From Micromonospora polyrhachis (lineage in GTDB: Bacteria; Actinomycetota; Actinomycetes; Mycobacteriales; Micromonosporaceae), in contig NZ_JACHJW010000001.1 in assembly GCF_014203835.1 (NCBI RefSeq), positions 3,112,501 through 3,176,500 of the forward strand: a DNA stretch of 64,000 nt. Direction: 5' to 3'. The notes beneath the pieces were generated by a model. That model was not told where the DNA came from, did no database searches, and was given only the letters and a program-made list of their open reading frames with translations. The position numbers and the translations under genes are program-made. Position 1 is the first letter of the stretch. Each line of letters starts with the position of its first letter. Below, piece by piece: positions 1-64,000 of the stretch.

Positions 1-342
1 GGGCTCCGGGTCGACGTCGGCGCACGGCTGGTCCATGTCCATGTCGACCTCGACCGCGTACAGCACCTCCGGCGGCAACCCGGCGGCGGCCTCGACGTGA
101 CGGGCGAACCGGGACTCCTGCAGGGCCCGCACCCCGGCCGGGGTGAGCTGCCACACCCGACGAGCCGGGTCCGGCACCAGCGCGACGTGCCCCGCCAGCA
201 GCGCCGCCCGCACCTCGAGGTCGAGGTAGGCGACGTTGTCGCCCTCGTCGGTCTGGGTCACGGCCTGGCCCTCGACCAGATCCAGGAGACGCTCCTGGTC
301 TTCGTCCAGCCGGTGGATGACCGGTAGCTGTGTTGCGGTCAT
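1..342 (-). CDS. hypothetical protein, truncated by window edge
   Basis: Only the first 114 codons are present; the gene runs off the left edge. The ATG at 340-342 is preceded by a strong ribosome site (GGAGGA, complement of 352-357). The visible protein begins MTATQLPVIHRLDEDQERLL and is acidic. Residues about 53-80 (VWQLTPAGVRAL) look like the wing of a winged-helix fold, so a small DNA-binding protein is possible, but this is weak. It is the gene after the DUF2637-like gene in the same direction (69 bp downstream) and probably belongs to the same integrated element. No function can be assigned. Confidence 0.6.
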   Translation of the reverse strand, partial: MTATQLPVIHRLDEDQERLLDLVEGQAVTQTDEGDNVAYLDLEVRAALLAGHVALVPDPARRVWQLTPAGVRALQESRFARHVEAAAGLPPEVLYAVEVDMDMDQPCADVDPEP

Positions 343-411
343 GATGGTGGTTCCTCCTCTGGGGAATGGGGCGCGGCCGGGATGTGAGAGTCGGTGGCCG
401 CGCCCCGCTTG

Positions 412-1851
412 CTACTTCTTCTTGCCGAGCACCCGGCGCACCGTGCTGATGCTGACGTTGACCTGTGCAGCGATCTCGGCGTCGGGAGTGTTCTTCTTGG
501 CGAGACGCTTGATCTGCGCGTCGCGCTGCTTGATGTCGCCCTCGCGGCCCCCCATGGCCACCTGGCGACCGGTGCGGCTGGCCACAGCAATGGCCACACC
601 ACCACCTGACTCGTGGCCGCCCTCAGTGGCCATCGACATGGCCACCTTGCTGGCCACAGTGGGAGCGTCTTGCGTGGCCGTCACGATGGCCAACAGATCC
701 ACATCGTCCTGGCCGCGATCCTGGCCACCGTCGTGGCCAGAGAGTTGGCCATCGAGATGGCCAGCCGCAGCGCTCGCGATGGCCACCTGCGGCGTACCGT
801 CGATGGCCGCGCATGTGGCCACCGGCTTGGCCGCCACAATGCCGACCGTCGGCGACTGGTAGAACGCGTGGGCACCCATGGCCAGTCGGTATCGGGCCCG
901 CTTCGCCTCGGCCTTGATTTCCTCCAACGCGGCACGGGTCGCGTCATCCAACTCGCCGGACGCGGGGGCAGCAGGCAGGGCAGCGGACCCACGTCGTAGC
1001 ACTCGGCCGGCTACGCGCAGCCGGCCACCGTCCAGGGCCTGAGTCCGGCGCTGCCGCTCCTTGTTGTAGCCCTCCCAAGCCTTGCGCGGGTCTCGCTCGT
1101 TGTGTTCGATCGACCACCGCTTGGCGGCCCACGTCCGGAGCGGGAAGGCTCTACGGCGCGCTGGGGAAAACTCGACGCCGGCCTCATCAATCAGGCCTTC
1201 GGCAACCAGCTGGATGTGCTGCTTCCAGCGGCTGTAGAGGCCCCAGAGCCAGGGTGATGAGACAGACAAGGTCCCGAGGATTACGGCCATGGCCGTCGGC
1301 TGCCATCCATCGCTGAAGTGGCTGTAGTTGACGGCCCCGAAGAGCAGGGCAACCCCGTACGACGCGCGGCGCAACTTTGCCGCCGTCGAGTGGGCCTTCC
1401 GTAGCAGATGCTCGTGGGCCTGCCAGCCGATGTAAAGGGAGATGCTTTCGGCGGCGGCGGCCACCCCGATGGCCACGGCAACCTTCACGGGGGCTGGCCA
1501 ATCCTCGGGGGCCTCCCCGTAGACATAGCCGATCTGCCCACCGATCGACGCGGCGTTGGACAGCAGCAGAGGGCCAGCGGTCCGGGCGAGGTGGCCAATT
1601 TTCTGGAGTTGGGCGACACGCTTTGCTCGGCGCTCGGCCTCTTCCTTCTTGCGTCGCTCCTCGGCTTCGGCCTGCTCTCGCGCTTCAGCCTTGGCGGTTT
1701 CGCGGGCGGCTTCCTCGTCTTCGCGACGCACCTTCGACAACAACCGCTCACGCTCGATGAGGGCGTTGGTCTCCGCAGCAAGGGCGGCAGCGATGGCTGC
1801 GGCGTCGGGGGCAACCACCGGAGTGCGCTGGGGGCGGCGGAACAGCTTCAT
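412..1851 (-). CDS. DUF2637-like membrane protein with C-terminal helix-turn-helix
   Basis: A 479-residue protein. Residues 1-90 are highly charged and rich in Ala/Glu/Lys/Arg, likely coiled coil. Four hydrophobic segments follow (about 92-113, 122-143, 163-178 and 185-209), the arrangement of the DUF2637 family, which is found mainly on actinomycete plasmids and integrative elements. Residues about 340-430 are low-complexity (repeated VA, GH and GQ pairs) and are encoded by the 12-bp TGGCC array. Residues about 445-479 (PDAEIAAQVNVSISTVRRVL) form a convincing helix-turn-helix. Seen: membrane anchor plus DNA-binding tail. Inferred: a membrane-tethered protein of plasmid or conjugative maintenance, possibly binding the repeats inside its own gene. 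The domain call is from memory of the family. Confidence 0.8.
   Translation of the reverse strand: MKLFRRPQRTPVVAPDAAAIAAALAAETNALIERERLLSKVRREDEEAARETAKAEAREQAEAEERRKKEEAERRAKRVAQLQKIGHLARTAGPLLLSNAASIGGQIGYVYGEAPEDWPAPVKVAVAIGVAAAAESISLYIGWQAHEHLLRKAHSTAAKLRRASYGVALLFGAVNYSHFSDGWQPTAMAVILGTLSVSSPWLWGLYSRWKQHIQLVAEGLIDEAGVEFSPARRRAFPLRTWAAKRWSIEHNERDPRKAWEGYNKERQRRTQALDGGRLRVAGRVLRRGSAALPAAPASGELDDATRAALEEIKAEAKRARYRLAMGAHAFYQSPTVGIVAAKPVATCAAIDGTPQVAIASAAAGHLDGQLSGHDGGQDRGQDDVDLLAIVTATQDAPTVASKVAMSMATEGGHESGGGVAIAVASRTGRQVAMGGREGDIKQRDAQIKRLAKKNTPDAEIAAQVNVSISTVRRVLGKKK
555..833. repeat. 12-bp periodic array of TGGCC(A/G) sites inside the DUF2637-like gene
   Basis: TGGCCA starts at 555, 579, 591, 627, 639, 651, 687, 722, 734, 746, 758, 780 and 816, and TGGCCG starts at 614, 675, 710, 804 and 828. 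One further TGGCCA lies outside at 879. Nearly all steps are 12 or 24 bp, with a few of 22, 23 or 13. The off-by-one steps move the motif into another reading frame (VA codons versus GH/GQ codons) while the DNA spacing is kept. Because the frame is not conserved and the motif is, the selected unit appears to be the DNA. Candidate roles are iterons, a conjugal transfer (clt-like) locus, or binding sites for the helix-turn-helix of the same protein. Confidence 0.85.
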
Positions 1852-2000
1852 GGCGGTCAGACTGCCACACGAATGGAAGAGTTGTAAAGCTTGGTAGGGT
1901 TGTGAGAGTGTGAGTCATGCTCATTCAGGCCAGTGATCGCCCACCGCCCCCGCATCTGAGACCATGGGTCAACCTGGCATGGTTGGCAGAGGGGGACGGC

Positions 2001-2234
2001 GTGACCGAGCAACAGGGATACCTGACAATCCGACAGGTAACCGCACGCCTCCACACCGCCGGCTACAACGACAGCCAGCAGACCGTTCGCAGGTTGATCG
2101 ACGCCGGCCACCTCGGCACCGAGGGTGCGGACTGGTACCGCACCGAACGCGGCGGGTACCGCATGGTCAGTCCGGCGGCAGTGGACCGGCTTGTCGCGAA
2201 ACGCAAGACGGCATCCACGCCGCCAGCCGAGTAG
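2001..2234 (+). CDS. excisionase-like small helix-turn-helix protein
   Basis: A 77-residue protein starting at GTG 2001, chosen because a purine-rich ribosome site (AGAGGGGGA, about 1989-1997) precedes it and because homologous small proteins begin right before the DNA-binding helix. The reading frame is open further upstream, to 1917. Residues about 7-50 (YLTIRQVTARL ... TVRRLIDAGHL) match the winged MerR/excisionase pattern in which a recognition helix reads DNA. In integrative elements such a protein usually directs excision by the tyrosine integrase. No integrase is in the window, so its partner is not seen. It could also be a plain transcription or replication accessory factor. Confidence 0.7.
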   Translation: MTEQQGYLTIRQVTARLHTAGYNDSQQTVRRLIDAGHLGTEGADWYRTERGGYRMVSPAAVDRLVAKRKTASTPPAE

Positions 2235-2337
2235 CAGTCGCACCCTTACCACCTCCGCGATCAAGCCTTGATCGCGCAACGATGATCCGTAAGGGTGGAT
2301 GTGTCCGCTGGTGTCTGCAGACGGGGGGCGGACGATC

Positions 2338-3438
2338 GTGAGCTTCGGCAACGCGCTGAAAGATCTACGTTCTTCGCATGGCCTCTCACTCCGGGCGCTG
2401 GCCCAACGCGCCCACTACTCCCGCAGCTACCTCCACGAGCTGGAGACCGGTCGCAAGCCGCCCACCCACGATGTCGCCGAGCGGCTCGACCGCGTGCTCG
2501 ACGCCGGTGGCCGGCTCGTCGCCCACCTGTCCGCCCCGATCCAGCGCCTGCCGGACTGGGCCGATGAGCGGGTGGGCGCAGTGAGCACCGGACGGTGCCG
2601 GCCCGACCCCACCGTCGTCGATCAACTCGGCCAGGCGCTCGCGGTGCAGCGCTCACTGGAGGATTCAGTCGGCGCGCGGGCGGTGCTGCTCCCGGTGCTC
2701 GGGCAGATCTCCACCGTCCAGGCCGTCCGCGGCAACGCGGACGGGCCACTGCATGACGAGCTGTTGTCGCTGGAGTCGCAGTACGCCCAGTTCGCCGGCT
2801 GGCTCTACCAGGACCAGGCCGACCGGTCAGCAATGGCCCAGTGGTACGCCCGCGCCCTCAGCCAGGCCACCGAGGCCTGCGACCCGTCCATGGTGGCGTC
2901 CATCCTGTCGATGCGGTCCAACGCCGCCTGGTCCGCCGGTGACCACCGCCGGGCGGTCACGCTGGCCGAGGCATCCTGCCGCCAGCCGGCCACCCCCGGC
3001 ACCCTCGCCCTGTCCCAACAGCAGTTGGCCCGCGGCCTGGCCGCCGCCGGGGAGCGAGACGCCAGCCTGCGGGCACTCGACGAGGCCGAGCACCTACTCG
3101 ACCAGGCCCGGCGACAGCCCGACCGCGAGCCGGCGTGGATCTACTTCCACGACCCGGTGCGCCTGCAGATGCAGCGGGCGTTGTGCCTGCGCGAGGCCGG
3201 CGACCACCAAGCCGCCATCGGCCTGGTCGAGGCGGGACTACGCGACCTGCCCGCGTCGTACACCCGCGACCGGGGCTCCTACCTGGCCCGGCTCGCCGTC
3301 ACCTACGCCCTCTCCGGGGAGCGTGACGGGGCCCGCGCAACTGCCGCCCAGGCGCGCGTGCTCGCGGAGGCGACCGGGTCGACGAGGACGCTGGCCGAGA
3401 TCGCGCTGGCAGTGCGACTCGCCGATCCGGTCGCTTGA
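2338..3438 (+). CDS. XRE-family transcriptional regulator with TPR-like C-terminal region
   Basis: About 366 residues from GTG 2338; an upstream in-frame start at 2299 is possible, but 2338 has a purine-rich site (GGGGGGCGGA) in front and places the helix-turn-helix at the N-terminus. Residues about 5-58 (LRALAQRAHYSRSYLHELETG) are a clear Cro/C1-type helix-turn-helix. The remaining 300 residues are Ala/Leu-rich paired helices resembling tetratricopeptide repeats, as in many actinobacterial XRE regulators that respond to a peptide or partner protein. It follows the excisionase-like gene in the same direction at 104 bp and is likely the regulator of the integrated element. Its ligand and targets are unknown. 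Confidence 0.85.
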   Translation: MSFGNALKDLRSSHGLSLRALAQRAHYSRSYLHELETGRKPPTHDVAERLDRVLDAGGRLVAHLSAPIQRLPDWADERVGAVSTGRCRPDPTVVDQLGQALAVQRSLEDSVGARAVLLPVLGQISTVQAVRGNADGPLHDELLSLESQYAQFAGWLYQDQADRSAMAQWYARALSQATEACDPSMVASILSMRSNAAWSAGDHRRAVTLAEASCRQPATPGTLALSQQQLARGLAAAGERDASLRALDEAEHLLDQARRQPDREPAWIYFHDPVRLQMQRALCLREAGDHQAAIGLVEAGLRDLPASYTRDRGSYLARLAVTYALSGERDGARATAAQARVLAEATGSTRTLAEIALAVRLADPVA

Positions 3439-3766
3439 CATCGGCTGATCGACTCTGGCCTACTCGTACACTCGTACGAAACGCCCTCACCCGTCCTATC
3501 TAGACAGTCAGTTGCACCGCGCCCGGACGTGCAATTTGCATTGATCAGAGCGCCTGTCTCGATGTCTCCGATGGAGATCCTGTCGTAACATGAGTGATCC
3601 ATCAGGACTTACGTAACGGTTTGTTTGCAGATGTACGGGTTGGGGGGCTTGCCCTCTAACCGCCCGCCACCCCACGACGGGCTCATGCCGACAGCGGCAC
3701 CACACCAGCCGCCCAGGAATGAAGGTGCAGCCAGCCCACCTTCACCGTCGTCGAAGGAGAAGTCCG
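3439..3766. other. non-coding stretch with inverted repeats within the integrated element
   Basis: No gene is supported in these 328 bases. The GC content is visibly lower than in flanking genes. Small inverted repeats include TTGCAC / GTGCAA around 3511-3534 and TCTCC-GAT-GGAGA around 3565-3577, plus a short direct repeat ACTCGTAC near 3461-3477. Such a region near the end of an integrative element may hold a promoter or recombination site, but nothing decisive is visible. Confidence 0.4.
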
Positions 3767-4132
3767 ATGCACGAGACTCGGGGGCCGAGTCGCACCACCC
3801 TCACAACAGCCCTGACGTACCTCTCAATCGGCCTATGGGCGTCGGCTGGCGCCGCCGCAATTCTTACCTGGAGCGACGCGACGCATAGCTCGGTCGCGGC
3901 GCTCACCGCCACGGCAGCCGCAGTTTCCGTTGCGGCATTGCACCGTCAGGTCGCGGATCTACGCTCAGCACACCGCGCACTCCTAAAGCGAGTTACCGAC
4001 GCGGATATGCAATCTGAGGTCAACGGTGTGCGAATGTTGAAAATCCTGGCCGCACTCGAAGCGATTCAGAGGCCTGGTGCCACTGTTATCGATCTTGCCC
4101 CTCATGCTGATCGAAGGTCGCGCGGGGCATGA
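3767..4132 (+). CDS. small membrane protein with coiled-coil tail, element border
   Basis: A 121-residue protein. The ATG at 3767 is preceded by AAGGAGAA (3754-3761) with ideal spacing. One or two hydrophobic segments (about residues 13-32 and 37-53) are followed by a charged helix (HRQVADLRSAHRALLKRVTD) typical of a short coiled coil. It is the last gene before the tRNA-Ser gene and is probably part of the integrated element. I do not recognise the family. Small membrane proteins of this form occur as spread or immunity proteins on actinomycete elements, but that is only an analogy. Confidence 0.65.
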   Translation: MHETRGPSRTTLTTALTYLSIGLWASAGAAAILTWSDATHSSVAALTATAAAVSVAALHRQVADLRSAHRALLKRVTDADMQSEVNGVRMLKILAALEAIQRPGATVIDLAPHADRRSRGA

Positions 4133-4143
4133 CTCCCCCCACC

Positions 4144-4167
4144 AGCCCCCCACGATCGTGGGGGGCT
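4144..4167. terminator. perfect 24-nt palindrome between convergent gene and tRNA
   Basis: A perfect inverted repeat of 12-nt arms (AGCCCCCCACGA and its complement) lies 12 bp after the stop codon of the small membrane gene and 47 bp beyond the 3' end of the oppositely oriented tRNA gene. Its position suits a bidirectional terminator. There is no T-tract, as is usual in high-GC actinobacteria. Confidence 0.6.
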
Positions 4168-4213
4168 GCCCGGCAACTGCGGGATGACGTGCGATTATGG
4201 AGATCGCAGGTAA

Positions 4214-4301
4214 GCGGAGGGTGTGGGATTCGAACCCACGAAGAGGTTGCCCCCTTACCGGTTTTCAAGACCAGCGCCATCGGCCACTAGGCGAACCCTC
4301 C
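4214..4301 (-). tRNA. tRNA-Ser (anticodon UGA)
   Basis: On the minus strand the sequence folds as a class II tRNA. The acceptor strands are GGAGGGT and ACCCTCC, with discriminator G. The anticodon loop CTTGAAA gives anticodon TGA, a long variable arm surrounds GGGGGCAACCTC, and the T arm contains GGTTCGAATCC. The CCA end is not encoded. The 3' end faces the integrated element at lower coordinates, the usual arrangement when a tyrosine recombinase uses the 3' half of a tRNA gene as its attachment site. No second copy of the tRNA 3' end was seen in this window, so the other boundary lies outside. Confidence 0.95.
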
Positions 4302-4389
4302 GTGGCTGGGTAAGTCACCTCACGCAGCCGCCCCTAGTGTGCCACGCCGGTCTCTCGGGCCGGGTGCCCCCACCACCCGGGACACTGGG

Positions 4390-4974
4390 ATGATCAAGGA
4401 CATGCCGGACACGCCACCGCCGCCGCCCGCCGTTGTCCTGATCACGGGCATCATGGCCGCCGGCAAGTCGACCGTCGCGCAGGAGTTGGCGAGCCGGCTG
4501 CCCCGATCCGTACACCTGCGGGGTGACGTCTTCCGCCGGATGATCATCAACGGTCGGGTGGAGATGACCCCGGAGACCGAGGCCGAGGCGGTCCGGCAAC
4601 TGCACCTGCGCTACACCCTGGCCGCCAATGCGGCGGACACCTACTTTGCCGCCGGCTTCACGGTCGTACTCCAGGATGTGGTGCTCGGGGCGGACCTGGC
4701 CCTCCTGGTCGACACGATCCGGAGCCGCCCACTGCTGGTGGTGGCGCTCACCCCGCGCCCGGAGGTGGTGGCGCTCCGCGAGCAGGAGCGTTCCAAGACG
4801 GGGTACGGCGAGTGGACGCCACAGCAGCTCGACGCGGGTCTGCGTACGGAGACACCACGTCTCGGGCTCTGGCTGGACACCTCGGAGCAGACCCCGGCGC
4901 AGACCGTGGACGAGATCCTGGCTCGGGCGTGGACCGAGGCCGTGGTGAGGGATCCGGCAGTGGGGTATGACTGA
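4390..4974 (+). CDS. P-loop kinase-like / zeta-toxin-type NTPase
   Basis: About 194 residues from ATG 4390 (ATG 4402 is an alternative). Residues 20-28, GIMAAGKST, form a Walker A loop. HLRGDVFRRM follows with the Asp-containing strand seen in chloramphenicol phosphotransferase-like and zeta-toxin-like kinases. FTVVLQDVVLG and LLVVALTPRPEVV fit the later beta strands. The fold therefore points to a small-molecule kinase whose substrate is not evident. The gene ends 3 bp before the quinone oxidoreductase start, so the two are probably co-transcribed. No antitoxin partner is visible, which argues against a toxin-antitoxin role. Confidence 0.8.
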   Translation: MIKDMPDTPPPPPAVVLITGIMAAGKSTVAQELASRLPRSVHLRGDVFRRMIINGRVEMTPETEAEAVRQLHLRYTLAANAADTYFAAGFTVVLQDVVLGADLALLVDTIRSRPLLVVALTPRPEVVALREQERSKTGYGEWTPQQLDAGLRTETPRLGLWLDTSEQTPAQTVDEILARAWTEAVVRDPAVGYD

Positions 4975-4977
4975 GCC

Positions 4978-5955
4978 ATGCGTGCGATCACGATTACCGA
5001 GCCGGGTGGACCTGACGTGCTGGCCTGGACGGAGGTGCCCGATCCGGAGCCGGGCCCCGGTGAGGTGGTCGTCGACGTACGCGCCAGCGCGGTGAACCGC
5101 GCTGACCTGCTGCAACGGCAGGGGCACTATCCGCCGCCGGCGGGTGCTTCGGCGTACCCGGGGTTGGAATGCTCCGGCGTGGTCAGCGCGACCGGCCCGG
5201 GGGTTTCCGGTTGGCAGGTGGGTGATGTGGTGTGTGCGTTGCTGACCGGCGGCGGCTACGCCGAGCGGGTGGCGGTGCCGGCGGGCCAGCTGCTGCCGGT
5301 GCCGGCCGGGGTCGATCCGGTCGACGCCGCCGCGCTGCCCGAGGTGGCCTGTACGGTCTGGTCGAACCTGGTCCAGTTGGCCCACCTGAGTATCGGCGAG
5401 ACGCTGTTGGTGCATGGTGGCGGCAGCGGTATCGGCACCTTCGCCATCCAGCTCGGGGTGGCCCTAGGGGCGACGGTGGTGGTGACGGCGCGGCCGGCGA
5501 AGCACGAGCGCCTTCGTGAGCTTGGCGCGGCGCACACGATCGACTACACGACTCAGGATTTCGTCGAGGAGATCCGGCGGATCACCGACGGTCGGGGCGC
5601 GAACGTGATCCTGGACATCATGGGTGCGGCGTACCTGGGGCGGAACGTGGCCGCGCTGGCGACCGGCGGCCGGTTGGTGGTGATCGGCATGCAGGGTGGT
5701 CGGAAGGCGGAGTTGGATCTGGGTGCGCTGTTGGCGAAGCGCGGGTCGGTGTCCGCGACGGCGTTGCGGTCCCGGCCGATGGAGGAGAAGGCGGCGATCG
5801 TACGGGGGGTTCGCGAGGAGGTGTGGCCGCTGGTGGAGTCGGGGGCGATCGGCCCGATCGTCGACCGTCGGCTGCCGATGGCGCAGGCCGCCGAGGCGCA
5901 TCGGATCGTCGAGTCCAACGATCACCTGGGCAAGGTATTGCTCACCGTCGACTGA
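4978..5955 (+). CDS. NAD(P)H:quinone oxidoreductase, zinc-independent MDR family
   Basis: A 325-residue medium-chain dehydrogenase/reductase. The N-terminal domain holds VNRADLLQRQGHYPPP, characteristic of the quinone oxidoreductase (PIG3/QOR-like) branch. The Rossmann motif LVHGGGSGIGTFAIQLG lies around residues 142-158. The zinc-binding cysteines and histidines of alcohol dehydrogenases are absent. The enzyme is expected to reduce quinones or enones with NADPH in the cytoplasm. The gene is convergent with soxR, and its last codons lie in a 20-bp tandem repeat shared with the end of soxR. A redox-stress role is suggested by that neighbour but not proven. Confidence 0.9.
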   Translation: MRAITITEPGGPDVLAWTEVPDPEPGPGEVVVDVRASAVNRADLLQRQGHYPPPAGASAYPGLECSGVVSATGPGVSGWQVGDVVCALLTGGGYAERVAVPAGQLLPVPAGVDPVDAAALPEVACTVWSNLVQLAHLSIGETLLVHGGGSGIGTFAIQLGVALGATVVVTARPAKHERLRELGAAHTIDYTTQDFVEEIRRITDGRGANVILDIMGAAYLGRNVAALATGGRLVVIGMQGGRKAELDLGALLAKRGSVSATALRSRPMEEKAAIVRGVREEVWPLVESGAIGPIVDRRLPMAQAAEAHRIVESNDHLGKVLLTVD

Positions 5956-6019
5956 CCACGCTCATCTGGACTGACCGTACTCACCGTCGACTGACCGTGC
6001 TCACCGTGGACTGACCAGG
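5941..6019. repeat. four tandem 19-20 bp units spanning two convergent stop codons
   Basis: Units starting at 5941, 5961, 5980 and 6000 share the pattern CTCACCGTCGACTGACC, with the second unit diverged. Unit 1 contains the last codons and stop of the quinone oxidoreductase. Unit 4 encodes, on the other strand, the last residues and stop of SoxR. The array appears to have grown by duplication of the 3' end of one of the genes. Confidence 0.85.
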
Positions 6020-6441
6020 AGCCGGGCGCCGGCTCCCTCCTCGGCCAGTTCGTCGCTGGCGTTCATCACGTTGCAGCGTTGTAGTGACAGGCAGCCGCAG
6101 CCGATGCAGCCGGTCAGGTCGTCGCGGAGCCGGGTGAGCAGGTCGATCTGTTCGTCCAGTTTGTGCCGCCAGCCGGCGGAGAGCCGGGCCCAGTCGGCCT
6201 TGGTGGGGGTGCGGGACTCGGGCAGCGAGTCGAGCGCGGTGCGGATCTCCTCCAGGGAGACGCCGACCTGCTGGGAGATCCGGATGAACGCGACGCGGCG
6301 CAGCACAGTCCGCTCGTACCGTCGTTGGTTGCCGCCGGTGCGGGTGGCCCGGATGAGCCCGAGCCGCTCGTAGTATCGAAGCGCCGAGGGTGCCACCCCG
6401 GATCGGATGGCCAGTTCGCCGATGGTCAGTGGTTCCTGCAT
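6001..6441 (-). CDS. soxR: redox-sensitive transcriptional activator SoxR
   Basis: A 146-residue MerR-family protein. An N-terminal winged helix (LTIGELAIRSGVAPSALRYYERLGLI) is followed by a dimerisation helix and the [2Fe-2S] motif CIGCGCLSLQRC at about residues 111-122, the diagnostic CX2CXCX5C of SoxR. ATG 6441 is chosen over GTG 6444 just upstream. SoxR uses oxidation of its cluster by redox-cycling compounds to remodel a promoter with overlong spacing. The gene is divergent from a split transketolase, with a perfect 18-bp palindrome between them, so that operon is the likely target. Its C-terminal residues are encoded in the tandem repeat. Confidence 0.95.
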   Translation of the reverse strand: MQEPLTIGELAIRSGVAPSALRYYERLGLIRATRTGGNQRRYERTVLRRVAFIRISQQVGVSLEEIRTALDSLPESRTPTKADWARLSAGWRHKLDEQIDLLTRLRDDLTGCIGCGCLSLQRCNVMNASDELAEEGAGARLLVSPR

Positions 6442-6455
6442 CACGTTCGCCTTGA

Positions 6456-6473
6456 GTTGAAGTGCACTTCAAC
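6456..6473. promoter_or_regulatory. 18-bp perfect palindrome, candidate SoxR operator
   Basis: GTTGAAGTGCACTTCAAC is a perfect palindrome lying 15 bp upstream of both the soxR ATG (6441) and the transketolase ATG (6489). The dyad has the length and location expected for a MerR-family operator serving divergent promoters. It resembles, but does not equal, the CCTCAAG...CTTGAGG SoxR boxes of other bacteria. The assignment to SoxR is inferred from position. Confidence 0.65.
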
Positions 6474-6488
6474 ATGCAGGCTAGCCGC

Positions 6489-7187
6489 ATGACCGCACCG
6501 ACGACCACCGGCTACGTCGACCTCGACGGCCTGCTGCGCCGGCTCACCGGCGACGAGAAACACTCCGCCAGCGCCCATTCGACGCTCGATGTCGTCTGGG
6601 TGCTCTACGACCGCGTGCTGCGGGTCACTCCAGAGAGCGTGGACGACCCGGAACGTGACCGGTTCCTGCTCTCCAAGGGGCACGGTCCGGCCGCCTACTA
6701 TGCCGTACTGGCCGTGAAGGGGTTCATTCCCGAGGCGTGGCTGGACGATCTGGCCGGTCCGGAGAGCCGGCTCGGTCACCATCCGGACCGGCTGCTGGTC
6801 CCCGGTGTGGAGATCAGTTCCGGTTCGCTCGGCCACGGCCTGGGACTGGGCGTGGGCACCGCGCTGGGGCTGCGGGCCCAGGGCATCACCCAACCCCGGG
6901 TGTACGTCCTGCTCGGCGACGCCGAGTTGGACGAGGGTGCCAACCATGAGGCGATCGCGTACGCCGGAGCCACCGATCTGCCCAACCTGACTGCGATCGT
7001 GCTCGACAACCAATCTGCCACGCACGGCTGGCCGGGTCCGGGCGGGATCGCCAGCCGGTTCACCGTCAACGGATGGACCGCCGCGACCGTGGACGGTCGG
7101 GACCATGACGCGATCCACGCCGCTCTGACCGCCCACCAGCCCGACCAGCCGCACGTCGTCGCCGCGGTCGTCGACCCGAGGAAGTGA
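6489..7187 (+). CDS. transketolase, N-terminal (thiamine-diphosphate) subunit
   Basis: A 232-residue protein matching the thiamine-diphosphate-binding half of transketolase. RFLLSKGHGPAAYYAVL contains the KGH motif. SGSLGHGLGLGVGTALG and LLGDAELDEGANHEA carry the GDxE...N cofactor motif, here as GDAELDEGAN. ATG 6489 was chosen because upstream codons would overlap the operator. It forms the two-subunit enzyme with the next gene. Such split transketolases are common in actinobacteria beside the full-length enzyme. Expected role: two-carbon transfer between sugar phosphates. The SoxR neighbour suggests induction under redox stress, perhaps for the pentose phosphate pathway. Confidence 0.92.
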   Translation: MTAPTTTGYVDLDGLLRRLTGDEKHSASAHSTLDVVWVLYDRVLRVTPESVDDPERDRFLLSKGHGPAAYYAVLAVKGFIPEAWLDDLAGPESRLGHHPDRLLVPGVEISSGSLGHGLGLGVGTALGLRAQGITQPRVYVLLGDAELDEGANHEAIAYAGATDLPNLTAIVLDNQSATHGWPGPGGIASRFTVNGWTAATVDGRDHDAIHAALTAHQPDQPHVVAAVVDPRK

Positions 7188-7210
7188 CCGTGGACTCGAA
7201 GGAAGTGACC

Positions 7211-8089
7211 ATGCGGGACAGTTTCGTGACAACCACCAGCGCGCTGCTCGCGGACGATCCGCGTACCGCCCTGGTGCTGGCCGACATCTCCGCGTCCGTG
7301 TTCGCCCCGGCCGCCCACCGTCATCCGGAGCGGGTGCTCAACGTGGGCATCCGTGAGCAGTTGATGATCGGGGTGGCGGGCGGGTTGGCGTTGACCGGGC
7401 TGCGGCCGATCGTGCACTCGTACGCGACGTTCCTGGTGGACCGGGCGTACGAGCAGATCAAGCTGGATCTGGGCCACCAGGGAGTGGGCGCGATCCTGGT
7501 CAGCGTGGGTGCGTCGTACGACGGGTCGGAAATGGGCCGGACACACATGTCGCCGGGGGACGTGGCACTGTTCGACACGATCGGCGGCTGGACGGTGCAG
7601 GTGCCGGGGCACCGGGACGAGGTGCCGGCGCTGTTGAAGGCGGCCACCCCACACGACGATCCGGTCTATCTGCGGCTGTCCACACAGTCGAACCGGTTGT
7701 CGTACGGCGGGGACACCCGGTTGCAGGTGCTGCGGCGGGGTACACCGGGCGGGCCGCTGATCGTGGCGGTCGGGCCGATGCTGGATCCGACGCTGGCGGC
7801 GGTGGCGGGGCTGGATGTGACGGTGGCGTACACGCACACCCCGAGGCCGTTCGACACGACCGGTCTACAGGCGCTGGCCGGGTCGGAGGTGATCCTGGTG
7901 GAGCCCTACCTGGCGGGTACGTCGAGCGCGCTTGTGAATGGGGTGCTCAGTCACGTACCGCACCGGTTGTTGTCACTCGGGGTGGGTCACGCCGAGATCC
8001 GTCGCTACGGCACGCCGCAGGATCATGCCCGGTGGCACGGCTTGGACGCAGCGGGGTTGCGGGCCTCGATCAGCGCTTTCCTGAGCTGA
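7211..8089 (+). CDS. transketolase, C-terminal (pyrimidine-binding) subunit
   Basis: A 292-residue partner of the preceding gene. VLNVGIREQLMIGVAGGLAL carries the catalytic Glu of the pyrimidine-binding domain. GASYDGSEMGRTHMSPGDVAL is the usual region contacting the substrate, and a C-terminal transketolase domain follows. ATG 7211 has AAGGAA upstream; an earlier in-frame GTG at 7184 would overlap the N-terminal subunit by 4 bp and remains possible. It is not a broken transketolase: both halves are complete and end at domain borders. Its 3' end lies in a 22-bp-period duplication shared with the convergent glycosyltransferase gene. Confidence 0.92.
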   Translation: MRDSFVTTTSALLADDPRTALVLADISASVFAPAAHRHPERVLNVGIREQLMIGVAGGLALTGLRPIVHSYATFLVDRAYEQIKLDLGHQGVGAILVSVGASYDGSEMGRTHMSPGDVALFDTIGGWTVQVPGHRDEVPALLKAATPHDDPVYLRLSTQSNRLSYGGDTRLQVLRRGTPGGPLIVAVGPMLDPTLAAVAGLDVTVAYTHTPRPFDTTGLQALAGSEVILVEPYLAGTSSALVNGVLSHVPHRLLSLGVGHAEIRRYGTPQDHARWHGLDAAGLRASISAFLS

Positions 8090-8105
8090 GATCAGCGCTT
8101 TCCTG
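8068..8105. repeat. 16-bp direct duplication across two convergent stop codons
   Basis: GATCAGCGCTTTCCTG occurs at 8068-8083 and again at 8090-8105. The transketolase stop (8087-8089) lies between the copies, and the stop of the convergent glycosyltransferase (8092-8094) lies in the second copy. Both proteins therefore end in sequence created by the duplication. Confidence 0.85.
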
Positions 8106-8799
8106 GGATGACGCCCCGGCGTCGGGTGCGCTCGCGACCGAGGATCCACAGCGCCTCGACGCCGTCCTTCCAGGTGATCTTCTTGCCTTCGTCGCGCCCT
8201 CGGGCGTGGTAGCTGATCGGCACCTCGTAGGGGCGGATTCGCCGCCGGAGCAGTTTGCCGGTGACCTCCGCCTCCATGCCGAAGCCTCGGGAGCGGATGT
8301 CCAGCGAGCGGTAGAGCCCGACGGGCAGCAGCTTGAAGCAGGTCTCCAGGTCGCCGATGTAGGAGTTGAACAGGACATTGGCGGCGGTGGTGACGGCTTT
8401 GTTGCCCATTACGTACCAGAAGCTGTAGGAGCTGTGGCTGCCGAATGTCCGATTTCCGTAGACAACCGTCGCGCGTCCGTCCAGGACCGGTTCGAGCAGT
8501 TTGGTGATGTCCTGCGGGTCGTATTCGAGGTCGGCGTCGAGGATCACCATGTATTCGCCCTCGGCGTTGTCTACCGCCGTACGGATCGCCGCACCCTTGC
8601 CCGCGTTGCGCGGATGGGTGATGACCCGGACCCGGGTGTCGTCGGCCCGACCGAGGATCTCGCCGGTGCCGTCCCGGCTTCCGTCATCGACCACGACGAG
8701 TTCGATCTCGCACGGGTAGTCCACCGCCAGCGCCTGCTTCAGGGCGTCCGCGATGCGTTCTTCCTCGTTGTAGACCGGCATGAGGATCGAGAGCTTCAC
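8092..8799 (-). CDS. family 2 glycosyltransferase (polyprenyl-phosphate mannosyl/glucosyltransferase type)
   Basis: A 235-residue GT-A enzyme starting at GTG 8799 with GGAG upstream. It has LSILMPVYNEEERI, VVVDDGSRDGT and VILDADLEYDP (the DxD metal/nucleotide site) in the order typical of GT2 enzymes that load a sugar onto polyprenyl phosphate. There is no obvious membrane tail, which separates it from DPM2-like anchored forms. The acceptor is inferred from the family. The GT-C-like membrane protein beginning at 9048, in the divergent direction, would be a logical user of the lipid-linked sugar on the outer face. Confidence 0.88.
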   Translation of the reverse strand: MKLSILMPVYNEEERIADALKQALAVDYPCEIELVVVDDGSRDGTGEILGRADDTRVRVITHPRNAGKGAAIRTAVDNAEGEYMVILDADLEYDPQDITKLLEPVLDGRATVVYGNRTFGSHSSYSFWYVMGNKAVTTAANVLFNSYIGDLETCFKLLPVGLYRSLDIRSRGFGMEAEVTGKLLRRRIRPYEVPISYHARGRDEGKKITWKDGVEALWILGRERTRRRGVIPGKR

Positions 8800-8923
8800 G
8801 GGGACATCTCCACGGTGGCGACGACAGATCCTTGCTAGCCTAGCCTGCGGCGAGGAATAGGTCTGTCCTGACGTCTGCCGCATCCGGCCGTGTCTGCTCC
8901 AACCGCCATCGCCGGCACTATCG

Positions 8924-8977
8924 AGCCTGCCGCCACCGACAGTGGTACCCAGCCTGCCGCCACCGGCAGCGGTGCCT
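8924..8977. repeat. 27-bp tandem duplication in intergenic region
   Basis: Two adjacent 27-bp copies (8924-8950 and 8951-8977) share AGCCTGCCGCCACCG with a few differences after it. They lie between the divergent glycosyltransferase genes and are non-coding in any supported frame. Confidence 0.75.
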
Positions 8978-9047
8978 ACTCCGTCCGACACCCGCACAAG
9001 GCTGCCTTCGCGTGGGGCAGCCAGGATCATGGTGTTTACTTCCGGCC

Positions 9048-11183
9048 ATGCCGGCTGCATGGTCCCCGCTCGTGGTGGCACCCGTAATCGCCTTCTTCGC
9101 GATCATGTATGCCTTCCGTCCAGCGCCGAAGAGCGTTGGTCAGCCGGTACGCCTGTCGGTGGTCCGAGCGGCGTTGGTCACTGGCGCGTACGCGGTGCTG
9201 ACCGTCGAGTTGCTCGGCGCGTACGGCTGGTTGACCGCGCCCGCGATCGCGGCGGTCTGGCTGCTCTTCCTGCTGGTCGCGCTGGCCTTGGCGGTCTGGC
9301 GGTGGCGCCGCTCGGCCGCATCATCGGACCAACCCCGGTCGATATTGCGGGACGCGCGCCGCGCCGCATCGAGCGGCTGGGAGACCATCCGGGCCGAGGG
9401 GTGGCGGCAGGCCAGCCTGGCCGAGCGGCTGATGATCTGTGTCATCGCTTTCCTGGTACTGGCCGAACTGGTCATCGCCCTGCTCGCCGAACCGAACAAC
9501 TTCGACTCGCAGACCTACCACCTGCCGAAGGTCGAGCACTGGGTGCAGCAGGGCAGCCTGGAGATGTGGGCGACCGCCATCCACCGGCAGGTGAGCATCC
9601 CGCCCGGCGCCGAATATCTGTTGCTGCACCTACGCCTGTTGACCGGTGGCGACACCCTCTACAACCTGGCGCAGTGGGCGGCGGCGATCGGCTGTCTGGT
9701 GGTCGCGACGCGGATCGCCGCGCAACTCGGCGGGGGCCGGCGGGCCCAGGTCATCACCGCCTTCCTGGTGGCGACGACGCCGATGGTGGCGCTTCAGGCG
9801 ACAAGTACGCAGACCGACCTGGTGGCCGCCGCCTGGGCCGGTTGCGCAGCGACCCTGGTGCTGGACAACCTGTCCCGGCGGGCCACCATCGGCGCGGTGC
9901 TCGCGCTCGGCACCGCCACCGGGCTGACGGCCGTCACCAAGACCAGCGGGCTGATCGGGGTCGGTCCGATGCTGGTCGTGTGGGGGGTCGCCCAACTCCG
10001 GCAAATCTTCCGGCCAGCGCCATCCGCAGACCGTGCGGCCGCCACGTCCGGTACGGGGCGGGTACGGGCGGTGTTGGGCATCGGTGGCGTCTCCATCGCC
10101 ATCCTGGCCGTCGCCGCAATGATCACCGGGCCGTACCTGGTGCGGATGACCGTCGAGTTCGGCAATCCGCTCGGGCCGCCCCGGCTGCGCGAGTCGATCC
10201 CGACCACCCGACACGACCCGCCCGCTGTCCTGGTCAACGGGCTGCGGATCGGGCACACCGCGTTGGACACCCCGCTGAGTCCGCTGCGAGACGTCACCGC
10301 GTCCGTCATCAAGCAGGTGGCGGAGCTGGTCGGCGTCGACCCGCAGGATCCGGGCATCACCTTCGGCAAGACCACGTTCCCGGTGCGGTCCTGGTATCCC
10401 GACGAGGACCGGGTCGCGTTCCCCCTCGTCGGGGCGCTCGTCCTGATCGGCGGGGTACTGGCGCTGGCGCGTCCACAACGGATCTCACCGGAGCGCGCCG
10501 GCACGCTGCGTGCGTACGCAGTCGCGATCGGGGTCACCGTGGTCCTGCACAGCGCGATGATCAAGTGGCAGCCCTGGGGAAATCGGCTGGTGCTGTACGC
10601 GTTGCTGCTGGCCGTACCGCTGGCCGGGGTGTGGCTGGACGCGATGTTCCGGCGTCGGTCCAGCAACCAAGCAGAGGACGCTGGCCGAGCAGAGGACGCT
10701 GGCCGAGGTGGTCGGCGTTCGGTGGCAACCCTGGCGGCGGTGGCCGTACTCGCCACCTCCGCACTTTCCGGGGTGCTCGCCATCTCGTACGGCTTCCCCC
10801 GCCGACTGGTCGGTACGGGGTCGCTATTCACGACCTCCGACTGGGAGACCCGGTTCCTGCGTCGTCCGCAGTGGGCGGAGGAGTTCCGGTGGGCGGCCCA
10901 GGAGGTCGAGGCCGCTGGTGCCCGGCGGATCGGCCTGGTGCAGCAGAACGACAACTGGGAGTACCCCTGGTGGTTGCTGCTGCGCTCTGGCGACAGTGAC
11001 TCGGATCGGGAGATCGTGGCGCTGCAGTCGGTGCTGGACGGCCGACCGCCAGCTGATCCGCGCACTGTGGACGCGATTGTGTGTACCGGTGACCGGAAGG
11101 CGTGCACCAGGTTGGTGCCGCCCGGTTGGCGGGTCGAGTTCCGCGGTTACGTGGGCTACGCCCTGCCACCGCACACTCCCTGA
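9048..11183 (+). CDS. multi-pass GT-C type glycosyltransferase-like membrane protein
   Basis: About 711 residues from ATG 9048. It has roughly ten or more hydrophobic segments; the first two start at residues 5 and 33. After a long first cytoplasmic stretch comes EPNNFDSQTYHLPKVEHW around residue 165, the acidic loop motif that in GT-C/ArnT/PMT enzymes binds the lipid-phosphate sugar donor. A final non-membrane domain of about 130 residues (VEAAGARRIGLVQQNDNWEY) ends the protein. It likely transfers a sugar from a polyprenyl phosphate donor outside the membrane. An 18-bp tandem duplication gives AEDAGRAEDAGR at about residues 541-552. The acceptor is unknown. Confidence 0.8.
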   Translation: MPAAWSPLVVAPVIAFFAIMYAFRPAPKSVGQPVRLSVVRAALVTGAYAVLTVELLGAYGWLTAPAIAAVWLLFLLVALALAVWRWRRSAASSDQPRSILRDARRAASSGWETIRAEGWRQASLAERLMICVIAFLVLAELVIALLAEPNNFDSQTYHLPKVEHWVQQGSLEMWATAIHRQVSIPPGAEYLLLHLRLLTGGDTLYNLAQWAAAIGCLVVATRIAAQLGGGRRAQVITAFLVATTPMVALQATSTQTDLVAAAWAGCAATLVLDNLSRRATIGAVLALGTATGLTAVTKTSGLIGVGPMLVVWGVAQLRQIFRPAPSADRAAATSGTGRVRAVLGIGGVSIAILAVAAMITGPYLVRMTVEFGNPLGPPRLRESIPTTRHDPPAVLVNGLRIGHTALDTPLSPLRDVTASVIKQVAELVGVDPQDPGITFGKTTFPVRSWYPDEDRVAFPLVGALVLIGGVLALARPQRISPERAGTLRAYAVAIGVTVVLHSAMIKWQPWGNRLVLYALLLAVPLAGVWLDAMFRRRSSNQAEDAGRAEDAGRGGRRSVATLAAVAVLATSALSGVLAISYGFPRRLVGTGSLFTTSDWETRFLRRPQWAEEFRWAAQEVEAAGARRIGLVQQNDNWEYPWWLLLRSGDSDSDREIVALQSVLDGRPPADPRTVDAIVCTGDRKACTRLVPPGWRVEFRGYVGYALPPHTP

Positions 11184-11389
11184 ACCCCAGCCACCCGCCC
11201 GACGTCGTAGCCGTCGCCCCGCCCGAGCCGTCGCCCCGCCACGTCGTGGGCATGGTGCGCCACGCCGTACTGAGCTGCGACGACATCTGCGCGCAACAAG
11301 TTACTGAGAGGTATTCACATTCCCCGCCCGGGGGGCTACCGTCTGACCATCCGATTGACCAGTAACGATTGGATGGAAGGACCGCGTCG

Positions 11390-13015
11390 ATGAGCGACCC
11401 CCGCCCACCGGGAGAACGCAGCCCGCTTCGGATGCCACGACGACGTACCGCCGTCGTGACCGCATTCGTCGCCGGCCTCGTCCTGCCGATGCTCGTCAGC
11501 CCTCTCCCCGCCTCCTCCGCCCCCGCACCGGCCCAGGCGCGCCCGCCGATCCAGGCATTGCCGGCCAACCTCGAATCGATCCGTGCCGCCGAGGCCACCC
11601 AGCTCTACGGCAGCCCGGCCATCCGCCCGATAGAGCAGCGGAAGGTCGCGCTACTCACGATGGGTGACAGCCAGATCTCCGGCGAGGGCGTGGGGAACTA
11701 CGTTCCCGGCACCCACCAGCCGGGCAACTGGTGCGACCGGTCGTACGACCAGGCGGTGTTCCGTACCGGGATCTCCTCGGACGTGCAGTACAACATCGCC
11801 TGCTCGGGTGCCACCCCGTGGAACCTCATAGCCGGCGGCCCGACCCAGCACAACGAGTTGAACCAGGGTGACCACCTCGCGATCAAGGCACGGAACACCA
11901 AGATCAAGCTACTCTGGGTGATCGTCGGCGCGAACGGTGACGGCACGATCCAGTTCGGACCGGTCGCCACCGACTGCACCATCAGCCGGGTGTTCTTCCA
12001 GGGCGCGTGCTACCCCGACTACACCGACAACTGGTCGATCCGTACCGACGGTAGCCGGCAGGCCGTCGAGCAGGCGCTCAACGGCATCCGGCAGACCATG
12101 ACCAACGCGGGCTACCTCCAGTCCGACTACGAACTCGTGTTCATGTCATACCCGAGTCCCGGGGGCCCGGACATCGAGGACAACGCGGACTTCCCGGGTT
12201 GGTACAACGGTGGCTGCCTGATGTACCTCGCCGACCTGGCGTTCGCCCGCAACAAGGCGGTGCCACTGTTCGAGAAGGCACTACGGGCCGCCGCCGTCAA
12301 CACCGGCACCCGCTACATCGACGCCAGCCGACTGTTCCACGGTCACGAGGTGTGCTCGGAGAGCACCTCCGTACGCGGCCTCTTCATCGAGGTTGGCGTC
12401 TGGGACGAGAACGCCGCTCGGCAGTCGTTCCACCCCAACTATCGGGGACACGGCATGTTCGCCCAGTGCATGACGGCGTTCTTCAACTCCGGCCAGCAGC
12501 AGGGCACCTGCGTCGACCCGGCCAGCACCAACCAGGCCGTGTTCTATCCGGGGCTGTTCGAGTTCAAGCAGCTCCGCAACACGGGCACCGGCAACTGTAT
12601 CGACGGTGAGGGCTACGACTCCCGAAACGGTACGGCGCAAATCTCGTACACCTGTCACGGTGGCCGAAACCAGGGCTTCTGGTACGACTCCACCCGCAAG
12701 TCGCTGCACTCCGAACTCTCCCACGACCGGTGCCTGGACGTCGCGGGCGGCTCGTTGACCGCCAACACCCCGGTCAACATCCACGACTGTCACGGTGGCA
12801 CGAACCAGAAGTGGGTCTTCTCCGGCAGCCAGATCAAGGCCGCCGGCAACACCAACCTCTGCCTGGCCTTCGACAGCCCGAGCAGTGGTAACCCACGCCT
12901 ACGCCTGGCGGCCTGCGGCAGCAGCAACCGTCAGCAGTGGTCCTTCCAGTCCCGCTCGTTCGCCAACCCCGTCGGCTACGGTCACGACGACTTCATCGGT
13001 TCCCGCGTCTACTGA
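11390..13015 (+). CDS. secreted SGNH/GDSL hydrolase with C-terminal ricin-type lectin domain
   Basis: A 541-residue exported protein. ATG 11390 follows GGAAGGA (11374-11380). An Arg-rich signal peptide (residues about 1-47, VVTAFVAGLVLPMLVSPLPA) precedes the SGNH domain. LLTMGDSQISGEG carries the nucleophile Ser (GDS), IACSGAT follows, VIVGANGD carries the Asn block, and FHPNYRGHG carries the catalytic His. Residues about 410-535 form a beta-trefoil ricin B/CBM13 lectin (NCIDGEGYDSRN, RCLDVAGGS, CLAFDSPSS) with QxW-like repeats. Expected to deacylate an extracellular polysaccharide or ester while bound to sugar. The actual substrate is unknown. Confidence 0.9.
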   Translation: MSDPRPPGERSPLRMPRRRTAVVTAFVAGLVLPMLVSPLPASSAPAPAQARPPIQALPANLESIRAAEATQLYGSPAIRPIEQRKVALLTMGDSQISGEGVGNYVPGTHQPGNWCDRSYDQAVFRTGISSDVQYNIACSGATPWNLIAGGPTQHNELNQGDHLAIKARNTKIKLLWVIVGANGDGTIQFGPVATDCTISRVFFQGACYPDYTDNWSIRTDGSRQAVEQALNGIRQTMTNAGYLQSDYELVFMSYPSPGGPDIEDNADFPGWYNGGCLMYLADLAFARNKAVPLFEKALRAAAVNTGTRYIDASRLFHGHEVCSESTSVRGLFIEVGVWDENAARQSFHPNYRGHGMFAQCMTAFFNSGQQQGTCVDPASTNQAVFYPGLFEFKQLRNTGTGNCIDGEGYDSRNGTAQISYTCHGGRNQGFWYDSTRKSLHSELSHDRCLDVAGGSLTANTPVNIHDCHGGTNQKWVFSGSQIKAAGNTNLCLAFDSPSSGNPRLRLAACGSSNRQQWSFQSRSFANPVGYGHDDFIGSRVY

Positions 13016-13021
13016 GATGTA

Positions 13022-13069
13022 AGGAAGGGTCCCTTCTCATCGCTTTCAGCCATGGAAGGGACCCTTCCT
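13022..13069. repeat. double-palindrome hairpin, copy A of four; likely bidirectional terminator
   Basis: A 15-bp stem (13022-13036 with 13055-13069) encloses an 18-nt loop containing ATCGCTTT. Each arm is itself nearly palindromic (GAAGGGTCCCTTC). It lies between the convergent SGNH hydrolase and a hypothetical gene. Related copies are at 24991, 47822 and 58988. Confidence 0.85.
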
Positions 13070-13073
13070 AACG

Positions 13074-13529
13074 TCAGGTGGCCAGGGCCGGGGCGACCCG
13101 GCTCGCCCCGCCGGGCCGGAACCGGTGGTTGAGTACGGCGTCCAACTGCCACACCCGCTTCGGATCGCCGACCTGGATCAGGAACCGCTCGCGTACCCCG
13201 TCGATCGCGGTCGCCGCCAGCTCCACAGCGGACAGATTCGGGTCGGAGTTCCAGGTGACGTTGGTCAGGTGCCGCAGCTCGGCGTTGAGGTGCAGGCGCA
13301 GTCGACGCAGCAGTCGGGTCCGCCGCATCACCACCAGTCGACGATGGGTAAGCAGTAGCAGGTAGTCGCCCTGGGCCGGCCGATCGACCCGGGTACATCG
13401 GGTGACGAGCACGGCGTCGTCGCCGGACTCCATGCATCGCCGCAGGTTGGCCAGGTGTCGACCCGCCCTCGTGGCGGACACCCCGGCCACTACGGCCGTG
13501 GGTGGAAGCGTCTGGGAGAACACGTCCAT
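13074..13529 (-). CDS. hypothetical protein, possibly PH-like fold
   Basis: A 151-residue protein starting at ATG 13529, with no signal peptide or membrane segment. The middle (YLLLLTHRRLVVMRRTRLLRR followed by VTWNSDPNLSAVELAATAID) alternates beta strands in a way reminiscent of bacterial PH-domain proteins, in which a strand pair like LLLTHRRLVV is common. I do not recognise the family with certainty. It stands alone between a convergent hydrolase and the downstream end of the thiolase gene (159 bp spacing). Function unknown. Confidence 0.65.
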   Translation of the reverse strand: MDVFSQTLPPTAVVAGVSATRAGRHLANLRRCMESGDDAVLVTRCTRVDRPAQGDYLLLLTHRRLVVMRRTRLLRRLRLHLNAELRHLTNVTWNSDPNLSAVELAATAIDGVRERFLIQVGDPKRVWQLDAVLNHRFRPGGASRVAPALAT

Positions 13530-13687
13530 GCGCTGTCCAACGAGGCGTTGACGGCAGATGGTGCGGCATTTACATGGATGAAAGTGAGATTAGCGTTCCC
13601 TGAATGTCGTGCGCATGCCGATGTAACGGCACTCCGACCTGCGTCACCACAGGCCAAGTGCCGTCAACCGGATGGTCAGGGAGATAC

Positions 13688-14860
13688 CTACAGCAGTTCG
13701 ACGATGGTGGCGTTGGCCATACCGCCGCCCTCGCACATGGTCTGTAGGCCGTAGCGGATGCCGTTGTCCCGCATGTGCTGCACCATCGTGGTCATGATCC
13801 GGGCACCGGATCCACCGAGCGGGTGGCCGAGGGCGATGGCTCCGCCGCGCGGGTTGAGTCGGGCCGGGTCGGCTCCGGTCTCGGCCAGCCAGGCCAGCGG
13901 CACCGGCGCGAACGCCTCGTTGACCTCGTACACGCCGATATCGTCGATGCCCAGCCCGGCGCGGCGCAGCGCCTTCGCGGTGGCCGGGATGGGTGCGGTC
14001 AGCATGATCACCGGGTCGTCGGCGGCGACCACGGCGGTGTGGATCCGGGCCAGCGGGGTGAGGCCGTGCTGCCGGGCCCACTCGGAGGTGGTGACCGCGA
14101 CGGCGGCGGCTCCGTCGGAGATCTGCGACGCCGAGCCGGCCGTGACCACGCCATCGGCCTTGAACGGCGTCTTCAGCTCACCGAGCCGCTCCAGGGTGGT
14201 GTCCCGCCGGATGCCCTCGTCGGCGGTGACCTTGCCACCGTCGGCCACCGCGACCGGGGAGATCTCCGCCTCGAACAGCCCGACGTCCTGCGCCGCCGCC
14301 GCCTTCTGGTGGCTGGCCAGCGCGAACTCGTCCAACTGGGTACGGGAGAAGCCCCACCGCTGGGCGATCATCTCCGCCCCGACCCCCTGGTTGAACGGCA
14401 CCGGCTCGTCGACGCCGAAGCCTTCGGCGTCGCGGTAGCGGTCGCGCACCAGATCCCCGTACGGCAGGCCGCCGGTGGCCGAGGAGCCCATCGGTACCCG
14501 GGTCATCGCCTCGACTCCGCCGGCGACGACGAGGTCCGCCTGACCGGAGATGACGGTGGCGGCGGCGAAGTGCAGCGCCTGCTGGCTGGAGCCACACTGC
14601 CGGTCGACGCTCGTGCCGGGCACCGACTCCGGCCAGCCGGCCGCCAGTACGACGTTGCGGCCGATGTTCCACGACTGCTCGCCGACCTGGGACACGCAGC
14701 CCCAGATCACGTCGTCGACGTCGGCCGGCGCCAGGCCGGAGCGCTCGGCCAACGCGAGCAGGACGTACGCCGACAGATCGACCGGGTGCACCGAGGCCAG
14801 GCCACCCTTGCGTCGGCCGATCGGGGTGCGTGCCGTACCGACGATGACCGCGTCCCGCAT
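13688..14860 (-). CDS. acetyl-CoA C-acyltransferase (thiolase)
   Basis: A 390-residue thiolase with ATG 14860 preceded by GGGGAGTAG. DRQCGSSQQALHFAA carries the nucleophilic Cys at about residue 87, YEVNEAFAPVPLAW is the conserved NEAFA motif, GGAIALGHPLGGSGARI carries the His, and CEGGGMANATIVELL carries the C-terminal Cys-Gly motif. All catalytic residues are present, so it is an active thiolase. It either cleaves 3-ketoacyl-CoA in beta-oxidation or condenses acetyl-CoA, and sequence alone does not decide which. No other fatty-acid genes adjoin it. Confidence 0.93.
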   Translation of the reverse strand: MRDAVIVGTARTPIGRRKGGLASVHPVDLSAYVLLALAERSGLAPADVDDVIWGCVSQVGEQSWNIGRNVVLAAGWPESVPGTSVDRQCGSSQQALHFAAATVISGQADLVVAGGVEAMTRVPMGSSATGGLPYGDLVRDRYRDAEGFGVDEPVPFNQGVGAEMIAQRWGFSRTQLDEFALASHQKAAAAQDVGLFEAEISPVAVADGGKVTADEGIRRDTTLERLGELKTPFKADGVVTAGSASQISDGAAAVAVTTSEWARQHGLTPLARIHTAVVAADDPVIMLTAPIPATAKALRRAGLGIDDIGVYEVNEAFAPVPLAWLAETGADPARLNPRGGAIALGHPLGGSGARIMTTMVQHMRDNGIRYGLQTMCEGGGMANATIVELL

Positions 14861-14946
14861 TTTCTACTCCCCAGTAACTAAGCTTTTCTCGATACTACGT
14901 CCTGCTGACCGCCTCGTCTCCCCGGCCGTGCCTCATCCTTGGAGGC

Positions 14947-15429
14947 GTGCACACCGACCCCACCGACGACGAGCGGCACGACAGCAGTGCGTTGCCGGAC
15001 GACGACCGACCCAGGACCTGGCGCGTGCGCGCACTCCTGCCCGTGCTGAAGGTGGTGGGTGCCGGCGGCTTCGCCGTACTCGGGGCACTGCTCGCCGAAG
15101 GCGACCCGGTCCGGTGGGGTCTGGCCGCCCTGGCCGCCGCCGGGCTTCTCGGCTGGGCACTGCGCGACCTGGTCGCTCCGGTCCGCCTCGGCGTCGACGG
15201 GGCTGGCATCACGGTGATCACCGGATTCGCCGGTCGGCGACACCTCGACTGGGCCCGGATCGAGCGGATCGCCGTGGACACGCGCCCCCGGCGCGGCCTG
15301 CGCACCGAACTCCTGGAGATCGACGCGGGCGACTCCCTGCACCTGTTCGGGCGGCACGACCTCGGCACCGCGCCGGACGAGGTCGCCGCGATCCTCCAGA
15401 CCAGGTGGCGACGGGCCACGGTCGGCTGA
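14947..15429 (+). CDS. PH-domain-like membrane protein
   Basis: A 160-residue protein from GTG 14947, with TTGGAGG just upstream. After a charged N-terminal tail of about 35 residues come two hydrophobic segments (about 39-55 and 60-78). A small beta-rich domain follows (VRLGVDGAGITVITGFAGRRHLDWARIERIAVD), ending in a helix (APDEVAAILQTRW). This matches the actinobacterial low-molecular-weight antigen / bacterial PH_6 type, in which the PH fold faces the cytoplasm. The family assignment is from pattern memory. It is divergent from the thiolase gene. Cellular role unknown. Confidence 0.75.
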   Translation: MHTDPTDDERHDSSALPDDDRPRTWRVRALLPVLKVVGAGGFAVLGALLAEGDPVRWGLAALAAAGLLGWALRDLVAPVRLGVDGAGITVITGFAGRRHLDWARIERIAVDTRPRRGLRTELLEIDAGDSLHLFGRHDLGTAPDEVAAILQTRWRRATVG

Positions 15430-15501
15430 ACATGGGCCACTCCGAGTCGAACGCAGGCAACGGTCGACTACACCCGGGCCACGCCGAGTAGCCCGGTTCC
15501 G

Positions 15502-16413
15502 TCAGCCGAGCAGGAACACCGTCCGCACGAGTGTCGCGACGATCAACCCGATCACGACGATGGCGGTGCCGACCGTCTGCACCAGGGCGCGACGGGACCG
15601 GGGCGCGTACGCCATCACCAGCGCCACGATCGCGCCGAAGACGAGGCCACCGAGGTGCCCGGCGATGGAGATGCCGGGCACGGCAAAGGTGAAGACCAGG
15701 TTGATCACCAGGATCGGGATGACCGACGAGGTGTCCCGGCCAAGCCGACGCATGATGATGAACAGCGCCGCAAAGAGACCGAAGACCGCGGTCGACGCAC
15801 CCGCCGTCTGGCTGTTCGGCGCGGTGAAGACGTACGCGGCGACGTTGCCGCCGAGCCCGGCGACCAGGTAGAGGGCCAGGAACCGGACCGGGCCGAGAGT
15901 TGCCTCCAGCGATCGGCCCAGCACCCACAGTGCCCACATGTTCATGAGCAGGTGGATGAGACCGTAGTGCAGGAACATCGCGGTGATGAGGCGGTAGTAC
16001 TCGCCATTCGCGATCCCGTGCACGGTGAAGTCGGGAAAGAGCGCCAGCCCGAGCACCGAGCCCCACGTGGTCAACGGGGTGCTGCCGCCGAGCAACCCCC
16101 CGAAGCCGCGTCCACCGGCGGCCGCGTCACCCCCGGAGTCCAGGGCGATGGAGAGCAACATGAGCACGACGTTGACGGCGATGATCGCCTTGGTGACGTA
16201 GCCGGCACGGCCGGCGGCACCGCCTCCGAAGACGGTACGCACCGGCCGCTGCGTCCGACGCCCCTCCGCCACACATTCCGGGCACTGGTGACCGACCGAA
16301 GCATCCCGCATGCACTCCGGGCAGATCGGCCGCTCACACCGGGTGCACCGGATGTAGGTCTCCCGCGACGGGTGCCGGTAGCAGACCGGCGTGGTCGGCG
16401 GGGACTCGCTCAC
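15502..16413 (-). CDS. rhomboid-family intramembrane protease with N-terminal zinc-binding motif
   Basis: A 303-residue protein. Residues about 10-47 have two CxxC pairs plus His (CYRHPSRETYIRCTRCERPI, then CPECM and CPECV), a B-box-like zinc site common in actinobacterial rhomboids. Six or seven membrane helices follow. HLLMNMWALWVLG holds the conserved HxxxN. GASTAVFGLFAAL holds the serine in GxSx, where most rhomboids have GASGA, and GHLGGLVFG holds the catalytic His. It is probably an active serine protease cutting membrane helices, with an altered residue after the serine. It lies next to cyclophilin and DUF5324 genes, an arrangement familiar from Streptomyces. Confidence 0.92.
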   Translation of the reverse strand: MSESPPTTPVCYRHPSRETYIRCTRCERPICPECMRDASVGHQCPECVAEGRRTQRPVRTVFGGGAAGRAGYVTKAIIAVNVVLMLLSIALDSGGDAAAGGRGFGGLLGGSTPLTTWGSVLGLALFPDFTVHGIANGEYYRLITAMFLHYGLIHLLMNMWALWVLGRSLEATLGPVRFLALYLVAGLGGNVAAYVFTAPNSQTAGASTAVFGLFAALFIIMRRLGRDTSSVIPILVINLVFTFAVPGISIAGHLGGLVFGAIVALVMAYAPRSRRALVQTVGTAIVVIGLIVATLVRTVFLLG

Positions 16414-16466
16414 GATGCCGCCTTGCCGTGCTCGTTCATGCGAGCAAAGGTACCCCGATCGGGGAA

Positions 16467-16997
<531 letters not shown>

Positions 16998-17115
16998 GGG
17001 TACTCCTCTGTTGTTGGTCAGTTTCCATGCGGATCCTCCCATGTGCCCGATCTGGCAGTGCGGAGGCATCCAAAGGTGGAGGATGACGAAGGAACAACAC
17101 CCAGGAGGTGGAACG

Positions 17116-17844
17116 GTGTTCGGAATTGGTCGGCGTAAGACTCACGGTCAACTCGCGAAGGCAGAGCTGGGCGAGAGCCTCGATCACTTCAGGCGGGCCG
17201 CCACCCACGCGGCCGGCGGGGTCGGAGCGACCCTCGGGCCGCGGATGAACGCGGCCCGGGACTATGTCGGCCCGACGGCGACCAAGGTCAGGGGCAAGGC
17301 CGCCCACGGGTGGGCGACGACCGTGACGGCGCTCGCACCGCTGGCCGTGGCGGCGGCGGAAGGTGCCCGGCACGCCGGATCGACCGCCCAGAAGGTGAAG
17401 CCGAAGAACATGCGAGCGATGCGGAAGAAGGAGTCACTGATGGCACGTCGACGGTGGCCGATGTTGACCGGGATCCTGGCCGCCAGCGCCGTGGTCGGGG
17501 TGGCGGGTGCGGCGGCGGTACGCCGTCGTCGGCAGCAGGACTGGGACGCGTACGACGCGGGTCGGGCACTGGAGTCCGTCCGGGAGGACGCCGAGACGTT
17601 GGCTGCCAGCTCGACCTCCGCCCTCCGATCCGAGTCGGCCAGGGCCACGACCGGTTCGAGTAACGGTGCCACGGAGAAGGCCACCGACAAGCCGCTGGTC
17701 AAGACCGCGGAGAAGGTGGCGGAGAAGGCCAGCGACCGGCCGTCCCCGGCCACCCTCGCGGAGGCCAGCCGCAAGAGCCCGACCAAGAGCGGGGACGGGG
17801 TGCTCGGCAGCGCCGGTACGGCGACGAGCAACAGCCGGAACTGA
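17116..17844 (+). CDS. DUF5324-family protein
   Basis: A 242-residue protein from GTG 17116, with AGGAGG (17103-17108) at good spacing. The N-terminal 120 residues are basic and amphipathic ([22 protein letters not shown]). One hydrophobic segment (about 114-132, [19 protein letters not shown]) is followed by [12 protein letters not shown] and a long Ala/Ser/Lys/Glu-rich disordered tail containing [14 protein letters not shown]. This layout, and its place beside cyclophilin and rhomboid genes, match the actinobacterial DUF5324 family. No function is known. The tail may interact with DNA or cell-wall polymers, but this is speculative. Confidence 0.8.
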
Positions 17845-17857
17845 AAAGACCCTCGGC

Positions 17858-17894
17858 TCGGTACCGCGACCAGATCCACCGGTCGCGGTACCGA
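17858..17894. terminator. 14-bp stem hairpin between convergent genes
   Basis: TCGGTACCGCGACC (17858-17871) pairs perfectly with 17881-17894 across a 9-nt loop. It lies 13 bp after the DUF5324 stop and 7 bp before the convergent CorA stop, so it can terminate both transcripts. Confidence 0.8.
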
Positions 17895-17901
17895 CGTCTG
17901 G

Positions 17902-19059
17902 TCAGAGCCAGCCGTTACGCCGGAACATCCGGTACAGCACCAGCGAGGATCCGAGCATCAGGGCGAGTACGACGGGATAGCCGTACGTCCATTTGGTCTC
18001 TGGCATGACGTCGAAGTTCATGCCGTAGATGCCGGCGATGGCGGTCCACACGGCCGCGATGGCCGCCCACGCCGCGATCTTGCGCATGTCGTTGTTCTGT
18101 TCGACGGTGACCTGGGCCAGGCGGGCCTGGAGGATCGAGTTGAGCAGGTCGTCGTAGGAGTTGACCTGCTCGACCGTACGGGTCAGGTGGTCCTGCACGT
18201 CGCGGAAGTAGCGCCGGATCTCCCCCGGCACCTCCCGGTTGATCTGGGCGGTCAGGGTCATCAGTGGACGCTGGAGCGGAACCACCGCCCGCTTGAACTC
18301 CACCAGTTCCCGCTTCATCTGGTAGATCCGCTGGATTCGCCCGTGCGCCTGACGACCGAACACCTGGGTTTCCAGGGTGTCCAGGTCGTCCTCCACCCGG
18401 TCACTCACCTCCAGGTAGAGGTCGACCACCCGGTCGGTGATCGCGTAGGCCACCGCCCACGGCCCCTGGGCGAGCAGTTCCCGGCTGCTCTCCAGGTCGG
18501 CCCGGACCGGGGCGAGTCGGCAGGCGTCGCCGTGCCGCACGCTGATCACGAACTGCGGGCCGATGAAGAGCAGCACCTGCCCGGTCTCCACGACCTCGGA
18601 GTTCTCCGTGAGTTCGCCGTGTGCGACGTACCGGGCGGTGCGGAGCACCAGGAAGCTGACCTCACCGAAGCGTTCCAGCTTGGGTCGCTGCTCGGCCTTG
18701 ACCGCGTCCTCGACCGCCAACTCGTGCAGCCCGTAGCTGGCCGCGATGCTGGTCATCTCGGCCAGGCCCGGTTGGTGCAGGCCCAGCCAGACGAAGGCGT
18801 CGCGCCGCTGCTGCGCCTGGGCCAGCGCCTCGGCGTAGTCCCAGTCGCCGGTCTGCCGTACGCCGTCGATGTAGAGGGCGCAGTCCACCACCGCAGTGCG
18901 ATCAGGGGTACTCACCGCCGACGGCTGTTGACTGCCGTCGGCGTTGAGGATGCGCGTCATCGCCCGTACCGGGGCGGTCCAGGCGCGGGATCGGGGTATC
19001 CGATCCTTACGAGCTTCTGCACCGGTCCCGGCCCGGCCGCGGTCGAATCGCTCCGCCAT
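17902..19059 (-). CDS. corA: CorA-family magnesium/cobalt transporter
   Basis: About 385 residues from ATG 19059 (GGAGG about 9 bp upstream); the frame is open to 19194 but without a supported start. A large N-terminal cytoplasmic funnel domain (VDCALYIDGVRQTGDWDYAEA ...) is followed by a long stalk helix. Two C-terminal helices carry the selectivity motif GMN as YGMNFDVMPE. The final RMFRRNGWL is the usual basic tail. Pentameric divalent-cation channel in the cytoplasmic membrane. It follows the aminotransferase gene on the same strand at 281 bp. Confidence 0.93.
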   Translation of the reverse strand: MAERFDRGRAGTGAEARKDRIPRSRAWTAPVRAMTRILNADGSQQPSAVSTPDRTAVVDCALYIDGVRQTGDWDYAEALAQAQQRRDAFVWLGLHQPGLAEMTSIAASYGLHELAVEDAVKAEQRPKLERFGEVSFLVLRTARYVAHGELTENSEVVETGQVLLFIGPQFVISVRHGDACRLAPVRADLESSRELLAQGPWAVAYAITDRVVDLYLEVSDRVEDDLDTLETQVFGRQAHGRIQRIYQMKRELVEFKRAVVPLQRPLMTLTAQINREVPGEIRRYFRDVQDHLTRTVEQVNSYDDLLNSILQARLAQVTVEQNNDMRKIAAWAAIAAVWTAIAGIYGMNFDVMPETKWTYGYPVVLALMLGSSLVLYRMFRRNGWL

Positions 19060-19340
19060 CGGGGCCCACCTCCCTCCCGCCAGCGTGACCTCTGCCGGAT
19101 GCAGGCTACGCCGGTGGGTGGAACGGTCGGCCGGGCGTGGTTGGGGTGGCGCCGGGTGGACCGGCCGCTCGGGGGGTAGGTGCGGCCGGCCCACCCGGCG
19201 CCTTTGGGGGGCGGGGGGTTATGCACAGGAGGTCAACCGCAGGAACGGTTGGCGCTCGCAGCATTGTGAGCTGTGCAGCACCTCTCTGGAAACCCCCGAC
19301 AAGCAACCTCGACCGTTTGTCGGATATCCGACAAACTTTC

Positions 19341-20441
19341 TTATCCCTGTCCGCGGACCGCTTCGACAGCCTCCGCCAGCCGTCGTACACCCTCGTCGAT
19401 CCGGTCGGGGGTGACCGCCGAATAGGCCAGGCGCAACGCGTGCTGGCCACCGTCGAGAAGGAAGTCGCTGCCCTTGACAACGGCCACACCCCGCTCCGCG
19501 GCAGCAGGGGCGAGCTTGTCGACCTGCACGTCCGTGGGAAGTTCGACCCAGAGGAAGTAGCCGCCGTCCGGCTCGATGAACCGTACGCCCGGAATGTGCT
19601 CGCGCAACGCCGCGGCCAGCAACGTCGCCCGCTCGCCCAGCGCGCCACACACCTTCTCGACGGAACGGTCGATGTCGCCGGAGACGCAGAACTGGTGCAC
19701 GATGGCCTGCGCCACCATGCCGGGCGAGATGTAGAGGCTGGTTGCCCGCTTGGCGATGTCGGCGATCAGCGCCGCCGGCCCGACCAGGTAACCCACCCGT
19801 ACGCCGGGGCAGACGGTCTTGGTGAAGCTGGACGCGTGCACCACGACGTCGTGCTCGTCGAGGGAGAGCATGGACGGCAGCGGCTCGCCCCGGAACCGGA
19901 CGTCGGCGTACGGGTCGTCCTCGAAGATGGTGAAGCCGTACTCGACGGCCAGGGCGAGCAGCGCCTGCCGCTTCTCCAGGGAGAGCGTGACCCCGGCCGG
20001 GTTCTGGTAGTTGGGGATGATGTGCGCCACCGTCGGGCGTACCCCCGACTCCAACAGTTTGCCCAGCTCGTCGGTGTCGATCCCGTCCGGCTGGATGGTG
20101 ACCGCATGCACCTCGGCACCCTGCTGCTGGAGGTTGAGCAGGGTCCGGTCGTAGGTCGGCCGCTCCACCACGACCGCGTCACCCGGCTTGACGAGCCGGT
20201 CGAAGAGGAACGCGTCGGCCTGCAACGAACCGTTGGTGACCAGCACCTGGTCGACGGCGACACCGTGCTTGGCCGCGATCCACTCACGCAGCGGCAGGTA
20301 GCCCAGCGAGTTGCCGTACGCGGTGATGCCGGCCGGGTCCGCATCGAAGGCCCGCACGGCGGCGGCCTTGAGCCCATCGATATCGACGATGTCCAGCGAG
20401 GGTGCCCCACGGGCAAACGAGATCAGCTGCTCAGCGGTCAT
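19341..20441 (-). CDS. PLP-dependent class I/II aminotransferase
   Basis: A 366-residue fold-type I aminotransferase. GNSLGYLPLREWIA and VLVTNGSLQADAFLFDRL form the phosphate-binding region, IIPNYQNPAGVTLSLEKR is the conserved NPxG block, FEDDPYADVRF holds the Asp that binds the pyridine ring, and SSFTKTVCPGVRVGYLVGP contains the Schiff-base Lys. It resembles the 2-aminoadipate / MocR-catalytic-domain type but has no DNA-binding domain. The substrate cannot be named. It stands with corA downstream on the same strand. Confidence 0.9.
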   Translation of the reverse strand: MTAEQLISFARGAPSLDIVDIDGLKAAAVRAFDADPAGITAYGNSLGYLPLREWIAAKHGVAVDQVLVTNGSLQADAFLFDRLVKPGDAVVVERPTYDRTLLNLQQQGAEVHAVTIQPDGIDTDELGKLLESGVRPTVAHIIPNYQNPAGVTLSLEKRQALLALAVEYGFTIFEDDPYADVRFRGEPLPSMLSLDEHDVVVHASSFTKTVCPGVRVGYLVGPAALIADIAKRATSLYISPGMVAQAIVHQFCVSGDIDRSVEKVCGALGERATLLAAALREHIPGVRFIEPDGGYFLWVELPTDVQVDKLAPAAAERGVAVVKGSDFLLDGGQHALRLAYSAVTPDRIDEGVRRLAEAVEAVRGQG

Positions 20442-20568
20442 GACTACTCAGCGTACGGGTGACCATGGCCACAACGACGCAGGTATGGCCATGTCCGAAT
20501 GGTGAGCCGTAGCCGGACGCTCCTCCCGCGTACCGGATCAGCCACTGCGGGACGGGTCCGGAGCGGGA

Positions 20569-20961
20569 CTAGCGGGATGCGGCAGCCCGCTGTCCAGCCC
20601 AGACCCGGACGATGTCCCGAACCGAGATCACGCCGAGGACCTCGGCATCCGCCAAGACCACGAGGTGCCGGAACCCGCCCCGGACCATCGACGCCGCCGC
20701 CTCCTCCAGGGTCCAGTCCGGTCCGGCGTAGACCACGTCCCAGGTGAGATGGGCGGAGGTACGTTCCACATCGCAGTCGAGTCCGGCTCCGATGGCGTTA
20801 AGTACGTCACGTTCGGTCATGATCCCGATCCCGTGCGACTCGGGATCGACGACGACCGCTGAACCCACCCGTCGCTCCGACATCATCCGGGCGGCCTGCC
20901 GGAGCGTGTGCTCGGGGCCGACGACGAGAACCTGGCTGGACATCGCTTCACGTACCCGCAT
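20569..20961 (-). CDS. tandem CBS-domain protein
   Basis: A 130-residue protein consisting of two CBS domains: residues 1-60 (MRVREAMSSQVLVVGPEHTL, GIGIMTERDVL) and 68-125 (TLEEAAASMVRGGFRHLVVL, GVISVRDIVRV). ATG 20961 has GGAGTGATG upstream. Such stand-alone pairs bind adenine nucleotides and sense energy or redox state. The partner protein is not evident from the neighbours. Confidence 0.9.
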   Translation of the reverse strand: MRVREAMSSQVLVVGPEHTLRQAARMMSERRVGSAVVVDPESHGIGIMTERDVLNAIGAGLDCDVERTSAHLTWDVVYAGPDWTLEEAAASMVRGGFRHLVVLADAEVLGVISVRDIVRVWAGQRAAASR

Positions 20962-21075
20962 CAGACATCACTCCTGCGGACGGCAGCATCAGTACGGCAA
21001 TACTGACCTTGCGGGCATCGAAGTACAAGACCTCCGTACTGTCCGGGGCAGCTTGCCGGTCGCTACTGTCGAGGG

Positions 21076-21525
21076 GTGCCCCCCGAGCCCCTACGCTGCG
21101 CCGGAGCCCTGATCGTCGATGACGACGGGCGGATCTTCTTCCAGCGGCGATCCCCGCACCGTCGGCTGTTCCCCAACGTGTGGGACATCGTCGGCGGGCA
21201 TCTCGAACCCGGCGAGGACACCGAGGACGCGCTCCACCGCGAAGTCACGGAGGAGACCGGCTGGACCGTCTCCCACGTACTCGGGTTGGTCGGCGAATAC
21301 CGCTACACCGGCAACGATGGCATCGAGCGGATCGAAGTGGACTTCCTGATCCGGGTCGACGGCGACCTCACCCGGCCCTGTCTGGAGGTCGGCAAACACA
21401 CCGAGTTCCGGTGGCTGGCCGAACACGAGATCGCCGTACTCGACGAGCACCGCGAGGTCAACGACGGACTGATCCGCCGGATCGCCGAGGACGGTTTCGC
21501 CGCGCTACGTTCGATCGGCCTGTGA
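21076..21525 (+). CDS. Nudix hydrolase
   Basis: A 149-residue protein from GTG 21076. The Nudix box runs from GGHLEPGEDTEDALHR to EVTEETGW and fits GX5EX7REUXEEXGU exactly, so the metal site is intact. The RRSPHRRLFPNVWDIVGGH context resembles the MutT/isopentenyl-diphosphate-isomerase-like subgroup. Hydrolyses a nucleoside diphosphate derivative; the substrate is unknown. Its stop overlaps the GTG of the next gene by 4 bp (GTGA), implying translational coupling. Confidence 0.92.
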   Translation: MPPEPLRCAGALIVDDDGRIFFQRRSPHRRLFPNVWDIVGGHLEPGEDTEDALHREVTEETGWTVSHVLGLVGEYRYTGNDGIERIEVDFLIRVDGDLTRPCLEVGKHTEFRWLAEHEIAVLDEHREVNDGLIRRIAEDGFAALRSIGL

Positions 21526-22274
21526 ACGACGACGTTCCGCTGGCGCCCCCCGACTTCGCCGCACTGGTCGCGCCGGCCATCGACCGGATCTTCATCTCCG
21601 CCATGGCGACCGCGCACGAGTTCGGTGGCACGGAACTGAACCAGCGCTACGGCGGGCCGGCGGCCACCGGTTTCCTGGTCGAGTTCCGCAGCCGGGCAGC
21701 CGCCCCCGGTGGCGTGGTCAGCGGCCCCGGCTTCGCCGCCGTGACCCGCTATCGCGACTCGGTCGAGTGCCAACGCGTACTCGACAAGCAGGTCGCCCAC
21801 GCGATGATCGTGCGGCAGGGTGACGGCGGTTTCTCCGCCACCGACCGGGGTCGGTCGTTCCTCGCCGACCTCTACGAGCTGCACGCCCGGATCACCCGCG
21901 AGATCTGGGACGGGTACACCGCGCGGGTGGCCCGGCTGGTCGGCATGCTCGGCCTGCTGCTGACCGCCGCCGCCGAGGACGCCGACGCCGCCGCGTTCCA
22001 CGCGATGGCCCCACCGTACGAGCCGGACGGCACCCCGTCGGCCGTACTGCTGCTCAACCGGCTGGGTGCGCTGCGCTACCACCGAGCCGACGCGCACGCT
22101 GCCGCATGGGGGGCGGCCGGACACACGGCGCGCAGCATCGCCGAGCTCACGCCGGGTCCGCAACGGCAGACCATCGAGCTGGAGACCAACCGCCGGGCGG
22201 GTATGCCGTACGCCGCACTGACCGCACCGGAGCGGCTGGCGCTGCTCGCGGACCTGGCCGCTCTGCCCGGCTGA
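21522..22274 (+). CDS. uncharacterised protein, possible winged-helix fold
   Basis: A 250-residue protein from GTG 21522, translationally coupled to the Nudix gene. It is Ala-rich and mostly helical with no membrane segment. A stretch around residues 85-125 (AHAMIVRQGDGGFSATDRGRSFLADL) resembles the helix plus wing of MarR/PadR-type winged-helix proteins. A later part (LLNRLGALRYHRADAHAAAWGAAG) recalls actinobacterial fused winged-helix proteins of unknown role. I cannot name the family firmly. The 3' end runs into an imperfect tandem repeat (CCCGGCTGAACCTGGCCG) at about 22267-22327. Confidence 0.65.
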   Translation: MNDDVPLAPPDFAALVAPAIDRIFISAMATAHEFGGTELNQRYGGPAATGFLVEFRSRAAAPGGVVSGPGFAAVTRYRDSVECQRVLDKQVAHAMIVRQGDGGFSATDRGRSFLADLYELHARITREIWDGYTARVARLVGMLGLLLTAAAEDADAAAFHAMAPPYEPDGTPSAVLLLNRLGALRYHRADAHAAAWGAAGHTARSIAELTPGPQRQTIELETNRRAGMPYAALTAPERLALLADLAALPG

Positions 22275-22327
22275 ACCTGGCCGTGCTCTAGCCCGGCTGA
22301 ACCTGGCCGCTCTGCCCGGCGGAACTT
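22267..22327. repeat. imperfect tandem duplication of the preceding gene's end
   Basis: The stop region GCCCGGCTGAACCTGGCCG is repeated at about 22290 and again, degenerate, at about 22314, with CTCT linkers. This is another example of stop-codon-centred tandem duplication in this window. Confidence 0.7.
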
Positions 22328-22499
22328 GGCCGGCGGCGGGCTGTGCTGCCGTTCAACGCTATCCTTCCGAGCGGTAACCCGATTAACCCGAGTAGCCCAA
22401 GTGTCCCGGAGCAGTTGTCGCGAATCGTCGCTATTGATCGTTCCGGGGACTGTTGTCATGGTTTTCGCGGCCCTCGTCGTCGCGAGAGAGGATCCACGA

Positions 22500-23231
22500 A
22501 TGATCGGTATGGTGCTCGCCGCGGGCGCGGGACGTCGACTGCGCCCGTACACCGACACCCTGCCCAAGGCACTCGTCCCGGTCGACGGGGAGACCACCAT
22601 CCTCGACATCTCGCTGCGCAACCTCGCCGCGGTCGGCCTGACCGACGTCACCGTCGTGGTCGGCTACGCGGCCGAAGCCGTCGAGAGCCGCCAGTCGGCC
22701 CTGGAGGACCGGTACGGCGTCAAGCTCAGCCTGGTGCACAACGACAAGGCCGAGGAGTGGAACAACGCGTACTCGCTCTGGCTGGCCCGGGAGCACTTCG
22801 CCCAGGGCGCACTGCTGGTCAACGGCGACACCGTGCACCCGGTAAGCATCGAACAGACGCTGCTCGCCCAGCGTGGCCCCGGCATCCTGCTCGCCATCGA
22901 CTCGGTCAAGAAGCTCGCCGACGAGGAGATGAAGACCACCTTCGACGCCACCGGTCAGCTCACCCGGATCACCAAGCTGATGGACCCGGCGGACGCCTTC
23001 GGCGAGTACATCGGTGCCACCCTGATCGAGCCGCACGCCGCCGCCGGACTCGCCGACGCGCTGGAGACCACCTGGAAGCGGGACCCCAACCTCTACTACG
23101 AGGACGGCTACCAGGAGTACGCAGACCGGGGCGGTGAGGTACGGGCGGCCACCATCGGCGACGTACCGTGGGTCGAGGTGGACAACCACGACGACCTGGC
23201 CCGGGCTCGGGAGATCGCGTGCCACTACTAG
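22500..23231 (+). CDS. sugar/polyol-phosphate nucleotidyltransferase (probable cytidylyltransferase)
   Basis: A 243-residue protein from ATG 22500 with AGAGAGGA upstream. MIGMVLAAGAGRRLRPYTDT is the nucleotide-binding loop, LPKALVPVDG the Lys motif, LLVNGDTVHP the metal Asp, and the C-terminus ends in VPWVEVDNHDDL, a DxxxD pattern. The short form without an acetyltransferase domain is like the CTP-using LicC / PntC / inositol-phosphate cytidylyltransferase group. With the G1P-dehydrogenase-like and CDP-alcohol transferase genes immediately downstream, it probably makes a CDP-activated alcohol. Substrate choice is inference. Confidence 0.85.
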   Translation: MIGMVLAAGAGRRLRPYTDTLPKALVPVDGETTILDISLRNLAAVGLTDVTVVVGYAAEAVESRQSALEDRYGVKLSLVHNDKAEEWNNAYSLWLAREHFAQGALLVNGDTVHPVSIEQTLLAQRGPGILLAIDSVKKLADEEMKTTFDATGQLTRITKLMDPADAFGEYIGATLIEPHAAAGLADALETTWKRDPNLYYEDGYQEYADRGGEVRAATIGDVPWVEVDNHDDLARAREIACHY

Positions 23232-23242
23232 CCCGTTCCGTC

Positions 23243-24286
23243 ATGACGCCCCTGGCCATCGAGGTGCGCCGGGGGGCGGTGGCCGACCTGGGCGCGATCC
23301 TCTCCGACGGGCGGATCTCGGCCGGTGGCGACGTCGCCGTCGTGGTCGGCCCCGGTCAGGGCGAGAAGATCGGCGAGCTGATCCGCCCGACGCTCGGTTC
23401 GGCGGACGTCTTCACCGTCACCGGCGGCAGCATCGACTCCGCCACCGACCTCAGCGCCAAACTCGGGGCCCGCTCGTACGACGCGGTGGTCGGCATCGGC
23501 GGCGGCAAGACCGTCGACGTCGCCAAGTACGCGGCCACCCGGCGCGGCCTACCGATGGTCTCGGTAGCCACCGCCCTGGCCCACGACGGCATCGCCTCCC
23601 CGGTGGCGAGCCTGGTCACCGACGGGATCAAGGGCTCGTACGGCGTACACATCCCGATCGCGGTCATCGTCGACCTGGACTTTGTGGAGAGCGGCCCGGA
23701 GCGGCACAACCGGGCCGGCATCGGCGACGTGGTAAGCAACATCAGCGCGCTCGCCGACTGGGAGCTGGCCCGGCAGGTACGCGGTGAGCCGGTCGACGGA
23801 CTCGCCGCGAGCCTGGCCCGAGCCGGCGCCGAGGCGGTCATCAACCACCCCGGCGACATGAGCGACGACGGCTTCGTCACCGTCCTGGCCGAGTCGCTGA
23901 TCTCCAGCGGGCTGGCGATGGCGGTCTGCGGCACCAGCCGCCCGTCCAGCGGCGGCTGCCACGAGATCATGCACGCCATCGACGCCCTCTATCCGGGCAC
24001 CGGATCACACGGGGAGTTGGCCGGACTCGGGGCGCTGTTCTGCACCTTCCTGCGCGGTGACGAGAAGCGGTTCGTCCAGATGTCCGCCTGCCTGGCCCGG
24101 CACAACCTGCCCCGTACCCCCGCCGACGTGGGGCTCAGTGACGACCAGTTCGTCGAGGCGGTGGCGTTCGCGCCGCGTACCCGGCCGGACCGTTACACGA
24201 TCATCGAACACCTCGACATGGCGCCGGACGAGATCCGTGGGCGACTGGCAGACTACGCCGATGCACTCCGCGACCCCCTCGGCTGA
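23243..24286 (+). CDS. glycerol-1-phosphate dehydrogenase-like, iron-containing alcohol dehydrogenase family
   Basis: About 347 residues from ATG 23243. The NAD-binding GVVGIGGGKTVDVAKY type motif is present as VVGIGGGKTVDVAKYAA. SVATALAHDGIASPVASL holds the conserved His/Asp region of the G1PDH/AraM branch. Metal ligands are suggested by NRAGIGDVVSN (Asp), GGCHEIMHAID (His) and GTGSHGELAG (His). It would reduce dihydroxyacetone phosphate to sn-glycerol-1-phosphate, or act on a related polyol phosphate. It lies 11 bp after the nucleotidyltransferase and overlaps the next gene by 26 bp, so the three form a tight operon. Confidence 0.85.
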   Translation: MTPLAIEVRRGAVADLGAILSDGRISAGGDVAVVVGPGQGEKIGELIRPTLGSADVFTVTGGSIDSATDLSAKLGARSYDAVVGIGGGKTVDVAKYAATRRGLPMVSVATALAHDGIASPVASLVTDGIKGSYGVHIPIAVIVDLDFVESGPERHNRAGIGDVVSNISALADWELARQVRGEPVDGLAASLARAGAEAVINHPGDMSDDGFVTVLAESLISSGLAMAVCGTSRPSSGGCHEIMHAIDALYPGTGSHGELAGLGALFCTFLRGDEKRFVQMSACLARHNLPRTPADVGLSDDQFVEAVAFAPRTRPDRYTIIEHLDMAPDEIRGRLADYADALRDPLG

Positions 24287-24986
24287 GCTGTCCCGTCCGA
24301 CCACCGCCGACTTCTACCGCGTCAACCGGGGCGGCGGTCTGTTCAGTGAGACCATCAGCCAACGCCTCGGCGCCGGCTTCGCACTGGCGGCGCACCGGCT
24401 CGGCCTGCCCCCCACCGGGCTGACCATCGCCAACCTGGTGCTCGGGCTGGCCGCATCGGTGACCGTGGTGGCGCTCGCCGACCGGGTCGCCGCTGGGGAC
24501 GTACCGGCCTGGGTGGTCGGGCTGGTCGCCCTGGTCGGCTGGCAGGTGGCGTACGCCCTGGACTGCGCCGACGGGCAACTCGCCCGGGTCACCGGTCGGG
24601 GCAGCCCGGCCGGAGCCCGGGTCGATGTGCTCTGCGACGTGGCGGCGCAGATCGCGCTGGTCACCGCCCTGGGCACGGTGGCGGTGGCGCAGACGCCGAG
24701 CACCCCGGTGTGGCTGGTGGCCGCCTTCGCCGGCACCTGGATGGTCAACCTGGTGACCTCGGTAATGCAGGCCGGGCCGAACGCGGCCAGCATGGTCACC
24801 TCGACCTCACTGCCGGTACGACTGGTCAAGCTGCTCCGGGACTACGGCGCGGTGATCACCCTGGCCGGTTTGCTCCTCACCCTCGTCCCAGCGTGGACAG
24901 TGTGGCTGATCGTCGCGTTCACGATCGTCAACGGCGGCTTCCTGCTCGCCAGCATCGCCTTCTCCGCCCGCGCCTCCCTACGTTGA
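24261..24986 (+). CDS. CDP-alcohol phosphatidyltransferase family protein
   Basis: A 241-residue membrane enzyme. ATG 24261 lies inside the 3' end of the dehydrogenase gene, a 26-bp overlap. The family signature DGx2ARx8Gx3Dx3D is complete: DCADGQLARVTGRG, then SPAGARVDVLCD. About five membrane helices follow. It uses a CDP-alcohol and a second alcohol (or a CDP-lipid and an alcohol phosphate) to form a phosphodiester, at the cytoplasmic face. Given its neighbours, the CDP-alcohol is likely made by the upstream nucleotidyltransferase. The acceptor is not known. Confidence 0.92.
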   Translation: MHSATPSAELSRPTTADFYRVNRGGGLFSETISQRLGAGFALAAHRLGLPPTGLTIANLVLGLAASVTVVALADRVAAGDVPAWVVGLVALVGWQVAYALDCADGQLARVTGRGSPAGARVDVLCDVAAQIALVTALGTVAVAQTPSTPVWLVAAFAGTWMVNLVTSVMQAGPNAASMVTSTSLPVRLVKLLRDYGAVITLAGLLLTLVPAWTVWLIVAFTIVNGGFLLASIAFSARASLR

Positions 24987-24990
24987 TGTT

Positions 24991-25038
24991 AGGAAGGGCC
25001 CCTTCCTATCGCTTTTTGCATAGGAAGGGGCCCTTCCT
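24991..25038. repeat. double-palindrome hairpin, copy B of four
   Basis: Left arm 24991-25007 (AGGAAGGGCCCCTTCCT) and right arm 25022-25038 are each perfect or near-perfect palindromes and also pair with each other around a loop containing TATCGCTTT. It lies between the convergent CDP-alcohol transferase and GT4 genes, 5 and 7 bp from the two stops. Probably a bidirectional terminator. Confidence 0.88.
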
Positions 25039-25044
25039 GACGCC

Positions 25045-26217
25045 TCAGCGGCGGCGCACGCCCGCGTACACGTCCAACAGTTGTCGGGTCACCACATCCG
25101 GGTGGAATGTGCGTTCGTAGCGGGCCCGCGCCAACGGTGCCAGCGTGGTGGCCCCGGCCCGGGCAGTCGGCAGCGCGGCGGCCAGCGCCGCCGGGTCCGC
25201 CGGCACGACCCAGCCGGCCGCGCTTGCCGGGTCGTCCGCCCCGACCAGGTACGGAATGCCGCCGAGCGCGGTGCCGAGCACCGGCCGCCCACTGGCCAAC
25301 GCCTCGATCACCACGGTCGGCAGCACGTCGTGCCAGGTCGACGCGGCGATCACCACCGCCGAGTCGTCGAGTGCCTTGCGTACCCCGGACCGGTCCTGTG
25401 GGCCGAGGAAGACGACGTCGGAGCGTTCGGCGGCGGCGGCTTCGGCCAACGAACGCAGCTCACCGTCGCCCGCGATCCGCAGCGGGCCGAGCGACCCGAC
25501 CGGGTGCTGCCGCCACGCGTCGAGCAGCAGCCCGAGCCCCTTCTCCGGGGAGAGCCGCCCCATGAAGAGGAAGCCGTCCCCGAGGGGAGCCGGCTGCCCC
25601 GGGTCGGGAATGGCATTGGGCTTGACCACGATCCGATCGTCGGAAATGCCGTAGTCCCGCAGGTGCGCGGCGACCGCCGAGGTGAGCGCGATGAACCGGT
25701 CCACCGAACGCCAGGTCGGCCGGTGTACGGCGAGCGTGGTCGCCATCAGCGCACTCTGCGCCCGGGAACCCCGATAGCACCGGTGCTGGATCGCCGGCAG
25801 CCCAAACGCCCGGCCCCGGCAGTCCTGGCAGATCTTGCCATCCCGGAAGTAGAGCCCGGACGAGCAGACCTGTCGGTAGTTGTGCACCGTCTGCACCACC
25901 GGCACGCCGTACGCGTGCGCCGTCCGCACCACCCACGGGGAGAGCAACGGGTACGGGTTGTGCAGGTGCAGTACGTCCGGCTGGTGCTCCACCAGCAGCC
26001 GGCTCAGGTCCTGCTGGGCCTGGGGGGCGTAGATCGGGGAGAGCGGCAGCAGCGCCTTGGCGGTCTTCGGCATCGCGGGGATCTCGTCGGAGCTGCGCTG
26101 GAACGGCAGCACCTCGACCCCGACGGCGGTGAGCTGGGCGATCTCCAGGTCGACGATGGTGTTCTCCCCGGAGGGCTGGGCCGCCCGGTAACGGTTGTGC
26201 GCGATGACCACCTTCAC
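25045..26217 (-). CDS. family 4 glycosyltransferase
   Basis: A 390-residue GT-B enzyme starting at GTG 26217. The N-terminal domain has HNRYRAAQPSGENTIVDLE and DVLHLHNPYPLLSP. A Cys-rich insert (VCSSGLYFRDGKICQDCRG) is a feature of some actinobacterial GT4 enzymes. The C-terminal nucleotide-sugar domain has FLFMGRLSPEKGLGLLLDAW and the EX7E-like VVIAASTWHDVLPTVVIEA. It transfers a sugar from a nucleotide donor, probably in cell-envelope glycan assembly. Its ribosome site (GAAAGG) is supplied by the dispersed repeat immediately upstream. Confidence 0.9.
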   Translation of the reverse strand: MKVVIAHNRYRAAQPSGENTIVDLEIAQLTAVGVEVLPFQRSSDEIPAMPKTAKALLPLSPIYAPQAQQDLSRLLVEHQPDVLHLHNPYPLLSPWVVRTAHAYGVPVVQTVHNYRQVCSSGLYFRDGKICQDCRGRAFGLPAIQHRCYRGSRAQSALMATTLAVHRPTWRSVDRFIALTSAVAAHLRDYGISDDRIVVKPNAIPDPGQPAPLGDGFLFMGRLSPEKGLGLLLDAWRQHPVGSLGPLRIAGDGELRSLAEAAAAERSDVVFLGPQDRSGVRKALDDSAVVIAASTWHDVLPTVVIEALASGRPVLGTALGGIPYLVGADDPASAAGWVVPADPAALAAALPTARAGATTLAPLARARYERTFHPDVVTRQLLDVYAGVRRR

Positions 26218-26395
26218 GGTGCCAACCTTTCATTCGCGACTGCGGGGCTCGCAAGCTCACTCCTCGCGCTCACAGGTGCCAACCTTTCGTTCGCGACTGC
26301 GGGGCTCACTCGCTGCGCTCGCTCTACTCGCATTTCGGCTCGGCCGCGTCCCACGCGAGCCGCCCCGAAACGCTCGCTCCTCGCGCTCACAGATG
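26218..26395. repeat. dispersed intergenic repeat, two nested copies
   Basis: The 328 bases between the GT4 start and the Fpg/Nei start contain no gene. Two units begin GTGCCAACCTTTC(A/G)TTCGC at 26220 and 26276 and both end CTCCTCGCGCTCACAG. The second carries an extra internal part (CGCATTTCGGCTCGGCCGCG). A further diverged piece continues to about 26460. The same element, in the same orientation relative to the gene it precedes, is at 41303-41404. In both cases it abuts the start codon and supplies the ribosome site. Confidence 0.85.
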
Positions 26396-26545
26396 CTCAA
26401 CCTTCCTTCGCTGCGGCGGGGCCAGCAAGCGCGACTCGCGTTCCGGTGCGGCTCACGCGGGACAGGGAACGGCCGAAACTGGTCACTCCGTATGTTCGAT
26501 GCTCGTTCCGCCTGCCTCACGCCGGCAGAGGCTACCGTTACTGAT

Positions 26546-27406
26546 GTGCCTGAATTACCGGAGGTGGAGGCGCTCGCCGGCTACCTGCGCGAGCGCGCGG
26601 TGGGGCGGCACGTCGACCGGTTCGAGGTCGCCGCGATCAGCGCCCTGAAGACGTACGACCCGGGGCCGGAAGCCACGGTCGGGCGGCGCATCGTCGACGC
26701 CGGGCGACACGGCAAGTTCCTCGACGTGGTGTTCGACGGCGACCTGCACCTCGTGGTGCACCTGGCCCGCGCCGGCTGGCTGCACTACCGGGACGCCTTC
26801 CCGTCGGCGGTCCCGCTCAAGCCGGGTAAGGGTCCGATCGCAATCCGGGTACGCCTCGACGACGGCTCTGGCTTCGACCTGACCGAGGCCGGTACGCAGA
26901 AGAGCCTCGCTGTCTATCTGGTCACCGATCCGGGGCAGGTGCCCGGGGTGGCCCGGCTCGGACCGGACGTGCTCTCGATCGATCTGCCGACCTTCACCGA
27001 GCGGCTGCGAGGGCGACGAGGACAGGTGAAGGGGGTGCTCACCGACCAGCAGGTCTTCGCCGGCATCGGCAACGCGTACTCGGACGAGATCCTGCACGCG
27101 GCGCGGCTGTCGCCGTTCGCGATCACCGACCGACTGCCGGACGACCGGGTGGCCGAGTTGTACGAGGCAACCCGGCAGGTGCTGGGAGATGCGGTCGCCC
27201 GGTCGATGGGACAGCGGGCCGCCGAGCTGAAGGGCGAGAAGCGGTCGGGGCTGAAGGTGCACGCCCGCACCGGACTACCCTGCCCGGTTTGCGGCGACAC
27301 AGTACGGGAAGTTTCGTTCGCTGACTCCAGCCTCCAGTACTGCCCCACCTGCCAAACCGGAGGAAAAACCCTAGCTGACCGACGGTTGTCCCGACTTGTG
27401 CGGTAA
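26546..27406 (+). CDS. Fpg/Nei-family DNA glycosylase
   Basis: A 286-residue bifunctional DNA repair glycosylase/AP lyase. GTG 26546 is fixed by the obligatory N-terminal Pro: after removal of the initiator the protein begins PELPEVEALAGYLRE, with the catalytic Pro-Glu pair. GRHGKFLDVVFD gives the beta-hairpin Lys. IGNAYSDEILHAA is the helix-two-turn-helix. The C-terminal zinc finger has CPVCGD and YCPTCQ (Cys4). It removes oxidised bases from DNA. Whether its specificity is Fpg-like (8-oxoG) or Nei-like is not determined. It stands alone, downstream of a repeat-rich gap. Confidence 0.93.
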   Translation: MPELPEVEALAGYLRERAVGRHVDRFEVAAISALKTYDPGPEATVGRRIVDAGRHGKFLDVVFDGDLHLVVHLARAGWLHYRDAFPSAVPLKPGKGPIAIRVRLDDGSGFDLTEAGTQKSLAVYLVTDPGQVPGVARLGPDVLSIDLPTFTERLRGRRGQVKGVLTDQQVFAGIGNAYSDEILHAARLSPFAITDRLPDDRVAELYEATRQVLGDAVARSMGQRAAELKGEKRSGLKVHARTGLPCPVCGDTVREVSFADSSLQYCPTCQTGGKTLADRRLSRLVR

Positions 27407-27493
27407 GTGACGATGCCGAGGTCGACGACGGGAATCGCCCAGTGAGCGAGGAACCGCCCACCGTCCAGCCCTACCGGGGCGCTCATCCATCGG

Positions 27494-27675
27494 TATAGTG
27501 ACCCGGGTTGCGGCTCTGACCGCAGCAGCGACGAGCTCTCCTCGCCGCGCAGCGGTAGGCGTAATGTCCCTCGGGCCAGCGTCCCTTCGGGGCCTGCGTG
27601 GGAGACTGGGACAGTGGGCGACCAGACCCCTTTCGGGGATGGGCGACACGTGTCATGCGGGAGGACGTAGGTGAG
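27494..27675 (+). promoter_or_regulatory. promoter and structured leader of the glycosylphosphotransferase gene
   Basis: A good -10 box TATAGT lies at 27494-27499. The following 175 bases are GC-rich with several potential hairpins: 27520-27555 (CCGC ... GCGG with inner GACGAG/CTCG pairing), 27566-27612 (GTCCC ... GGGAC) and CCCCTTTCGGGG around 27627-27638. No known riboswitch consensus was recognised. A long structured 5' leader before a polysaccharide gene may regulate it. Confidence 0.45.
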
Positions 27676-29256
27676 GTGACGACAAGCCTCCAGCGCCCGG
27701 TAACCAACACAGGCCGGAGCAAACTCGTGCGGCACGTCGACAGCTTCGAGATCCAGCCGCCGACGCCTCATTCACCGAACGGCGTACCTCGGTCGGCGTG
27801 GGCGCGAGCCCGGCGACGGGTTTCCCGATGGCATCGCCCCTATGCCCTGATCCTGGCCGTGCTCGACTTCGGGGCCACCGCCCTGGCCAGTTGGCTCGCG
27901 ATCTCCCTGTTCGACCAGGCTGCCGCTGGATTCGCGGCCAACAGGAACGATCCGAGCTGGTTCAACACATCGGCCTGGTTCCACACCGTCGCCTACCTCC
28001 TGCTACCACTGGGCTGGTTGATCATCCTGTGGGGCAACCGGGCGTACGACCGGCGCTATCTCGGGCTCGGTCCCGACGAGTTCAAGCGGGTGATCCGGGC
28101 GTCGGTGACGGTCGCCGCCAGTGTCTCGTTCCTGGCGTTCGCCATCAAGGCCGACCTGTCCCGGTTCACGGTCGGCTTCGCCCTGGTCGGCGCGACGGTG
28201 CTGATCCTGCTGGTCCGGTTCGTCGCCCGCTTCGCGCTACACACGGTCCGGAGGCGAGCCGGCCAGGCCGCCCACCGGATGGTGCTGGTCGGCACCCTGC
28301 CGGAGACACTTGAGGTCTACACGGCGGTGACCCGCAGCCCGGCCGCCGGCCTGATCCCGGTCGCGATCCACCTGACCGACGGCTATGCCGCCGCACGTGG
28401 GATCGAGACGCCGGTACCGGTGTACGCCGGGCGGGACGTACTCGCCCTGGTCCGCGAGGTCGGCGGCGACACGATCGCGGTCTGCGGCTCGGCCAGCGCC
28501 GAGCCGGGTGAGCTGCGCCGCCTGGCCTGGCAGCTCGAAGGCTCCGGCGTCGACCTGGTCGTCGCCCCCCAGCTCACCGACATCGCCGGTCCCCGGGTGC
28601 ACATCCGGCCGATCGAGGGCCTGCCGCTGCTGCACGTCGAGGAGCCGACGCTCTCCGGCCCGGCCCTGCTGCTCAAGAACCTGATGGACCGGGTGGCCGC
28701 TGGGCTTGGCCTGATGCTGCTCATCCCGCTCTTCGTCGCGATCGCGATCGCGATCCGGCTCTCCGACCGCGGCCCGGTCTTCTTCCGCCAGCCTCGGGTG
28801 GGTCACGAGGGTCGTACCTTCCGGGTTTGGAAGTTCCGGACGATGTACGTCGACGCCGAGGAACGGCTCGCCGGACTGGTCGACCAGAACGAGACCGACG
28901 GGATGCTGTTCAAGATCAAGCAGGATCCCCGGGTCTTCCCGGTCGGTCGGTTCCTCCGGGCCAGTTCACTCGACGAGCTACCCCAGTTGATCAACGTACT
29001 CTGGGGCGAGATGTCCCTGGTCGGGCCGCGCCCGCTGCCCGCCGACGACGGCGACTTCCTCGGCGACGTACGGCGTCGACTGCTGGTCCGCCCCGGCATG
29101 ACCGGACTGTGGCAGGTCTCCGGCCGCTCCGACCTGTCCTGGGACGAGGCGGTCCGGCTCGACCTCTACTACGTCGACAACTGGTCCCTGACGTACGACC
29201 TGAGCATCCTGTGGCGCACTGTCGGAGTCGTACTTGCCCGCAAGGGCGCGTACTGA
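27676..29256 (+). CDS. polyprenyl glycosylphosphotransferase (exopolysaccharide initiation)
   Basis: About 526 residues. GTG 27676 is chosen for the GGGAGG 11 bp upstream; ATG 27655 is an alternative. Four N-terminal membrane helices (first near residue 45) are followed by a CoA-binding-like Rossmann region (RMVLVGTLPETLEVY). A fifth hydrophobic segment (LGLMLLIPLFVAIAIAIRLS) leads into the bacterial sugar transferase domain with KFRTMYVDAEERLA, FLRASSLDELPQLINVLWG and RPGMTGLWQVSGRSDLSW. It transfers a sugar-1-phosphate to undecaprenyl phosphate, the first step of exopolysaccharide assembly, in the cytoplasmic membrane. Confidence 0.95.
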   Translation: MTTSLQRPVTNTGRSKLVRHVDSFEIQPPTPHSPNGVPRSAWARARRRVSRWHRPYALILAVLDFGATALASWLAISLFDQAAAGFAANRNDPSWFNTSAWFHTVAYLLLPLGWLIILWGNRAYDRRYLGLGPDEFKRVIRASVTVAASVSFLAFAIKADLSRFTVGFALVGATVLILLVRFVARFALHTVRRRAGQAAHRMVLVGTLPETLEVYTAVTRSPAAGLIPVAIHLTDGYAAARGIETPVPVYAGRDVLALVREVGGDTIAVCGSASAEPGELRRLAWQLEGSGVDLVVAPQLTDIAGPRVHIRPIEGLPLLHVEEPTLSGPALLLKNLMDRVAAGLGLMLLIPLFVAIAIAIRLSDRGPVFFRQPRVGHEGRTFRVWKFRTMYVDAEERLAGLVDQNETDGMLFKIKQDPRVFPVGRFLRASSLDELPQLINVLWGEMSLVGPRPLPADDGDFLGDVRRRLLVRPGMTGLWQVSGRSDLSWDEAVRLDLYYVDNWSLTYDLSILWRTVGVVLARKGAY

Positions 29257-29326
29257 GGGTCTCGGCAACGAGTGGCATCGGGGGCGACCCCTTGGCGAAC
29301 AGTGCCAACTTCGCCAGGATTCGTGC

Positions 29327-30547
29327 GTGGACTCGAACCTGTTCGCCGCGTTCGCGGTCGTCGCGCTGGTCAGCGCGCTCGGCGCCGCGCTCTTCGCCGT
29401 CGTACGGCTGCGCGGGCGACGGGGCATCGCCACCGCGACCCAGCGGGCCACGTACGAGGTCCTGCACACCGCCGGACTCGCCGCCGAACCGCTGCGCGCC
29501 GGCCTGACCCCGGCGGGTGCCGCGAAGGCCGTACGGCATTTGCGCGCCCTCGTCGGCGCGGCTGGCCTGGCCCTGGTCGACGCCGCCGAGGTGCTGGCGA
29601 TCGACGGGCGGGGCAGCCACCATGGCGAACAGTTGGTACTGGCCGCGCAGCGGGCCATCGCCGCCGACCGGTCGACCGTGCTCGGTGACGCGGAACTGCC
29701 CTGTGACCGGGTCGACTGCCCGGTCCGGGGTGCGGTCGTCGCACCGCTGACCGGGCCGGGCGGTCGGGCCGCCGGGGCGCTGGTGGCGATCGCCGACGGC
29801 CAACCAGCTCCGGGACTGGTGCAGGCCACCCTGGAGACCGCCGACTGGGCCGGGGCGCAACTCGCCCTGGCCGAGCTGGACTCGTCCCGGGAGCGGCTGG
29901 CCCGAGCCGAGGTACGCGCACTGCGCGCCCAGATAAGCCCGCATTTCATCTACAACGCGTTGACCGCGATCGGCTCGTTCGTGCGTACCGACCCGGAACG
30001 GGCCCGGGAACTGATCCTCGAATTCGCCGAGTTCACCCGGTACTCGTTCCGGGCACATGGCGAGTTCACCACGCTGGCCGAGGAGCTACGGTCGATCGAC
30101 CGCTACCTCACCATCGAACGGGCCCGGTTCGGTGACCGGCTCCAGGTACGCCTCCAGATCGCCCCGGAGGTGCTGCCGGTCAGTGTGCCGTTCCTCTGCC
30201 TGCAACCGCTGGTCGAGAACGCCGTACAGCATGGCTTGTCGCGCAAGCCCGGCACCGGCATGGTCAGCATCGAGGCGCGCGACGCCGGGACGGAGTGCCA
30301 CATCACGGTGGAGGACGACGGGGTGGGCATGGACCCGGAGCTGCTGACCACCGGCATAGTCGAGTTGGCAGCCACCGATCCGAGCGACGACACCGGCCAA
30401 CACGTCGGTCTCTCCAATGTGGACGAGCGACTGCGGTCGGTCTTCGGCGACCAGTTCGGCCTGGTCGTGGAGACCGGCCTCGGTTCCGGTACGAAGGTGA
30501 GCATGCGGGTACCGAAGTTCCACCGTCACGTACGGGCAAACCCATGA
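29327..30547 (+). CDS. LytS-like sensor histidine kinase
   Basis: About 406 residues from GTG 29327. One N-terminal membrane helix (LFAAFAVVALVSALGAALFAV) is followed by a GAF-like domain (residues about 55-185). The His_kinase domain contains AQISPHFIYNALTAI with the phospho-accepting His, and the ATPase domain contains LVENAVQHG and VEDDGVGM. This is the LytS/YehU class that pairs with LytTR regulators, as here, but it has a single membrane helix instead of the multi-pass LytS sensor. Its stop overlaps a small open frame (ATGA) that leads to the regulator gene. Confidence 0.9.
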   Translation: MDSNLFAAFAVVALVSALGAALFAVVRLRGRRGIATATQRATYEVLHTAGLAAEPLRAGLTPAGAAKAVRHLRALVGAAGLALVDAAEVLAIDGRGSHHGEQLVLAAQRAIAADRSTVLGDAELPCDRVDCPVRGAVVAPLTGPGGRAAGALVAIADGQPAPGLVQATLETADWAGAQLALAELDSSRERLARAEVRALRAQISPHFIYNALTAIGSFVRTDPERARELILEFAEFTRYSFRAHGEFTTLAEELRSIDRYLTIERARFGDRLQVRLQIAPEVLPVSVPFLCLQPLVENAVQHGLSRKPGTGMVSIEARDAGTECHITVEDDGVGMDPELLTTGIVELAATDPSDDTGQHVGLSNVDERLRSVFGDQFGLVVETGLGSGTKVSMRVPKFHRHVRANP

Positions 30548-30645
30548 TCCGGGGAGGAGATGACGTGACCGAGCGCAGCGAGGTCACCAGCCAGCACAGC
30601 CCCGACGGTCACGGCGACGACGAGCGCAGCAAGGAGACAACGTGA
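30544..30645 (+). CDS. possible leader peptide linking kinase and regulator genes
   Basis: A 33-codon open frame whose ATG overlaps the kinase stop (ATGA) and whose stop overlaps the GTG of a second 9-codon frame at 30642-30671. That frame in turn overlaps the GTG of the LytTR gene (GTGA at 30668). It encodes two similar stretches (DDVTERSEV and DDERSKE) derived from a dispersed repeat. Probably a spacer made of repeat DNA kept open by translational coupling, not a functional peptide. No direct evidence of translation. Confidence 0.35.
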   Translation: MIRGGDDVTERSEVTSQHSPDGHGDDERSKETT

Positions 30646-30667
30646 CCGAGCGCAGCGAGGTGGGATC

Positions 30668-31423
30668 GTGACGGGTTTCCTGCGGGTGTTGGCAGTGGAC
30701 GACGAGCCGCCGGCGCTGGACGAGTTGGCCTACCACCTGCGCGCCGACCCTCGGGTCGCCCGGTTGCACACCGCCGCCGACGCCACCGAGGCCCTACGGG
30801 TGCTCCGGGACGCCGACGTCGACGCGGTCTTCCTCGACATCCGGATGCCCGGTCTGGACGGTATGGAACTGGCCCGGGTGCTGCGCCGGTTCGCCCGGCC
30901 ACCGGCGATCGTCTTCGTCACCGCGTACGACGACGGGGCGGTGGACGCCTTCGACCTCGGCGTCACCGACTACGTCCGCAAACCCGTACGTGCCGAAAGG
31001 CTTGCCGAGTCGCTGCGTCGGGTGGTCAGCTCCCGGGTCGTACCGTCCCATCCGGCCGCGCTGGCCCGCGCGGAGGAGGATCCGACGATCCCAGTCGAAC
31101 TGGCCGGTACGACCCGGATGCTGCCCCGCTCGGCGGTGCGCTGGGTGGAGGCGCAGGGCGACTACGCCCGGCTGCACACCGCCGACGGCTCGCATCTGGT
31201 TCGGGTGTCGCTGGCGACTCTCGCCGACCGCTGGGGGGACGCGGGTTTCGTCCGGATCCACCGCTCGTTCCTGGTGCAGATCCGGCTCATCGCCGAACTG
31301 CGGTTGGCCAACTCCGGCTACGTCGTGATCATCGACGGCAGCGAGTTGCCGGTCAGCCGCCGACACACCCGCGAGTTGAAAGACAAACTCGTACGCGCCG
31401 CCAAGCAGGACTGGAACCGGTGA
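30668..31423 (+). CDS. LytTR-type response regulator
   Basis: A 251-residue protein from GTG 30668. The receiver domain (residues 1-120) has VDDEPP, the phospho-acceptor in AVFLDIRMPGLDGMEL, and FDLGVTDYVRKPV with the conserved Lys. The C-terminal LytTR domain (about 135-245) has VRWVEAQGDYARLHTADGS and FVRIHRSFLVQI. It forms a two-component pair with the upstream LytS-like kinase. In actinobacteria such pairs are often linked to carboxylate or acetate uptake, and two sodium:solute symporter loci lie 7 and 15 kb downstream, but that link is conjecture. Confidence 0.93.
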   Translation: MTGFLRVLAVDDEPPALDELAYHLRADPRVARLHTAADATEALRVLRDADVDAVFLDIRMPGLDGMELARVLRRFARPPAIVFVTAYDDGAVDAFDLGVTDYVRKPVRAERLAESLRRVVSSRVVPSHPAALARAEEDPTIPVELAGTTRMLPRSAVRWVEAQGDYARLHTADGSHLVRVSLATLADRWGDAGFVRIHRSFLVQIRLIAELRLANSGYVVIIDGSELPVSRRHTRELKDKLVRAAKQDWNR

Positions 31424-31440
31424 TGGAGCTTCGACCGGTT

Positions 31441-31483
31441 CGCCCGAGCAGGACGCGGTAAGGCTCAGCGTCCTGCTCGGGCG
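31441..31483. terminator. 16-bp perfect stem hairpin
   Basis: CGCCCGAGCAGGACGC (31441-31456) pairs perfectly with 31468-31483 around an 11-nt loop and is followed by ATTGTCT. It begins 18 bp after the LytTR stop and faces the convergent esterase gene, so it is a strong terminator candidate. Confidence 0.88.
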
Positions 31484-31567
31484 ATTGTCTACCGCCACCT
31501 CGGCGGTCGATCGTGGCCTGCTGCCTCTAGTGTCCGGCTACCCTGCCCTGCCCTGTTTGGTCTCGGG

Positions 31568-32923
31568 TTAGCGAAGGTGACCGGCTTCGACCTGGTGCAG
31601 GTGGATGAGGATGTCGTAGGAACGGCCCAGAGCGGTTGCCGGGTCGTCAGTCGACCAGTACAGGCCGTAGGAGCGGGTGGGGCGGGCCGTGTCGAGCCAG
31701 GTTCGGGCTGCTGCGGGCGCGGTGCGCAGGTCGATGCTGAAGTCGCGGTAGCGGACCCTGTCGAGGACGTTCTCGTTGTGGCCTGCGGGGGCGGGGGCAA
31801 TGGTATAGGTCTTGGGCTGCTGCGCGGTGTAGTCGGGCAGTGCGTTGACGGTGCCCTTGTTGAAGGTCAGGCCGATGCTGACGTAGTCGTCGCCGAGTTC
31901 GCGGTGCAGGACCGCGCCGGTGGTCTCGGGGAACTCGGATGGGTTGTCGCTGGTGTAGGCGATGTGGCCGTTGTTCGAGGCGAGCAGGATCCCGCTGCCT
32001 CGGTGGCGCAGCCACCAGGCGGTGTTGGCTGCCATGGCTTCGTCGCGGTAGCGCATCCGCTCGGAGAACTGCTCGTCGGGGAAGGCATAGCCGGTGAAGC
32101 TCTGGGCGATGGCGGTGGCGTTTTGCACCGCCCAGGCGTACGCCTCTTGGCTGTGCTGGTCGGCGCGGTGCGGGCGGCCCTGGTCACGCAGCAGCGCGAG
32201 GGCCGAGGCGGCCATGTCGGCGTCGCTCTTCCGCTCGGTCGCACTCTTTACGTAGAGCTGGTTGACCATCCACGGGCCGGCCTCGGTGTTGACTTCCGGC
32301 CGCAGGGAACCGTACGAGATCTCGATCCCGGCGGTCAGGTCCGGACGGTATGTGGCGAGGTAGTCGGAGACCTGGTCGAAGGCGGCCTTGCCAGCGAAGC
32401 CGAGGTCGTTGCCGACGAAGTGCAGCTGCAGTCGGTCGGGGTGGGCGACGTTGTAGCGGCGCATCCAGTGGATCAGGTCGAGGTACTCCTGGGTGTTCCA
32501 GAAGACGTACTGGCCCTGGAACTCGTTCCGCATGATCTGCGCGGGGTCGCCGACACCGCGGGTGACATAGGCGTCCAGGCGTAGGCCGGTGCTCCAACTC
32601 GCCTCCAGGGCGAAGGTGGTGAAGCCCTTGGTGGCCACGAGGTGGCGGAAGACGCGCTGCTTGAGAGTGAAGAATTCGTGGCCGCTGTGGCTGGCCTCGC
32701 CTACGCCCACGACGCGGGCGTCGCCGATCATGCGCCCCAGGGCGCCCAGGTCGGCCAGGGGGTGCGCACTGCGGTTCAGGGCATTCACCGGCCCTGCGTT
32801 CGGTGCGGTCTCTGCCGCGGCAGCGGTGCCAGCAGCACTGAGAGTCCCTGCGGTGAGTACGGCGACGGTGGCGGTGGCCAGGCCGAGCAGGCGGCGACGG
32901 CTGACGGGGCGGGGGTGGCTCAT
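31568..32923 (-). CDS. exported erythromycin-esterase-like hydrolase
   Basis: A 451-residue protein from ATG 32923 with AAGGAGATG upstream. The N-terminus MSHPRPVSRRRLLGLATATV is a twin-arginine-like signal peptide ending near TAAAAE. The mature part has VVGVGEASHSGHEFFTLK (conserved Glu/His of the erythromycin esterase superfamily), FALEASWS, FWNTQEYLDLIHWMRRYN and SNNGHIAYT (second His). Full-length members hydrolyse lactone esters of macrolides, but many paralogues have other substrates, so resistance cannot be claimed. Codon use seems less GC-biased than neighbours, by eye. It separates the LytTR gene from a decayed LytTR fragment, which suggests later insertion or rearrangement. Confidence 0.87.
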   Translation of the reverse strand: MSHPRPVSRRRLLGLATATVAVLTAGTLSAAGTAAAAETAPNAGPVNALNRSAHPLADLGALGRMIGDARVVGVGEASHSGHEFFTLKQRVFRHLVATKGFTTFALEASWSTGLRLDAYVTRGVGDPAQIMRNEFQGQYVFWNTQEYLDLIHWMRRYNVAHPDRLQLHFVGNDLGFAGKAAFDQVSDYLATYRPDLTAGIEISYGSLRPEVNTEAGPWMVNQLYVKSATERKSDADMAASALALLRDQGRPHRADQHSQEAYAWAVQNATAIAQSFTGYAFPDEQFSERMRYRDEAMAANTAWWLRHRGSGILLASNNGHIAYTSDNPSEFPETTGAVLHRELGDDYVSIGLTFNKGTVNALPDYTAQQPKTYTIAPAPAGHNENVLDRVRYRDFSIDLRTAPAAARTWLDTARPTRSYGLYWSTDDPATALGRSYDILIHLHQVEAGHLR

Positions 32924-33056
32924 GACATCTCCTTGGGCCGGCGGGTACGGCATGACCCTACACAGAAATTGGGCGTCTGCGCAATGCGCTCGCCTGAGGC
33001 GTTTGCCCAATGCGTTCGACCGTTTCACCAAGCAGAGCTTCCGGTGGCGGTGAACT

Positions 33057-33140
33057 GGGAGGGAGGCGCAGGGCGACTACGCGCGGCTGCACACCACTGA
33101 TTGTTTGCGGCTCATCACCGAACTACGGCTGGCCCACGGG
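33057..33140 (+). pseudogene. remnant of a LytTR-domain gene
   Basis: GGAGGCGCAGGGCGACTACG at 33057 nearly matches the LytTR gene at about 31149, and CGGCTCATCACCGAACTACG near 33110 nearly matches 31283. About 90 bp between the two blocks of the intact gene are replaced by a short linker. Translated, the remnant reads EAQGDYARLHT then RLITELRLAH. It has no receiver domain, no start and no ribosome site, so it is a dead fragment of a duplicated or paralogous regulator. Confidence 0.8.
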
Positions 33141-33225
33141 TCGGAGCCCGGACGTAGCCGCGTACGAACGACCGTCGGTCGGGCTCGCAGCCGGCCTCGT
33201 CAGCCGGGTCCGGCCGACAATGAAG

Positions 33226-33279
33226 GCTTCAGCTTCAGCTTCGGCTTCGGCTTCGGCTTCGGCTTCGGCTTCGGCTTCG
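33226..33279. repeat. hexanucleotide repeat (GCTTCA)2(GCTTCG)7
   Basis: Nine uninterrupted 6-bp units. In the three frames of either strand it would encode alternating dipeptides such as Ala-Ser or Pro-Lys, but no supported gene uses it. Such a tract is prone to length change by slippage. Confidence 0.9.
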
Positions 33280-33567
33280 GTGGAACACCATGCACCTGAT
33301 TCCGCCGTAATGACGTATGCGGTGTTCCAGTCAGGCTAGACAGCGACCTGACGCAACGGTGCCAGAGCTGGCCGGACTTCCTCATCCGCCACTAGCGCGG
33401 CCACCGCTACGCCGAGTTTCTCGCCGCCGCATTCGTGCTCGCCACCGGCCGCCGGTTTCCGTCGCGTCGAGACCCTGTCGCGCTGGACGACTTCCTGGCC
33501 GAGGTGGGGTCCCATGCTGCCCGGCGGCGACCTCCAAGTCACCGCCTGACCATTGACGCGACCCTGG

Positions 33568-34092
33568 TCAGGGCGTATAGATGTGCGCAATCGAGAGAAC
33601 CGCCCCGTCCTTGATGACGATGTGGGCCAACAAGCCGGGACCATCACCGGCCACCCGCTGTGCGACCTCCGCCGCAAACTGCTCCAGGGTCAACTTGCAC
33701 GGTTGTTCGGCACAGGAGACGGCCATGCTGTAGTACATCGTCATGGTCGCCCCAGCGGCCAGGGTCGCCTCGACCGTCTCCTGAACCGGGTTACGGATGT
33801 ACATGTCGTTGCACCACTCGGCCGAGCGATCCTGGGCGGGAATTCCGTCCTCGTCGCAGGCCCTAGTCGCCGCGTCCCCACCGAAGAACTCGATCGGGTC
33901 GTAGCCCACGATGCCCCGTCCGGGATCGAGTTGCCGCACGTAGGCGTCGATGGTCCGGTCCGTCAGCGACTTCGACGGCTCCGGCGTCGAAGATCCCATC
34001 GGTGGTGAAGTCTCCGTTACCGACCTGTCGCCGCACGCCGTCGCAGACAGCAGAGCCACGGTGGACAGCAGCAAACCCAGACGACGAACCAT
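33568..34092 (-). CDS. putative lipoprotein
   Basis: About 174 residues from ATG 34092; a GTG five codons upstream is possible. The signal MVRRLGLLLSTVALLSATAC ends in a lipobox with Cys20, so the protein is predicted to be lipid-anchored outside the membrane. The mature part starts with a Ser/Pro/Thr linker and has four more cysteines (DAATRACDEDG, AEWCND, SCAEQPC) likely forming disulfides. Family not recognised. It is divergent from the OmpR-type regulator gene, sharing a 179-bp intergenic region with box-like repeats. Confidence 0.8.
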   Translation of the reverse strand: MVRRLGLLLSTVALLSATACGDRSVTETSPPMGSSTPEPSKSLTDRTIDAYVRQLDPGRGIVGYDPIEFFGGDAATRACDEDGIPAQDRSAEWCNDMYIRNPVQETVEATLAAGATMTMYYSMAVSCAEQPCKLTLEQFAAEVAQRVAGDGPGLLAHIVIKDGAVLSIAHIYTP

Positions 34093-34166
34093 CGTTCGAC
34101 CCACCACAAATCCCCCGTACGTTCATGAACTGCCGTCGTCACTGTAGGACCATCACGCAGCCGCGG

Positions 34167-34226
34167 TTATCCACAGGATCGGAAAGTTATCCACAGAGAA
34201 AGCCGGTTCTCCACAGGTTATTCACA
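34167..34226. promoter_or_regulatory. four TTATCCACA-like boxes with 20-bp phasing
   Basis: TTATCCACA occurs at 34167 and 34187, TTCTCCACA at 34207 and TTATTCACA at 34218. Three boxes are spaced exactly 20 bp and the fourth 11 bp later, so all fall on about the same helix face. They match DnaA-box consensus and also the direct-repeat layout of OmpR-family operators. They lie 46-105 bp upstream of the regulator start, so autoregulation or DnaA control is possible. Confidence 0.7.
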
Positions 34227-34271
34227 ACGTGCTCTATGGCTCTCCACGAGCGCTGCCTAGAGTCCAGCATC

Positions 34272-34964
34272 ATGAAGGAACGTCGCGTCCTGGTCGTGGA
34301 GGACGAACGCACCATCGCCGAATCAGTGGCCGCCCGACTCCGGGCCGAGGGTTTCATCGTCACCATCGCCGGGGACGGCCCGAGCGCGGTCGAAACCGTC
34401 CGAACCTGGCAGCCGGACCTGGTCGTACTGGATGTGATGCTGCCGGGCTTCGACGGCCTGGAGGTATGCCGACGCATCCAGGCCGATCGGCCGGTGCCGG
34501 TGCTCATGCTGACCGCCCGCGACGACGAGACAGACCTGCTGGTCGGACTGGCCGTCGGGGCCGACGACTATCTGACCAAGCCGTTCTCACTGCGGGAACT
34601 GGCCGCCCGGGTGCACGCCCTGCTGCGCCGGGTGGAGCGGACGGCTGCCACCACGGCCCCGGCCTCGACCCCGACCACGCTCCGAATCGGTGACCTGGAG
34701 ATCAACCAGGCCGAACGGCGGGTACGCCGGGCCGGTGTCGAGGCCCACCTCACCCCCACCGAGTTCGACCTGTTGGTGCACCTGGCTGGCCGGCCGCGCA
34801 CCGTACTGCCCAGGGAACGGCTGCTGGCCGACGTCTGGGGCTGGCCCGAAGGCTCCGGCACCCGTACGGTCGACAGCCACGTCAAGGCGCTGCGCCGCAA
34901 GCTCGGGGCGGACCTGATCCGCACCGTGCACGGCGTCGGCTACGCCCTGGACGTACGACCGTGA
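34272..34964 (+). CDS. OmpR/PhoB-family response regulator
   Basis: A 230-residue protein from ATG 34272. The receiver domain has RVLVVEDERTIAESV, LVVLDVMLPGFDG (phospho-Asp) and ADDYLTKPFSLREL. The winged-helix effector domain (about 135-228) has LRIGDLEINQAERRV, LTPTEFDLLVHLAG and VDSHVKALRRKLG. It overlaps the kinase gene by 4 bp (GTGA). Together they form a two-component system, and the box-like repeats upstream may be its own sites. Confidence 0.93.
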   Translation: MKERRVLVVEDERTIAESVAARLRAEGFIVTIAGDGPSAVETVRTWQPDLVVLDVMLPGFDGLEVCRRIQADRPVPVLMLTARDDETDLLVGLAVGADDYLTKPFSLRELAARVHALLRRVERTAATTAPASTPTTLRIGDLEINQAERRVRRAGVEAHLTPTEFDLLVHLAGRPRTVLPRERLLADVWGWPEGSGTRTVDSHVKALRRKLGADLIRTVHGVGYALDVRP

Positions 34965-36040
34965 GCGCGTTCTGGGACCGGATCAACCGGGCGCTGGACC
35001 TGCTGCCCCGCCCCCTGGACCCGGTCCGCTCGATCAAGGTGAAGCTGGGCATCCTGCTGGTCACCGCCGGGGCGGTCGGCATGAGCGTCTTCATGCTCGG
35101 CATCGGCTGGGTGCCGCCCAAGACACTGATCGTCGCCATCACCGTCGCCCTGCTGGCCTCACAGGTGATGGCGCACGGCATGACCTCGCCACTGCGGGAG
35201 ATGACGGCGGCAGCCCGGGCGATGGCCCGGGGCGACTACACCCGCCGGGTCCGGGCCACCTCCCGCGACGAGGTCGGCGAACTCGCCACCGCGTTCAACC
35301 AGATGGCGGCGGACCTGGCCGAATCCGACCGGCGGCGGCGCGAGCTGATCGCCAACGTGTCGCACGAGCTGCGTACGCCGATCACCGCGCTCCAGGGCGT
35401 GCTGGAGAACATCGTCGACGGCGTCGCCGAACCGGAACCCACCACTCTCCGGGTGGCCCTGGCCCAGACCGAACGACTCGGGCACCTGGTCAGGGAACTA
35501 CTCGACCTGTCCCGCCTGGACGCCGGGGTGGTGCCGCTACGGCCGGTCCGGCTGGACGTCGCCGACTTCCTGTACGACGCGGTCCGGCAGGCCGAGGTCA
35601 CCGCCACCGGCGCCGGACGGGTGGTGCACTTCGAGGTACGCCAGTCAGCCACCGACCTGACCATCGAGGCTGACCCGTGGCGGCTGCACCAGGTCTTCGC
35701 CAACCTGCTCGACAACGCGGCCCGGCACAGCCCATCCGGTGGCACCGTCCTCGTCACCGCCGAGTCGCAGGCCGGGCATCTGCGGTTCGAGGTGATCGAC
35801 GAGGGCGACGGAATTCCGGTCGAGGAACGTTCGCGAGTGTTCGAACGGTTCACCCGGGGCGACCGCACCAGCGGTGGCGGCACCGGTCTGGGCCTGGCCA
35901 TCGCACACTGGGCCGTGGAGCTACACGGCGGCTCCATCACCGTCACCGACCCACCAGAGGCGTCCCCGGGCCGGACTCGCACCGGGTGCCGCATTCAGGT
36001 AACCCTTCCGCTGACCGCCATCCGATCGGAGGCAGCTTGA
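34961..36040 (+). CDS. HAMP-domain sensor histidine kinase
   Basis: A 359-residue membrane kinase from GTG 34961. Two hydrophobic segments at about 28-48 and 52-70 enclose almost no periplasmic loop, so it senses within the membrane or cytoplasm. HAMP: SPLREMTAAARAMARGDYTRR. HisKA: ELIANVSHELRTPITALQGV with the phospho-His. HATPase: VFANLLDNAARHSPSGGTV, GDGIPVEERSRVFERF and GGGTGLGLAIAHW. Partner of the upstream regulator. Its stop overlaps the TTG start of the next gene, so all three are one operon. Confidence 0.93.
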   Translation: MSAFWDRINRALDLLPRPLDPVRSIKVKLGILLVTAGAVGMSVFMLGIGWVPPKTLIVAITVALLASQVMAHGMTSPLREMTAAARAMARGDYTRRVRATSRDEVGELATAFNQMAADLAESDRRRRELIANVSHELRTPITALQGVLENIVDGVAEPEPTTLRVALAQTERLGHLVRELLDLSRLDAGVVPLRPVRLDVADFLYDAVRQAEVTATGAGRVVHFEVRQSATDLTIEADPWRLHQVFANLLDNAARHSPSGGTVLVTAESQAGHLRFEVIDEGDGIPVEERSRVFERFTRGDRTSGGGTGLGLAIAHWAVELHGGSITVTDPPEASPGRTRTGCRIQVTLPLTAIRSEAA

Positions 36041-38229
36041 CCAGCAACCCGCCCGAGGCGACCGGTTCGACGCCCGAACCGCCGGCTCCGCCTGCGGCCG
36101 ACCCGTCCCCAGCCGCACCGATAGAGCAGCCCGAGCAGACAATGCCCGAGCAGGCAGAGCAGCCTGCACCGGCAAAGCCTGAGCGGGCGGAACCCAAGCC
36201 CGCAGCGGCTGCGGCGGCACCGGACAGGCCTGGGCCGACATCGCCCGCCACCACGCAACCGCCTGCGCCAGCAGCGATCGGGGCGCAACCGATCCGGCCG
36301 CCAGCCGGGTCGCCAGGCGTACGGATGGCACCGCCGCCTCCACCGCCACCGGCGAGCTACTGGAATCCGCCCCGGCCACTGTTCACACCTATCCAGCCGT
36401 CACCGATGTACCGACGCTGGCCAGGGCCAGCGAGCGGGATCCATCGGCCGGTGCTCGGAGCGGTCGCCGCAGCAGCGGCGATCGGTGCGGTGAGCATCCC
36501 CCTGACCCGGCCCGGTGTCGGCTGGCTGGTTGGCGTCGTCGCCGGCACGGCGGCGCTGACCACCGCTGCGGTGATCGGTTGGTCCCGGAACGATGTCCGG
36601 CCCGACGGCACGGGGGTGCCGGGCCAGACCGGAACGGACCAGTCCCAGCCAAAACAGCAACCGGCACCCAGCCCGGCGACACCTCAACAACGGCCAGCAC
36701 CACGGCCGTCAGCAGCGAACCAGCAACCGGCACCCAGCCCGGCGACACCTCAACAACGGCCAGCACCACGGCCGTCAGCAGCGAACCAGCAACCGGCACC
36801 CAGCCCGGCGACACCTCAACAACGGCCAGCACCACGGCCGTCAGCAGCGAACCAGCAACCGGCACCCAGCCCGGCGACACCTCAACAACGGCCAGCACCA
36901 CGGCCGTCAGCAGCGGCCCCGGTCGAGCCGGTGGCACGTCGTACCCGGATCGGCCTGGACCGGCTGATCTGGGCGGCGGCTACCGTGGCCCTGATCGGAG
37001 TCGGCACGGTACGGGCAGCCGGCTGGCTCTTCGTACTCTGTGTCCTGACCGCCGGGGTGACCGCGTGCCTGGCGGTGACCGGCGGGCGTTCCCTGGGCGG
37101 GATACTGTACGCGGCCCGACTGCCGGTCGTGGCGGTGTTCCGGGCGATGCCCTGGACGGCGCGCGGCATGAACCGTAGCGGCCCACGGACCGGCGGCTAC
37201 TCCGTCGGGCGGCTCCTCGCCACCGTGGCCGTCTCGGTCGGCCTGCTTGGCGTCTTCGGGGCCCTGTTCGCCTCGGCCGACGCCGCCTTCGCCGACCTCC
37301 TCGGCGGGCTGTTGCCCACTCTCTCCGTGGGCGACGTCGTCCGCTGGTCCTTCCTCTTCCCGATCCTGCTCATCGGGCTGCTCGGGGCGGCCCACCTGCT
37401 CACCGCCCCGCCCGACCTGACCGGCCTGGAGAACCAGCCGGCGAAGCGGGTCCGCCGGCTGGAGTGGGCACTACCGGTGGCCCTGCTCGACCTGCTCTTC
37501 GCCGCGTTCGTGCTGGTGCAGATCACCGTGCTGTTCGGCGGCTCGCGGCACGTGCTGGCCGAGGCCGGACCGACCTACGCCGAGTACGCCCGGGGCGGCT
37601 TCTGGCAACTACTGATCGTCTCCGGGCTCACCCTGCTGGTCATCGCCGGGGCCAGCCGGTGGGCACCTCGGGACAGCCGGGCCGATCGGATCGTGCTGCG
37701 CCTGCTGCTCGGGGTGCTCGCCCTGCTCAGCCTGGTCATCGTGGCCTCCGCGCTCTACCGCATGAACGTCTACACCCAGGCGTACGGCGCGACCCGGCTG
37801 CGGCTGCTGGTGGCCGCCTGCGAGCTGTGGCTCGGCGTGATCTTCGTGCTCGTCCTGCTGGCCGGCATCCGGCTGCGCGCCACCTGGTTGCCCCGGCTCG
37901 TGCTGGGTGCGGCGGTGCTGGCCCTCCTCGGGCTCGCCGCGCTCAACCCGGACCGGTTCATCGCCGAGCAGAACATCGACCGGTACGAACGGACCGACCG
38001 TCTCGACGTGAACTACCTGTCCCAGCTCTCCGCCGACGCCGCGCCCGCGTTCAACCGCCTGCCGGACGAGAAGCGCGCCTGCGCTCTCCGTGCCATCGCC
38101 GACGAACTGGCGGCTGAGCAGCATGACTGGCGCGCGGCGAACATCGGTCGGAGCCGGGCCCGGCAGCTGATCGCGACCAACCCAGTCGACTACAACCCCG
38201 CCAGGTGTCTCACGATCTATCCCCGTTGA
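36037..38229 (+). CDS. DUF4153/DUF4173-type multi-pass membrane protein with Pro-rich repeats
   Basis: About 730 residues from TTG 36037, chosen for GGAGG at 36028-36032 and the overlap with the kinase stop. Residues 1-120 are Pro/Ala-rich and disordered. Two hydrophobic helices follow (about 140-180), then four perfect 22-residue repeats (QQPAPSPATPQQRPAPRPSA per unit). About ten further membrane helices contain FGALFASADAAFADLL and ALYRMNVYTQAYGATRLRL, typical of the DUF4153 family. Function unknown. Co-transcription with a two-component system suggests it is its effector or sensor partner. Confidence 0.85.
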   Translation: MTSNPPEATGSTPEPPAPPAADPSPAAPIEQPEQTMPEQAEQPAPAKPERAEPKPAAAAAAPDRPGPTSPATTQPPAPAAIGAQPIRPPAGSPGVRMAPPPPPPPASYWNPPRPLFTPIQPSPMYRRWPGPASGIHRPVLGAVAAAAAIGAVSIPLTRPGVGWLVGVVAGTAALTTAAVIGWSRNDVRPDGTGVPGQTGTDQSQPKQQPAPSPATPQQRPAPRPSAANQQPAPSPATPQQRPAPRPSAANQQPAPSPATPQQRPAPRPSAANQQPAPSPATPQQRPAPRPSAAAPVEPVARRTRIGLDRLIWAAATVALIGVGTVRAAGWLFVLCVLTAGVTACLAVTGGRSLGGILYAARLPVVAVFRAMPWTARGMNRSGPRTGGYSVGRLLATVAVSVGLLGVFGALFASADAAFADLLGGLLPTLSVGDVVRWSFLFPILLIGLLGAAHLLTAPPDLTGLENQPAKRVRRLEWALPVALLDLLFAAFVLVQITVLFGGSRHVLAEAGPTYAEYARGGFWQLLIVSGLTLLVIAGASRWAPRDSRADRIVLRLLLGVLALLSLVIVASALYRMNVYTQAYGATRLRLLVAACELWLGVIFVLVLLAGIRLRATWLPRLVLGAAVLALLGLAALNPDRFIAEQNIDRYERTDRLDVNYLSQLSADAAPAFNRLPDEKRACALRAIADELAAEQHDWRAANIGRSRARQLIATNPVDYNPARCLTIYPR
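36655..36915 (+). repeat. four 66-bp tandem repeats, in frame
   Basis: Units begin with CAGCAACCGGCACCCAGCCC at 36655, 36721, 36787 and 36853; the last ends early at about 36915. The first three are identical base for base, which points to very recent expansion, and each encodes 22 residues. Copy number is probably variable among strains. Confidence 0.95.
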
Positions 38230-38265
38230 CGGGGTTCATCGATCACGCCCTGCTCTTGACATTCG

Positions 38266-38703
38266 GTGGTGGGCGGTGAGACTGCCGAAGTGGCCGCCCC
38301 CACCGAACCGTCCCGTGAACCAGCGTCACCGCCGACCGCCGGTCGGACCCGCATCGTGCTCTCCGAGGTGTCCGCGCGGCGTACCGGGGCGGACCGGACC
38401 CGCGCCGAACTGACCCAGCAGACCCGGGTCGGTGAGGCGCTGGTCCGGGGCCTGGTCCGGGCCCAGCTCACCCTCGCCGTACGGATGGCACTGGTCGTCG
38501 TGATCGGCTTGGGGGGACTGCCACTGCTGTTCGCGATCGCCCCGGCGGTGGGAACGGTGAAACTGTTCGGGGTCCACCTGCCCTGGCTACTGCTCGGGGT
38601 GATCTCGTTCCCGTTCCTGGTCGCGGTCGGCTGGGCGTACGTGCACCTGGCGGAACGCAACGAGCAGGACTTCACCGACCTGGTCCAGCGGCCGGAGCGG
38701 TGA
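38266..38703 (+). CDS. small two-helix membrane protein, symporter-associated
   Basis: A 145-residue protein from GTG 38266. A disordered N-terminal 60 residues lead to two membrane helices (about 74-98 and 104-127, LGVISFPFLVAVGWAYVHLA) and a short charged tail EQDFTDLVQRPER. It lies directly before a sodium:solute symporter, like the DUF485 protein before ActP at 45738, and its size and layout are the same type. It is likely the small subunit of the symporter. Family name not certain. Confidence 0.75.
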   Translation: MVGGETAEVAAPTEPSREPASPPTAGRTRIVLSEVSARRTGADRTRAELTQQTRVGEALVRGLVRAQLTLAVRMALVVVIGLGGLPLLFAIAPAVGTVKLFGVHLPWLLLGVISFPFLVAVGWAYVHLAERNEQDFTDLVQRPER

Positions 38704-38752
38704 GCGTGGACGTGAAGCGGTGAGCGTGGACGTGGAGCGGTGAGCGTGGACC
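38697..38752 (+). repeat. 20-bp tandem repeat at gene junction
   Basis: GCGGTGAGCGTGGACGTG(A/G)A occurs at about 38698 and 38718 and partly at 38738. It begins over the stop codon of the small membrane protein and ends in the start codon region of the symporter, so each unit offers a GTG start and a stop (TGA). Confidence 0.85.
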
Positions 38753-40389
38753 ACGCCTTCGTCGTACCGGCGATCGTCGCGGTCACCCTGGCCACCGTCG
38801 CGATCGGCTTCTATGGTCTCCGGCTGGCCCGGACCACCTCGGACTTCCTGGTCGCCTCCCGGATGGTCAGCCCCACCTGGAACGCCGCCGCCATCGGAGG
38901 CGAATACCTGTCGGCCGCCTCGTTCCTGGGCATCGCCGGTCTGATCCTCAAGAACGGCGTCGACGTGCTCTGGTATCCGGTCGGCTTCGCCGCCGGCTAC
39001 CTGGCCCTGCTGCTCTTCGTGGCCGCACCGCTGCGCCGCTCGGGTGCCTTCACCCTGCCCGACTTCTGCGAGCTACGGCTCGGCTCGCGCCGGCTCCGCA
39101 AACTCGCCACCCTCTTCGTCGTCTTCATCGGCTGGCTCTACCTCGTACCGCAGTTGCAGGGGGCGGGGCTCACCCTGACCACGGTCACCGGAGCCCCGTA
39201 CGAGGTGGGTGCGCTGCTGGTCGGCGCGGTGGTGACCGCCAACGTGGCGCTGGGCGGGATGCGGGCCGTCACCTTCGTGCAGGCGTTCCAGTACTGGCTG
39301 AAGTTGACCGCACTCGCCGTACCGGTGATCTTCCTGGTGCTGCACTGGCAGGCCGACGGGCGACCGGCGGTGACCCCGCCGGAGGGGCCGACCTTCCGGA
39401 CCGCCACCACCGTCGTTGTCGAGGAGGCCGCGACCCTCACCCTGGCCGACGGCACGACCCGGACGGTACGCCCCGGCGACGAACTCTCCTTCGCCGCCGG
39501 TGACCCGGTGCCGGAGGTCTCCGGGGTGACCGTGGCGAACGGGCTGGACTGGCTGCTGCCCAGTGCGGCGGGCAGCGACGATCGGGGACTGTTCGCCACG
39601 TACTCGCTGATCCTGGCGACCTTCCTCGGCACGATGGGACTGCCGCACGTGCTGGTGCGCTTCTACACCAATCCGGACGGGGCAGCGGCCCGCCGGACCA
39701 CCCTGGTCGTGCTCGCCCTGGTGGGCGCGTTCTATCTGCTGCCCACCCTGTACGGCGTACTCGGCCGGATCTACACCCCGCAACTGCTGGTCACCGGGCA
39801 GACCGACGCAGTGGTGGTGTTGCTGCCCGGGGCCGTGGTCGGCGACGGCCTGACCGGCCGGCTGCTGGCTGCCCTGGTCGCCGCCGGAGCGTTCGCGGCC
39901 TTCCTCTCCACCTCCTCCGGCCTGCTCACCAGCGTCGCCGGGGTGATCTCCACGGACGTGCTGGGTCACGGGTCGGTCCGCGACTTCCGGTTGGCGACGC
40001 TCTTCGCCGGCCTGGTGCCGGTGGTGCTCGCGCTCAACGTCTCCGGGCTGGACGTCTCGCAGGTGGTCGGGCTGGCCTTCGCGGTCGCCGCCTCCAGCTT
40101 CTGCCCGCTGCTGGTGCTCGGCAGTTGGTGGCGAGGGCTGACCGACGTCGGGGCGGCGGCCGGCATCCTGGCCGGGGGTGGCGCCGCTGTGCTCGCCGTC
40201 CTGCTCACCGTCGTCGGTCCACCGCTGAGCGGATGGCCGGCAACCCTGATCGCCCAGCCCGCCGCCTGGTCCGTACCACTGGCCTTCACCGTGATGGTGG
40301 CGGTGTCGGTGCTCACCCGGCACCGCGTACCTGCCGAGGTCGGCGCCACCATGCTCCGGCTGCACGCCCCGGAGACGCTCCGGCTGTGA
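38740..40389 (+). CDS. sodium:solute symporter (ActP-like)
   Basis: A 549-residue symporter from GTG 38740. Twelve to thirteen helices; the sodium-site region EYLSAASFLGIAGLIL is typical of the SSS family, as are FLGTMGLPHVLVRFYTNPDG and FAAFLSTSSGLLTSVAGVIS. A hydrophilic insert of about 60 residues (residues about 205-265, VVVEEAATLTLADGTTRTV) lies between helices and is unlike the ActP copy at 46088. Likely carboxylate uptake. It forms an operon with the small membrane protein before it. Confidence 0.92.
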   Translation: MSVDHAFVVPAIVAVTLATVAIGFYGLRLARTTSDFLVASRMVSPTWNAAAIGGEYLSAASFLGIAGLILKNGVDVLWYPVGFAAGYLALLLFVAAPLRRSGAFTLPDFCELRLGSRRLRKLATLFVVFIGWLYLVPQLQGAGLTLTTVTGAPYEVGALLVGAVVTANVALGGMRAVTFVQAFQYWLKLTALAVPVIFLVLHWQADGRPAVTPPEGPTFRTATTVVVEEAATLTLADGTTRTVRPGDELSFAAGDPVPEVSGVTVANGLDWLLPSAAGSDDRGLFATYSLILATFLGTMGLPHVLVRFYTNPDGAAARRTTLVVLALVGAFYLLPTLYGVLGRIYTPQLLVTGQTDAVVVLLPGAVVGDGLTGRLLAALVAAGAFAAFLSTSSGLLTSVAGVISTDVLGHGSVRDFRLATLFAGLVPVVLALNVSGLDVSQVVGLAFAVAASSFCPLLVLGSWWRGLTDVGAAAGILAGGGAAVLAVLLTVVGPPLSGWPATLIAQPAAWSVPLAFTVMVAVSVLTRHRVPAEVGATMLRLHAPETLRL

Positions 40390-40543
40390 CCCAGTCGCCC
40401 CGGGGGGCTGTCGTCGCGGCAGTCGGCTACGCCCGGCCGGTGAGGTCCGTCGGCGGGTGGAGGGCCAATCCCGCTGGAAGGGGAGGTGCAGCTCATACCC
40501 CGGCCCGAGGAATGCGGCGCGACCAGCGGATACGGTCTGTGAC

Positions 40544-41305
40544 ATGAATGGTCCCGCGCCCGCTGCCCTCGCTCTCCGTGGATTGGTCAAACGCTTCGAC
40601 ACCAAGATCGCCGTGTCGGGTGTCGACCTCGACGTGCCGGCTGGCTCGTTCTACGGGCTGCTCGGCCCCAACGGCGCGGGTAAGACCACCTCCCTCTCGA
40701 TGGCGGTGGGGCTGCTCCGCCCCGACGCCGGGAGTGCCTGGGTGCTCGGCCACGACGTGTGGGCCAGCCCGGTGCAGGCCAAGCAGCTCCTCGGCGTGAT
40801 GCCGGACGGCGTACGGCTCTTCGACCGGCTCAACGGCGCGGAACTGCTGGCATACCACGGACTGCTGCGTGGCATGGACCCGGCCGTGGTCGACCAGCGG
40901 GCCCGGGAACTGCTCGACGTACTGGCCCTGGCCGACGCGGGCCGGACCCTGGTGGTCGACTACTCCGCCGGCATGAAGAAGAAGATCGGCCTGGCCTGTG
41001 CCCTGCTGCACAGCCCCCGACTGCTGGTGCTCGACGAGCCGTTCGAGGCCGTCGACCCGGTCTCCGCCGCGCTGATCCGGGACATCCTGCACCGGTACGT
41101 CACCAACGGCGGCACGGTGATCTTCTCCAGCCATGTGATGGAAGTGGTGGAGCGGCTCTGTAGCCACGTGGCGATCCTGGCCGGCGGCACGATCAAGCGC
41201 GTCGGCACCATCGACGAGGTACGTGCCGGCCGCTCGCTGGAGGACGTCTTCGTCGAGGTGGTCGGCGGCCGTACCGCCACCGGCGAGGAGCTGGCATGGC
41301 TTTGA
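40544..41305 (+). CDS. ABC transporter ATP-binding protein
   Basis: A 253-residue ABC ATPase from ATG 40544. Walker A GPNGAGKTT, signature YSAGMKKKIGLACALL (variant of LSGGQ, as in ABC-2 exporters), Walker B LLVLDEPFEAVDP and a switch His in VIFSSHVME. The partner is the large permease at 41409. The stop codon is the first three bases of a dispersed repeat. Substrate unknown; exporter by class. Confidence 0.93.
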   Translation: MNGPAPAALALRGLVKRFDTKIAVSGVDLDVPAGSFYGLLGPNGAGKTTSLSMAVGLLRPDAGSAWVLGHDVWASPVQAKQLLGVMPDGVRLFDRLNGAELLAYHGLLRGMDPAVVDQRARELLDVLALADAGRTLVVDYSAGMKKKIGLACALLHSPRLLVLDEPFEAVDPVSAALIRDILHRYVTNGGTVIFSSHVMEVVERLCSHVAILAGGTIKRVGTIDEVRAGRSLEDVFVEVVGGRTATGEELAWL

Positions 41306-41404
41306 GCGCGAGGAGCGAGCGTTCCGGGGTGGCTCGCGTGGGACACAGCCGGGCCGAAATGCGAGTTGAGCTTGCGAGCCCCGCAGTCGCGAACGTGAGG
41401 TGGG
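41303..41404. repeat. dispersed intergenic repeat, single copy
   Basis: Starting at the ABC ATPase stop, TGAGCGCGAGGAGCGAGCG runs through GGGCCGAAATGCGAGTTGAG and ends GCCCCGCAGTCGCGAACGTG, just before the permease ribosome site. It is the reverse complement of the element at 26218-26395 and stands in the same orientation relative to its downstream gene. Confidence 0.88.
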
Positions 41405-41408
41405 AACT

Positions 41409-43118
41409 GTGAACGTCGCCGCTCCGGTGACCCACGAGGTCACCCAGACCCGGCCGGTCCGCGCCCGACACTTCGTACGCCTCAAGCTGCGGGTGATGGG
41501 CAACAACTTCCGGGGCCAGAGCTGGCGGATCGCGCTTTTCATCGTCGGCGCGTTCTTCGGGCTCTGGTTCGCCGGGATGGGCTTCCTGCTCTTCGCCCTC
41601 CCGGGCCTGGCCGACGAGCCGGGCTGGGCCATGTCCATGGCCGGCCTGGGCGGCGGGCTGTTGGTGCTTGGCTGGCTGCTCCTGCCATTGGTGTACTTCG
41701 GCGTGGACGAGTCACTCGACCCGGCCCGCTTCGCGCTGCTGCCGCTGGGCCGCCGCACCCTGGTCACGGGTCTGTTTGCTGCCGCCCTGGTCGGCATCCC
41801 CGCGATCGCCATGCTGATCGCCACCCTCGGCCTAGTGGTCACCGCCGGGGCGCTGGGCGGGTGGTCGGCCGCCCTGGTCGCCGGACTCGGCGCCGTCGCC
41901 GGCCTGTTCGTCTGTGTCGCGGCCAGCCGGGCGGTGACCAGCGCGTTCGCCACCATGCTGCGGTCCCGGCGGGTCCGCGACCTGGCGGCGGTCCTACTCG
42001 CGGTCCTGGCCGCGTTGATCGCCCCATTGCAGCTCCTCGTCGTCGGCTCCGCCGGCCGGGTCGACCTGGACCAGTTGGAGACCGTGGCACGGGTCGTCGG
42101 GTGGACGCCGCTGGGTGCGCCGTACACGGCGGGCATCGAGTTGGCCGAGGGCCGCGCCTGGGCCGCGCTGGTCAAGTTGCTGATCGCGGTGGCGACCATC
42201 GTGGTGCTGCTCTGTTGGTGGTCCCGGTCGCTGGAGTCGGCGATGGTGGGGGCGGCCAGTAGCGGCCCCGCCGCCACCGGCAAGCCCCTGCCGGGTGGCG
42301 CGGTGGTGCAGCTCTTCCCCCGGATCCTGTCGTGGATCCCCCGGGACCGGTACGGCGCACTGGTGGCCCGCGAGGCGCGGTACTGGTGGCGGGACGCCCG
42401 TCGCCGGTCCAACCTGATCACCGTTGCCGTGATCGGTGTCTTCGTGCCGGTGATGGTCAACGTCGGCAGCCAGGGGATGTTCGAGGGGGCCAACTTCGGG
42501 GGAGCCGACATCGAGGGGGCCAACTTCGACGCGTCCCCGACGATGCTCAGCCTGTCGCTGCTCTTCGTCGGCATCCTCGCGGCGCTGACCCTGGCCAACC
42601 AGTTCGGCTTCGACGGCAGCGCGTACGCGGCGAATGTGATCGCCGGGGTGCCGGGCCGGTTGGAACTGCGTGCCCGGGTGGTCGCGTTCTCGCTCTATAT
42701 CGTGCCGCTGTTGACGGTCATCTCCGTTGTACTGACCTTCTTCCTACGTGAGCCGGCCTGGATCGGTGTCGCGGCCGGTACCCTGCTCGCGTCGTACGGT
42801 GCCGGTCTGGCGGTGAACATGTACGTGTCGATCCTCGCGGCGTACGCGCTGCCGGAGACGAGCAACCCGTTCGCCATCAACACGGGTGCCGGAATCGCCA
42901 AGAGTCTGTTGAGTTTCGTGGCGATGTTGGCTGCGGCCGTGCTGGGTATCCCAGCCGTGCTGGCGACGGCTCTGCTCGGTGACGTCTGGTTGTGGCTGGC
43001 GCTGCCGGTCGGCGCGGCGTACGGCGTCGGCGCGGTGTTGTTCGGGACCTACCTGGCCGGGGACGTGCTCGACCGGCGGATGCCCGAACTGCTGATCGCG
43101 GTCACGCCCCGCCGCTGA
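41409..43118 (+). CDS. ABC transporter permease, large ABC-2-like
   Basis: A 569-residue membrane protein from GTG 41409 with GAGGTGGGA upstream. About twelve hydrophobic segments in two halves flank a cytoplasmic loop near residue 320 (PRDRYGALVAREARYWWRD). An unusual stretch FEGANFGGADIEGANF around residue 360 resembles pentapeptide-repeat (ANFxGA) sequence in the loop between helices. It forms an exporter with the ATPase before it. Substrate unknown. Confidence 0.85.
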   Translation: MNVAAPVTHEVTQTRPVRARHFVRLKLRVMGNNFRGQSWRIALFIVGAFFGLWFAGMGFLLFALPGLADEPGWAMSMAGLGGGLLVLGWLLLPLVYFGVDESLDPARFALLPLGRRTLVTGLFAAALVGIPAIAMLIATLGLVVTAGALGGWSAALVAGLGAVAGLFVCVAASRAVTSAFATMLRSRRVRDLAAVLLAVLAALIAPLQLLVVGSAGRVDLDQLETVARVVGWTPLGAPYTAGIELAEGRAWAALVKLLIAVATIVVLLCWWSRSLESAMVGAASSGPAATGKPLPGGAVVQLFPRILSWIPRDRYGALVAREARYWWRDARRRSNLITVAVIGVFVPVMVNVGSQGMFEGANFGGADIEGANFDASPTMLSLSLLFVGILAALTLANQFGFDGSAYAANVIAGVPGRLELRARVVAFSLYIVPLLTVISVVLTFFLREPAWIGVAAGTLLASYGAGLAVNMYVSILAAYALPETSNPFAINTGAGIAKSLLSFVAMLAAAVLGIPAVLATALLGDVWLWLALPVGAAYGVGAVLFGTYLAGDVLDRRMPELLIAVTPRR

Positions 43119-43165
43119 CCCGACTGGACCATCGGCGGGTTGCCGTCGCCACCCAGAATGGGCCG

Positions 43166-43714
43166 ATGCCTGTCGTCGAGGCGGTAACCACCGTTCCCGT
43201 CCCGCCGGACCTGGCCTTCGCGGTGTCCCAGACCACCGCGCCGATCAGGTACCGGTGGGATCCGTTCGTCCGCGAGCAACACTTCACCGACGGCGCGAGC
43301 CACCCTGGCAAGGGGGTACGCACCTTCACCCGCTCCCGACACGGCCTGGGCATGGTCAGCGAGTACGTCTCCTTCGCCCCACCGAGCCACGTCGGCATGA
43401 AGATGGTGCGTGGACCGTGGTTCTTCGAGATGTTCGCTGGCGGCTGGCGGTTCGCGCCCGCCCCCGAGCCGGGGCACACCATTGCCACCTGGCGGTACAG
43501 CTTCCGGTGCCGGCCGGCGCTCGTCCGCCCGATCGCCGACCGGATCGGCGTCTGGCTGCTGCGTCGGGACATCCACCGCCGGATCGCCGGCTACGCCGAG
43601 GGCTGCACCGACCCGGTGGTGCTCGACGCCGCCCGGCAAACCCTCGACGCCGGTGAGCAGTCGCCCGATGCTGGCCAGCGGTCGCCCGATGATTCGCCGG
43701 CCGACGAAACCTGA
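43166..43714 (+). CDS. SRPBCC/polyketide-cyclase-like protein
   Basis: A 182-residue protein from ATG 43166. The pattern VPVPPDLAFAVSQTTAPIRYRWDPFV ... GLGMVSEYVSFAPPSHVGMKM ... TIATWRYSFRCRPAL fits the START/Bet v1-like fold, a helix-grip with a hydrophobic cavity. The C-terminus has two similar 10-residue stretches (EQSPDAG and QRSPDDS), again a small duplication near a gene end. Lipid or small-aromatic binding is the usual role. No specific function assigned. Confidence 0.8.
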   Translation: MPVVEAVTTVPVPPDLAFAVSQTTAPIRYRWDPFVREQHFTDGASHPGKGVRTFTRSRHGLGMVSEYVSFAPPSHVGMKMVRGPWFFEMFAGGWRFAPAPEPGHTIATWRYSFRCRPALVRPIADRIGVWLLRRDIHRRIAGYAEGCTDPVVLDAARQTLDAGEQSPDAGQRSPDDSPADET

Positions 43715-43758
43715 CACGGTCCCGTCCTCCCGGCTGCGAACAGGGCGGACGGGACAGA

Positions 43759-44292
43759 ATGTTTCACGTGAATCCAGAACCGGGTGCCCAGATCCACCAC
43801 ACCGATCCGTTCGCCACGCCAGCCGGCGAACGTTCCCCCGTACGCCGGTTGCGGGGTCGGTTGGCCGCGACGGTGACCCTCTGGACTGCCCCGGGACCGG
43901 CGGGTCTGACCGTCTCCTCCACGGTGGTCGCCGAGGGCCAGCCGGACCGGCTGCTCGGTCTGGTCGACGAGGAGTCGGACTTCTGGGCGGCGGCGTCGGC
44001 CGCTGGCCGGTTCGCGGTCGCCGCGCTGCATCCCGGACACCGGCAGCTCGCCGACCGCTTCGCCGGGCTCTTTCCCGCGCCGGGCGGGCTCTTCGCCACC
44101 GGCTCCTGGACCTCCACCGAGTACGGCCCGGTGCCGGCCGACGCCACCGCCTGGGCCGGCTGCCGGCTCGACAGCAGCCGGGAGTACGGCTGGAACCTGC
44201 TGGTCGAGGCGACGATCGAGGCGGTCGAGCTGGTCGGCGACCTGCCGCCGCTACTGCACCACCGGGGCCGATACCGCGAGCTGGCGAACTGA
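43759..44292 (+). CDS. flavin-reductase-like FMN-binding protein
   Basis: A 177-residue protein from ATG 43759 (GTG 43768 is an alternative). LRGRLAATVTLWTAPGPAGLTVSSTVVAEGQPDRLLGLVD fits the split-barrel flavin reductase domain, with the T-V-S substrate loop, and FAVAALHPGHRQLADRFAG is the usual second half. It would bind FMN and reduce it with NAD(P)H, or act as an FMN oxidoreductase. The start codon lies on a parS-like site. Confidence 0.8.
   Translation: MFHVNPEPGAQIHHTDPFATPAGERSPVRRLRGRLAATVTLWTAPGPAGLTVSSTVVAEGQPDRLLGLVDEESDFWAAASAAGRFAVAALHPGHRQLADRFAGLFPAPGGLFATGSWTSTEYGPVPADATAWAGCRLDSSREYGWNLLVEATIEAVELVGDLPPLLHHRGRYRELAN
43760..43775. promoter_or_regulatory. near-consensus parS (ParB binding) site
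   Basis: TGTTTCACGTGAATCC matches the 14-bp core GTTTCACGTGAAAC at 13 of 14 positions (43761-43774). parS sites of this sequence are bound by ParB and cluster around oriC in actinobacteria. It overlaps the first codons of the flavin-reductase-like gene, which is common for parS. Binding is not demonstrated. Confidence 0.65.
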
Positions 44293-44314
44293 CCGAGCAG
44301 AATTACGAATGGCC

Positions 44315-44908
44315 CTATGCGTCCGCGCGCCTCGCGTACCAGGTGATGCTGGCACCGTTGGGGAACGACCTGTGGCCGGTCGGGGCGAACGCGGTGGGAC
44401 GGAAGCCGCCCTCGACGAGGGTGGCACCCGCGCCCGCGATCACGGGATAGCTCTTGATGATCAGTTCGTCGATCTCGGGCAGCAGTGAGCCGGCCAGTCC
44501 TCCCCCACCGCAGAGCCAGATGTCCAGCCCGTCCTCACGCTTGAGGTCCCGGATGAGCGCAACCGGGTCGCGCACCAGTTCCACCGTAGGGTCTTCGATC
44601 CGGTCCAGGGAACGGGAGACGACGTACTGCCGCAGGTGCGCGTACGGGTTGCTGATCCCTTGGTCAAGCACAGCCCGGTAGGTGTTCAGCCCCATCAGGA
44701 CGGTATCGAAGCGCTTGTTGGGGGCGTCCGCGAGGCCGACGTGCGGACGGTACTGCGTGGGAACGGTCTCCGGATAGCGCCCGTTGACCCAGGCCATGTA
44801 CGCGGCAGCGGCCTCCCCTTCACCGACCGGGTAGAAGTCCACCTCCCCACTCGGGCCCGCGAGGCGGCCATCGATGGACACGCCGACGTAGTAGACCAGC
44901 TTGCGCAA
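44315..44908 (-). CDS. dihydrofolate-reductase-like (RibD C-terminal domain) protein
   Basis: A 197-residue protein starting at TTG 44908 with GGAG upstream. MRKLVYYVGVSIDGRLAGPSG, FDTVLMGLNTYRAVL, YVVSRSLDRIEDPTVELV and IWLCGGGGLAGSLLPEIDEL follow the usual order of the RibD_C/DHFR fold with an NADPH site. Such proteins are generic reductases, often paired with TetR regulators. It is divergent from the TetR gene at 44982, which probably represses it. Confidence 0.88.
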   Translation of the reverse strand: MRKLVYYVGVSIDGRLAGPSGEVDFYPVGEGEAAAAYMAWVNGRYPETVPTQYRPHVGLADAPNKRFDTVLMGLNTYRAVLDQGISNPYAHLRQYVVSRSLDRIEDPTVELVRDPVALIRDLKREDGLDIWLCGGGGLAGSLLPEIDELIIKSYPVIAGAGATLVEGGFRPTAFAPTGHRSFPNGASITWYARRADA

Positions 44909-44981
44909 GTTAGCACTCCGTTCGTAGTACTATAGGTGTCGTTGTTCAGACAGTAGAACTACAACTGGAGTGGTGTCAACC
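44909..44981. promoter_or_regulatory. divergent promoter region with dyads, candidate TetR operator
   Basis: The 73-bp gap between the reductase and TetR genes is AT-rich for this genome. It contains the dyad TAGTACTA (about 44925-44932) and a second related element GTAGAACTAC about 30 bp further. Position and dyads fit a TetR operator covering both promoters. Confidence 0.55.
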
Positions 44982-45548
44982 ATGCGCAGGAACGACGAGA
45001 GGAGGGCGGCGCTCATCGACGCCGCCATCGAGGTGCTTGCCGAGCAGGGCGCGCGAGGGCTGACCTTCCGGGCAGTGGACGGCGCGGCACGGGTCCCCAC
45101 GGGGACGGCGTCCAACTACTTCGCCAACCGCGACGACCTGTTCACCCACATCGGTGCGCGCATCTACGAGCGCCTCCAGCCGGACGAGGAGACCATCGTC
45201 CGGCACCTGGAGGGCGCACAGGACCGGGAGAAGTTCACTGCGGTGATGCGCGAGACCGTCCGCCGGGTCGCCGGATTCCGTACGGGCTACCTGGCACTGC
45301 TGGAACTGCGGCTTGAGGCGACTCGGCGTCCCGAACTGCGGGCCGTACTCACGCGGAGCGTGCGCGCCGACGTCGATGCCAACGTCGCCGGTCACCAGGC
45401 GTCCGGGTTACCCGGCGACGCGACCTCGGTGCGGTTGCTGCACATGGCGCTGAACTGGCTGATCGTCGAGCGTCTCACGCTGCCGGAGGTGTACTCCGAG
45501 CAGGAGGCCGACGACCTCGTCGCCCGCGCCGTGGAGCGGCTCGCCTAG
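44982..45548 (+). CDS. TetR-family transcriptional regulator
   Basis: A 188-residue protein from ATG 44982. The helix-turn-helix RRAALIDAAIEVLAEQGARG and GTASNYFANRDDLFTHIGAR occupies residues about 6-55, and an all-helical ligand domain follows. It is divergent from the reductase-like gene and likely controls it and itself. The inducer is unknown. Confidence 0.93.
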   Translation: MRRNDERRAALIDAAIEVLAEQGARGLTFRAVDGAARVPTGTASNYFANRDDLFTHIGARIYERLQPDEETIVRHLEGAQDREKFTAVMRETVRRVAGFRTGYLALLELRLEATRRPELRAVLTRSVRADVDANVAGHQASGLPGDATSVRLLHMALNWLIVERLTLPEVYSEQEADDLVARAVERLA

Positions 45549-45594
45549 GGGTCGTCCCGAAACAGGCCCTGGCCACCATCGACCACTGGGCGAC

Positions 45595-45608
45595 GTGACC
45601 TGGGTCAC
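45595..45608. promoter_or_regulatory. CRP-like palindrome upstream of acetate symporter operon
   Basis: GTGACCTGGGTCAC is a perfect dyad with a 2-bp centre and fits GTGA-N6-TCAC, the core of actinobacterial Crp sites. It lies 130 bp upstream of the DUF485/actP operon. Crp control of acetate uptake is known in other bacteria; here it is inferred. Confidence 0.55.
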
Positions 45609-45737
45609 TCGGCGCACGTATCGGCCCGTTCGGCGCAGCCGCCGACCACCGTCCGGCTTACCGCTTCCGGGGTAGCGACCCGGCTCCCTACCGTGCGCGA
45701 AACTTTCCTCCACACCTGTCAAGGTGGTGATTCGCGC

Positions 45738-46091
45738 ATGTCAACGGACACTCCCGCACCGGCCGCCGCCCCCGCAGCCGACCGGTACGTCGAGGTACAG
45801 CGGTCCGAAGAGTTCATCGGTCTGCGAAACGCCCTACGTCGGTTCGTCTTCCCGATGACGGTGGCGTTCTTCCTCTGGTACGCCCTCTACGTGATCCTGT
45901 CCGCGTACGCGCGCGGGTTCATGGGCACCAAACTGGTCGGCAACATCAACGTCGCACTGGTCTTCGGGCTGCTCCAGTTCGTCTCCACGTTCCTGATCGC
46001 CTGGCTCTACTCCCGGTACGCCAGCCGCCGGCTCGACCCGGTGGCCGACCGGATCCGGGCCGAACTGGAGGACGAGGAGGTGCCGCGATGA
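45738..46091 (+). CDS. DUF485-family small symporter subunit
   Basis: A 117-residue protein from ATG 45738 with AAGGTGGTG upstream. Two membrane helices (about residues 40-62 and 72-95) follow SEEFIGLRNALRRFVFPMTVAF, the DUF485/YjcH signature (FxxLRxxxRRFxFP). It ends with GATG overlapping the next gene by 4 bp. The partner is the acetate symporter ActP; the pair is typical across actinobacteria and proteobacteria. Confidence 0.93.
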   Translation: MSTDTPAPAAAPAADRYVEVQRSEEFIGLRNALRRFVFPMTVAFFLWYALYVILSAYARGFMGTKLVGNINVALVFGLLQFVSTFLIAWLYSRYASRRLDPVADRIRAELEDEEVPR

Positions 46092-47761
46092 CCGGCGAGG
46101 TGTTGGCGGCGGCCACCAACGGCACCGCTCGTACGTTGACGATCACGCTGTTCCTGGTGCTGGTGGCGGTGACGCTGGGCATCACGGTCTGGGCCAGCAG
46201 ACAGACCCGGACGGCCAACGACTTCTATGCCGGCGGCCGGTCGTTCTCCGGTTTCCAGAACGGCCTGGCGATCGGCGGCGACTACATGTCGGCCGCGTCC
46301 TTCCTGGGCATCGCCGGCCTGATCGCCCTGTACGGCTACGACGGCTTCCTCTACTCCATCGGCTTCCTGGTGGCCTGGCTGGTCGCCCTGCTGCTGGTGG
46401 CGGAACTGCTGCGTAACTCGGGCCGCTACACGATGGCCGACGTGCTGGCGTTCCGGATGCGGCAGAAGCCGGTACGTACCGCCGCCGCCGTCTCCACCAT
46501 CACCGTTTCGATCTTCTATCTGCTGGCGCAGATGGTCGGCGCGGGCGCGCTGGTGGCGCTGCTGTTGGGCATCCGCCCCGGTACCACGTTCCTCGGCATG
46601 GGCGCGGAGACCGCGAAGGTCGCCACCATCATCCTGGTCGGCGCTCTGATGATCATCTACGTGACGGTGGGTGGCATGAAGGGCACCACCTACGTACAGA
46701 TCATCAAGGCCGTACTGCTGATGGGCGGCACCCTGGTGATGACGATCATGGTGCTGGCGCACTACAAGTTCAACCTGTCCGCCCTGCTCGGCGACGCGGC
46801 GGCGGCCTCCGGCAAGCCGGACGACTTCCTCGAACCGGGGCTACGGTACGGCGTCGAGGTGGCCGGCAACGCCACCCAGACCTTCTACAACAAGGTCGAC
46901 CTGTTGTCGCTCGGCATCGCCCTGGTGCTCGGCACGGCCGGCCTGCCGCACATCCTGATCCGCTTCTACACGGTGCCGACCGCCAAGGCGGCCCGTAAGA
47001 GCGTGCTCTGGGCGATCGGCATCATCGGTACGTTCTACCTGTTCACCCTGGCCCTGGGCTTCGGCGCGGCGGCCCTGGTCGGCGGTGCGGCCATCACCGA
47101 GCAGGACAAGGCCGGCAACACGGCGGCCCCACAGCTCGCCCAGGCACTCGGCATCGACTTCCTCGGCGGTGAGATCGGTGGCGCGGCGATGCTGGCCGTC
47201 ATCGCGGCGGTGGCCTTCGCCACCATCCTGGCCGTGGTCGCCGGCCTGACGCTGGCCTCCTCGTCCAGCCTCGCCCACGACTTCTACGCCAACGTCATCA
47301 AGGGCGGCCAGGCGTCGGAACGGCAGGAGGTCAACGTCGCCCGGATCTCGGCGTTCGTCATCGGGGCGATCTCCATCGTGCTGTCTATCTACGCGCAGAG
47401 CCTCAACGTCGCCTTCCTGGTGGCGCTGGCCTTCGCGGTGGCCGCTTCCGGCAACCTGCCGGCGATCATCTACAGCCTGTTCTGGAAGCGGTTCAACACC
47501 TCGGGCGCGGTCTGGGCGATCTACGGCGGCCTGGTCTCCGCCGTACTGCTGGTGTTCTTCTCCCCGGTGGTCTCCGGCGCGCCCACCTCGATGTTCCCCG
47601 AGGCGGACTGGCACTGGTTCCCGCTGTCCAACCCGGGCATCATCTCGATCCCGATCGGTTTCCTCTGTGGCTGGATCGGCACGATGCTCTCGAAGGAGAG
47701 CGACGAAGAAAAGTACGCCGAGCTGGAGGTCCGTGCCCTGACCGGTGCCGGAGCACACTGA
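46088..47761 (+). CDS. actP: cation/acetate symporter ActP
   Basis: A 557-residue SSS-family transporter from ATG 46088. DFYAGGRSFSGFQNGLAIGG, YMSAASFLGIAGLIALYGYD, MVGAGALVALLLGI, TAGLPHILIRFYTVPTAKAA and TLASSSSLAHDFYANVIKGG are hallmark segments. Thirteen membrane helices are expected. Takes up acetate or other short carboxylates with sodium. Translationally coupled to DUF485. The 3' end carries short AGCACTGA repeats after the stop. Confidence 0.95.
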   Translation: MTGEVLAAATNGTARTLTITLFLVLVAVTLGITVWASRQTRTANDFYAGGRSFSGFQNGLAIGGDYMSAASFLGIAGLIALYGYDGFLYSIGFLVAWLVALLLVAELLRNSGRYTMADVLAFRMRQKPVRTAAAVSTITVSIFYLLAQMVGAGALVALLLGIRPGTTFLGMGAETAKVATIILVGALMIIYVTVGGMKGTTYVQIIKAVLLMGGTLVMTIMVLAHYKFNLSALLGDAAAASGKPDDFLEPGLRYGVEVAGNATQTFYNKVDLLSLGIALVLGTAGLPHILIRFYTVPTAKAARKSVLWAIGIIGTFYLFTLALGFGAAALVGGAAITEQDKAGNTAAPQLAQALGIDFLGGEIGGAAMLAVIAAVAFATILAVVAGLTLASSSSLAHDFYANVIKGGQASERQEVNVARISAFVIGAISIVLSIYAQSLNVAFLVALAFAVAASGNLPAIIYSLFWKRFNTSGAVWAIYGGLVSAVLLVFFSPVVSGAPTSMFPEADWHWFPLSNPGIISIPIGFLCGWIGTMLSKESDEEKYAELEVRALTGAGAH

Positions 47762-47821
47762 CAACAACACAGGCAAGCACTGACCAGCAAAGAAGAGCAC
47801 TGATCGGCGCACCGCCGCGTG

Positions 47822-47873
47822 GTGGGGAAGAGCCCCTTTCCATCGCTTTCCGCGTAGGAGGGGGCCCTTCCCA
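47822..47873. repeat. double-palindrome hairpin, copy C of four
   Basis: TGGGGAAGAGCCCCTTTCC and GGAGGGGGCCCTTCCCA flank CATCGCTTTC. It lies 60 bp after the actP stop and before a gene on the same strand, so here it is not between convergent genes. Slightly diverged relative to copy B. Confidence 0.85.
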
Positions 47874-47922
47874 ACCTGGCCCACACGGCCCGAAGATCAA
47901 CTATTTGAGTAGGCTGAGCGGC

Positions 47923-48900
47923 ATGGTGGTTGCGCAGCGCTTCGGTCCGGGTCATCGCATCCTCGTCACCGGCGGGGCCGGCTTCGTCCCGTCGCACCTG
48001 GTCGACGCCCTCGTCGAGCGGGGCTGCACCGTCGTCGCCGTCGACAACTTCGTGACCGGCTCGAAGGAGAACGTCGCCCACCTCGCCGACCACCCGAGGT
48101 TCACCCTGGTGGAGGCGGACGTCTCGGACGGACTTCCGCACCACCACCCGGCCATCGCCGAGCGCTTCGACGCGATCCTGCATCTGGCCTCTCCGGCCAG
48201 CCCCAAGGACTTCTCCACCCTGCCGATCGAGATCCTCCGCGTCGGCTCGCTCGCCACCCTGCACCTGCTCGACCGGGCGGTCGCCGACGGCGCCCGGTTC
48301 CTCATGGCCTCCACCTCCGAGGCGTACGGTGATCCGCAGGTGCACCCCCAGGTCGAGACGTACTGGGGCAACGTCAACCCGATCGGCATCCGAAGCGTCT
48401 ACGACGAGGCGAAGCGCTTCTCCGAGGCGGCCACCATGGCCTACCACCGGTACCGGGGCCTCGACGCCGGCATCGTACGGATCTTCAACACGTACGGTCC
48501 CCGGATGCGGCCGGACGACGGCCGGGCCATCCCGACCTTCATCACCCAGGCGCTGCGCAACGAGCCGATCACCGTGCACGGTACGGGGGCACAGACCCGC
48601 TCCATCTGCTACGTAGACGACCTGGTCCGCGGCATCCTGCTACTGCTCGACTCGACCGAGACCGGCCCGATCAACTGCGGCACCGAGCACGAGGTCTCCA
48701 TGCGGGAGTTGGCCGAGTTGATCGTGTCGCTGACCGGCAGCAGCTCGGCGGTGACGTATCTCACGCGTACCGCTGACGACCCGGAAATGCGACGTCCCGA
48801 CCTGACCCTGGCCCGGGAACGACTCGGCTACGAGCCTGCGGTGAGCCCGCACGAAGGCCTAAGGCGGACAATCGAGCACTTCACTCAGCGACTCGCCTGA
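47923..48900 (+). CDS. UDP-glucuronate decarboxylase-like NAD-dependent epimerase
   Basis: About 325 residues from ATG 47923. Rossmann motif LVTGGAGFVPSHLVDAL. MASTSEAYGDPQVHPQ holds the catalytic Thr/Ser. WGNVNPIGIRSVYDEAKRF contains the YxxxK pair in the exact context of UDP-xylose synthases (WGNVNP.G.RS.YDE.KR), and IFNTYGPRMRPDDGRAIPTF follows. Probably makes UDP-xylose or a related sugar for envelope glycans. It stands before three LCP genes, which attach glycans to the wall. Confidence 0.88.
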   Translation: MVVAQRFGPGHRILVTGGAGFVPSHLVDALVERGCTVVAVDNFVTGSKENVAHLADHPRFTLVEADVSDGLPHHHPAIAERFDAILHLASPASPKDFSTLPIEILRVGSLATLHLLDRAVADGARFLMASTSEAYGDPQVHPQVETYWGNVNPIGIRSVYDEAKRFSEAATMAYHRYRGLDAGIVRIFNTYGPRMRPDDGRAIPTFITQALRNEPITVHGTGAQTRSICYVDDLVRGILLLLDSTETGPINCGTEHEVSMRELAELIVSLTGSSSAVTYLTRTADDPEMRRPDLTLARERLGYEPAVSPHEGLRRTIEHFTQRLA

Positions 48901-48978
48901 CCGGACCGGACGCGCCAGGAGAGCGCCGCGCGGGCGGGGCAGAAGCCATTCTTGGTACCGCTACGTACCCTGAATTAC

Positions 48979-50262
48979 ATGTCGACGTCCATGCCTGCCG
49001 GCTCACTGCCTGCCAACGCCTACCACCGAGGGTCGCAGCGCCCCTCCTCGTGGCGGGCGTCCGTGCCGGGCACGGCCGGTGGCGAACGGGTTTCCGGCCG
49101 GGCCAGTGTCGCCGGGCCGCCACGCCAACACCAGCCCACCCGCTCGACGTACGGCGGGGGGCCCGGCGGCCACGGCGGTGGACCCGGCGGACCCGGCGGT
49201 CCGGGCCGACCCGGTGGACCGAACGGTCCGGGCGGTTCCGGCCGACGCGGGCCTCGTCCGCGCTGGGGGCGGATCGCGCTGGTCCTCGGTGCGGCGGTGC
49301 TCGTCCTGGCCCTGGTCGGTGGCATCGGTGCCTGGATCTACGCCGGCAGGCTCAACGACGACCTGGCCCGTACCGATCCGTTCTCGGAGATCACCGGGGG
49401 GCGGCCCCCCAAGACGGTCAGCGGGGCCATGAACATCCTGCTGGTGGGGACCGACTCCCGGGATCCGGACGCCCCACTGGACCAGGCGGGCAAGTGGCGG
49501 GCCGACACGGTCATCGTCATGCACATCCCGTCAAGCCAGGATCGGGCCTACCTCGTCTCGATCCCGCGTGACCTGTACGTTCCGATCCCGGAAAGTGCGA
49601 GCGCCGGCTGCGACACCGGTCAGCGCGCGAAGATCAACGCCGCCTTCGCCTTCGGCGGTCTTCCCCTTGCCGTCCGTACGGTCGAATGCTTCACCGACGT
49701 CCGACTCGACCACGTACTGGCGATCGACTTCGCCGGGTTCAAGGAGGTGACCGACGCCCTGGGCGGGGTCGACCTCAAGGTGGAGCGGACCATCACCTCG
49801 ATCCACAAGCCCTTCCGGAAGTTCACCAAGGGCACCCAACACATGAACGGTGCCGAGGCGCTGGACTGGATTCGGCAGCGCAAGCAGTTCCCGGACGGCG
49901 ACTTCGCACGGATGCGCCACCAGCAGGAGTTCCTACGGGCGCTGATGGACAAGGCGGCGAGTTCCGGCACGTTGGCCAATCCCGCCAAGCTGAACGCCTT
50001 CCTGAAGTCGGCCACCAACGCGCTCACCGCCGACCAGGACTTCTCCCTGATCGACATGGGGATCCAGTTCCGTAACCTGCGTGGCGAGAACCTGGAGTTC
50101 GTCACCAGCCCGCACAAGGGCAGCGAGACCATCAACGGCGAATCGGTGGTCGTCTCCGACCGGGAGAAGGCGCTGGCCATGTATCAGGCGATCACCGCCG
50201 ACAAGATGCGCGACTGGGTGCAGGCCAATGCCTCTCCGGCTCCGCAGTCGAACGGCGGCTGA
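48979..50262 (+). CDS. LytR-CpsA-Psr (LCP) family protein 1
   Basis: About 427 residues from ATG 48979. An N-terminal Gly/Pro-rich tail (residues about 50-90) leads into one membrane helix (IALVLGAAVLVLALVGGIGA). The LCP domain has MNILLVGTDSRDPD, ADTVIVMHIPSSQDRAYLVS, IPRDLYV, FAGFKEVTDALGGVDLKV and GAEALDWIRQRKQFPDGDF with its conserved Arg and Asp residues. LCP enzymes transfer polyprenyl-linked glycopolymers to peptidoglycan outside the membrane. Confidence 0.93.
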   Translation: MSTSMPAGSLPANAYHRGSQRPSSWRASVPGTAGGERVSGRASVAGPPRQHQPTRSTYGGGPGGHGGGPGGPGGPGRPGGPNGPGGSGRRGPRPRWGRIALVLGAAVLVLALVGGIGAWIYAGRLNDDLARTDPFSEITGGRPPKTVSGAMNILLVGTDSRDPDAPLDQAGKWRADTVIVMHIPSSQDRAYLVSIPRDLYVPIPESASAGCDTGQRAKINAAFAFGGLPLAVRTVECFTDVRLDHVLAIDFAGFKEVTDALGGVDLKVERTITSIHKPFRKFTKGTQHMNGAEALDWIRQRKQFPDGDFARMRHQQEFLRALMDKAASSGTLANPAKLNAFLKSATNALTADQDFSLIDMGIQFRNLRGENLEFVTSPHKGSETINGESVVVSDREKALAMYQAITADKMRDWVQANASPAPQSNGG

Positions 50263-50416
50263 GCCGACCGGGGCCCATCCGGCGAGGCTTGTCCGACATT
50301 TCCCCGCGTACGGCGACAGCGGCAGGACACAGGGAACTTTGAGGAGGGGAAACTCGCAGGATCGGTTCGGTGTCCGTAAAGTGGGCTGGCCCCCCGATAC
50401 ATGACCTGGAGCAGGC

Positions 50417-51652
50417 ATGCCGGTTCAGACCCGCCATAGTCCACCGTCTCCGGAACCGAACGGCGCGCATCCGCGCGGCACCTACGGCGTCCGAACAACA
50501 GCCCAAGATGCTAGGAGCGGCAAGACCAGAAAAGGCGGTAGAACCGGTAAGGCGGCCAAACGCAGTCGCCGGAAGGACCCGCTCTGGGCCCGCCTCGTCG
50601 TAATCCTGGGTGCCCTGTTGATGTTCACCAGCGGTGCGGGCATCGTCGGTGTCGAGGCGATGAGCAGCCAGATCAACAACAGCATCGAGCAGGACAACCT
50701 CATCGGTGACGCCGGCAAGTCCGACGCCGAGGGGGGTAAGGACCTCGACGGTCCGATCGACCTGCTGCTGCTCGGGGTCGACGCCCGCGCCCGCTGGGAC
50801 GTCAACGACACCCGGGCCGACACGATCATCGTGCTGCACATCCCGGCCACGCACGACCAGGCATACCTGATCTCGATCCCCCGGGACACCGAGGTGCAGG
50901 TGCCGCCCTTCGCAAAGAGTAAGTACCCGGGTGGCACCACCAAGGCGACCGAGGCGTTCTTCCACGGCGCGCAGAACGGCGGCGGCTGGGCGGGCGGTGC
51001 GCAGCTGATGGCGCAGACCATCAAGAAGTTGACCGGGGTCAGCTTCGACGGTGCCGCGATCATCGACTTCAACGGCTTCAAGGGCGTGATCGACGCGCTC
51101 GGCAGCATCCCGATGTGCGTCAGCCAGGAGGTCGAGTCGCACCACATGACGCTGGTGGACGGTAAGCCGCACTGGAACGCGGACGCCAAGAAGATGAGCG
51201 GCACCAAGAAGAAGGTGGTGCACAAGAAGGGCTGCCGGCAGATGGCTGGTTGGGAGGCGCTGGACTACTCCCGTCAGCGGTACGGCCTGACGAACGGTGA
51301 CTACGACCGTCAGCAGAACCAGCAGCAGCTGATCAAGGGAATGGCCAAGAAGGCGATCGACAGCGGCGTGATGACCAACCCCGCCAAGCTCAACGAGTTG
51401 ATGAAGGCGGCTGGCCAGGCGTTCGTGCTGGATACCGGTAAGACCCCACTGATGGACTTCGTCTTCACCCTGCGCGGTGTCACCGCCAACGAGATGGTGC
51501 TGCTGCGCACCAACGACGGCACGTTCAGCGGCAACGACAGCGGCCGGGAGGCGCTCAAACCGGTCAGCCTGGAGATGTTCAAGGCGGTCAAGAACGACAC
51601 GCTCGCCGACTTCATCATCAACAACCCGGGTGTGGTCTCCAAGAAGAAGTAG
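50417..51652 (+). CDS. LytR-CpsA-Psr (LCP) family protein 2
   Basis: A 411-residue LCP protein from ATG 50417 (GGAGCAGGC upstream). The basic N-terminus (SGKTRKGGRTGKAAKRSRRK) precedes one helix (LVVILGALLMFTSGAGIVGV). The LCP domain has IDLLLLGVDARARWD, ADTIIVLHIPATHDQ, LISIPRDTEVQ, FNGFKGVIDALGSIPMCV and YSRQRYGLTNGDYDRQQNQQ. It contains a Lys-rich insert (KKMSGTKKKVVHKKG). Follows LCP1 at 154 bp. Short repeats lie after the stop (GAAGCCAGCGGCACCC units near 51661-51708). Confidence 0.93.
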   Translation: MPVQTRHSPPSPEPNGAHPRGTYGVRTTAQDARSGKTRKGGRTGKAAKRSRRKDPLWARLVVILGALLMFTSGAGIVGVEAMSSQINNSIEQDNLIGDAGKSDAEGGKDLDGPIDLLLLGVDARARWDVNDTRADTIIVLHIPATHDQAYLISIPRDTEVQVPPFAKSKYPGGTTKATEAFFHGAQNGGGWAGGAQLMAQTIKKLTGVSFDGAAIIDFNGFKGVIDALGSIPMCVSQEVESHHMTLVDGKPHWNADAKKMSGTKKKVVHKKGCRQMAGWEALDYSRQRYGLTNGDYDRQQNQQQLIKGMAKKAIDSGVMTNPAKLNELMKAAGQAFVLDTGKTPLMDFVFTLRGVTANEMVLLRTNDGTFSGNDSGREALKPVSLEMFKAVKNDTLADFIINNPGVVSKKK

Positions 51653-51660
51653 CGACACCG

Positions 51661-51710
51661 GAAGCCAGCGGCACCCGAAGCCGACGGCACCGAAAGTCAG
51701 CGGCACCCAA
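51661..51710 (+). repeat. three degenerate 16-bp repeats after LCP2 stop
   Basis: GAAGCCAGCGGCACCC, GAAGCCGACGGCACC and GAAAGTCAGCGGCACCC lie in tandem just after the stop codon. Same theme of repeats at gene ends. Confidence 0.7.
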
Positions 51711-51945
51711 TGCCGCAAAAGCCATGAGCGGCGCGAATCGGACCCGTAGCCTGACGTGAGGGAGTCTCAGGCTACGGAGTCCGGGAGGCGTCACGTCCAG
51801 ATCGCAGTGGGCAGATCCCATTCAACCGGGTCGCCCAGACCGCAACCCCGGCGATGGAACGCCGCCGGAAGGGACCGGCTCCGGCCCGGCCCGGCACCGG
51901 TCCCCTCGCTGGGCCCGACTCTGCATCGGCCTCGGACTAGCGCTG

Positions 51946-52890
51946 TTGCTGCTCTCCGGAGTCACCGGATTCGGACTACGCGCGCTGCTCGACCGGTACG
52001 ACCGGAGCATCACCAAGGACGACCTGCTCGATCCGGCGGCCCGGCGGCACCACGCCAACGTCACCGGCCCGCTCAACTATCTGCTGGTCGGCTCTGACCG
52101 GCGCCCGAGCAGCCCAGACAGCGAACAACGTGCTGACACGATCATGATTGCCCACATCCCGGCCAGCCTGGACCGGACATACCTGATCTCCATTCCTCGC
52201 GATCTGCTGGTCACGATCCCGCAATCGACGGTGACCGGCTACGAGGGCGGCTCCGACAAGATCAATGCGGCGTTCCAGCACGGCGGCGGTGGTCAGGGCG
52301 GCACCCAACTACTCTCCGCCACTCTGACCCGCCTCACCGGCCTACGGTTCGACGGTGCCGCCCTGATCGACTTCACCGGCTTCCAACGGGTCATCGACCT
52401 CGTCGGGGGGATACGCATGTGCGTCGACGCCCCAGTCCGGTCGATCCACACCAAGAGACAGTTCAACCCGGGCTGTCAGCAGATGGACGGCGCGCAGGCG
52501 CTCGACTTCGCCCGTCAGCGCTACGACCTGCCCAACGGCGACTACGACCGGCAGCGACACCAGCAGCAGCTACTCAAGGCGATCCTCGACAAGATCTCCA
52601 CGGACAACCTGCTGACCAATCCGGTCAAGCTCGATCAGGTCCTACGGGCGATCGGATCCTCGATCACCATGGACACCAACGGGGTCGCCATCGAGGATCT
52701 CATCTTCGGTCTCCGCGGCATGCGCTCCGACGCGTTGACCGGCATCCGCGTGCCGGCGTACTCCGAGATGTTGGACGGCACCTCGTTCGAGATGCTCGAC
52801 GAGGGCGCGGCGGACCTCTTCCAGTCGTTGGGCGGCCGGCACGTGGACGACTGGGTGAGCAGCAACCCAAAATGGATCAACCAGATCTAG
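51946..52890 (+). CDS. LytR-CpsA-Psr (LCP) family protein 3, start unresolved
   Basis: The LCP domain is complete: LNYLLVGSDRRPSS, ADTIMIAHIPASLDRTYLIS, IPRDLLV, FTGFQRVIDLVGGIRMCV and FARQRYDLPNGDYDRQRHQQ. TTG 51946 is the first conventional start in frame but falls in the middle of the expected membrane helix. The frame is open from 51760, and upstream codons read RHRSPRWARLCIGLGLALLL, a good helix with a basic cytoplasmic side. That open part contains no ATG, GTG or TTG. So either the start is non-standard or a frameshift joins an upstream start (for example ATG 51854 or GTG 51807 in another frame). Otherwise like LCP1 and LCP2. Confidence 0.8.
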   Translation: MLLSGVTGFGLRALLDRYDRSITKDDLLDPAARRHHANVTGPLNYLLVGSDRRPSSPDSEQRADTIMIAHIPASLDRTYLISIPRDLLVTIPQSTVTGYEGGSDKINAAFQHGGGGQGGTQLLSATLTRLTGLRFDGAALIDFTGFQRVIDLVGGIRMCVDAPVRSIHTKRQFNPGCQQMDGAQALDFARQRYDLPNGDYDRQRHQQQLLKAILDKISTDNLLTNPVKLDQVLRAIGSSITMDTNGVAIEDLIFGLRGMRSDALTGIRVPAYSEMLDGTSFEMLDEGAADLFQSLGGRHVDDWVSSNPKWINQI

Positions 52891-52929
52891 TGGTGACGGT
52901 CGCCTTCAGCCGATCAGGCCCTAGGCTTG

Positions 52930-53271
52930 GTGACCGTGTTCGGACCTGAGATTCCCGCCGTGACCCCGACCGAGGTGCCCGAGGGTGCCTACCTGCTCGA
53001 CGTACGCGAGCCGGACGAGTGGGCCGCCGGCCATGCGCCCGACGCCCACCACCTGCCGATGATGGAGATTCCGTCCCGCCTGGCAGAGGTGCCCACCGAC
53101 GGCGAGGTGGTGGTGGTCTGCCGCTCCGGTGGACGGTCGGCACAGGTGGTGGGCTACCTGATGAACAACGGATGGGACAACGTGCGCAACCTGGCAGGTG
53201 GGATGCGGGCGTGGGCGGCGGCCGAGCGGCCCATGCTCAGCGAGGACGGGAATCCGGCCCGGGTCATCTAG
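52930..53271 (+). CDS. rhodanese-domain protein
   Basis: A 113-residue single-domain rhodanese from GTG 52930. YLLDVREPDEWAAGH opens the fold. VVVCRSGGRSAQV has the active-site Cys in the loop CRSGGRS, a six-residue sulfurtransferase loop. Cytoplasmic sulfur carrier or reductase. Its stop codon TAG is formed by the TA target of the IS element plus the first base of the IS, and the original stop, restored without the IS, would also be TAG. Confidence 0.9.
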   Translation: MTVFGPEIPAVTPTEVPEGAYLLDVREPDEWAAGHAPDAHHLPMMEIPSRLAEVPTDGEVVVVCRSGGRSAQVVGYLMNNGWDNVRNLAGGMRAWAAAERPMLSEDGNPARVI

Positions 53272-54509
53272 TGCCGTGACCACGAACGTTCGCGGTGTTG
53301 GGTGACACGCCGTCCGGCCTGTCGGCTGGGCGGCGTCGTGGCGGTCAGGCTGTGGCGGTGGCAGATCCTGTACGTGTGCGGCGGCTCAGTGACCAGGAGG
53401 GTCAGCAGCTGCTCAGAATTACTCGCCGGGGAACCGGTTCAGCGATCCGACTACGGCGGGCGATGGTCGTGCTCGCCTCGGCCGGCGGGAACACGGTGCC
53501 GGCGATCGCCCGCCTCGTCCAAGCCGACGAGGACACGATCCGGCAGGTCATCCACCGGTTCAACGAGATGGGGATGGCCAGCCTGGACCCTCAGTGGGCG
53601 GGTGGCCGTCCCCGCCAGATCAGTCCTGACGATCAAGCGTTCATCGTCGAGACGGCCAACACCCGCCCCGAGAAGCTGGGGAAACCGTTCACCCGCTGGA
53701 GTGTGCGTAAGCTCGCCGACTACCTGGGCTCGCATACTGCCCGCCCGATCCGTATCGGGCGGGAGCGGCTGCGGCAGATCCTGCACCAGCAGAAGATCAC
53801 CTTCCAGCGGACAAAAACGTGGAAGGAGTCCACCGACCCTGACCGGGACACCAAACTCGCCCGGATCGAGTACGTGAGCAGCCACTTCCCGCAGCGGGTG
53901 TTCGCGTTCGACGAGTTCGGTCCCCTCACGATCCGCCCGCAGGCCGGCGCCGGGTGGGCACCGGCCCGACACCCACACCGGCTGCCCGCGAACTATCACA
54001 AACTGCACGGCGTCCGGCAGTTCCACGGCTGCTACAGCATCGGTGACGACCAACTCTGGGGCGTCGTCCGATGCCGCAAGAGTGCCGTGAACACCCTCGC
54101 CGCACTCAAGTCGATCCGCGCCGCCCGTCCGGACGGGGCACCGATCTACGTGATCCTGGACAACCTGTCCGCACACAAAGGCCTCAAAATTCGCAGGTGG
54201 GCAGCCCGGAACAAGGTCGAGTTGTGCTTCACCCCGACCTACGCCTCCTGGGCCAACCCGATCGAGGCCCAGTTCGGGCCGCTACGCACCTTCGTCATCG
54301 CCGGCTCGAACCACCCCAACCACCCCACGCTGACCCGGAAACTGCAGACCTACCTGCGCTGGCGCAACGCCAACACCCGCCACCCCGACGTCCTGGCAGC
54401 CCAACGCCGCGAACGCGCCCGCATTCGCAGCGAACGACAACGACAATGGGGCCAACCCGCCACCCGCGCAGCCTGACCCCGACACTCTGAACGTTCGTGG
54501 TCACGGCAC
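53271..54509 (+). mobile_element. IS630-family insertion sequence, 1239 bp
   Basis: Perfect 21-bp terminal inverted repeats (53271-53291 and 54489-54509, starting GTGCCGTGACCACGAACG) are flanked on both sides by TA (53269-53270, 54510-54511). That is the TA target duplication of the IS630/Tc1/mariner group. It contains one intact transposase gene. Intact ends and gene suggest recent, possibly active, insertion. Confidence 0.95.
53295..54476 (+). CDS. IS630-family transposase
   Basis: Up to 393 residues from GTG 53295; other GTG starts lie a little downstream. An N-terminal helix-turn-helix (NTVPAIARLVQADEDTIRQV) is followed by the DDE catalytic domain: first Asp in VFAFDEFGPLTI, second Asp in YVILDNLSAHKG, Glu in YASWANPIEAQFG. 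All three acidic residues and their spacing fit IS630. A basic C-terminal tail ends the protein. No frameshift or internal stop, so likely functional. Confidence 0.95.
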   Translation: MLGDTPSGLSAGRRRGGQAVAVADPVRVRRLSDQEGQQLLRITRRGTGSAIRLRRAMVVLASAGGNTVPAIARLVQADEDTIRQVIHRFNEMGMASLDPQWAGGRPRQISPDDQAFIVETANTRPEKLGKPFTRWSVRKLADYLGSHTARPIRIGRERLRQILHQQKITFQRTKTWKESTDPDRDTKLARIEYVSSHFPQRVFAFDEFGPLTIRPQAGAGWAPARHPHRLPANYHKLHGVRQFHGCYSIGDDQLWGVVRCRKSAVNTLAALKSIRAARPDGAPIYVILDNLSAHKGLKIRRWAARNKVELCFTPTYASWANPIEAQFGPLRTFVIAGSNHPNHPTLTRKLQTYLRWRNANTRHPDVLAAQRRERARIRSERQRQWGQPATRAA

Positions 54510-54592
54510 TAGCGCACTGATCGCACCGATTCCCTCACCCCACGACACCGGCGTGTCGTTTGTCCGTCGCCAGCCGTGGGAAGAGCTACGAC

Positions 54593-55108
54593 ATGGCGAC
54601 GGACGACAGCACGACGGCCCCGGAGGAACGGTCCCGACGTACCAGCGGTGCCCGACCCTGGGTCGTGCTGCTCGGGTTCGTAGCGGCGGTCGCGGTGGCC
54701 GCCGCCATCGGTGGGCTGGGGGTACAGAACACCACCGAGACCTACCAGGATCTCCAGCAACCGTCCTGGGCTCCGCCGTCATGGCTGTTCGGACCGGTCT
54801 GGACGGTCCTGTACCTGCTGATCGCGCTCGCTGGCTGGCTGGTCTGGCGGCGCGTCGGCTTCGGGCCGGCGCTCGTGGTGTACGCGGCCCAACTCGTGCT
54901 CAACGCGATCTGGACCCCGCTCTTCTTCGGCGCCGGCTGGCTCGGCCTGGCCTTCGCCGACCTGGTCGTGCTCTGGTTCCTGATCGGCACGACCGTCGTG
55001 GCCTTCTGGCGGATCTCCCGGACGGCCGCTGCGCTGCTCCTGCCCTACTGGGCGTGGGTGACCTTCGCCGGCGCGCTCAACTTCGCCGTCTGGCAGCTCA
55101 ACTCCTGA
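54593..55108 (+). CDS. tspO: TspO/MBR-family membrane protein
   Basis: A 171-residue protein from ATG 54593. Five membrane helices; WAPPSWLFGPVWTVLYLLIA and LNAIWTPLFFGAGWLGLAF are the conserved TspO motifs, and ALNFAVWQLN ends it. In bacteria it binds porphyrins and responds to oxygen or stress. It lies just after the IS, which has separated it from the rhodanese gene. Confidence 0.93.
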   Translation: MATDDSTTAPEERSRRTSGARPWVVLLGFVAAVAVAAAIGGLGVQNTTETYQDLQQPSWAPPSWLFGPVWTVLYLLIALAGWLVWRRVGFGPALVVYAAQLVLNAIWTPLFFGAGWLGLAFADLVVLWFLIGTTVVAFWRISRTAAALLLPYWAWVTFAGALNFAVWQLNS

Positions 55109-55179
55109 GTCAAGGGGCGCGGTGCCGATCAAGCGGGGCGACAGCCGGCCGCACAGTGCGCAGGTTCTAGGCTGACCTC

Positions 55180-55974
55180 ATGGCCACCCCGTTGGTGTTC
55201 GCACACCGTGGCTCCTCGGCGGCCCTGCCGGAACACACCCTGGCCGCCTACCTCCGCGCGCTCGACGAGGGTGCCGACGGTCTGGAATGCGACGTACGGC
55301 TGACCCGCGACGGGCACCTCGTCTGCGTACACGACCGGCGGCTGGACCGGACCAGCAACGGCCGGGGCCGGGTCAGTGCCCACACCCTGGCCGAGTTGGA
55401 CGCGCTCGACTTCGGCTCGTGGCACCAGGGCGAACCAGGCGACGACCTGGGCGACGTGCCGGCCGATCCGGATCGTACCCGGCTGCTGACCCTGGACCGG
55501 CTGCTCCAGGCGGTCCGGGACGCCGGCCGACCGGTCCAGTTGCTGATCGAGACGAAACACCCCTCCCGGTACGGGTCGACCGTCGAGCGCCGGCTGATCG
55601 CGATGCTGCGGCAGCATGGGCTGGCCGACCCGAAACCCGACGATCCGGTACGGGTCACCGTCATGTCCTTCTCGCCGCTGGCCGTACGCCTGATCCGGGG
55701 ACTCGCCCCGAAGCTGCCCACCGTGCTACTGCTGGAGGTCGCACCGAGGTGGCCCCGGATGACCCGGCTGCCCTTCGGGGCGCAGATCGCCGGTCCGGGC
55801 ATCAGCCTCGTACGCGCCCGCCCCCGGCTCATCCGCGCCCTGCGGGACACCGGCCATCCGGTCTACGTCTGGACCGTCAACGAACCCGCCGATCTGGACC
55901 TGGTCCTCGAAGCTGGCGTCGACGGCATCATCACCGACCGGCCCGCCCTGGTCCTCGACCGTCTGGGTCGGTGA
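55180..55974 (+). CDS. glycerophosphodiester phosphodiesterase
   Basis: A 264-residue TIM-barrel enzyme from ATG 55180. FAHRGSSAALPEHTLAAY has the catalytic His-Arg and Glu, DGLECDVRLTRDGHLVCVHD has the metal Glu/Asp and second His, LLIETKHPSRYG follows, and VYVWTVNEPADLD closes the barrel. No signal peptide, so cytoplasmic. Releases glycerol-3-phosphate from glycerophosphodiesters. The last 16 bp with the stop (GACCGTCTGGGTCGGT) are duplicated immediately downstream (to about 55990). Confidence 0.93.
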   Translation: MATPLVFAHRGSSAALPEHTLAAYLRALDEGADGLECDVRLTRDGHLVCVHDRRLDRTSNGRGRVSAHTLAELDALDFGSWHQGEPGDDLGDVPADPDRTRLLTLDRLLQAVRDAGRPVQLLIETKHPSRYGSTVERRLIAMLRQHGLADPKPDDPVRVTVMSFSPLAVRLIRGLAPKLPTVLLLEVAPRWPRMTRLPFGAQIAGPGISLVRARPRLIRALRDTGHPVYVWTVNEPADLDLVLEAGVDGIITDRPALVLDRLGR

Positions 55975-56032
55975 CCGTCTGGGTCGGTGACCCGCACTGC
56001 CCAATGCCGACCGGAGGAGGCAGACTCGGAGC

Positions 56033-57493
56033 ATGCCGGAGCGCCTTGACTACGCCGCTCTCCTCGCCGGCCACACCGCCGTCCTGGAAATGATCAACTC
56101 CGGCGACGCCGGGTTGCCGGTCCTGAACCAGCTGCTTCGGGTCGCACAGCGGTCCATCGGCGCGGTCGGCATGGTGTTCGTGGAGTACAGCCCGACCGGG
56201 GGACGCATCGTGGCCGCCTCCGGTGCGACCCGGTGGACGGTGGGCCGCCCGGTGTCCACTGCCGAGCCGGTAATCGGCAACCTGCTGACCGGGCCTCGCA
56301 CCCAGAAGCTCCGCGTCGACGCGCTACCCGCCGACCTGGCCAACCAACTGATCGGCCGGGGCATGCGACAGATGCTCACCGCCCGAGCCGAGATCAGCGG
56401 CCTGACGGTCGGCAGCCTGCACGCCCTCTTCGCGGAGACCGACATCGGCTACGACGCCGAGCAGCGGGTGGTCCTCACCTATCTGGCCGCCTGCATCGCG
56501 CACCTGTACGGCGACCAGACCGGCCTGCCGATGCACGGCGATGGCCCGGTGGTCGCCGCACTCGCGGACGGACTGGCCATCATCGACCAGGACACCTTCG
56601 TCCGGCTGTGGAACCCGGCCGCCGAACGGATCACCGGTCGCCCTGCGGCGCAGCTCCTCAACCGCCCGTTGCCGTTCCCGGTTCCACCGTCGGGGCAGGT
56701 GATCGACCACCGACTCCCCGACGGACGATGGATCAAGATCACCTCTGGCGAGCTGTCGGGTACGTCGGCGCATCGGGTGGTCACCTTCCGGGACGTGACC
56801 GACCAGCACCGACGCATCCCGGACCACGACCTGTTCGTCGCGGTCACCAGTCACGAGCTCCGCACGCCGGTCACCGTCATCAAGGGGTACGGGGACACCC
56901 TCAGCGACCACTGGGACTCCCTCTCCGAACCGCAGCGCCGGCAGGCGGCCCGGGTGATCGGGCAACGCGCCGACGAACTGGCCCGACTGGTCGACCGGCT
57001 GCTCGCCGCCACCAACGAGGCCGGAACGGTGGGCGACGCGCCGGTCGTACCCTTTGATTTCGGCGAAGCGCTCCGCACCGCAGCGGCCAACCTGCCCGCG
57101 GACCTGCGCCACCGGCTACTCCTCGACCTGCCCGTCGACCTGCCCAAGGCCCTCGGTGATCGGGCCAGTCTGGCGACGATGCTGACCGAGTTGGCCACCA
57201 ACGCCGGCAAGTACTCGGAGCCGGGAACGCCGGTGGAGATCAGCGCACGCGCCGACCGGCGGGTAGTGAGCTTCCGGGTCAGCGACCGGGGGATCGGCAT
57301 CCGCCCGGAGCACGTCGAGCGGGCATTCGAGCGGTTCTGGCAGGGTGAGTCGGGTGACCGACGCCGCTACCCGGGGGCCGGGCTCGGTCTCTATCTGGTC
57401 CGGCGGATCGTCGAACGACAAAATGGATGGGTATCCCTCCGTCCGCGGGAAGGGGGCGGTACGGTCGCAGAAGTGCGACTTCCCCGAGGGTGA
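56033..57493 (+). CDS. GAF/PAS sensor histidine kinase, soluble
   Basis: A 486-residue protein from ATG 56033 with no membrane helix. Domains: GAF-like (about 15-160, VLNQLLRVAQRSIGAVGMVF), PAS (about 172-255, GLAIIDQDTFVRLWNPAAER), HisKA (VAVTSHELRTPVTVIKGYGD with phospho-His), HATPase (LTELATNAGKYSEPGTPV, SDRGIGI and GAGLGLYLVRRIV). Stop is 43 bp before the anti-sigma-factor gene. A cytoplasmic signal is likely. No cognate regulator is adjacent. Confidence 0.92.
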   Translation: MPERLDYAALLAGHTAVLEMINSGDAGLPVLNQLLRVAQRSIGAVGMVFVEYSPTGGRIVAASGATRWTVGRPVSTAEPVIGNLLTGPRTQKLRVDALPADLANQLIGRGMRQMLTARAEISGLTVGSLHALFAETDIGYDAEQRVVLTYLAACIAHLYGDQTGLPMHGDGPVVAALADGLAIIDQDTFVRLWNPAAERITGRPAAQLLNRPLPFPVPPSGQVIDHRLPDGRWIKITSGELSGTSAHRVVTFRDVTDQHRRIPDHDLFVAVTSHELRTPVTVIKGYGDTLSDHWDSLSEPQRRQAARVIGQRADELARLVDRLLAATNEAGTVGDAPVVPFDFGEALRTAAANLPADLRHRLLLDLPVDLPKALGDRASLATMLTELATNAGKYSEPGTPVEISARADRRVVSFRVSDRGIGIRPEHVERAFERFWQGESGDRRRYPGAGLGLYLVRRIVERQNGWVSLRPREGGGTVAEVRLPRG

Positions 57494-57535
57494 GCCGCAG
57501 CGACCGATTCACTGCGGGGTCCGAGGAGGAACGTC

Positions 57536-58030
57536 GTGTCGACGGCAATGGCCGAGCGCTCATGGTGTGTGGTCGTGCCACACCATGCTCAGGGGGCGCG
57601 GATGGCCCGCCACCGGCTCACCGTCGAACTGTCCGACGTGATCGACCCGCACCTGCTGGCCGATGTGGTCTCGGTCGTCGGTGAACTGGTCGGCAACGCG
57701 GTGCGCCACGCCGATCCACTCCCCGGCGGTGTGATCCGGTTGGCCTGGCGGCTCCGGTCCGGGCCGGAGGGCGACGTGGTCGGGGTCCGGGTGACCGATG
57801 GTGGTTCGGCCGCCGCGCCGCAGATGCGCCTCGTCGGGCCGGAGGCGCTCGACGGTCGCGGGCTGCACATCGTGGCCGCGCTCACCATGCGCTGGGGGGT
57901 CGAACGGGACGGGCTCGGCCAGAGTGTCTGGGCGGAGCTGCGTATTCCTGTCGAGCAGGGGCTCCGTATTCCTGCCGAGCAGGGGGTGCGTATTCCTGCC
58001 GAGCAGGGGGTCACTGCGGCACCGCAGTAG
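57536..58030 (+). CDS. anti-sigma-factor-type ATPase (serine kinase family)
   Basis: A 164-residue protein from GTG 57536 (GAGGAGGAACGTC upstream). The histidine-kinase-like ATPase fold has ADVVSVVGELVGNAVRHAD (N box), VGVRVTDGGS (G1) and DGRGLHIVAALTMRWG (G2). Regulates a sigma factor or similar by phosphorylation of an antagonist, or acts in a partner switch with the preceding kinase. The C-terminal 25 residues are three copies of an 8-residue unit (RIPAEQGV). Confidence 0.88.
   Translation: MSTAMAERSWCVVVPHHAQGARMARHRLTVELSDVIDPHLLADVVSVVGELVGNAVRHADPLPGGVIRLAWRLRSGPEGDVVGVRVTDGGSAAAPQMRLVGPEALDGRGLHIVAALTMRWGVERDGLGQSVWAELRIPVEQGLRIPAEQGVRIPAEQGVTAAPQ
57941..58012 (+). repeat. three 24-bp tandem repeats at the 3' end of the anti-sigma gene
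   Basis: Units CGTATTCCTGCCGAGCAGGG plus four bases begin at 57941, 57965 and 57989. They differ at only a few bases and encode RIPVEQGL, RIPAEQGV and RIPAEQGV. They extend the C-terminus beyond the folded ATPase domain. Confidence 0.93.
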
Positions 58031-58085
58031 CCGGGATGTGGTCCGGGCCGACGATGCCGCGCTTCGGGGCATAGGCTGTCTCGCC

Positions 58086-58973
58086 GTGAGCAAGCGTCGA
58101 AAACAAGCCCGATCCACCACCGAATCGGCCCCCAAGCGGCAGAAGTTGCGGGACGTGTTCGTGCCCCGCCCCTTCGAGGGCCTGGTCGACGAGCCCGAGT
58201 GGATCGCCCTCCGCGAGCTGGTACCCGCCGCCACCGCACCGTTGCGGCTCACTCCCGACCTCGTGGAGAAGTACGGCGACCGCCCGCTGACCCTGGCCAC
58301 CGTCCTGCCGATGGCCGCCCCCGCGATCACCAAGCCGGACGGGCAGATCATGCTGGGCCTGCAACGGCACGTCCAGTCCGGCGACATCTCCCGGGACCTC
58401 GCCGTAGCCGTCCTGTGCGCCCTGGAGACCACGCCCGGCGGGACCGTGTCCGTCCCCGCGTTGCCGGGCGAGGGACCACGCCTGCAGGACATCCTGGTGG
58501 ACGGGCCGCTCGACGTCACCATGCATGACGGCTTCGAGTTCTGGCTGGACGAGGGGGCCACCGACGACCCGAACGTGCGGGCCTCGCTCGAACGTGCTGA
58601 TGCCTCGATCTACCCCACCGTTCGGCTCGCCGCCGCGCCGGCCGCGTACTGGTGTCAGGTGCCGGAGAAGGCACACGTGCGGTGGGTCCTGCCGGACAGC
58701 GAGGACGCCGCCCTCGACGCGCTGTCCCGGCTCAGCGCAGCCGGTGAGTTGTTGCTTGGCGACGGTACGAAGTTCGCCGGCATGTTCCGGGCGCACGGTC
58801 GCCTGGTGCCCGTGTGGGACATCCCCCGTGACCCGGCCGCCAGCGAGTGGGAGACCCCGCTGGCCGAGTTCGCCAAGCGGTACGCCGAGACGCTGGCCGA
58901 CTCGACGCCGCTGGACGCCGCCGCCCGCCGCTCCCGGCAGGGCCTGCTCGGTCGTCAACTGACGCTTCGTTAG
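58086..58973 (+). CDS. DUF5926-family protein
   Basis: A 295-residue protein from GTG 58086. A basic N-terminus (SKRRKQARSTTESAPKRQKL) is followed by RDVFVPRPFEGLVDEPEWIALRELVPAA, the opening block of the actinobacterial DUF5926 family, and a mixed alpha/beta body. No membrane segment or known catalytic motif. Function unknown. The position next to the anti-sigma and GDPD genes resembles Streptomyces. Confidence 0.82.
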   Translation: MSKRRKQARSTTESAPKRQKLRDVFVPRPFEGLVDEPEWIALRELVPAATAPLRLTPDLVEKYGDRPLTLATVLPMAAPAITKPDGQIMLGLQRHVQSGDISRDLAVAVLCALETTPGGTVSVPALPGEGPRLQDILVDGPLDVTMHDGFEFWLDEGATDDPNVRASLERADASIYPTVRLAAAPAAYWCQVPEKAHVRWVLPDSEDAALDALSRLSAAGELLLGDGTKFAGMFRAHGRLVPVWDIPRDPAASEWETPLAEFAKRYAETLADSTPLDAAARRSRQGLLGRQLTLR

Positions 58974-58987
58974 GTGATTCGCTAGGT

Positions 58988-59039
58988 GTTGGGAAGGGCC
59001 CCTTTCTATCGCTTCCTGCCGTGGGAAGGGACCTTCCCA
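58988..59039. repeat. double-palindrome hairpin, copy D of four
   Basis: TTGGGAAGGGCCCCTTTCT and GGGAAGGGACCTTCCCAA flank ATCGCTTCC. It lies between the convergent DUF5926 and arginine deiminase genes, 15 and 19 bp from their stops. Same orientation as the other three copies (ATCGCTT on the plus strand). Confidence 0.85.
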
Positions 59040-59057
59040 ACCGCAAAGCGGGCGGAG

Positions 59058-60278
59058 CTACGGCGTCCCACCGTCCGTCCCACCGTCGCGGACCAGCGGG
59101 CAGGACAGGCAGCGCGGGCCACCCCGGCCCGAGCCCAACTCGGAGCCGGCGATCCGGATCACCTCGATGCCGGCCCGTTCCAGCAGCCGGTTGGTCTCCA
59201 CGTTGCGCTCGTACGCCACGCAGAGCCGGGGCGCGATGGCGAGGGTGTTGTTACCGTCGTCCCACTGCTCACGCTCGGCGGTGACCGGGTCGAGGCCGGT
59301 GTCGATGACCCGCAACGTGTCGAGGTCCATCGCGTCCGCCGCCGCCCGGAGGAACGGTGCTGGACCGTCGATCTGCAACTCGCCGTCGGCGTCGACGACC
59401 ACCGTGTACGCCGACAGCGAGTCGGCGAGGTTCGGATACATCAGCACCGCGTCGACGTCGACCATCGTGCAGACGGTGTCCAGATGCATGGTGGCCCGTC
59501 GCTGGGCCACCGGCACCACCAGGATGGTGTGTGCCAACCCGCCCGCGAAGACCTGTCGGGCCAACCGTTCGGCTCCGGCGGGGGTGGTGCGTTCCCCGAC
59601 GCCGACGGCGACCACGCCGGGAGCCAGCAGTAATACGTCACCGCCTTCGACGTGTTCGAAGTCGGGCCGGTAGACGAACTGGGTGCCGCCGAACCGGGGG
59701 TGGTGCCGGTAGATCGCATCGGTGAGGCTGGTCTCCCGGTGGCGGGCCGGCATGGCCAGGCTCATCACCGCCGCCCGGTCCCGGATCCACACCGACTGGT
59801 CCCGAGTGAAGATCAGATTCGGCAGTGGATCGATGACGAAGTCGTGCCGGTCCATCAGCGTGTAGACCAGGCCGCCGGGCCTGTCCCAGCCGATCCGCAG
59901 TTCCTCGTGCGCGAGACCGGAGACGAGTATGTCGCCCAGCGCCACCGGGTCGAGATAGGTCAGATGGTCGGCGACCCGGCGGCGCAGCGTACCGCCCAGC
60001 CGGGGATCGCGTAGCACCCAGTCGGTCAGCTCCGTCCGGGCTTCGTCGATGGCCAGTGTCTCGGCGAGCAGGGTGCCGAGGTAGAGCACTTCGACGCCAC
60101 GCTCGCGCAGCGCGGCGGCGAAGGCGTCGTGCTCTTCCTGAGCCCTACCGACCCAGGGAATGGCGTCGAAGAGCAGTGAGTCATTGTTGCGTGGCGTCAG
60201 CCGGGCAAGCTCTGGCCCGGGCCGGTGCAGCAGGACCGTAGTGAGTCGCCCCACTTCGCTGTCAGCGTAATGACTCAT
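59058..60278 (-). CDS. arcA: arginine deiminase
   Basis: A 406-residue protein from ATG 60278; the open frame to 60341 is non-coding upstream. Conserved: [30 protein letters not shown] (Asp), [10 protein letters not shown] (Glu/His/Asp), [11 protein letters not shown] (His) and [11 protein letters not shown] with the catalytic Cys near the C-terminus. Converts arginine to citrulline and ammonia. No ornithine carbamoyltransferase or carbamate kinase is nearby, so it is not a full ADI operon. Confidence 0.95.
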
Positions 60279-60441
60279 TTCCGCAGCGTAAGGCAGCGGT
60301 TGACGCCATCCGGGAAATAGGGCTCTCCGTGAATGTGGCATTCATCCGGACTCACTCCGGCGCTTCGACTTGCCGAACTACCGGTGTCACCACGTACTGT
60401 AGTGGAAGGATAACTTCGAGGACCTTTTGCCGGAGGTCACG

Positions 60442-61191
60442 ATGACTGTATTTCCCGCGCGTAGAGCGGTGCCCTCCCCCCGGGCGCTGCCCTCCCCCAC
60501 CGCACGGACCGCCACCGACTCGCCCGGGATGCTCGAACCGCTTCGCCCCAGTCCGATGGACTGGGCCCGGCGGCGTCGGGCCGAACGCGATGCCCGTCGG
60601 GTAGAGGCAGCCGGTGCCCGGGCGCTCAACCAACTCGACCACCTGGGTCCGTCCTGGCACGTGATCGACTGGCCACGCACCGACGTACCCGAGGCGAATC
60701 CACTCGACCTGGGTCGTGGCGCCCAGGACGAGCGGGCCGGATTCCTCGCCATCGGCCCCAGCGGGCTCTTCGCCGTCACCATCGCCGACCACGGTCGGTC
60801 CCGGGTGATGGTCGCTGGAGACGTGGTGCAGATCAACGGCAAGCGCCCGGCGTACGTGGCCGAGGCACGCCGGGAGGCCAAACGGGCGAGCAAGGCGCTG
60901 AGCAAGGCGGTCGGCCTGAGCGTGCCGGTCACCCCGGTGCTGACCTTCGTCGGGTCGGGCGTCATCAGCGTCTACGGACTGCCGAAGGAATGCCTCGTCG
61001 CCACCCACCGAGAGCTGGACCGGCTGCTCATCGCCGGCGGTAGCCGGATCAGTGCCGCCACCGCGGAGAAACTCGCTCGGGTCGCGCAGGCACCGAGCAC
61101 CTGGCAAAGCTCGTCATATCGGCCAGGAGCCGACTACCGGTGGTACGAGGACGGCCGAACGGCCGCTGACAAGCGGGCGACCCACCGGTAA
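60442..61191 (+). CDS. NERD-like protein lacking the usual nuclease residues
   Basis: A 249-residue protein from ATG 60442 with CGGAGG at 60431-60436. The first 40 residues are basic and disordered. The core (EAAGARALNQLDHL, FLAIGPSGLFAVTIADHG, VVQINGKRPAYVAEARREA) follows the nuclease-related domain (NERD) plan, but the GxFVIETK-like metal site reads AVTIADHG, so the acidic residue and lysine of active NERD nucleases seem to be missing. Likely a catalytically dead or divergent member. Role unknown. Confidence 0.6.
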   Translation: MTVFPARRAVPSPRALPSPTARTATDSPGMLEPLRPSPMDWARRRRAERDARRVEAAGARALNQLDHLGPSWHVIDWPRTDVPEANPLDLGRGAQDERAGFLAIGPSGLFAVTIADHGRSRVMVAGDVVQINGKRPAYVAEARREAKRASKALSKAVGLSVPVTPVLTFVGSGVISVYGLPKECLVATHRELDRLLIAGGSRISAATAEKLARVAQAPSTWQSSSYRPGADYRWYEDGRTAADKRATHR

Positions 61192-61368
61192 CGTCACCAA
61201 CCGGTGCCACCCTGCCGGGGCGAACATCCAGTGCCGTTTCCGTGACGTGGCGAGGCTCATCGGAGCCGCGCCACGTCATGCTGATCGGTTCCACGTCGCG
61301 GCAGGCGTCGGCGTTCCGGTCTGAACCGGCTTAGCGTGGATAAGCCGGCGGGGTGCATAGGAGGCGCG

Positions 61369-61848
61369 GTGGCGCACGTCGAACTCTCGCTCTCGGAAGC
61401 ACCGCTGCCCCCCGCCAACCTGCCCCCCGCCAGCATGCAGGCCGAGGCGGATCCCGACGACAGCTTCACCCGATGGTCCGCGACGGTCTCCCAAGCGGCC
61501 GAGCCCTGCCTGCTCATCGACTTCCAAATGATCATCGCGGCGGTCTCCGACTCCTGTTGCCAGCTACTCGGCCTCGGTCGGCCGGTAGATGTGGTCGACC
61601 GGCCGCTACTCGGCGGAGAGTTGCGTCTGCTCGATTTCACCGCCGCCCGGGCCGAACTGACCGAGCAGGAGATAGACAAGATTCCACCGCTGCTCGCACT
61701 GGCCTCCGGCCGTCTCGCCCGAGGACTCCTCCGGGTCCGCCCAAATACCCCGGCCGGCGGCGCGGACGCCACTGTCGACGCCATCAGCACCCCTATCCTG
61801 GAACAGGGCCTGGTAGCGGGCTCGCTCACCTTCTTTGCCAAGATCTGA
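61369..61848 (+). CDS. small PAS-like protein
   Basis: About 159 residues from GTG 61369, chosen for AGGAGG just upstream (61359-61364). A Pro-rich N-terminal 45 residues are followed by a PAS-like core (CLLIDFQMIIAAVSDSCCQLLG ... LLDFTAARAELTEQE ... ISTPILEQGLVAGSLTFF). Such one-domain PAS proteins occur in Micromonosporaceae without effector domain. Two adjacent cysteines (SCCQ) may be redox active. Function unknown. Confidence 0.65.
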   Translation: MAHVELSLSEAPLPPANLPPASMQAEADPDDSFTRWSATVSQAAEPCLLIDFQMIIAAVSDSCCQLLGLGRPVDVVDRPLLGGELRLLDFTAARAELTEQEIDKIPPLLALASGRLARGLLRVRPNTPAGGADATVDAISTPILEQGLVAGSLTFFAKI

Positions 61849-61998
61849 CGATTATCCCGATACGCCACCCTGCGGCCATCAGACCGTTAGCGCAACGTAA
61901 CCGTCCGCAATAGGTCGGCGGCCGACGCCACACCATTGTGGCGATCGCCGCACCCTACGGAGTTGGGACATGCCCCCACTCACGGTTAGGTTCCCATC

Positions 61999-62388
61999 AT
62001 GTTGGATATCGCTCTGCTGCCGGAGGAATACGCCGTGTGCCGGCTTCCCGCCGGCTCGTCGGTGCCGCCCGGTCTGCTGAGTGGTCCCTCGGATCCCGGG
62101 ATCGTCTCGGTCACCTGGACCGCCGACGAGGTGTCGATCATCTGCCCGGCGGACCGGGTACCAGCCGAGGCCACCGTCGAAACGCCGTGGCGCTGTCTCC
62201 AGGTGGCCGGACCGATGGACCTCGCCCTGACCGGCATCCTCGCCTCGATGGTCGTCCCCCTGGCCGATGCCCGGGTGAACATCGTGGCCTTCTCGACCTA
62301 CGACACCGACTACCTCCTGGTGCCCTCGGTACGCCTCGCCGAGGCGCTGGCCAGCCTCACCCACGCCGGGCACCGCATCAGCACCTGA
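61999..62388 (+). CDS. ACT-domain protein
   Basis: A 129-residue protein from ATG 61999. The second half (GPMDLALTGILASMVVPLADARVNI, VAFSTYDTDYLLVP) is an ACT_7 / CASTOR-like regulatory domain that binds amino acids, with the first half a related beta-alpha unit. It lies two genes before prephenate dehydratase, which itself ends in an ACT domain. Amino-acid sensing is likely; its target is unknown. Confidence 0.85.
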   Translation: MLDIALLPEEYAVCRLPAGSSVPPGLLSGPSDPGIVSVTWTADEVSIICPADRVPAEATVETPWRCLQVAGPMDLALTGILASMVVPLADARVNIVAFSTYDTDYLLVPSVRLAEALASLTHAGHRIST

Positions 62389-62472
62389 GCACCCACCCGC
62401 GATCCACAAGCTCTACCATGGGGCCCGACAACAGACACAATGGCAAACGCCTATGTTTCAAGGAGTCGGCTC

Positions 62473-63024
62473 GTGGTGCACGTACCGACCCCCGGCGCCA
62501 TGTCGGCCCGGCTGCTGAACATCACCAGCGTGCTCGCCGTAGCCGCTCTGCTGGCCGCGTGCGGTGTCCCACCCGAGCTGGAGCCACCACGAAGCACGCT
62601 GCCCACCCTGGTCAGCCCGACCGCCAGTGGGCCGGTGACGGCCACCCCGCCACCGCCGTCGGCCGCACCGACCCCAACCCCCTCACCGACCGTACGCTTC
62701 CCGGAGTCGACGACGACGGACTGTCAGGGCAGCCCGAGCCGGACCCAACTGACCGCCCTGCTCCGCCGCCAGACCGGGCTACTGCCGGCCGGCGCCCAGA
62801 TCACCGTGACGACGGGGCCGCTCTGCTCCGGCGAATGGCAGTACAGCGTGGTCCAGATCCCCGACCGGGAACCGCTACAGGTCGTGACCAAGGGCGAGTC
62901 GAACGCCCTGACCCTGGTCACCGCCGGTACCGACGTCTGCAACATCCCGGTCCGAATCGGAGCACCCACCGGAATCCGGTTCATCGCCTGTGAGCGGACG
63001 GTAGTCCCCGCCCCCGGTGGCTAG
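62473..63024 (+). CDS. putative lipoprotein
   Basis: About 183 residues from GTG 62473 (AAGGAGTCGG upstream; ATG 62500 also possible). The signal has lipobox LLAACG with Cys at about residue 30. A long Pro/Thr/Ser linker follows, then a small domain with three Cys (TTDCQG, LCSGEW, VCNIPV). Unknown family. The stop lies 10 bp before the pheA start. Confidence 0.78.
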   Translation: MVHVPTPGAMSARLLNITSVLAVAALLAACGVPPELEPPRSTLPTLVSPTASGPVTATPPPPSAAPTPTPSPTVRFPESTTTDCQGSPSRTQLTALLRRQTGLLPAGAQITVTTGPLCSGEWQYSVVQIPDREPLQVVTKGESNALTLVTAGTDVCNIPVRIGAPTGIRFIACERTVVPAPGG

Positions 63025-63034
63025 GCTGAACGCC

Positions 63035-63991
63035 ATGCCAGGCACCCCACCCACCCGCTTCGTCTACCTCGGCCCCGAGGGCACCTTCGCCGAGCAGGCG
63101 CTGCGCACCATCTCCGCCGCCGAGCACGGCAGCCGTACGCCGGCCCGGAGCGTGCCCGAGGCGCTGGACGCCGTACGGGCCGGGGACGCCGACGCGGCCC
63201 TGGTGCCGCTGGAGAACTCCATCGGCGGCGCGGTCGGAGTGACCCTGGACGAGATCGTGGCCGGCGAGTCGCTGGTGATCACCAGGGAGATCGTCCTACC
63301 GGTCGAATTCGTGCTCGCGGCGCGCACCGGGACAGTCCAGGAGAGCATCCGTACGGTGGCCGCCCACCCCCAGGCGTCGACCCAGTGCCGGGGCTGGCTG
63401 GGCAACCATCTGCCGGACGCGATGGTGGTCGACGTGCTCTCCAACGGCGCGGCTGCCGCCGCTGCCGCCAGCGGCGAGTACGACGCGGCCATCTGCGCAC
63501 CGATCGGGGCCACCCGACACCGGCTGACCGTCCTCGCCGACCAGATAGCCGACCACAAGGACGCGGTGACCCGGTTCGTCCTGGTGTCCCGCCCCGGCCC
63601 GGCCCTGCCACCCAGCGGCGACGACGTGACCTCCCTGGCCGTCTACATCGCTCACGACCGGGTCGGCGCCCTGCTGAACGTGCTGATGGAGTTGGCCGTA
63701 CGCGGCGTCAACCTCACCCGCATCGAATCCCGCCCGACCGGCGAGGCCCTGGGCCGGTACGTCTTCTTCCTCGATTGCACCGGCCACGTCTGCGACGAAC
63801 GGCTTGGCGAGGCGCTCCGTGGCCTCCGGCAGGTCTGCGCCGACGTGCGCTTCCTCGGGTCGTATCCGAGGCATCGCTGGGGCGGCGCGACGGGTGACCG
63901 TCCCTCGGCCCCGGCCCAGGGACGCACCGACGTCGACTACGCGGACGCGTCGGCCTGGCTGGCCCGGCTGCGCACCGGCGACCTGACCTGA
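63035..63991 (+). CDS. pheA: prephenate dehydratase
   Basis: A 318-residue monofunctional enzyme from ATG 63035. FVYLGPEGTFAEQALRTI, ALVPLENSIGGAVGVTLDEI, SLVITREIVLPVEFVL, AHPQASTQCRGWL and TRFVLVSRPG are the PDT signature blocks, including the catalytic T-R-F. The C-terminal ACT domain has SLAVYIAHDRVGALLNVLME and the ESRP motif (IESRPTGEALGRYVFFLD) that binds phenylalanine. Converts prephenate to phenylpyruvate in phenylalanine synthesis, feedback-inhibited by phenylalanine. Confidence 0.97.
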   Translation: MPGTPPTRFVYLGPEGTFAEQALRTISAAEHGSRTPARSVPEALDAVRAGDADAALVPLENSIGGAVGVTLDEIVAGESLVITREIVLPVEFVLAARTGTVQESIRTVAAHPQASTQCRGWLGNHLPDAMVVDVLSNGAAAAAAASGEYDAAICAPIGATRHRLTVLADQIADHKDAVTRFVLVSRPGPALPPSGDDVTSLAVYIAHDRVGALLNVLMELAVRGVNLTRIESRPTGEALGRYVFFLDCTGHVCDERLGEALRGLRQVCADVRFLGSYPRHRWGGATGDRPSAPAQGRTDVDYADASAWLARLRTGDLT

Positions 63992-64000
63992 CCGGCGACC

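Follow-up and report, generated by a model that had tools for sequence, protein, structure and literature searches.

A 12-bp-pitch repeat array inside a prophage gene of Micromonospora polyrhachis, with the helix-turn-helix domain of the encoded protein as candidate reader

A gene in a prophage of Micromonospora polyrhachis carries, within its own coding sequence, an array of TGGCC(A/G) sites at a 12-bp pitch. The array is confirmed as a real, DNA-level feature and not a by-product of the protein sequence, because codon-preserving null models never reach its density or periodicity. On balance, we lean toward the array being a cis-acting binding site for the helix-turn-helix (HTH) domain of the protein encoded by the same gene, which would tether the DNA of the element to the membrane. 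The window analyzed is a stretch of 64,000 nucleotides (contig NZ_JACHJW010000001.1, positions 3,112,501 to 3,176,500), and coordinates below refer to it unless a locus is named; the host genome is a single 7.15-Mb contig.

Sequence and periodicity of the array

The window contains 18 TGGCC(A/G) sites at 555-833 (279 bp, no strand assigned), 13 of which are TGGCCA; our recount returned the same numbers as the initial annotation. The sites start at 555, 579, 591, 614, 627, 639, 651, 675, 687, 710, 722, 734, 746, 758, 780, 804, 816 and 828, and their 17 steps measure 12 bp (ten), 24 bp (three), 23 bp (two), 13 bp (one) and 22 bp (one). The steps had been described as almost all 12 or 24 bp, with occasional steps of 11 or 13 bp. 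Exact 12- or 24-bp steps do make up 13 of the 17, and one step is 13 bp, but an 11-bp step is absent. A further TGGCCA lies at 879, and with this site added 16 of 18 steps are at most 1 bp off a multiple of 12. Thirteen of these 19 sites fall in one reading frame (VA/LA/TA/AA/MA-type peptides) and six in another (GH/GQ-type), which agrees with the earlier statement that the motif continues across reading frames.

Three null models were run with 5,000 copies each: codons shuffled gene-wide, codons shuffled inside the array region only, and codons drawn according to the usage of five further ORFs in the window. None of the three models gave a copy that reached the array's 19 YGGCCA, 14 TGGCCA or 16 periodic steps (0 of 5,000 each). 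Shuffling of codons leaves an average of about 5 to 8 sites per copy, as would suit an array that arose from amino-acid repeats or codon bias. We nevertheless regard the chance of such a by-product as practically negligible: its density and periodicity were never reached, two frames are used, and relatives show other words at an equal pitch. The initial annotation, which had named codon shuffling as a control, was therefore correct in holding that protein-level selection does not explain the array.

Three TGGCCR at a 12-bp pitch match ten times in the 7.15-Mb chromosome, and eight of these matches are inside the window array (the reversed control pattern matches three times). The 43.6-kb element described below contains 34 TGGCCA, with 17 of them within the array gene. 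Tandem Repeats Finder reported only 734-764 of the window array. A reading of TGGCCA as a restriction site was rejected because the words of most relatives are not palindromes. Elsewhere in the window, at 36655-36915, a 66-bp tandem repeat is present in four copies that match at 100%.

Protein encoded by the array gene

The array gene (412-1851, minus strand) encodes a 479-aa protein with a predicted long N-terminal helix, hydrophobic core, disordered linker and C-terminal HTH. In the AlphaFold2 model the N-terminal helix is accompanied by more long helices up to residue 217, disorder is predicted at residues 332-434 (550-858, minus strand, pLDDT below 50), and residues 434-476 (424-552, minus strand) form a three-helix HTH, the candidate array reader. 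The pTM of the full model is 0.34, and the relative placement of the domains is therefore meaningless. The 18 array sites serve as codons for residues 340-433, within the predicted disordered linker.

The core (residues about 91-217, encoded at 1201-1581 on the minus strand) is conserved among relatives, and its helices were read as membrane helices. In the window protein, residues 124-142 form the single core segment with a hydropathy above 1.6 (1.76), followed by residues 187-205 (1.38). The 53 related genes introduced below were scored solely for the presence or absence of such a core segment (1.6 or more), and 46 have one or more. Judged from these sequences, the hydrophobic core is probably membrane-embedded, with a weak hydropathy signal in the window protein.

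The gene had initially been labeled a DUF2637 gene; Pfam gave no DUF2637 match to the 479-aa protein at E <= 0.1, which fails to support the label. All Pfam matches were weak and under their curated cut-offs, and most were to HTH models at residues 445-478 (HTH_7, HTH_23 and LacI among them). The C-terminal domain modeled alone is three-helical. A Foldseek search with this model returned mostly DNA-binding domains in its best rows, all with E >= 0.64, and fold searches with the full and C-terminal models produced no match with E <= 0.001.

Prophage context

The array-bearing element is a prophage and not an AICE, because 26-bp att repeats enclose phage genes; an AICE reading was rejected on the same grounds. 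One copy of the 26-bp direct repeat, at 4212-4237 (no strand assigned), overlaps the 3' end of the tRNA-Ser(TGA) gene (4214-4301, minus strand) that serves as the integration site, and the other copy lies 43.6 kb leftward, outside the window. The prophage extends from -39364 to 4237 in window coordinates (43.6 kb, with the left part beyond the window in L003 and L002) and is of tailed-phage type. PHROGs between the att repeats include integrase, exonuclease, DNA polymerase/primase, terminase, portal, major head, tape measure and endolysin, so that integrase, packaging, head, tail and lysis genes, as expected of a temperate phage, are all present in the 43.6-kb element. Given these phage genes, the earlier description of an integrative-element locus does not hold as worded, but a TraB is indeed encoded.

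The right part of the prophage carries, on the minus strand, the array gene, a gene for a 200-aa protein and a gene for a TraB-type translocase. The N-terminal part of the 200-aa protein (function unassigned) occupies 1-342, between the array gene and TraB, and continues past the window. TraB is the second gene downstream of the array gene on the same strand and matches the NCBIfam model plasmid_TraB (NF041214) with E 1.3e-141; at 473 bits this match is under the curated cut-off of 800. Divergent from the array gene, on the plus strand, are genes for a 105-aa protein with a weak HTH_17 match (1917-2234) and for a 379-aa HTH_31 (XRE-type) protein (2299-3438), likely a prophage regulator, which adjoins att. 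A phage carrying a conjugation motor, here a tailed-phage prophage with a TraB-type conjugative translocase, is notable in itself.

Homologs and their arrays

With the window's own genome counted, matches were found in 8 of 101 genomes of relatives, 15 of 250 and 25 of 354 at the level of the family, 7 of 298 in the order, 4 of 394 in the class and 1 of 396 in the phylum (the window's own genome); these search sets overlap, and their E-value limits differ. Further matches came from 14 loci in named genomes, 22 viral contigs and 7 more contigs. A tblastn search with the protein or its core gave no match in the plasmid collection or the phage collection.

The set tested for arrays consisted of 53 genes, the window's included, after identical or same-locus copies were dropped. 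Outside it are the distant L009, L010 and L022-L025 (none of which exceeded all shuffles), L082 and L083 (no gene parsed), and L067 and L073-L076 (loci already tested through another copy). L080, a frame-shifted copy tested outside the 53, was reached by 39 and 82 of 200 shuffles. Kept in the set are L043 and L093 (99% identical), the fragment L039, and L034, L036, L037, L063, L064 and L079 (86-95% alike in the listed pairs). None of these retained close relatives is among the positives described below.

Significant arrays (a 6- or 7-mer in the gene tail, against codon shuffles, p <= 0.005) were found in 20 of the 53 genes, where at most about 0.5 would be expected by chance. The remaining 33 genes have no significant array, and they include six close HTH-bearing relatives (L034, L036, L037, L063, L064 and L079). 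The arrays of the positives sit in the same part of the gene as the window array, and their words are nearly all different. The best words are TGGCCA, GCGGGCA, CGACCG, CGGTGA, CCGTCA, CCCGACA, CGCACCA, CGGCTCA (twice), CGACCAC, CCCGCCA, CGGCCA, CCGACC, GGCTACC, CCTCCG, CCGCCCG, CCTCCA, GACCGTC, CGTGCCA and GCACCCC. More than one reading frame is used by the sites in 17 of the 20 positive genes. Among 172 same-orientation steps pooled over the 20, the two peaks are 12 bp with 32 steps and 24 bp with 17, and 9, 15, 18, 21 and 27 bp account for 4, 4, 3, 3 and 3. The check on periodicity in homologs proposed in the initial annotation thus gave a divided answer: many relatives keep an array of 12-bp pitch, but the word changes, and more than half of the tested genes are without a significant array.

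Several genomes hold three copies of the array gene: G378 (L059, L077 and L081, with three identical proteins), G382 (L064, L078 and one more) and G326 (L072, the frame-shifted L080 and a fragment with a stop). At L029:11566-15861, a TrwC-type relaxase is encoded directly downstream of a homolog with a weak array.

Correspondence between array word and C-terminal domain

Word enrichment, measured for the word of each positive in the remaining genes of the 53, was regressed on C-terminal and core similarity. The coefficients were 0.33 for the C-terminal domain and -0.05 for the core, and the C-terminal value was reached by 0 of 2,000 label permutations (p 0.0005). When only the 20 positives were compared, p in a rank-based partial Mantel test was 0.36 for the C-terminal domain and 0.03 for the core, and a Pearson test gave p 0.002. 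Only 3 of the 20 pairs with a C-terminal similarity >= 0.3 have z >= 3. Given how few of the similar pairs reach this level and the Mantel p of 0.36, the positive evidence rests on a few well-resolved groups.

Seven genes (L040, L056, L091, L039, L059, L068 and L093) have a nearest positive that differs between C-terminus and core. The word of the C-terminal neighbor is strongly enriched in three of them (L040, L056 and L091; z 7.7 to 11.3) and weakly in L039 (2 vs 0.3 expected); neither neighbor's word is enriched in L059, L068 and L093, and the word of the core neighbor is enriched in none of the seven. L056, which by core is nearest to L041 (0.89), contains the L091 word CGGCTCA 11 times (1.2 expected) and the L041 word CGACCAC twice (0.9 expected). 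In L056, L131, L026 and L040, GGCTCA ranks first among the 6-mers of the entire tail; L091 has CGACTCA and CGGCTCA, and the recognition helices of these five are alike. L026, L056 and L131 did not pass the windowed array test (best p 0.30, 0.14 and 0.23, respectively). L092 and L072 likewise have the ANRW helix, with different words. L027 and L042 have a helix type and the word GCGGGCA in common, but their core is common too (0.91).

Aligned pairs of genes record changes of word. From L033 to L059, CCCGACA reads CCCGCCA at 4 of 5 gap-free aligned sites, and L033 already has 5 CCCGCCA. Among 20 gap-free aligned tail sites of L095 and L100, CTACC stands for CGACC at 5 and the word is unchanged at 3. 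The alignment of L103 and L107 contains a single clean word switch. L040 has a second cluster of nine CGGCTCA, identical to its in-gene word, at 10790-11140 upstream of an FtsK-like gene.

Since the word follows the C-terminal domain and not the core across the 53 genes, the best candidate for the array reader is the protein's own C-terminal HTH. The initial suggestion that the HTH could be the reader is thus supported by the full set of genes, but not by the rank-based test on the 20 positives.

Alternative functions

The TRS repeats of Streptomyces plasmids are read by the winged-helix domain of TraB. The array could in the same way be a clt locus read by TraB, with the HTH gene merely its location. 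TraB is encoded second downstream of the array gene on the same strand in the window prophage, translocase-like proteins are found in many array-bearing loci (e.g., L030, L032, L033, L040, L084, L085, L100 and L106), and clt loci are short repeats that differ between plasmids (PMC3583192). However, in the 53-gene regression the word tracks the array gene's own C-terminal domain, and translocase HMMs together with phmmer searches using 17 translocases found no TraB/FtsK-like protein in 60 kb around the genes L041 (G044) or L056 (G333). L041 has a significant array in a prophage region without detectable TraB, and the L056 array fails the windowed test. The phmmer search was added because the HMMs by themselves are not exhaustive: they overlooked an FtsK-like protein in L030 for which PHROGs and NCBIfam give weak matches. 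The phmmer search gave a match in 1 of 11 regions (L100), and ORFs of >= 250 aa with a Walker A pattern are present in three; several of the other regions are short, and the absence of a translocase there therefore says little. We conclude that TraB as reader is weakened and unlikely. An operator field for regulation or superinfection immunity, by which the protein of a lysogen captures incoming DNA with the same word or which acts as a roadblock to transcription of its own gene, is a fairly unlikely explanation. The array gene and an XRE-type regulator are neighbors near one att site of the prophage, and diversity of words is what separate immunity groups would be expected to show, but no TGGCC(A/G) occurs in the stretch ahead of the array gene (1852-1916), and the genes of L033 and L037 adjoin TraB-like/Prim-Pol genes, with no phage structural genes among the few neighbors scanned.

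A replication origin built of iterons is very unlikely. Iterons of 7-8-bp repeats do occur in Streptomyces plasmids (PMC3583192), but L034, L036, L037 and L030 have separate repeat arrays around a GCAGCTCA core, L030 has both kinds of array, and the DNA polymerase/primase gene of the window prophage lies about 30 kb from the array. No Rep or primase was found beside the window array, where the neighbors are the 200-aa protein, TraB and regulators. The iteron reading was rejected on the separate arrays in some other elements, and the replication locus raised in the initial annotation is less likely because such arrays exist elsewhere in some related elements.

L041 has integrase and tail-type genes as neighbors, and phage proteins of the window prophage recur in G044 (67% identity for the portal, 43% for the head protein). 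A search for att-like repeats in 60 kb of G044 gave none. The 60 kb around L056 in G333 contain 43-bp repeats at tRNA-Val that enclose 49.5 kb. The FtsK-like protein at L028:13860-17318 has weak matches to homing endonuclease and intein models.

The separate arrays (L034:13680-13894, L036:19554-19771, L037:19282-19493, L090 near 3011, L030:6982-7203 and L098:7198-7535) consist of 7-8-bp repeats, partly at 8-10-bp spacing, between genes or at or beyond the 3' end of a gene, and their words differ between closely related elements (GCGGAGA, GGTGACA, CTCGGCA). These arrays are probably replication origins. A Prim-Pol gene lies about 1.6 kb from that of L037, and L090, which has a similar array, contains no exact GCAGCTCA in 19 kb. 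At L106:11-319, roughly 7 kb away from the array gene, CGCTGCC is repeated 24 times in about 300 bp.

Comparison with known systems

A similar layout is known from SpdA2 of the Streptomyces plasmid pIJ101, whose sps sites are inside its own coding sequence; segregational stability fell when either the protein or the sites were lost (PMC4170104). SpdA2 is, like the candidate here, a DNA-binding protein of a mobile element with sites in its own gene, a feature common to SpdA/sps that is also found in the window gene, where binding is inferred. The sps site is, however, a conserved 12-bp palindrome in 2-3 repeats, common to many plasmids, and the protein has 135 aa (PMC4170104), whereas the protein described here is larger and probably membrane-bound, with many short linker-coded sites whose word varies between elements. 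The sps palindrome CGTCACGTGACG given in that paper has an exact match in 0 of 150 loci, and none in the window at <= 1 mismatch.

AlpA of the CGP3 prophage of Corynebacterium glutamicum is an adaptor that links phage DNA to AlpC filaments through 24 alpS repeats, and CGP3 phage DNA was seen mostly at the membrane (PMC4446434). Both cases involve an actinobacterial prophage in which an adaptor protein and DNA repeats connect phage DNA to a cellular structure. In CGP3, alpS lies in the alpAC promoter region and the partner is the actin-like AlpC, in contrast to the in-gene sites here and a protein that is itself the presumed anchor; among the prophage proteins scanned (part of the ORFs), none matched an actin-like AlpC.

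The TraB/clt systems of Streptomyces plasmids likewise have short, element-specific repeats near the TraB gene. The clt direct repeats number three (pIJ101), four (pWTY27) and nine (pJV1) in the part of PMC3583192 that describes them, as opposed to 18 in the window, and one array of the present set is in a prophage region without detectable TraB. StbA of R388 provides plasmid stability without an ATPase partner and binds short repeats, the stbDRs, which comprise two sets of five 9-bp repeats with 2-bp spacers and hence an 11-bp pitch. The stbDRs flank the operon promoter, and StbA is not described as a membrane protein in the available text (PMC3098194 for each of these points). The spread protein SpdB2 of pSVH1, an integral membrane protein, binds both TraB and DNA, but its DNA binding is described as non-specific, and no array is described in the passage that cites this work (cited in PMC4170104). 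A full-text literature search, covering mostly papers outside subscription, found no description of such an array.

Proposed mechanism and conclusions

In the mechanism that we favor, the array at 555-833 represents candidate cis-acting sites for the C-terminal HTH of the encoded protein. Several HTH copies would sit side by side on the 12-bp lattice, each protein copy would be anchored in the membrane through its hydrophobic core, and the complex would therefore keep excised or replicating prophage or conjugative-element DNA at the membrane. Such a tether may help to position the DNA, to bring it across septa (intramycelial spread) or, in elements that have TraB, to pass it on to that translocase. 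The linker, presumably free of protein constraint, would be the place where the DNA address is written, and a joint change of address and reader would let elements avoid cross-talk.

Based on anatomy and precedent, membrane tethering for positioning, spread or transfer appears to be the most likely mechanism. Several points count against it. The adjacent array and HTH codons could swap as one piece of DNA even with another reader, the Mantel test on the 20 positives is unsupportive and 33 of 53 genes are without a significant array, and the membrane core of the window protein is weak by hydropathy. A fuller version of the tether, in which the protein's own linker codons form the 12-bp site lattice and reader and address co-evolve into an element-specific membrane address, is tentative and in our estimate somewhat short of an even chance. 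A transfer or segregation role of the array, as also raised in the initial annotation, is plausible, and in the window prophage with its TraB the tether could serve cell-to-cell transfer of the phage genome by conjugation.

If the proposed mechanism is true, one coding sequence carries two messages, a flexible linker and a DNA address read by the same protein. The 20 positives would then be natural reader/address candidates, some of them one base apart, in which the evolution of binding specificity and element compatibility is directly testable. The prophages of mycelial actinomycetes would thereby have a one-protein means to position or spread their DNA.
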